IMG/VR virus record: IMGVR_UViG_3300020442_000501
Coordinates: 1-21,596 of that record
Length of the DNA stretch: 21,596 nt
Origin: a virus
Strand: one strand, 5' to 3'
A program made the position numbers and the translations under genes. The notes beneath the pieces were generated by a model. It saw only the letters and a list, made by a program, of their open reading frames with translations, was not told the DNA's origin and did no database searches. Every line of letters begins with the position of its first letter. Within the stretch, counting starts at the first letter, position 1. This document shows, piece by piece, positions 1 to 21,596 of the stretch.

Positions 1-23
1 TCTTCAGGACAGAAATAGTTTTA

Positions 24-497
24 TCAGAAAGTTTCATAAGGGGTCGAAGTTTCATTACAGAGGCCAGCGAAATGATAAAGAAGGATACAATAGTGGATTG
101 CCTTCAGAATGTCTTGCTTAGACTTTCCACCTTTCTTACCAAATCGCGAAAGGTACTTGATAGCATTAGATCGACAGAATGGTTCTGCATCACCAATGCC
201 TTCAATCAGATCAAGGGTCTGAGTTTTAGAGTCGCGTGAAGCATAGTGAGCATTATATGTCCCACCAAGATAATCACGAATCTCTTTGAGGATAACGTCC
301 TCATGATACTTCCAGAATCCATTTGTATTGGTAGGAGTGTCAGGAAGGTCAGGAATATTAAATGTAATCTTATCGTCTTTCACAGGAGTAGTTGAAATAT
401 TGTAAGTGTAGGATTGCTCCCAAAAGTCATTGTAGTCGTCTGAGTTTGCAGTTGAAATCATCAGTTCATCGTAAAGTAAACTCCAAGCGTTAATCAT
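24..497 (-). CDS. DUF3310-like phage protein
   Basis: This 157-residue protein has a C-terminal half matching my memory of the DUF3310 (SaV-like) family. The signature is HYA at about 84-86, then an F-x(3)-NAIKYLSRFGKKGG stretch at about 107-124, then a D-x(2)-KA-x(2)-Y helix at about 129-136. Such proteins are common in phages; some are labelled nucleotide-kinase-like, but the reaction is unproven. The N-terminal half has a proline/threonine-rich stretch (NIPDLPDTPTNTNGFWKYHE) and no motif I recognise. The frame stays open upstream into cobS. I chose the ATG at 497, five bases past the cobS stop, with a GGGAGG-like ribosome site about 15 bases upstream. A second in-frame ATG at 461 is possible. 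It is the last gene of the cobS unit and is probably co-transcribed with it. Confidence 0.8.
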   Translation of the reverse strand: MINAWSLLYDELMISTANSDDYNDFWEQSYTYNISTTPVKDDKITFNIPDLPDTPTNTNGFWKYHEDVILKEIRDYLGGTYNAHYASRDSKTQTLDLIEGIGDAEPFCRSNAIKYLSRFGKKGGKSKQDILKAIHYCILLYHFAGLCNETSTPYETF

Positions 498-501
498 TAT
501 A

Positions 502-1593
502 TCAGGCAGATGCCTCCCCGTCAACAGGCATCTGGAAATCTGCATCAACCTTATCATACAGTTCCATGAATGCCTGCTTGGTCTCATCGTCAAAGCGATT
601 CACACAAACTTGAATTGCCTTTGCCTTATCACCAAAGATGCTGTAGGCACGGATGATGTGAACCAGGCGGCGGGTAGAGATAATCTCTTCGATACCACCG
701 TCATAGAAAGTCTTACGAATGATATCACCCCAGTCAACCAATCGCTTGCAGAACTCACGATCCTTTACACCAAGATCCAGAGCAATACCCTCAAGAATCT
801 TTTGTTCGGTTGCAGGAGTAGGATAAGACTGCTCAAAGGTTACAGGGAAGCGTTCCAGGAATGCTTCATTGAGAACGTTAGTTCCAATAAAGCGACCGTC
901 ATCGCTGCCTTTGCCTTTAGTGTTTGCAGTTGCAATAACATTGAATCCTTCCTTCAGTTGAATGTATTTACCAATCTTCTTCAGGAAGACTCCTTTTCCT
1001 TCCAGGATTGATTGAAGGCAAAGAATCTTGTTGGAGGCCAGGTCAATCTCGTCAAGCAGTAGAATCGCACCGCGCTCCAGGGCTTCGATGACCGGACCAT
1101 TGTGCCAAACGGTCTCACCATTGACCAAGCGGAATCCGCCAATAAGGTCATCTTCATCGGTCTCAATCGTCAGGTTGACTCGGATGAGTTCTCGGTTGAG
1201 TTGGGCACACGCTTGCTCAACACTGAAAGTTTTGCCGTTGCCAGAAAGACCCGTAATGAACGTCGGATAGAAGATACGCGACTGGATAATTTTTTTGATA
1301 TCGCTATAATTACCAAACTTGACGAAGGTATCATCTTTTTCTGGGATAAGGTTTTGCTCAAAGGCAGGCATTGCTGCTGGTGCCTCATAGGTACGCTCAA
1401 TCTGTTCAACCTTTTGAGGAGTTACTTCCAGGTTCCACTTACCGCGACCGACTTTGAATTGGTCAAGTTTTTTAGAAACGGTTTGGTAAGTAGTTCCGTT
1501 CATAGCGCACCATGCTTTCAGTTCTGCGCTGGTAACCGTAGAACCGTAGAGGTTGCGGAGCGAAGAAGTGATGTATTCAGCGGAGATTGCCAT
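502..1593 (-). CDS. cobS: CobS-like AAA+ ATPase (MoxR type)
   Basis: A 363-residue AAA+ ATPase. Residues 1-75 form an N-terminal region rich in helices that may bind DNA or a partner. The ATPase core follows: Walker A GLSGNGKT at 115-122, Walker B ILLLDEID at 177-184, sensor-1 ATAN at 221-224, and a likely arginine finger in FLERF near 248. Cellular CobS is the ATPase subunit of aerobic cobaltochelatase and works with CobT and CobN. Cyanophage homologues are routinely named cobS, but no CobN is present here. The adjacent VWA protein could be the partner, in the manner of MoxR/VWA remodelling pairs (inference). Upstream lies a 61-base gap with a TATAAT box and three tandem repeats, so it may have its own promoter. 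A true vitamin B12 role is only assumed. Confidence 0.88.
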   Translation of the reverse strand: MAISAEYITSSLRNLYGSTVTSAELKAWCAMNGTTYQTVSKKLDQFKVGRGKWNLEVTPQKVEQIERTYEAPAAMPAFEQNLIPEKDDTFVKFGNYSDIKKIIQSRIFYPTFITGLSGNGKTFSVEQACAQLNRELIRVNLTIETDEDDLIGGFRLVNGETVWHNGPVIEALERGAILLLDEIDLASNKILCLQSILEGKGVFLKKIGKYIQLKEGFNVIATANTKGKGSDDGRFIGTNVLNEAFLERFPVTFEQSYPTPATEQKILEGIALDLGVKDREFCKRLVDWGDIIRKTFYDGGIEEIISTRRLVHIIRAYSIFGDKAKAIQVCVNRFDDETKQAFMELYDKVDADFQMPVDGEASA

Positions 1594-1615
1594 TGGTTTG
1601 TTTGTTGATGTCCTT

Positions 1616-1621
1616 ATTATA
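1616..1621 (-). promoter_or_regulatory. TATAAT -10 box upstream of cobS
   Basis: On the minus strand the gap before cobS reads ACTCTGCCC followed directly by TATAAT, then AAGGACATC. The hexamer is a perfect sigma70 -10 box, 23 bases upstream of the cobS ATG. The expected -35 position (about 1639-1644) falls inside tandem repeats and reads CCGACT, which is not a -35 consensus. If it is a promoter it would need an activator bound to the repeats. Confidence 0.45.
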
Positions 1622-1652
1622 GGGCAGAGTGGGGGCAGAGTCGGGGCAGAGT
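1622..1652. repeat. Three GGGCAGAGT direct repeats, 11-bp period
   Basis: The plus strand carries GGGCAGAGT at 1622-1630, 1633-1641 and 1644-1652, an exact period of 11 bases, about one helical turn. On the minus strand these are ACTCTGCCC units. They fill most of the gap between the stop of the 50-residue gene (1655-1657) and the TATAAT box at 1616-1621, which the last unit abuts. The geometry resembles an operator for a protein binding one face of the helix. Confidence 0.85.
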
Positions 1653-1654
1653 GG

Positions 1655-1807
1655 TCAGTCCTTGGACTGGTCGTACTTGTACTTCATTGCCTGGAGGAAC
1701 CAGGCATCAGTCAGAGACTTGGGACCATTCTTCAAAATGTCTATTTGTTTTTGTTTTAGTTTCGGATTTTGTAAAGCCCTTTTCTTCCATTCAGGTAATT
1801 CGATCAT
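1655..1807 (-). CDS. Small hypothetical protein (50 aa) between the VWA gene and cobS
   Basis: A 50-residue lysine-rich protein beginning MIELPEWKKRALQNP and ending KYKYDQSKD. Its ATG (1807-1805) overlaps the TGA of the upstream VWA gene (1806-1804) as ATGA, a classic translational-coupling junction. It has no strong ribosome site of its own (GGAG lies about 20 bases away), which fits coupling. The amphipathic, Trp- and Lys-containing sequence looks like coding DNA rather than chance. I know no family. Lying between an AAA+ gene and a VWA gene, it could be an accessory subunit or adaptor of that pair (inference). Confidence 0.72.
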   Translation of the reverse strand: MIELPEWKKRALQNPKLKQKQIDILKNGPKSLTDAWFLQAMKYKYDQSKD

Positions 1808-3906
1808 ACTACTAGTGAAATAAATTCTCCAAGGATACGCTTATTCAGTTTTTTAGTCTTGAGGGATTTTACAAAGGCAGATTTGATTTTTGCTTTGGTA
1901 GCACCTTCATCAACATCAAAGTCAGATTCCTGGTTCAGTGCTGTAGCAGACATACCAAAGTAAGCATCATAACCAGAGTTCTTGATAGTGAAACTCTTTT
2001 CTTTACGCCATTGACTTTGAAGTTTCTCTGCCTCAGAATAGTTTTCATGATACATCTTGATGAAAGAGTTAGCATCGCGAGGAGCAAGAACACGAATACC
2101 AATCAGGTTCATATCAGTGAAGTTATCTTTGAGATTCTGCAGAAGCAGATCAGTAAATTCATGATAACAATACTTGACTTGATAGGTACAACCAATCTTA
2201 CGGTCGCGAACAAAAGTGCGATCAGCAATCAGTCTTCTACAACCAATATATTCCTCACCTTTGTATCCTGTAACTGTAGCATGGCGATTGAGGAAACCTG
2301 CCTCACCATCAGTCAAAACTACACACTGAACTTTCTGTAGTTTGTTCTCACTCTGGAACTTAGGCAGAATCTGATGAAGAGTAACGATTGCTTCATTCAA
2401 AGGTGTGCCTGAGAGAGACACACGATTACCTGGGTCATAAGAATAACAACCACGGCAACCGAAGTAATAAGCAATACGATAGATGTTCTTCATCTGATGC
2501 TCAAGAACCTTACCATTTACTTTGCTGGTAAGAATGTTCATCATACAGAAGTTCTCCTCAACAACAAGTTGTCCGTCTTCTGCTTCATAGTGAGAAGGCA
2601 AAGGTGCCCAACCACCATTAGGGAGGACTTCATGTTTGATCCACTCATTAGTGAAAGCATATACCTCAAAGGGAATATTAACTTTCTTACAGAACCAAAC
2701 CAGATTGAAAAGTTGCTTCAAAGTATCCTCAAGGACATTCGCCATAGAACCAGACCAGTCAAGAACAAATACTAGACCGTGGTTCTTACCATCAGCAAGG
2801 GTAGTAACCTTTCGGAAAAGGTCATCATTATACTTATAAGTATGTAGTTTGCTGCAGTCAAGAACACCAGTACGCGATACAGAAGCACGGGCATAAGAGT
2901 CTGCTGCTTTCTTACATTCAAACTCTTTTACCAGATAGTTGACTTCTTTTTGAGCAGACCGTTTGAACTCAGTGAACAAAGAGTCAGGAGTTCGGAAAGG
3001 ATCTTCATCTCTAGTATTCCAGTTAGTGTCAATATAATCATGAATGTCTTGGTTCTTACCAATAACAGTATCAAGATTTACCTTAGGAAGTTCAACATAA
3101 ACATTCTCGCCACCGTGGTTGGAAATCAATTCACGCAGACTCTCATCCAGACTATCAACAGTCTTGACTTCAGGTTCAGCAGAAGCACCTGCATTGTTAG
3201 AAGTATCACCAGAATCTAACTGTTCAGAGGATTCAGATTCACCCTGTTTAGATTCTGTTTCTTGACTATCATCAACTTCTCCATCTTCTTTATTTTCTTT
3301 ACTCTCATTACTACCACCAGACTGCGATTCAGAAGAAGCAGCAGGAATATCAGGTTTCTCTTGTTCTTTTGATTTCTTATCATAGCGATACATCTCTTCT
3401 GCCGCAAGACAAGCATCAGCAAAAGTTTCAGCATCAGCAATCATCTTAATGATACGACTCTCATCAAAGTTGAAGAAAGGAATATCAACGTAGTTGCCAA
3501 TCTTGAAGTAAAGGTTAGCACGGTCAGCAAGACTCATCTTTCCGATGTCTTCACCCTCAAGGCAAAAGAAATCCTCATCAGACAGTTCAGAATAACCCTT
3601 GAAGAAAGTCTTACTCAAACCAGGATATTTACGTTTCATTAGTTTCTCAATCCTTGCATCTTCAGTCACATTGATGAAGGAGTGAGGAATATTTTTAGGG
3701 GGGTCTTGATCAGGAGTAAAAAGTGCGTGTCCTACTTCGTGACCTACCAGCATGTCATAGACAACATTGCTTGCCCGTTCCCAGCGAGGCAGAGTCAGCA
3801 CACGGGTCTGGACGTTGAACTGTGCCGTCTCAACGAACCGGTGCTCAACCACCAGGTCCTCAGTAGCAAGGAGTTTGGCGAGTTGTGACTTGACTTCGTG
3901 CTTCAT
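1804..3906 (-). CDS. CobT-like protein: HExxH metallopeptidase-like region plus VWA domain
   Basis: A 700-residue protein. Residues 1-90 include HEVGH at 56-60 and NVTEDARIE at 79-87, the His-Glu-x-x-His plus downstream Glu arrangement of a zinc peptidase, also reminiscent of CobT-type proteins. Residues about 178-250 form a low-complexity Ser/Glu/Asp/Lys linker, like the acidic linker of CobT. A C-terminal VWA domain starts near 378 with MIDAS motif DWSGS at 383-387, a SGTPL Thr site at 499-503 and LTDGE at 531-535. VWA proteins commonly act with MoxR/CobS-class AAA+ ATPases, and such an ATPase lies downstream, so the two probably work together (inference). The start is supported by AAAGGAAACC just before the ATG. 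Cyanophage annotations call relatives peptidase or cobalt chelatase; whether the zinc site is active is unknown. Confidence 0.85.
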   Translation of the reverse strand: MKHEVKSQLAKLLATEDLVVEHRFVETAQFNVQTRVLTLPRWERASNVVYDMLVGHEVGHALFTPDQDPPKNIPHSFINVTEDARIEKLMKRKYPGLSKTFFKGYSELSDEDFFCLEGEDIGKMSLADRANLYFKIGNYVDIPFFNFDESRIIKMIADAETFADACLAAEEMYRYDKKSKEQEKPDIPAASSESQSGGSNESKENKEDGEVDDSQETESKQGESESSEQLDSGDTSNNAGASAEPEVKTVDSLDESLRELISNHGGENVYVELPKVNLDTVIGKNQDIHDYIDTNWNTRDEDPFRTPDSLFTEFKRSAQKEVNYLVKEFECKKAADSYARASVSRTGVLDCSKLHTYKYNDDLFRKVTTLADGKNHGLVFVLDWSGSMANVLEDTLKQLFNLVWFCKKVNIPFEVYAFTNEWIKHEVLPNGGWAPLPSHYEAEDGQLVVEENFCMMNILTSKVNGKVLEHQMKNIYRIAYYFGCRGCYSYDPGNRVSLSGTPLNEAIVTLHQILPKFQSENKLQKVQCVVLTDGEAGFLNRHATVTGYKGEEYIGCRRLIADRTFVRDRKIGCTYQVKYCYHEFTDLLLQNLKDNFTDMNLIGIRVLAPRDANSFIKMYHENYSEAEKLQSQWRKEKSFTIKNSGYDAYFGMSATALNQESDFDVDEGATKAKIKSAFVKSLKTKKLNKRILGEFISLVV

Positions 3907-3929
3907 GGTTTCCTTTCGATGCCTCTATA

Positions 3930-3956
3930 CTAACAAACCCCAGCTCTCGCCGGGGT
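3930..3956 (-). terminator. GNRA-loop hairpin with short T-run
   Basis: The minus strand can fold ACCCCGGC / GCTGGGGT (one G-U pair) around a GAGA tetraloop, at 3956-3937, followed by TTTGTT. It lies about 32 bases past the stop of the 60-residue gene and about 30 bases before the VWA gene start. The weak T-run makes it a moderate intrinsic terminator, or possibly a processing or stability hairpin. Confidence 0.5.
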
Positions 3957-3988
3957 CCCTCAGTGACAGTTGTTGGATTGGTTCGTGT

Positions 3989-4171
3989 CTATTCTAAAAG
4001 TCTCCTACAGATTCGTTTACAGAGTGCTTGACCTTCATCACAGTCAATCAGGCAGTTGTAATAATCATTCAGTGCGTCAGATCCTTCAATTGTATGGTCT
4101 AATGTGTTTGTCAATCTTACTACACTTTGTTTCCAACCCGCTAACTGATTATAAGAAATGAGATTGTGCAT
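3989..4171 (-). CDS. Small hypothetical protein (60 aa), cysteine-containing
   Basis: A 60-residue protein starting MHNLISYNQLAGWKQSVVRL, predicted helical, with three cysteines near the C-terminus (NCLIDCDEGQALCKR) but no clear CxxC metal site. The ATG at 4171 is preceded by ATAGAGGACATT, a good ribosome site. No family is recognised. It is the first gene after the gp46 cluster and is followed by a hairpin, so it may end a transcript. Function unknown. Confidence 0.65.
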   Translation of the reverse strand: MHNLISYNQLAGWKQSVVRLTNTLDHTIEGSDALNDYYNCLIDCDEGQALCKRICRRLLE

Positions 4172-4287
4172 AATGTCCTCTATTATGTTTTTCGGGACAT
4201 AATAAACATATAAAGCATAACAATTATTTTAGTTACATTTAGTTCGTCCCCCAACATTCTACACTATCTAGTCATCGTATGCTAACT
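4172..4287. other. AT-rich gap with an inverted repeat before the 60-aa gene
   Basis: This 116-base gap has no supported gene. TATTATGT (4181-4188) and ACATAATA (4197-4204) form an 8-bp inverted repeat just upstream of the GAGGAC ribosome site of the 60-residue gene. A competing pairing, ATGTCC with GGACAT, would cover that site. A weak promoter-like arrangement on the minus strand (TTGGGG, 17 bases, TAAAAT) lies upstream, but I would not call it a promoter. Confidence 0.4.
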
Positions 4288-4419
4288 TTATGAAGTTACG
4301 GTAACTTGTAGCTTCTTTTTTAGGAAACGCAAGGATTCTTTACGTTGACGTAGTGCCTGTGGTTTCAGTTTTCGTTTCTGTTCTTTCTTGCTGTGATGCT
4401 GCCAGTTGGGGGTAGTCAT
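4288..4419 (-). CDS. Tiny, strongly basic protein (43 aa)
   Basis: A 43-residue protein starting MTTPNWQHHSKKEQKRKLKP. It has 9 Lys and 4 Arg against 2 Glu and no Asp, so it is highly basic and could bind nucleic acid (inference). The ATG at 4419 follows AAAGGACAGGACA, a good ribosome site, and lies 13 bases after the gp46 stop, so it is probably co-transcribed with the gp47/gp46 group. No cysteines or known motif. Small basic genes in this position are familiar in cyanophages from memory, but I cannot name a function. Confidence 0.65.
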   Translation of the reverse strand: MTTPNWQHHSKKEQKRKLKPQALRQRKESLRFLKKKLQVTVTS

Positions 4420-4431
4420 TGTCCTGTCCTT

Positions 4432-6144
4432 TTATTGGACCTTATGCGAAAAACCTTTGATTTTCTCAAATCGTATGACACTATCAAATTTGTCCTCAAG
4501 TCCAGTTTTGTGAGAGATAACAAAGATATTTGCATCCTTGATAACATAACGAATAATCTTTAGAAATTCGTCTGTTCCAAATCCGTCTAGGGAACTATCA
4601 AATACCTCATCCATAATAAGCAGATTGGTATTAACAGAGTTCTTCATCTTTGCTACTTCGCGCCAGGTGAAGAGAAGTGCTAGGTCGATTCTCATCTTCT
4701 CTCCTTCACTGAAGGAAGCATAGGAAAAGTCTTCGTGAATAGGGGACTGGACGGTTTCGTTGAATTCCTCATCAAGTGTGAAGTTGATGTAGAAGTCCAT
4801 CATCTGAAGATAACGATTGACTTGCTGATTTATCAGCGGTAGATACTTCTTAATGATTTTGGATTTAACTCCACCGTCTTTTAGTAATCCGTATGTGAAA
4901 TCGTAATACTGGATTGTGTCCTTGTTTTTAGCGAGTTCGTCGTATGTAGTTTTTAGGGTTTCTTTGAAGGAAGCTAACTTGTCATCTTCAACATTTCTAT
5001 TTGCAAGTTGGTCGGTAATTCTTTGAATTTCCGATTCCAAATCTCTGATTTGTCTTTGACAACCAGCGATTTTAGTATTGTTTTTAGAAATACCATTATT
5101 GAGTTTTAAAATCTCCTTCGATAGAATAGTAAATTGACGCTCTCGCTCCTCCTCTTTTTTGATTGCTTCCTCTAGTTCTTGATAACCAGACTGCAACTCC
5201 TTTGCTTTACTTTGAGCGTCCTCAATCTTATTTATTCTGAAGGTCTCCTCAATTGGTTGTGTACAGGTAGGACAAACCGTATTTTGTGTGAAAAATTTAT
5301 GTTCCTTAGTAATGTTTGATACTTTGTTAGAAATCTTACCCTTTAAGTTACCAAGTGTGCGAAGTTTTTCAGTGGCACCAGTGACACCTTCAACCTCTTT
5401 GTTGAGTTTAAAGATGTCTTCTTCAATCACACCATTACTATTCATCAAGTCATTTTCTTCTACAAGAATCTGACTAATCTTATTTTCCCTCTCTTTAATG
5501 TTCTCCTTACTACGATTCTCAAGTTCTTCAATAAAGTTCTCTTGCATTGAAACCTTTTCAATCAGAGACTCTTTCTTCAGTTCATAGACTTTGATGTCTT
5601 CTCGCAAAGTGCGAATCTTATCTTTAATGACACTATTCATTGTAGAGAAGATACGAATATCTAAAAGGTCTTCAATCACTTCTCTACGATTGTTTGCAGT
5701 CAGTTGCATAAACGGAACAAATGTGCTGCTGCCCAGAATTACAATCTGAGTAAAAGACTTGTAATTCATTTTGATTACATTCTGCTCAAACCATTTCTGT
5801 TGGTCATTAGCAGATGCGTGTTGGTCTAGTGTAGTTCCGTCTCTGGTGATAGTAAAAGTATTTGGTTTGATTCCCCGAACAACAGTCCAGTTAATATTCC
5901 CAATAGTGAACTGAACTTCGACTACACAATCTTTCTCATTGGTAGAGTTGACTAACTGAGGTTTGTTAATCTTACGAAATGGTTTCCCAAACAAAGAAAA
6001 AGTAAGAGCATCCAATACGGTGCTCTTACCTGCTCCATTAGAACCAATAATCAAATTGGTATTATTTTCTGTGAAATCAATAATAGTGTCTTGGTTGCCA
6101 GTGCTTAGAAAATTTCTCCAACGAATACTCTTAAATAAAATCAT
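4432..6144 (-). CDS. 46: gp46 recombination nuclease ATPase subunit (Rad50/SbcC-like)
   Basis: A 570-residue SMC-type ATPase. It has Walker A GSNGAGKS at 34-41, a long charged coiled coil at about 175-410 broken by the zinc-hook CPTC at 291-294, ABC signature SFSEGEK at 477-483, Walker B LLIMDE at 508-513 with D-loop SSLD at 517-520, and switch His in VISHK at 542-546. T4 gp46 pairs with gp47 to resect DNA ends for recombination-dependent replication. Length matches T4 (about 560). Its ATG lies 14 bases inside the end of the preceding 90-residue gene and has no Shine-Dalgarno, so translation is probably coupled. All motifs of an active enzyme are intact. Confidence 0.97.
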   Translation of the reverse strand: MILFKSIRWRNFLSTGNQDTIIDFTENNTNLIIGSNGAGKSTVLDALTFSLFGKPFRKINKPQLVNSTNEKDCVVEVQFTIGNINWTVVRGIKPNTFTITRDGTTLDQHASANDQQKWFEQNVIKMNYKSFTQIVILGSSTFVPFMQLTANNRREVIEDLLDIRIFSTMNSVIKDKIRTLREDIKVYELKKESLIEKVSMQENFIEELENRSKENIKERENKISQILVEENDLMNSNGVIEEDIFKLNKEVEGVTGATEKLRTLGNLKGKISNKVSNITKEHKFFTQNTVCPTCTQPIEETFRINKIEDAQSKAKELQSGYQELEEAIKKEEERERQFTILSKEILKLNNGISKNNTKIAGCQRQIRDLESEIQRITDQLANRNVEDDKLASFKETLKTTYDELAKNKDTIQYYDFTYGLLKDGGVKSKIIKKYLPLINQQVNRYLQMMDFYINFTLDEEFNETVQSPIHEDFSYASFSEGEKMRIDLALLFTWREVAKMKNSVNTNLLIMDEVFDSSLDGFGTDEFLKIIRYVIKDANIFVISHKTGLEDKFDSVIRFEKIKGFSHKVQ

Positions 6145-6403
6145 GCTCAGTGTCAGGGGGAATCACAATATCATTAGGGGTTATGATTGTGTAAGTATAA
6201 TCATGCATTACACAAGCTTCTATCATTGCTTTGTCATCAACTTCGATGACGTGCATTTCTGGACTACCAGACTCTTCTAGCATCATAGCATACCGAGAGG
6301 CATCATCTTCTTGTTCAAAGATATAGAGAACATCATCTCCATCTTCATTTGCGACCGAATATGCCCCGTCAGTTTCTTTTCCTAGAATCGTTAAAATAAA
6401 CAT
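6131..6403 (-). CDS. DUF3110-like protein embedded between gp47 and gp46
   Basis: A 90-residue acidic protein. The central FEQEDDASRYAMMLEESGSP matches my memory of DUF3110, a small domain typical of cyanobacteria, whose hallmark is an FE-x-EDDA-x-RYA-x-x-LE stretch. The family has no known activity. Its ATG overlaps the gp47 stop (TAATG, 6405-6401) and its last 14 bases overlap the gp46 start, so the three products should be made in linked amounts. This suggests it acts with, or regulates, the gp46/47 complex (inference). The domain may have been acquired from a cyanobacterial host. The C-terminal tail (TIITPNDIVIPPDTEHDFI) extends beyond the domain. Confidence 0.8.
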   Translation of the reverse strand: MFILTILGKETDGAYSVANEDGDDVLYIFEQEDDASRYAMMLEESGSPEMHVIEVDDKAMIEACVMHDYTYTIITPNDIVIPPDTEHDFI

Positions 6404-7452
6404 TACACCATCTCACACGCCTCTTGATAAGTTTGTCTCATAATATTCTGTATCTTCGACTTATCAAGTTTGATTTCTGCCTCCTGGATATATCTATCTA
6501 AGATAGAAAGAGTGTCTTCAGACTCCATAGCAGAGAACTCTTCATCACCATACCATCCACCAAAATCATAGTTCTCTACAATCTTAAGTTCGGCAACACC
6601 AGAAGCATAGAGTTTGTCAATAACTTTTTCAAACTCTTTGACTCTAGGTTTATTTCTGACGATAACCTTTACGATTTTATCTTCGTATGGAGTTGTATCT
6701 ACCATCTGATGAGATTCATCATCATAATAGACATTATAGAACATCCGATATGGATTGTTGATTGGTGTCAGTTCTTTCGTATCTGTATCAAAGATATGAA
6801 AACCTCTAGGGTCATTTACGTCATTCCAAAACATCTCATACGGATTACCCAGATAATAGATTTTTCCGTTATCAGACCTGGTATGGTAGTGACCACTGAA
6901 TACAGTAGAGAACTTGGAGAATACATCCTTATCCATACCATGGTCCATCACAACGTTCTTGTGTGCTCTGAATCCACTGAGTTCAAGGTGACCCATAGCA
7001 CACTTATGCTTGGTCTTTTGAATAAGTTTTAAGGTCTGCTCTTCATTCTCCTTGTTAATCCAAGGAACAAATACTACTCCCAATTTATCAAGTTTAACTT
7101 CAGTTGCTTCAGAATATACGATTACATTTCCATACTCACGGAGAAGCAAATCAACGGCATTGACGTTATTTGTATTCTTATAATATGCGGTATGATTACC
7201 AACGATAGTATGAACAGTGACTCCCATTTGTTCGAGTCTGTCATAGTAATTATCCTTTGCCCAAGAAAGTGCAGAGAAGTCAATTCCTTTACGACTATCA
7301 AAGGTATCACCCATATCTACAACAGTAGTAATACCTTCTTTCTCTAGGGTTGGAAAGAAGATATCGTTGTAGAACTTTAGAAAATAGTCGTGGAATAATT
7401 TTGAATTCTTACGGGCACCAAAGTGCTGATCGGTAATGATCGCAATTCTCAT
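6403..7452 (-). CDS. 47: gp47 recombination nuclease subunit (Mre11/SbcD-like)
   Basis: A 349-residue calcineurin-like metallophosphoesterase. The metal ligands are visible in order: D8-x-H10 (TDQHFG), GDTFD at 48-52, GNH at 85-87, MGHLE with H155, and SGHYH with H188 and H190. T4 gp47 (about 339 residues) is the nuclease partner of gp46. Its ATG overlaps the gp55 TGA as ATGA (7452-7449) and no Shine-Dalgarno is seen, so it relies on coupling to gp55 translation. The catalytic set is complete. It is likely transcribed from the promoter ahead of gp55. Confidence 0.96.
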   Translation of the reverse strand: MRIAIITDQHFGARKNSKLFHDYFLKFYNDIFFPTLEKEGITTVVDMGDTFDSRKGIDFSALSWAKDNYYDRLEQMGVTVHTIVGNHTAYYKNTNNVNAVDLLLREYGNVIVYSEATEVKLDKLGVVFVPWINKENEEQTLKLIQKTKHKCAMGHLELSGFRAHKNVVMDHGMDKDVFSKFSTVFSGHYHTRSDNGKIYYLGNPYEMFWNDVNDPRGFHIFDTDTKELTPINNPYRMFYNVYYDDESHQMVDTTPYEDKIVKVIVRNKPRVKEFEKVIDKLYASGVAELKIVENYDFGGWYGDEEFSAMESEDTLSILDRYIQEAEIKLDKSKIQNIMRQTYQEACEMV

Positions 7453-7973
7453 TGATAACGAAGTTTTGAATGGACGGCATCCTTGATACTATTGTAGTCG
7501 CTATAGTTCGATCCGTCAAGGGTGTTGTTGTCGTCAAAAACTTCGCTGTACTCTGACCGTTCAATAATCTTGTTCTTAATATCTAACTGACGCTTCTCTC
7601 TTTGGATTCTACGAAGGAATGCGTAGTGAATGATTTGTGTGAAATATGCAAAGGGGTTCTGTGATTTCTCTGGGTCAAAGTTATGAATGTATTGAACACA
7701 GTTCTCAATGCCATCAGAGATCATATCTTCCTTGAACATATAGTTCACGAAGTTTGGTTTGAAAGACAGGTGATTAGCAATCTTTAGGAAACACTCTCCA
7801 ATGTAGCGTGGAATAGGAGGTTTAGTGTCCCATCGTTGTGCTCTGTCTTGCTTCGTAGGTTCTCTTCCATACTTGGCAAGAAACGTTCTTTCAACTTCAC
7901 TACGATACTCTGTAAGTGCCGCAAGGAACTCTTTGTTGTTAACGTAATGCTCTGACCTTTTCCTCTTGGCCAT
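7449..7973 (-). CDS. 55: gp55 sigma factor for late transcription
   Basis: A 174-residue minimal sigma factor. The core DMISDGIENCVQYIHNFDPE-x(5)-PFAYFTQI-x(2)-AFLRRIQREKRQ, about residues 85-130 from the chosen start, is the T4 gp55/sigma70 region-2-like segment. That segment binds core RNA polymerase and reads TATAAATA-type late promoters, which precede the virion genes in this window. I chose the ATG at 7973 (MAKRKRSEHYVNN) because GGTAGGT lies just upstream. An ATG at 7988 in the same frame lacks a ribosome site. It sits behind a strong host-type promoter, which suits a gene needed before late transcription. Length is close to T4 gp55 (185). Confidence 0.95.
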   Translation of the reverse strand: MAKRKRSEHYVNNKEFLAALTEYRSEVERTFLAKYGREPTKQDRAQRWDTKPPIPRYIGECFLKIANHLSFKPNFVNYMFKEDMISDGIENCVQYIHNFDPEKSQNPFAYFTQIIHYAFLRRIQREKRQLDIKNKIIERSEYSEVFDDNNTLDGSNYSDYNSIKDAVHSKLRYQ

Positions 7974-8015
7974 CGTAGTACCTACCATAAGTTATAATCA
8001 TAATAATATGTATAT

Positions 8016-8044
8016 ATTATACCATCAGAACAAACACTTGACAA
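8016..8044 (-). promoter_or_regulatory. Sigma70-type promoter for gp55
   Basis: The minus strand reads TTGTCA (8044-8039), a 17-base spacer, then TATAAT (8021-8016). This is a one-mismatch -35 with a perfect -10 at ideal spacing. Transcription would start near 8009, giving a leader of about 35 bases to the gp55 ATG. The host RNA polymerase should use it directly. It would drive gp55, gp47, the DUF3110 gene and gp46, which are joined by overlaps. Confidence 0.8.
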
Positions 8045-8098
8045 GTATCCAAACCATGTGTAGAATACCTTTGTTGGGTTTGAAGAGACAGCTATAGA

Positions 8099-8512
8099 TT
8101 ACTTAGATTCTTTATTAGAACTCTTATAGATCTTCTCCAGGAGTTCTTTAGTGTCATTGACATTTCCAAGATAACCCATCTTTCTGTTTATCTTAGAAGA
8201 ACCATTTGTATCTTCTCTACTACCATTTCTAACGTAGTCTTGATACATCATAATAATTTCAATATCAGATGATTCAGACATAGTAAGAACATCATCTAAT
8301 TTGATAATAAACATATCTTCAGATGTAGTCTTTAACCAAGGTTCTATTTTATAACCAACTACATTATCTGCTTTAGATTTAATCTCTTTAACCATAATAG
8401 GATTAGAAACTATTAACATAGTTCTATCTTGTTCTTCTGAAGCTGCTACTTTAGCAAATATTTCTTCTCCACTTCTAAGTTTGATAGTTGCATAAAAATC
8501 TTCTTCTATCAT
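8099..8512 (-). CDS. Probable Sm-like (LSm) protein
   Basis: A 137-residue protein. Residues 5-42 (FYATIKLRSGEEIFAKV... then MLIVSNPIMV) look like an Sm1-type beta pattern: a strand, a Gly-turn, a strand, then a 'NP' strand. EDMFIIKLDDVLTM at about 65-78 could be the Sm2 strand pair. The polar C-terminal tail (about 90-137) looks disordered or helical. An Sm-like protein of putative cyanophage origin has been described structurally, from memory, and this gene fits that idea. The fold here is inferred, not proven. An Sm ring would bind RNA. The ATG overlaps the uvsW stop as ATGA and is preceded by AGGAGGAAT, an excellent ribosome site. AT-rich compared with the virion genes. Confidence 0.7.
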   Translation of the reverse strand: MIEEDFYATIKLRSGEEIFAKVAASEEQDRTMLIVSNPIMVKEIKSKADNVVGYKIEPWLKTTSEDMFIIKLDDVLTMSESSDIEIIMMYQDYVRNGSREDTNGSSKINRKMGYLGNVNDTKELLEKIYKSSNKESK

Positions 8513-9990
8513 ATTCCTCCTTTGAGTTGTATCGTAATAAATTCATAGTTGAATTTTTCTTCATTATAAATTTTAATTCGTTCTATAAAATGATTAAGCG
8601 TATAATTTCTTTTTGTAGTAGTTGAACAGTCATCAGCAATATCATATAGAGTTGCTTTTACTTTGTCCTTTCCTTTTCTAAGTATTCTTCCAATGCTCTG
8701 AAGATTTCGGATTCTTGATTTGCTAGGTGAGGCGAAGATAACATTATGGAGATTTTTAATATTGATACCTGTAGAAAAGGTTCCATAAGAGGCAACGATA
8801 ATAGCGTTAGATTCTCTTTCTGTTATTTCTCTTACCAATTCTCTAGATTCAGTATCAACTCCACCGTGGACAAAAAATACTTTTTGGTTATTCTTCTTTT
8901 GTTTATTTATCTTATCGAAAAGTACTTGTCCATGTGCTTCTACTCTTGCAAATAACACAAGAGTATTACCTTTCATATCTAATGCAAGATTAGTAATGAA
9001 ACTATTCCTTTGTTGATGAGTAATAAGATATTGTATCTCATCCTCAAATACATCAAACTTACGTGGAGGATGTTTAAGAACAAGACACTGAATATCCAAC
9101 TGAGACAGATGTCCTTGTCTCATTAATTCTTCTGTTCTAGTTACTTTATATGATGGACCAAAAACTCCCTCTAAGACCCACTTATGCGTCTGTGTGCCGT
9201 CTAATGTACCAGTAAATCCAAATCTATATTTTGCATGATGCAACTTAGTCATAATCGCAATAAGGGACTTACTCTTGAATAAGTGTGCCTCATCACCAAC
9301 TACAACATCATATTGCTCAAACCAAGATCTTTCTAACTTATAGATAGATTGCCAGGTGGTAATAGTTACTGGAGCATCAGTGTGCTTCTCTCTACCAGAA
9401 TAGATTCGGTGACAATATGAATCAGCATCCCAACCATAATCAAGAAAGTCTTTATACATCTGTTCTACGAGAGATGTCGTCGGAACAACTAAAAGAATTC
9501 TTTGCCCTTTATCAACGTAATATCTTACGAGAGAGTAAATCATTAGAGATTTGCCGCTTGCAGTGGGCGATATCAATAATTTTCTATTATGCTTTAGGGC
9601 ACCATATACTCCCTCAACTTGATACTTCCTGGGAGTATGAGCACAAATGGAATTCATATAATCCTTGACACCCTCAAATGAAATCTCTTCATTCTCCTCA
9701 TAAGGGGCACCATAAAATTTATTATCTTCAAACTTATACGTATATCCGTATTGCTCACAAAAATTGACAATCTTATCTAACAGACCGACATAGATTTGTT
9801 TGGAACGCATATCAAAGAGATGTATCTCTCCGTTCCAGTTTCTACCACGGTACTGTGGCATAAATTTTGCATTCGGAACCTCAAACTTAAAGTGGTCTCT
9901 AAGTTCATACTCAATGTGAGGTTCTGTATTAATTTTTAAAAATACTTCGTTGGACTTAGATATAACAAGATTTGCTGATGTGTCAATCAC
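8509..9990 (-). CDS. uvsW: UvsW DNA/RNA helicase
   Basis: A 493-residue superfamily-2 helicase. The N-terminal domain (1-115) resembles that of T4 UvsW, including RGRNWNGEIHLFD at 48-60. It is followed by PRKYQ at 120-124, Walker A SPTASGKS at 141-148, DEAH at 233-236, FTGTL at 259-263, ASYGTFSTGINIKNL at 400-414 and motif VI QSIGRILRKG at 431-440. T4 UvsW (about 503 residues) unwinds R-loops and branched DNA, shutting off origin replication in favour of recombination-dependent replication. The start is GTG at 9990, because no in-frame ATG exists before the upstream stop; GGA lies 6-8 bases before it. A late-type AATAAATA lies 22 bases upstream, which fits late expression as in T4. Confidence 0.96.
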   Translation of the reverse strand: MIDTSANLVISKSNEVFLKINTEPHIEYELRDHFKFEVPNAKFMPQYRGRNWNGEIHLFDMRSKQIYVGLLDKIVNFCEQYGYTYKFEDNKFYGAPYEENEEISFEGVKDYMNSICAHTPRKYQVEGVYGALKHNRKLLISPTASGKSLMIYSLVRYYVDKGQRILLVVPTTSLVEQMYKDFLDYGWDADSYCHRIYSGREKHTDAPVTITTWQSIYKLERSWFEQYDVVVGDEAHLFKSKSLIAIMTKLHHAKYRFGFTGTLDGTQTHKWVLEGVFGPSYKVTRTEELMRQGHLSQLDIQCLVLKHPPRKFDVFEDEIQYLITHQQRNSFITNLALDMKGNTLVLFARVEAHGQVLFDKINKQKKNNQKVFFVHGGVDTESRELVREITERESNAIIVASYGTFSTGINIKNLHNVIFASPSKSRIRNLQSIGRILRKGKDKVKATLYDIADDCSTTTKRNYTLNHFIERIKIYNEEKFNYEFITIQLKGGI

Positions 9991-10011
9991 ATAAATCCAT
10001 TCATCTAAGAA

Positions 10012-10019
10012 TATTTATT
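10012..10019 (-). promoter_or_regulatory. Late promoter (AATAAATA) for uvsW
   Basis: On the minus strand AATAAATA overlaps the TAA stop of the 61-residue gene and lies 22 bases upstream of the uvsW GTG. It matches the NATAAATA late motif of T4-like cyanophages. In T4 uvsW is a late gene, which supports the call. AT-rich context lowers specificity. Confidence 0.5.
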
Positions 10020-10203
10020 ACATGTTTGTGAACCTATGTTCCAACATAATTCTATAGAAGTGGTCTCTCATAGCAATCAAATCCTCCTGCTCTTCTGCAG
10101 GACCACCAGACCATTTCTGTACTGCTTGTGAAAGACCAGTATGAATGATACGAACTGCCTCAATCGGCAGTTCTATTTGATAATAATCAGGTTCTTCATT
10201 CAT
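10018..10203 (-). CDS. Conserved small protein (61 aa) between uvsY and uvsW
   Basis: A 61-residue protein, MNEEPDYYQIELPIEAVRII..., predicted mainly helical, with a Gly-Gly-Pro turn in the middle (WSGGPAEEQEDL) and a helix ending EHRFTNM. No cysteines and no metal site. Its ATG overlaps the uvsY stop as TAATG (10205-10201), and AGGA lies about 9 bases upstream, so it is almost certainly expressed with UvsY. Its place between a recombination mediator and a branch-migrating helicase suggests a DNA-metabolism role, but I recognise no family. Confidence 0.7.
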   Translation of the reverse strand: MNEEPDYYQIELPIEAVRIIHTGLSQAVQKWSGGPAEEQEDLIAMRDHFYRIMLEHRFTNM

Positions 10204-10640
10204 TATCCCAATCCTGCATTAAAACGCATAAACTCAATCGCATTCTTAATTTGATATGTGCGATTGCTTATCTGCTTTAGTATACTCTCAATATAAACTA
10301 GCATTGTATCATAATAATCAATTTTCAACGAAACTCCTGAGAGTCTCTCATCTGCATCCAAATATTTTTGCATAGTGTCTTTATCTCTGATCTTTTTGGG
10401 AAACGGATTTTCGATATAAACATCCGGGTCTGCTTTCCCACTAAAATACTCATAGCGTTCGTGACGAATATTTTTACGTTGTTGTTCTGCTTTCTTTCTT
10501 AGCAGAAAAATGGTATTATATATTTCAAAATATTTTGCGTGGAGAGATGGAATCCCTAACGACTCATTATGTAAATTATCTGGGTCTATTTTAGAATCTT
10601 TCTCCCACATATCTTGAATTGAATCAAGATCAAAACTCAT
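10203..10640 (-). CDS. uvsY: UvsY recombination mediator
   Basis: A 145-residue helical protein. It aligns by eye with T4 UvsY (137 residues): a central run of basic helices with RHERYEYFSGKADPDVY (compare LDYYSGRGDGDEF in T4), a 'YLDADERL' segment, and a C-terminal IKNAIEFMRFNAG like the T4 ending IKHIQDMRAFEAG. UvsY loads the UvsX recombinase onto gp32-coated single-stranded DNA. uvsX is not in this window. The ATG overlaps the TGA of the gp3-like gene as ATGA, with GAGGA about 9 bases upstream. Confidence 0.9.
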   Translation of the reverse strand: MSFDLDSIQDMWEKDSKIDPDNLHNESLGIPSLHAKYFEIYNTIFLLRKKAEQQRKNIRHERYEYFSGKADPDVYIENPFPKKIRDKDTMQKYLDADERLSGVSLKIDYYDTMLVYIESILKQISNRTYQIKNAIEFMRFNAGLG

Positions 10641-11200
10641 AAATCTTGTCCTCTGGTATTTGTTATGGTATAGTTAGTATACTTGAAAGATACTTCTGCT
10701 GTAAAGTATTCAATATCAGTGTCAGTAGCATCAAATGTTAACGTTGATATTGAGTAAGGGAATAAGTCCTTAAAGTTAACCTGATACTTAGGAATATTGT
10801 CGCTGCTTAATATTTGCAGAACTCCATCGGAATAGATATTATCTCCTTGTCCATCAAAAATAGTATCGACACTATTTGGAAGAGTTTTTTGAGACTCAAA
10901 GTCATTAAACTCTTTTAAACTATCTGGGAAACCTAGACCGCGAATCCACTTTTGGATTTCCATATAGTTGCCAAAATTTTCATCGATTAAAAATCGAACT
11001 GACAAATCTCCAAATTCAATCTTATCTCCTGGTACTGGAATATCTTTAAGATAAGAAGGTTGAAGCGCAATCCCCAGATCCATTGAGGGAATATTTGCTT
11101 GGTTACAAAAATACGATACCTGCGGAATTCTATCAATTCTGAATATGAACCCTGTAGGTGCTAAAAAGTTCCTATTCTCAATGGGGGATACATATGCCAT
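10637..11200 (-). CDS. 3: Tail completion / tube-fold protein (probably gp3)
   Basis: A 187-residue protein. The pattern FIFRIDRIPQVSYF, PVPGDKIEFGDLSVRFLIDENFGNYMEIQKWIRGLGFP resembles the tube-fold proteins of T4-like phages (gp19, gp54, gp3). gp3 is favoured by length (T4 gp3 is about 176) and by its place between gp23 and uvsY, where cyanophages usually carry gp3. gp3 caps the tail tube and stabilises the sheath. A gp54-like tube initiator is the main alternative, but T4 gp54 is much longer. No Shine-Dalgarno is seen: the 20 bases upstream are A/T rich. A GCTAAATA motif only 11 bases upstream could make a nearly leaderless late transcript. Confidence 0.72.
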   Translation of the reverse strand: MAYVSPIENRNFLAPTGFIFRIDRIPQVSYFCNQANIPSMDLGIALQPSYLKDIPVPGDKIEFGDLSVRFLIDENFGNYMEIQKWIRGLGFPDSLKEFNDFESQKTLPNSVDTIFDGQGDNIYSDGVLQILSSDNIPKYQVNFKDLFPYSISTLTFDATDTDIEYFTAEVSFKYTNYTITNTRGQDL

Positions 11201-11210
11201 CGTTTTTTAA

Positions 11211-11218
11211 ATATTTAG
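11211..11218 (-). promoter_or_regulatory. Possible degenerate late promoter before the gp3-like gene
   Basis: The minus strand has GCTAAATA, one mismatch from NATAAATA, just after the gp23 terminator and 10 bases before the ATG. Some promoter is expected here, since the terminator would otherwise silence the gp3-like gene and uvsY. The start point would fall within a few bases of the ATG. Confidence 0.3.
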
Positions 11219-11221
11219 CAT

Positions 11222-11246
11222 AAAAAAAGGACCCCGAAGGGTCCTT
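11222..11246 (-). terminator. Intrinsic terminator after gp23
   Basis: On the minus strand AAGGACCC, loop TTCG, GGGTCCTT, followed by a run of T (11228-11222). This is an 8-bp perfect stem with a stable UUCG-type tetraloop and seven Ts, a textbook Rho-independent terminator 22 bases past the gp23 stop. It separates the highly expressed capsid module from gp3-uvsY-uvsW. Confidence 0.93.
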
Positions 11247-11268
11247 GCTTAACTCTTGTGAGTATGAA

Positions 11269-12669
11269 TCACATGAGGTTCTTAACGCGGACGCGACGAT
11301 AGTAGCGGTTAGCGTTAGTGGTGAGTGCGCCGAGACCCTGAGCAGTGCCCTGAGCGAATGGGTTAGCAACCATTCCGTAGCGCGTCTTGAAGCCAATTTT
11401 TGGCTGGAAGGTGTTCTCGCCAACTGCACGAACCATCTGAAGAGGAACGTATGGGCAATAGAACAGACCTGCGTCATAAGGGGAAGAACCCTTATAACCA
11501 ACGACGTAGTACTGGTCAGAGGTGCCAGTTCCGGTGTTTGCAGAATAAGGATCGATGTAGACACGATACTTACCTTGGAGAACACCAGCGAAGGTGTTAC
11601 CGGTGTCGTCAACGTTCAGGTTAGCGTTGAGTGCAGGGGTGTAGTCGAGTACGCCTGCCATGGTCAGAGCGGAAGCAACGTCTGCGGAGCAGAGGATGAT
11701 GTTGCCCTTTCCTCTACGAGTGCGCTGTGCAATTGCGTTAGCGTCTCTCTCGATTTGGAACAGAAGACCCTTGAACTTCTCAACAGACCAACGACCATTG
11801 GAGTCAATGTCGAGGTCGAACTGACCAGCAGTTGCGGTGTTGTTAACAGCACCTTGCTCAGCAGTCTTGTAGATGGTTCTGATGACTTCGCGGTTGATTT
11901 CAGCAAGAATCTCTGTGGAGAGAATGTTTGCCAGTTCCGCTTCAGCATTCAGACCGTGGATTGCCTTGAGGTCCTGTGCCAGTTCCAGGGAGTACTCAGC
12001 TTTGAGTGCTCTGGACTTCGCAGTAACGGTGACCTTCTCGATCGAGAAAGCCATCTGGTTGAATTCACCTTCGGTGCCATCGCCCAGTTTTTCTGCGTAG
12101 TCAGTACGCATACCCTGACCGACATTGTAGTCAGTCTCGGTTGCGGTTGCAGTTGGGTTCAGGAGACCAGGGTTGCTGCCTGCTTGTGCAGTAGTACCCA
12201 TACCAACGCCACCGTTGGTCCAACCACCGGTATTGTTGAAGTCGTCGTCCTGACCAGAGAATGCGGTATCTGCTTCGTCGAAGAATGCTTCGGTTCCACC
12301 TGCAGTCTCATACTTGGAGCGCATCGCGAAGATGAGTCCAGTAGGTCCAGACATAGGCTGAACGCCTGCCAGGTCATAAGCGACCAGGTTAGGCATGGAG
12401 CGTCTGATCAGAGAAATCAGAACGGGGTCAAAACCAGCGTGAGTATTCGCGGTGTGACCACCTTGATAACCGTCAGTACCAACAGACATGTTAGGACCTT
12501 CGGTCAGCATTCCGCCATTCTCAAATGCGGATTGCTCTTTCAGGAATTTTTCTTGGTTTTCGAGCAGGACTGCTGTGACAGCTCTACGATGGTTGTCGGT
12601 GATTTTCTCACAACCTTCGTGGTTAAGAAGAGGTGCCCACTTTTCCTGCAACTGTTCGGATTGGAACAT
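11269..12669 (-). CDS. 23: gp23 major capsid protein
   Basis: A 466-residue HK97-fold capsid protein of T4 type. The N-terminal EKWAPLLNHEG, then RRSMPNLVAYDLAGVQPMSGPTGLIFAMRSKY near 105-135, and the C-terminal RYGMVANPFAQG are gp23 hallmarks. Residues 54-58, MLTE then G, match the gp21 cleavage rule (hydrophobic-x-Glu), so a propeptide of about 57 residues is likely removed by gp21; T4 gp23 is cut after residue 65. T4 gp23 is longer (521). The ribosome site is modest (TAGGTAA about 8 bases before the ATG). No NATAAATA lies in the short gap before it, so it probably depends on the gp22 promoter. Composition is less AT-rich than the replication genes, as usual for highly expressed capsid genes. 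Confidence 0.97.
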   Translation of the reverse strand: MFQSEQLQEKWAPLLNHEGCEKITDNHRRAVTAVLLENQEKFLKEQSAFENGGMLTEGPNMSVGTDGYQGGHTANTHAGFDPVLISLIRRSMPNLVAYDLAGVQPMSGPTGLIFAMRSKYETAGGTEAFFDEADTAFSGQDDDFNNTGGWTNGGVGMGTTAQAGSNPGLLNPTATATETDYNVGQGMRTDYAEKLGDGTEGEFNQMAFSIEKVTVTAKSRALKAEYSLELAQDLKAIHGLNAEAELANILSTEILAEINREVIRTIYKTAEQGAVNNTATAGQFDLDIDSNGRWSVEKFKGLLFQIERDANAIAQRTRRGKGNIILCSADVASALTMAGVLDYTPALNANLNVDDTGNTFAGVLQGKYRVYIDPYSANTGTGTSDQYYVVGYKGSSPYDAGLFYCPYVPLQMVRAVGENTFQPKIGFKTRYGMVANPFAQGTAQGLGALTTNANRYYRRVRVKNLM

Positions 12670-12717
12670 TTGCTTTTTACCTAATAGTGGATGTTTACGT
12701 TTGAACTAATATTAAAT

Positions 12718-13824
12718 TCAGGAGTTGTTGCCGAGACCAAAGGATCCCATGGTTCTCAGGTATGCTTCCATCGTGTTTGAGTAAGACTCAGAACCGGCAG
12801 AATCAACACCTTCAGAAAGGGTTTCGGTCTTTGCTTGTGGAGTCTGTGGCTTGGAAGCGAAATACGATTCCTTCAGGGTCTCCAGTTTTTCACGATAAGT
12901 TTCTTCACTTTCAAACTCTACACTTTCAGCAAGTGAGGCAAGCTTTTCTTTCTGTGTGGAAGCGAGTCCCTCAGAAACTTGATCGAGGATATTGTCTGAA
13001 ACGGACTCAGCGAGTCTCTTGTTCAGACCAATGTTTCTCTCAATCTGCTCATTGAGTTTGGTCTCCATATCATCTAATTTTTCTACCATGCTCTCAAGCA
13101 CATCATATTTCTCTTCAGGGATTTCTACATAATGTTCTTCAAAAAGATTCTTCATTCCAGCAAGGAATGATTCAGTCATTTCGGTCTTAAGACCTTGCTC
13201 GATGACGAGTGCGTTTTCTTCGAACCACTCATCAGCGACATACTCAAGGTAAGAATCGACACGCTCAGCAAGTGCTTCCTTCTCTTCTGCAAGTTGAGCA
13301 GCAAGCTTTTCTTCGTACTGAGCTTCGATTGCCTCTTTGATTTCAGCAACCTTGGCAGAGATTGCTGCTTCAAAGATGGTCTTTGCTTTTGCTTTGAACT
13401 CTTCAGAGAGTTCTTCGCCACCGAGAAGTGCATTAACGTCTTCTTCAACGTTGTACTCTTCTACGGTTTCTTCTTCAGCAACTACTTCATCAGTAGTAAC
13501 TTCTTCTTCTTCGATCATCTCTTCGGCGGAGAGTTCTTCTTCTTCTTTCTTCATGGTTGGCATTGGATCTGCTTTTCCTGCACCCTTAGTGATTACGTCC
13601 TTAACTTGCTTAAGGGATCCGCCTGGAGTCTTCAGCTTTGCTGAATCGTCATCAGACTTGTAGTTTTCTGGGGTTGGTCCACCCAGATCTTCGATAGCAC
13701 CCAATTGGGTTCCTGGATCTGCCATGGTTGGCATAGGATCTCCAGCCTTCGCACCAGCGTTAACTGCGGTACGGGATTGCTGTGTCTTTACTTCCATTTC
13801 TTGTAATGATTTTCCACGAGACAT
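12718..13824 (-). CDS. 22: gp22 prohead scaffold (core) protein
   Basis: A 368-residue, very acidic, mostly helical protein. Residues 92-132 are dominated by Glu. Residues about 137-320 are long coiled-coil helices (AKAKTIFEAAISAKVAEIKE, KLDDMETKLNEQIERNIGLN). The end SYSNTMEAYLRTMGSFG resembles the gp22 C-terminal tag. T4 gp22 (269) forms the inner core on which gp23 assembles and is then degraded by gp21. Here the protein is about 100 residues longer because of an N-terminal extension holding two copies of DPMPTM (29-34 and 86-91). GGAGAG lies 7 bases before the ATG and a late promoter lies upstream. Identity is strengthened by its place between gp21 and gp23. Confidence 0.93.
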   Translation of the reverse strand: MSRGKSLQEMEVKTQQSRTAVNAGAKAGDPMPTMADPGTQLGAIEDLGGPTPENYKSDDDSAKLKTPGGSLKQVKDVITKGAGKADPMPTMKKEEEELSAEEMIEEEEVTTDEVVAEEETVEEYNVEEDVNALLGGEELSEEFKAKAKTIFEAAISAKVAEIKEAIEAQYEEKLAAQLAEEKEALAERVDSYLEYVADEWFEENALVIEQGLKTEMTESFLAGMKNLFEEHYVEIPEEKYDVLESMVEKLDDMETKLNEQIERNIGLNKRLAESVSDNILDQVSEGLASTQKEKLASLAESVEFESEETYREKLETLKESYFASKPQTPQAKTETLSEGVDSAGSESYSNTMEAYLRTMGSFGLGNNS

Positions 13825-13861
13825 TTGAACTCTCCGATTACCTCTGATTTTAATCTATATT

Positions 13862-13869
13862 TATTTATA
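13862..13869 (-). promoter_or_regulatory. Late promoter (TATAAATA) for gp22-gp23
   Basis: The minus strand has a perfect TATAAATA 38 bases before the gp22 ATG. It lies inside an 18-bp perfect A/T palindrome (13863-13880). It should be read by gp55-RNA polymerase and drive gp22 and gp23 up to the terminator at 11222. Confidence 0.75.
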
Positions 13870-13872
13870 AAT

Positions 13873-14523
13873 TTATAAATTAGAAAGAAACTGATCAAAT
13901 AAAAATAACTTATTTTCTTCTAGTTGCTTTGTATCAACAAGTGTATTGATCTGGGCATATGTCTTCTCTGCAAGTTTTTCGCGGAGAATACCACCATCCC
14001 ATACCCAATCTTTTCCTTCCATAATGCCTTCGACGAAAGCATCAGGTGCAGATGGATCAGCAACGATATCAGCAGCAGTTGCTAACATGAAGTCGTCGCC
14101 TACAATATTGACTCCTTCTCTTGTTGCCTTAAGTGAACCAATACCGCGAGAAGAAACGCCGAGTTTTACACCTTCATCAATCAACGAAGCAGCAATCTTA
14201 CCCATGGGGGTGTTGAGGATTTTTGCTTTACCGATGAAGTTTGAACCACTCTCTTTCAGAGAAACGATTTTGTGTGAAACGCGGTCAAGGTTTACAGTAG
14301 GACCATCGGGATGACCCAGTTCACCAAGTGCTCTGCCAGAAACGATGTTGCTTTCGTTATAACGAGCAACCTCTCTTCTCAGAGTTTCCATAGGATACAT
14401 ACGACCATTACGGTTCTGAATGTTACCCTGAAGGAAAACACCTTCGATATACAGGTTCTTCTTACCGTTGCGTTGTTCAACGATAAATTCTACCTGTTCG
14501 ATTTCTTCTGTGATAAGTTTCAT
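13873..14523 (-). CDS. 21: gp21 prohead protease
   Basis: A 216-residue T4-type prohead protease (herpesvirus-protease-like fold). Visible landmarks are NGRMYPMETL at 39-48, GELGHPDG with candidate catalytic His71, GVSSRGIGS at 122-130 with candidate nucleophile Ser124 or Ser125, and DIVADPSAPDAFVEGIMEG at 152-170. Length matches T4 gp21 (212). It cleaves scaffold and capsid proteins after hydrophobic-x-Glu sites during head maturation. A site of that kind (LTE then G) is present in gp23 here. The C-terminal 40 residues are probably autoprocessed, as in T4. It follows the 89-residue gene after only four bases. Confidence 0.95.
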   Translation of the reverse strand: MKLITEEIEQVEFIVEQRNGKKNLYIEGVFLQGNIQNRNGRMYPMETLRREVARYNESNIVSGRALGELGHPDGPTVNLDRVSHKIVSLKESGSNFIGKAKILNTPMGKIAASLIDEGVKLGVSSRGIGSLKATREGVNIVGDDFMLATAADIVADPSAPDAFVEGIMEGKDWVWDGGILREKLAEKTYAQINTLVDTKQLEENKLFLFDQFLSNL

Positions 14524-14527
14524 TTGA

Positions 14528-14797
14528 TTAATTGGTGAATCCTACTTTAAACCCTTTAACATCTCCTGATGATGCAGAAATAATATCGTGTGGACCTTTC
14601 TCAAAAAATTCAACTCGATCATCTGGTAGAGTTACAGTTGCAGTATTTGCATAACCAACCGTAGTGCTTTTTGCAACACTAACAGTTGCATCTGCACCTG
14701 ACAGATTAATAACTCTAACAACCGTAGCATTATCAAGAGTAGTTGCACTATTCAGTGAAACCTCAGCACCAGATCCAGTAAGTAATGTTCTAGACAT
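14528..14797 (-). CDS. Small beta-rich structural-region protein (89 aa), unknown
   Basis: An 89-residue protein starting MSRTLLTGSGAEVSLNSATT, Thr/Val/Ala rich, with alternating hydrophobic residues that predict a compact beta sandwich. There are no cysteines, membrane segments or catalytic motifs. It lies between gp67 and gp21, where T4 has gp68 (a prohead core protein), but T4 gp68 is helical and about 141 residues, so this is a positional, not a sequence, match. A perfect late promoter precedes it, so it is made with virion proteins and could be a capsid decoration or core component (inference). No Shine-Dalgarno is seen upstream of the ATG. Confidence 0.75.
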   Translation of the reverse strand: MSRTLLTGSGAEVSLNSATTLDNATVVRVINLSGADATVSVAKSTTVGYANTATVTLPDDRVEFFEKGPHDIISASSGDVKGFKVGFTN

Positions 14798-14818
14798 TTT
14801 TATATGACTGTTATGTTT

Positions 14819-14826
14819 TATTTATA
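14819..14826 (-). promoter_or_regulatory. Late promoter (TATAAATA) before the 89-aa gene
   Basis: A perfect TATAAATA on the minus strand, right after the gp67 stop and 21 bases before the 89-residue gene's ATG. It likely also feeds gp21, four bases downstream of that gene. Confidence 0.75.
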
Positions 14827-14828
14827 AA

Positions 14829-15044
14829 TCACTCTTCTTCCTCAGTAGATTCCTCTTCGGTCTCTACTTCGGTTTCCATTTCTGCTTCGATTTCAGTGTC
14901 AGGTTCTCCAAAAGTAGAACCAGCAACTACAGGTCTAAAAGCATCGACTCTTTCTGCTGTCTTTGCATACAGCAAATCTTTAATGGCATCACTGATTTGG
15001 GAAGGTGACTCATCAGCAACCATCATATCTAGAAGTTCTTCCAT
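14829..15044 (-). CDS. 67: gp67 prohead core protein
   Basis: A 71-residue protein with a helical N-terminal half (MEELLDMMVADESPSQISDA, then LLYAKTAERVDAFRPVVAG) and a strongly acidic tail (Glu/Thr only, from about residue 51). This two-part design and the length match T4 gp67 (80 residues, acidic C-terminus), as does its place just after the portal gene. gp67 is part of the prohead core and is proteolysed by gp21. No ribosome site is obvious. A late promoter lies between it and the gp20 stop. Confidence 0.85.
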   Translation of the reverse strand: MEELLDMMVADESPSQISDAIKDLLYAKTAERVDAFRPVVAGSTFGEPDTEIEAEMETEVETEEESTEEEE

Positions 15045-15070
15045 TTATAATAAGTATGATGTACTACCGA

Positions 15071-15078
15071 TATTTATA
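15071..15078 (-). promoter_or_regulatory. Late promoter (TATAAATA) for gp67
   Basis: A perfect TATAAATA on the minus strand, directly abutting the gp20 stop codon (15079-15081) and 26 bases before the gp67 ATG. Confidence 0.75.
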
Positions 15079-16761
15079 CTAGATCTCTCCGCCTTTTGGA
15101 AGTTCAGGTGCTTCAGTTGCACTTCCGTCAATTTCAGGTTCTATCGGTGCCGAAATATTTTGTCCAACTGCTGGATCTTCTTGTGCAAATGGCAATCCAG
15201 TAGCAGGATCAATTGTTGCAGGATCAGGAATAATACCTGCTTTAATTTCCTTCTCAATCAATTCATCTTGTTCAATAATTTCCATGTCAGTCTGACGCAG
15301 AATCTGACGACGAACGTAATCTTGAGAATAATACTTACCAACATAAGGTTCTGCTGCCTGAAGAAGAGTCAATCTCTCATTCATTAATTCAGTATCCTTC
15401 AGTTCAGAGAAGTGATTATCATACAAGAAGTCATATTGAATGTGCTCACTCATCAAATCCCAATCTTCTGGAGTGACAATATTCTTCAAAAGCAACTGAG
15501 TCTTGAGCATATCATTGAACATATTCGAGAATCTCTTTCTCAAACGTCCAACAAACTTAGTGAATTTCAGTTCGTCTCTGAGGATTTCGGAGGATCTACC
15601 CAGATTAAATCCGCCTTCGCCATCCATCCTAGACGGCGGGACGTTGAGTGCTCTATATAATTTCTTTTTAAAATACTCAATGTCTGTGATTTCTCCAAGG
15701 TTTTGTCCTCCTGGAAGAGTAGAAATTTCAGTACCACGTCCTCCCTCTCTTCTAGGTAACCAAAAATCCTCAAGCATAGACATGTATTTCTTGTCATCAC
15801 GAATCTCTCCAGTGTTAGCATCGTATACAAGTTTGTTACGATATCTCATCATAACGTCACGCAGATACTGTTCTGCCTTTTGCTTAGGAAGATTACCAAC
15901 ATCAATGTAGAAAATTCTACGTTCTGGTGCTCTTGACAAACGATAGATAACCAAAGAATCCTCAATCATTCTAAGTTGATTGAGTGCCTTAATTGCTTTA
16001 TGGAGATACGAAAGTGTAATACCTTTATTTCTATCTACAAGACCAGAAGTGCAGTAAGAGACAGAATCTCTTGTCATCTTAATACCTTGACTTCCACCAC
16101 TCTGAGATGCTGAGGAAGTAGAACCTGCCGAATTTCCTGGTTTTGGATTGTAAATAAAGAACTCTTCAATCTCAGGGAAATCATACTCCATAGGATCTTT
16201 CAATCCTCTAAGTTGATTATTGAGATTTTGTACTTCTCCTGGTTTTTTCTTTTGCTGACGAATATAACGCATCTTCATTGCGTCAATATATCTCAACTCT
16301 TGAATTCCCTCTTGGGGATTCTTCATATCAATGATTTTATGATAGTAAATACGACCATCAATATACCAATTCCTATAAATTTCATGCGACTTCTTATCAA
16401 AGTCTAAAAGATTTAGGATATGTTTAAACTCTTTTCTAATCTTTGTCTTAATACCATCACTAGCATTAAGATTTGAAAGTTCAATCTCTACAGGACTATC
16501 ATTTGTATCAGAAACAATTGCTTCGTTTACAATATCTTCAATTGCGCTATCAACCTCAGGGTGTAAAGACATCTCACGATAGCGTTTGATTAAATCAAAC
16601 TCAGTCTTGAATACACCTTCAAGGTCTACATAGCTACCAAAAAAACCACTAGTCGCATAGTGGTCAACCGAATCCTCATTATTAGGAGGAACGGGTGATA
16701 CGGCACTCTGCGGTAGTGGTTCAGAATCCTCAATAGAGAATCCAAATAACTTTGACGACAT
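15079..16761 (-). CDS. 20: gp20 portal vertex protein
   Basis: A 560-residue T4-type portal protein. Hallmarks are YREMSLHPEVDSAIEDIVNEAIV near 60-85, YRNWYIDGRIYYHKIID near 130, LRYIDAMKMRYIR, APERRIFYIDVGNLPKQKAEQYL near 280-305, and VPPSRMDGEGGFNLGRSSEI near 375-395. Twelve copies form the ring through which gp17 pumps DNA and to which the tail joins. T4 gp20 is 524 residues; the extra length includes a Pro/acid-rich C-terminal tail after about residue 510. This gene is the classic cyanophage diversity marker. It is preceded by a late promoter lying in a strong inverted repeat. Confidence 0.97.
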   Translation of the reverse strand: MSSKLFGFSIEDSEPLPQSAVSPVPPNNEDSVDHYATSGFFGSYVDLEGVFKTEFDLIKRYREMSLHPEVDSAIEDIVNEAIVSDTNDSPVEIELSNLNASDGIKTKIRKEFKHILNLLDFDKKSHEIYRNWYIDGRIYYHKIIDMKNPQEGIQELRYIDAMKMRYIRQQKKKPGEVQNLNNQLRGLKDPMEYDFPEIEEFFIYNPKPGNSAGSTSSASQSGGSQGIKMTRDSVSYCTSGLVDRNKGITLSYLHKAIKALNQLRMIEDSLVIYRLSRAPERRIFYIDVGNLPKQKAEQYLRDVMMRYRNKLVYDANTGEIRDDKKYMSMLEDFWLPRREGGRGTEISTLPGGQNLGEITDIEYFKKKLYRALNVPPSRMDGEGGFNLGRSSEILRDELKFTKFVGRLRKRFSNMFNDMLKTQLLLKNIVTPEDWDLMSEHIQYDFLYDNHFSELKDTELMNERLTLLQAAEPYVGKYYSQDYVRRQILRQTDMEIIEQDELIEKEIKAGIIPDPATIDPATGLPFAQEDPAVGQNISAPIEPEIDGSATEAPELPKGGEI

Positions 16762-16771
16762 AATGATTTAT

Positions 16772-16810
16772 GGTTTAGTCCTTTCAATATATTTATGAAA
16801 GGACTAAACC
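16772..16810. repeat. 15-bp perfect inverted repeat between gp19 and gp20
   Basis: GGTTTAGTCCTTTCA (16772-16786) and its exact complement TGAAAGGACTAAACC (16796-16810) flank a 9-base loop. It lies 8 bases past the gp19 stop and 10 bases before the gp20 ATG. The gp20 late promoter CATAAATA occupies the loop and the edge of one arm. There is no T-run after it, so it is not a standard terminator; an mRNA 3' stabiliser or processing site for gp19 transcripts is possible. Confidence 0.9.
16790..16797 (-). promoter_or_regulatory. Late promoter (CATAAATA) for gp20
   Basis: CATAAATA on the minus strand, 28 bases before the gp20 ATG, in the loop of the 15-bp inverted repeat. It matches NATAAATA. Confidence 0.6.
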
Positions 16811-16817
16811 TAAGATA

Positions 16818-17420
16818 TCAGGTTTCGTCTTCTTCAGTTGATCCTAATTCTCCTCTGTTCCAAGAATTAACTTGGAATTCAACGGTGAACTCTTCAATCT
16901 GATCGCCATTGTCGTAAGACAGGTCAATCTGAGAAACATTAGTTGGGAAAATATCGATGAAGTTGTACTGAGCAAGTACAACATTGTTCGATCCACTGTT
17001 GTCCTGACTAGAGAATTCCTTACCTCTACCAAGTTGATAGACGGTAGCATTTGTCATGTATGCAGCAGGAAGTGTAGCACCCATGTTATTGGAAAGTTTC
17101 GCCATGTGCTCTACCCATGCCTCAAATGCATATCTGAGACCAAAGTTCTCGTCGTTGATAACTGTTACAGTCCAGGTATCAACAGTTCTGTCTCCAGCAA
17201 CCTTAAAGATGCGTCCTCTGAAAGGAACATCAATTTGTGCAATGTTGGAAGCAGGAAGTGCTGCCGACTTACACATGAACTGGAAAGTATCAGCATCCCA
17301 TGCTTCTGCGATAGCATCAGGGAAAGTTGTTAACTCAACCTCAAACAGATTGGGGCGGGCACCGCCGCCAATCAGTCTGGATTTGAATGCCGAAAGATTT
17401 TTGTTTGCTCTTGTAGCCAT
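16818..17420 (-). CDS. 19: gp19 tail tube protein
   Basis: A 200-residue tube protein. It begins MATRANKNLSAFKSRLIGGG and contains RPNLFEVELTTFP, CKSAALPASNIAQIDVPFRG near 50-70 (the tube loop typical of gp19), and WTVTVINDENFGLRYAFEAW near 82-101. T4 gp19 is 163 residues; the extra length is mostly a loop near 105-140 and an acidic C-terminal tail (GSTEEDET). It forms the hexameric tube through which DNA passes. AAGGAGGAG lies 7 bases before the ATG, the best ribosome site in the window, fitting a high-copy virion protein. Confidence 0.95.
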   Translation of the reverse strand: MATRANKNLSAFKSRLIGGGARPNLFEVELTTFPDAIAEAWDADTFQFMCKSAALPASNIAQIDVPFRGRIFKVAGDRTVDTWTVTVINDENFGLRYAFEAWVEHMAKLSNNMGATLPAAYMTNATVYQLGRGKEFSSQDNSGSNNVVLAQYNFIDIFPTNVSQIDLSYDNGDQIEEFTVEFQVNSWNRGELGSTEEDET

Positions 17421-17440
17421 TGTTTTACTCCTCCTTTAGG

Positions 17441-17448
17441 TATTTATG
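17441..17448 (-). promoter_or_regulatory. Late promoter (CATAAATA) for gp19
   Basis: CATAAATA on the minus strand in the 39-base gap between gp18 and gp19, 20 bases before the gp19 ATG. It matches NATAAATA. A short TTTAG / CTAAA inverted repeat flanks it. Confidence 0.6.
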
Positions 17449-17459
17449 ATAAGGCTAAA

Positions 17460-19694
17460 TCAAACTCTACCTGCTACTTCTTCAAAACTGACGCCCGTGC
17501 GTGTAGCAACGAAGGTCAGAGTGACGTAGTTGATGGACTTGGCAGGTTTCAGATAGATATCTGCTCTAAACTCATTGTTATCAATGATGTCAGGAGTGTT
17601 GTTGGTCTCATCACAAATAACGAGGAACCCATAGAGACCTCTCTTCGCTTCAACATCACGGAGATATGGTTCAACAATGTTTCTGAAGTTGGATCTTGTT
17701 AACTCATCGTTGAGTTCAAAGAGTTGTGCATTTGCTGCACTCTCCAGTGCTTGCTCAATTGTGAGGAACAAGCGGCGAACGTTGATTCTATCGAATGCAG
17801 ATGCATAAGACAGTGCAGTCTTGTCTCCGAAGAGGAATGTTCCTGCACCCTGCTGAGTTACGAAAGAGTTAATTCTGTTAGGATACAGTTTGTCTCTTTG
17901 TGCCTTGGAGGGGTTGTATGCAAGTTTAACTGCATTGTTCAGTGTTCCTCTTGCCTGACCTGCAGGTGAGAACCAAGGATATGCGACGATGTTAGTTCTG
18001 GTCATCATACCAGCAACGTCAGCATTACAAGGAACATAGCGGAACTTGTTATTGAAGCGGTCGTAAGTATACTTATAACCACTATCAAATACAGCGTATG
18101 AAGAAGAAGTCAGAGGGCTGAAGTACTCAATCAGATTATTGGTCTGAGTTGTTGTATTGGACTGTCCAACCAGGTCTGCTCTATGAGGACCGATCAGTGC
18201 CATGCAATCCTTTCTTTGCTCTGCAAGAGAGATAAGATAGTTTGCCTTTGCCTGCGATTCTGCCTTCTCAGTGCATCCAGGACCCATGATCAGATAATCA
18301 ACTTCAATCTCGTCCTTATTGGATAAGTATGAATATGCAGTTTGGAGACTGCCAAGAGTTGCTTTGAACTCGTCAGTTGCTCCAGCGTTTCCGTAGTTCT
18401 TACCACCGGAAAGAGTATAAGAAACGTTACCGATTGCGGAGAACGTTACGCCTTGTGCTGCTTGTCCCCAAGTACCATCGCCAGTTGAGACTGCTGCGAA
18501 AGAAGCAGACTTAACTCCAGTGTAAGCACTGAAACCAGTTGCGACAGGAGCAGTTCCGTGATAGGTATCTGCTGCTGCAGATGGACTCTTACCTGCGTAT
18601 ACATTGGCAGAGAAGTCAGCAATATAATCCTTATAGTAAATCTTCAGAGGAGAATTGACTGCGGAAATTGTGTCAGATGCCTTAGACAGACCGACATGCT
18701 TCTCAAGGATGTTACCCTGAATTCCTGTTACAGAACCCTTGTCATCAACGACAACAACGTGGATTCCGTCGCCATAACCATTTCTTGTAGAAACGAAGTT
18801 ATTTGCTGTAGGTCTAGGAGCAATGGACTTCCAGTAAACTGTCGAGTTTGTGAGTCCAAGAGTCTGTTGATCATACCAATCAACTGCAGTAGCAACTGAA
18901 ACAGCAGCAGTAGCAGAAGAACCAGTATTAACACCAACAGCGTTGACAAAGGTCAGAGTGTCGGAGGTGTCGAAAGATGCATAAGAAGTTCCTTCTTGAT
19001 ATGCAATCTTAGTTTCTGTTGCTCCGCCGCCAACTGTTTCTACGCGAGAAACAACCTTAACGTCAATGGTGCTAGCACCAGTTGTAGAAGTGGTGACTCC
19101 GGTGATGATCCCCTTCAGATATCCAGTGAAGGAAGAAGTTGTTCCTGAACCAGGTACAGTTACGCCAGCAAGAGAAGCAGTAACACCAAGACCAACTTCA
19201 GCGCCCATTGCGCCAGGGTTAGTTGTGGTAATACCGATCGTTTGGTCTGCAAAATCGTCGATGACACAAACCTTCAGGTCATCTGCCCAAGTACCAGGGT
19301 TTTTAGCAGCCCAAGTAAAGTCTGTTGCTGTATCGTGGTTCTCCGAATAGTCGTCGTAGTTCTCAATTAAGAGTGCTGTAGTAGCAGCAATACCAACACC
19401 TGCATTAGCATTAATGAGTGTGGTTCCAGATGCTCTTACTACCTTGAGAACGCCGCCGTAGGAAAGGTATGAAGAAGCAGACATCCAGTACTCATACTGG
19501 TTACCGCTTGCTTGTGGCTTACCGAATACATCGATAAGTGCTTGCTCACTGTCAACCTGAACAGGTTCGTTCACGGGACCGATTGCGAATGGACCCGCAA
19601 TTGCTCCAATATTATCTAAAACATTATCAACTCTACCTTTGGTTAAGTCAACTTCTCTGACGAGTACGCCTGGAGATAATTGAGGAGTCGCCAT
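17460..19694 (-). CDS. 18: gp18 contractile tail sheath protein
   Basis: A 744-residue sheath protein. The N-terminus ATPQLSPGVLVREVDLTKGR and the last 140 residues from about 604 (RINSFVTQQGAGTFLFGDKT, then FLTIEQALESAANAQLFELN, ending TRTGVSFEEVAGRV) are the conserved T4 gp18 core that drives sheath packing. Residues about 150-430 are Gly/Thr/Ser/Val rich, variable and probably surface exposed. T4 gp18 has 659 residues, so this one carries about 85 more, mostly in that variable part. GGAG lies 9-12 bases before the ATG, and a late promoter AATAAATA lies 33 bases upstream. Confidence 0.96.
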   Translation of the reverse strand: MATPQLSPGVLVREVDLTKGRVDNVLDNIGAIAGPFAIGPVNEPVQVDSEQALIDVFGKPQASGNQYEYWMSASSYLSYGGVLKVVRASGTTLINANAGVGIAATTALLIENYDDYSENHDTATDFTWAAKNPGTWADDLKVCVIDDFADQTIGITTTNPGAMGAEVGLGVTASLAGVTVPGSGTTSSFTGYLKGIITGVTTSTTGASTIDVKVVSRVETVGGGATETKIAYQEGTSYASFDTSDTLTFVNAVGVNTGSSATAAVSVATAVDWYDQQTLGLTNSTVYWKSIAPRPTANNFVSTRNGYGDGIHVVVVDDKGSVTGIQGNILEKHVGLSKASDTISAVNSPLKIYYKDYIADFSANVYAGKSPSAAADTYHGTAPVATGFSAYTGVKSASFAAVSTGDGTWGQAAQGVTFSAIGNVSYTLSGGKNYGNAGATDEFKATLGSLQTAYSYLSNKDEIEVDYLIMGPGCTEKAESQAKANYLISLAEQRKDCMALIGPHRADLVGQSNTTTQTNNLIEYFSPLTSSSYAVFDSGYKYTYDRFNNKFRYVPCNADVAGMMTRTNIVAYPWFSPAGQARGTLNNAVKLAYNPSKAQRDKLYPNRINSFVTQQGAGTFLFGDKTALSYASAFDRINVRRLFLTIEQALESAANAQLFELNDELTRSNFRNIVEPYLRDVEAKRGLYGFLVICDETNNTPDIIDNNEFRADIYLKPAKSINYVTLTFVATRTGVSFEEVAGRV

Positions 19695-19720
19695 GTTTTT
19701 CTCCGTAATCTCAGTTTATC

Positions 19721-19750
19721 TGAAAATATTTATTAAAAAGTATATTTTCA
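19721..19750. repeat. 9-bp inverted repeat around the gp18 late promoter
   Basis: TGAAAATAT (19721-19729) and ATATTTTCA (19742-19750) are exact complements with a 12-base loop. The AATAAATA late promoter overlaps one arm and the loop. AT-rich, so chance is possible, but the layout repeats that seen before gp20. Confidence 0.6.
19727..19734 (-). promoter_or_regulatory. Late promoter (AATAAATA) for gp18
   Basis: AATAAATA on the minus strand, 32 bases before the gp18 ATG, in the 76-base gap after the zinc-protein gene. It matches NATAAATA. Confidence 0.6.
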
Positions 19751-19770
19751 GTGGGGAAACGTGGCGTGAA

Positions 19771-19992
19771 TTACCAGTCTGGGTATTCCCAGAGATTATT
19801 AGACTTCTTACTCTTCTTTATTCTATCAATAGTACACTCTTTACACTCATATGAGTATGAAGATGCTACTGGTCCTCTATTCTTTCTCGTTCTATAAAAC
19901 CCTTCTACAAGATTTTTAGTTTCTCCGCAGACTCTACATCTCCTATCAGAAAGAAGTAAGTGACCTAGTTTTATCTGCTTATCAAATTCCAT
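19771..19992 (-). CDS. Small Cys4 zinc-ribbon-like protein (73 aa)
   Basis: A 73-residue protein with CRVCGETKNLVEGFY near 18-32 and YECKECTIDR near 46-55. The two CxxC pairs are spaced to bind one zinc ion. The C-x2-CGE-x-K-x-L-x2-FY ... C-x2-C pattern is familiar from phage proteins related to homing or endonuclease-VII-like enzymes, but no HNH or catalytic His/Asp follows, so this could be only the zinc module, or a remnant of a homing endonuclease. The C-terminus is basic and ends NNLWEYPDW. I chose the ATG at 19992, which overlaps the gp17 stop as TAATG, over a GTG at 20010. It is co-transcribed with terminase. Confidence 0.75.
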   Translation of the reverse strand: MEFDKQIKLGHLLLSDRRCRVCGETKNLVEGFYRTRKNRGPVASSYSYECKECTIDRIKKSKKSNNLWEYPDW

Positions 19993-21596
19993 TATGAAAG
20001 GTATTCCCACATAAAGGAACGGTCTCCATACTCATCAGCATTAAACCATCTATCTCCTTCACTGTCAGTAAAACTATCTGTACCTAATCCATCATCCATA
20101 AATCCGAATGGTGCCATATCCTGTTCGATTTGATTCTTCTGTTCTTCGTATAATCTCTTACGAACATCCTGGTCAGTTAGTTCTTTAAAGTAATCTTGTG
20201 CTACTAACCAGGCATAGATAACCAAACACATTGCCAAGTCATCATTACAACCTTCTTCTGCCTCAAACGAATTGTGCTTTGAGATAAAGGTTGTCAGTTC
20301 GGAAATAATCTCATAGTCCTTGAAGATTAACTTGTCTTCTTCAATCAGAGTTTTGAGATTGAGAGATCCAACTTTCTTCACAGTCTTAGACATCTTCACG
20401 CCTAACTGTGTTTTCTTTCCAGAGAATCCCTGACCTACAATCTGCCCTGCTCTGCCCCTCATGGAGCACATAAGTAGGTTTTGATACTCAAGGTCATATT
20501 GTAGGATAGATGCCACCTGGTCGCCAATATCGTTGACCTCACAGAGTATAAATGCGCTATTGTAATTCTTTGCTACCTCATAGATGATATTGGGGAACAA
20601 CATCGGTTTGATATCATTGTTCCGATACTTAGCAACTACTTTATGAGGGAACTCTGTAATATCTACACAGACAAATGCAGAGTAGTCTTCTCCAACTCCT
20701 CTAGCAACGTCAACTGACATTACATAATCATGGTTCTCCTTCGGAGGTTCATATACATCTAATCCTGCACTCTGTTTAATTGGAGATTCATACACCATAC
20801 TCCTTAATTTGCTAGGAGCAATCAGAGTATCAACAGAACCTAAGAATTCGCATTCAAACTCAACCTTGAACTGTGCTTCTGAAGTGTTGGCAATAGTCTG
20901 CTCTTTCCACTTCGCATCCCTACCTGGAACTTCAGACCAGTGAACATCTGTAGGAACATATTCGTTCTTACTCTTCTCCGCATCGTGCCACATACGGTAG
21001 AAGTGATTCATACCGTGAGGCGTAGAGACGATGATTACCTTCGTGCTTTTACCAGAAGTAATAGTAGGATAAACAGAGGCAAAGAACGAGTCAGCAATGT
21101 GATTTGGGACGAACGCGAATTCGTCGAGAAAGAGGATGTTAAATGACATACCTCGGACAGCAGATGCAGATGTAGATGCTGCCAATATTTTACTGCCATT
21201 TTCTAACTCCAGTGAACCTCTATTCCATGCAATGATACCCTGCTGCATCCACTTTGGTAAGTTCTCGTATGCAGTTTGTAACCTTCCTAAAAGTTCCCTA
21301 GCAGTTGCTGCTTTGTTTGCTAGGATGCCAATATTAACACTGTCATTGAAGACAGCATAGTGCAGCAAAAAAGATACCACGGTGGTAGACTTACCAGTCT
21401 GTCGTGGCATCTTACAGATATTAAATCTATTATCATGGAAGTTATTGATTAACTTCTCTTGAAAGTCATAAGGCATAAAAGGTTGAAGACCTTTATCCAA
21501 GGTCACAATCTTCACATAGTTTTTAGTAAAGTAAACAGGGTCTTGCTTACATTTAATAAACTCTTCAACCTGCTCCTGAGTAAACTCAATAGGAGT
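19992..21596 (-). CDS. 17: gp17 terminase large subunit (N-terminus outside window)
   Basis: At least 534 residues are visible; the frame is open to the window edge, so the N-terminus is missing. The GTG at 21515 is internal: upstream codons read EEFIKCKQDPVYFTKNY, which continues the T4 gp17 homology. Using the visible partial numbering, the ATPase has Walker A PRQTGKS at 64-70 and Walker B ILFLDE at 154-159. The nuclease has SVDVARG with Asp296, CEVND with Glu353, and CNDDLA with Asp452/453. gp17 packages DNA through gp20 and cuts the concatemer. The ATPase and nuclease motifs look intact. It ends in a TAATG overlap with the zinc-protein gene. Confidence 0.97.
   Translation of the reverse strand, partial: TPIEFTQEQVEEFIKCKQDPVYFTKNYVKIVTLDKGLQPFMPYDFQEKLINNFHDNRFNICKMPRQTGKSTTVVSFLLHYAVFNDSVNIGILANKAATARELLGRLQTAYENLPKWMQQGIIAWNRGSLELENGSKILAASTSASAVRGMSFNILFLDEFAFVPNHIADSFFASVYPTITSGKSTKVIIVSTPHGMNHFYRMWHDAEKSKNEYVPTDVHWSEVPGRDAKWKEQTIANTSEAQFKVEFECEFLGSVDTLIAPSKLRSMVYESPIKQSAGLDVYEPPKENHDYVMSVDVARGVGEDYSAFVCVDITEFPHKVVAKYRNNDIKPMLFPNIIYEVAKNYNSAFILCEVNDIGDQVASILQYDLEYQNLLMCSMRGRAGQIVGQGFSGKKTQLGVKMSKTVKKVGSLNLKTLIEEDKLIFKDYEIISELTTFISKHNSFEAEEGCNDDLAMCLVIYAWLVAQDYFKELTDQDVRKRLYEEQKNQIEQDMAPFGFMDDGLGTDSFTDSEGDRWFNADEYGDRSFMWEYLS

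Follow-up and report, generated by a model that had tools for sequence, protein, structure and literature searches.

The cobS promoter of the window (the whole 21,596-nucleotide stretch that was analysed, from IMG/VR virus record IMGVR_UViG_3300020442_000501, itself a fragment of only 21.6 kb) is probably a member of a class specific to the lineage of T4-like cyanophages, and is likely switched by a dimeric regulator that recognises a palindrome. Read from the sequences compared here, the class shows one layout: a 22-base palindrome is followed by TATAAT at a distance of 30-31 bases, within which the -35 region falls. The comparisons also show that the 30-base slot is interchangeable, holding a terminator-like hairpin, a single CACTGCCC or three CTCTGCCC units. 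The window itself derives from a T4-like cyanophage, as it encodes CobS (phrog_249), a peptidase family of cyanophages (phrog_459) and a late sigma factor (phrog_234). The features of the region are as follows.

502 to 1593, minus strand: cobS, encoding a MoxR/CobS-like AAA+ ATPase of 363 aa (phrog_249, E 1.7e-138).
1591 to 1611, minus strand: predicted leader of ~16 nt, ACATCAACAAACAAACCA, before the ATG at 1591-1593, placed from the -10 geometry.
1616 to 1621, minus strand: -10 box TATAAT of the cobS promoter, a perfect match that is kept in nearly all cobS relatives.
1622 to 1630, minus strand: repeat unit ACTCTGCCC, the closest to the -10 and touching it.
1633 to 1641, minus strand: middle repeat unit ACTCTGCCC, 11 bases upstream.
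1639 to 1644, minus strand: -35-like CCGACT, a weak form matching TTGACA at 3/6 positions, with a spacer of 17 bases.
1644 to 1652, minus strand: distal repeat unit ACTCTGCCC, lying 22 bases upstream of the unit that touches the -10.
1652 to 1673, minus strand: 22-base palindrome CGACCAGTCCAAGGACTGACCA, a degenerate copy of GTGNCASTT-N4-AASTGNCAC, in register.
1656 to 1669, minus strand: palindrome core CAGTCCAAGGACTG, with two core mismatches.
1655 to 1807, minus strand: upstream ORF of 50 aa (phrog_869, E 6.5e-22), with its stop codon TGA at 1655-1657.

The preliminary description had drawn attention to the repeats, and its account of their arrangement was confirmed. Three exact copies of GGGCAGAGT lie on the plus strand at 1622-1630, 1633-1641 and 1644-1652 with a spacing of exactly 11 bases, the unit at 1622-1630 touches the perfect TATAAT (1616-1621, minus strand), and 61 bases separate the start of cobS (1593, minus strand) from the end of the upstream ORF (1655). 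In this gap the cobS strand carries CTCTGCCC-CGA-CTCTGCCC-CCA-CTCTGCCC-TATAAT, and the minus-strand text of the array region is GACCAGTCCAAGGACTGACCACTCTGCCCCGACTCTGCCCCCACTCTGCCCTATAATAAGGACATCAACAAACAAACCAATG. The array is indeed GC-rich within an AT-rich phage (71% G+C against 40% for the window), but the gap is not almost wholly made of repeats as had been stated, since the array and its linkers account for 31 of the 61 bases. The array is beyond chance: with up to one mismatch allowed, GGGCAGAGT occurs nine times in the window against 2.7 expected, a count that none of 100 shuffles reached, and no equally spaced triple of identical 9-mers was found in 100 Markov shuffles of the window. 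Against the sigma-70 criteria the promoter has the -10 TATAAT and lacks a TTGACA at 16-18 bases. The statement that there is no -35 was too strong, as the weak CCGACT is present at 1639-1644 (a consensus promoter scan of the window did not list it) and the class shows (T/C)GACT in the middle unit. From the position of the -10, transcription would start near 1609.

What is conserved across the class is not the repeats but the palindrome 30 bases from the -10, which the preliminary description overlooked. This palindrome was first seen before the same -10 context in S-SSM7, P-SSM2 and other isolates. In the window it lies exactly 30 bases from the -10, the promoter class having 30-31, and the outermost base of the distal unit doubles as the final base of its 22-base frame. 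Its core places the window in the class, with two mismatches to CASTTNNNNAASTGNC; the full consensus differs at 7/16 defined positions, and the window is a weak member on this criterion because the outer GTG/CAC arms are not preserved. Since the palindrome shares positions with the final codons and the stop of the 50-aa ORF, the operator and the coding sequence constrain each other.

When up to two mismatches were allowed, 12 palindromes were counted in each of S-SSM7 and P-SSM2, nine in S-PM2, three in S-CAM4 and two in each of Syn9 and S-SZBM1, whereas Markov controls gave 0-0.4; T4 has none at this threshold. Further phages gave six (P-TIM40 and P-HM2), four (Bellamy), three (S-SCSM1), one (S-CAM3) and 21 (S-CRM01), and those of P-TIM40 cluster at 50-55 kb. 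S-CRM01 (HQ615693, L521), a freshwater T4-like cyanophage, thus has the most at up to two mismatches among the phages tested, and it also carries the CAGTC..GACTG form that is found in the window. The palindrome is absent from P-SSP7, Syn5, PSS2 and S-TIM5, which belong to other lineages with similar hosts, and from Ma-LMM01. By motif counts, it is therefore shown to be enriched in T4-like cyanophages and absent from the controls tested. The distance from palindrome to TATA[ACT]T in the cyanophage sites is 30 bases in 31 cases, 31 in six and 32 in two, with one or two sites at each of the other distances. Core mismatches number three or fewer in 75/79 promoters with three units, compared with 8/339 upstream control positions. 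Doron et al. 2016 reportedly described a novel element, conserved across the T4-like cyanophages, through which early genes are controlled in Syn9 and P-TIM40. The palindrome found here occurs in both of those phages and may be the same element. For CTCTGCCC, and for early promoter motifs already in print, the literature searched gave nothing usable, the work of Doron et al. 2016 being outside the comparison, and the novelty of our findings is provisionally confined to the repeat or hairpin slot.

The array is not the isolated oddity that it had seemed. Two units at 11-base spacing were found in 65 IMG/VR stretches, most of them followed directly by TATAAT or TATACT and a gene start; L018, L038, L047, L049, L052 and L057 are apparently unrelated members of this set. 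A less biased search key, a single unit plus the -10, returned 113 dereplicated promoters (clustered at more than 8/60 bases apart), of which 79 have three phased units, eight have two and 26 have one. The triple array touching TATA[AC]T thus accounts for 79/113 promoters and stands upstream of many phage protein families. Among those with a single unit, 17/26 are without the palindrome (at least five core mismatches) and are probably chance matches. As the 8-mer of the -10-proximal unit served as the search key, the conservation of that unit is not independent evidence. The middle units are nearly invariant in the three-unit arrays though up to two mismatches were allowed. The genes that follow the arrays fall into 19 protein clusters and include cobS (36 promoters), the neighbouring peptidase and many small proteins of unknown function, and several copies can occur on one contig upstream of different genes. 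Families phrog_1987 and phrog_500 have repeat promoters in uncultured phages and palindrome promoters without an array in S-SSM7.

Exact 11-base phasing, noted earlier for the window, is found in a minority. Counted from the -10, the spacings of the 79 arrays are 10+12 in 46, 11+11 in 15 (the type of the window), 11+12 in 14 and 10+11 in four, so that the outer units stay about 22 bases apart while the middle unit slides. The linkers differ within the array, as the one before the middle unit ends in G in 61/73 arrays and the one before the last unit in 7/73 (Fisher p = 1.5e-20, a value that overstates independence because the array rows are related, although the contrast lies within the same arrays). 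A G at the end of the middle-unit linker yields a -35-like (C/T)TGACT with a spacer of 16-17 bases, which is usual in the class, whereas the window has only CCGACT. In Syn9 a variant array precedes a helicase gene (49062-49137, L082); its three units are of a TTGCCC type with 10+12 spacing and all depart from CTCTGCCC alike, as if changed together.

The cobS promoters were also collected by protein homology, without motif bias, which gave 70 distinct promoters whose CobS proteins are 80-93% identical to that of the window. The slot holds a hairpin and a T run in 45 of these, CTCTGCCC repeats in seven (the window included) and other sequence in 18; within the last group, several slots likewise form strong hairpins, and L292 holds an array in degenerate form. 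The half-site A[CG]TGNC is present at 37-40 bases before the -10 in 58/70, and the spacing is kept even in some slots that hold neither hairpin nor repeats. At L317:1193-1214 and in 44 other cobS promoters, a terminator-like hairpin separates the palindrome from the -10 while the total length stays constant. Folding energies of example hairpin slots range from -12.5 to -18.2 kcal/mol, and z ranges from -1.2 to -4.6 against shuffles, a spread which implies that the fold is convincing in some slots and perhaps driven by composition in others, and one slot scored as terminator-like in a terminator scan. The array slot does not fold, its transcript from the cobS strand being C-rich and unstructured (MFE 0). 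No -35 was seen in the hairpin-type examples that were read, and the one that was scanned has no recognisable sigma-70 -35. In compact phage genomes terminators and promoters stand side by side between genes; unlike such adjacent arrangements, the hairpin of this class sits between the presumed activator site and the -10, has a constant total length and is exchangeable for the repeat array.

Among isolates, the cobS slot holds a hairpin in P-SSM2, S-PM2, Syn9 and Bellamy, an array in S-CAM3, S-CAM4 and S-SZBM1, and neither of them clearly in S-SCSM1. When slot types were placed on a CobS tree of 95 rows, at least eight changes fell on starred branches and 15 were counted over the whole tree; the row set is array-enriched, and the tree is a quick one in which some long branches meet. 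The alignment of close relatives that had been proposed gave a divided answer: the nearest relatives L048 and L289 have arrays, while L287 and L288 (93% CobS identity) are without clean repeats. The suggestion of a regulated promoter is supported. The units stay constant while the linkers vary, and the module is seen upstream of many phage genes, but the array itself is optional.

We suggest that the palindrome would be bound, at about -64 to -43, by a dimeric regulator whose source is more likely the phage lineage than the host, and that the bound dimer would help host RNA polymerase to act where the -35 is weak or absent. Where repeats fill the slot, these units (about -44 to -13) may add Pho-box-like protein contacts on one face of the DNA, with the middle unit providing a -35 of the TGAC type; where a hairpin fills it, the slot may block read-through from the upstream gene. 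A broader proposal is made tentatively, and we regard it as possible rather than probable: that these promoters form a phage regulon with a lineage-specific dimeric activator, and that their 30-base slot is a swappable cassette carrying a built-in terminator in some promoters and, in others, a triple CTCTGCCC operator at which a second factor acts. If this is true, swapping the module would let evolution flip a gene between insulated and doubly controlled modes. The interchangeable slot shows how a terminator or an extra operator can be gained or lost with the basic promoter geometry unchanged. The fixed distance from palindrome to box offers a precise and searchable definition of co-controlled genes, and the palindrome promoter class could serve as bait for the missing regulator. 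In a 2010 review, early and middle control in T4-like cyanophages was still considered unclear because homologues of alt, modA, motA and asi are missing (PMC2984593).

As to where such a regulator would come from, genomes of the family of Candidatus Synechococcus spongiarum, which we take to be the family of marine Synechococcus and Prochlorococcus, were used as the host sample (151 or 300 genomes per search). With up to one mismatch the palindrome occurs nine times in 151 of these genomes, fewer than a reversed control pattern, and with TATAAT at 30 bases it does not occur in the 151. The full promoter pattern was found in 1/300 genomes of the family. As the motif is missing from the host family, the idea of a marine-host regulator that runs its own regulon loses support, and we regard it as unsupported across these 151-300 genomes. 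The distribution instead points to a factor that goes with the lineage of T4-like cyanophages. From the motif counts, this factor could be an early product, a component of the virion, or a host protein that has few sites in the host genome. No DNA-binding domain was detected in ten conserved ORFs of the early cluster of S-SSM7. The cyanobacterial ribbon-helix-helix repressor TrcR was considered and rejected, as its site is unlike the palindrome (PMC10272220).

It is unlikely, in our judgement, that the palindrome, the array or both are repressor operators that turn the promoter off later in infection. The array does span the expected site of sigma region 4, and the promoters precede small unknown genes of a kind often expressed early; however, the palindrome is positioned at about -64 to -43, farther upstream than the -35 region and at a fixed distance, which is a typical place for an activator, and the lack of a sigma-70 -35 in the scanned hairpin-type promoter argues for a need of activation. 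We also consider it rather improbable that the array is the main operator, Pho-box-like, through which a host response regulator of the OmpR/PhoB type activates cobS according to host state. The geometry is identical to that of cyanobacterial Pho boxes bound by PhoB/SphR, namely three direct repeats of 8 bases in tandem, separated by 3-base linkers (PMC1906773), and the binding of host PhoB to promoters of the T4-like cyanophage S-PM2d in vitro gives a precedent for recruitment of a regulator by this phage family (PMC10976474). The Pho box unit, however, is CTTAACCT with a TTAA core, mutation of which reduces or abolishes PhoB binding (PMC11126600), and as this core is missing from all three CTCTGCCC units, a Pho box by sequence was ruled out. 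Furthermore, the search of host genomes that had been recommended recovered the double repeat in 1/300 genomes of the host family, and the array is missing from most cobS promoters. Unlike a Pho box, the array is joined to a separate upstream palindrome, and most arrays of the class are spaced 10+12 and not 11+11. The putative Pho box of S-PM2d250 (PMC10976474) was traced to a TATACT at 22067 of S-PM2, which is not at cobS.

That the repeats are passive filler, made by slippage and serving to keep the 30-base distance, would agree with the occupation of the same slot by other sequences, but is very unlikely. Upstream of 19 protein clusters the middle and distal units hardly vary, and the same array comes back despite the repeated changes of slot type over the CobS tree. 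Slippage was rejected because it would copy the linkers too, whereas these vary while the units are constant. Finally, we find it scarcely plausible that the repeats serve as iterons for replication or act as a signal at the RNA level in a read-through mRNA. Tandem direct repeats and a C-rich, unstructured transcript would fit such roles; the repeats, however, touch the -10 and the gene start, and occur in several copies per contig before different genes. To our knowledge Cyanobacteria lack Rho, and a rut-like role of the repeats is therefore unlikely.

The known promoter types of T4 were compared with the palindrome-dependent promoter proposed here. Middle promoters that depend on T4 MotA combine a -10 and a poor -35 with an upstream site for a phage activator, and the window promoter is like them in having a -10 with a poor -35. 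The MotA box of such promoters lies near -30; by reading, there is no MotA-box-like TGCTT in the slot, and a middle promoter of this type was ruled out on that basis; cyanomyoviruses are also without motA or asiA homologues (PMC2984593). A late promoter of the T4 type was likewise ruled out by reading, its consensus being TATAAATA at the -10 with no -35 (PMC2984593) and the window having TATAATAA.

A similar palindrome, GTGTCAGTT-N4-AACTGTCAC, was observed in filamentous cyanobacteria at 26 loci (L162:3357-3640, L170, L171, L196 and L238 among them), 32 bases before TATTCT or TATCCT, so that a cyanobacterial ancestor of the regulator is possible. Downstream of it lies a conserved RNA-like element that begins TGCAAGGAGTGATACCACTTCAC and ends in a terminator-like hairpin. 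This element had no Rfam match in the six loci scanned, and it may represent a small RNA, so far unlisted, that a related operator controls.

In the window, cobS adjoins a gene for a 700-aa protein that is annotated as a peptidase and has a metalloprotease-like HEVGH motif (502-3906 for the pair). In L031, L046, L475 and L510 it is the peptidase family that is preceded by the repeat promoter instead, and the products of this pair may work together rather than in cobalamin synthesis.
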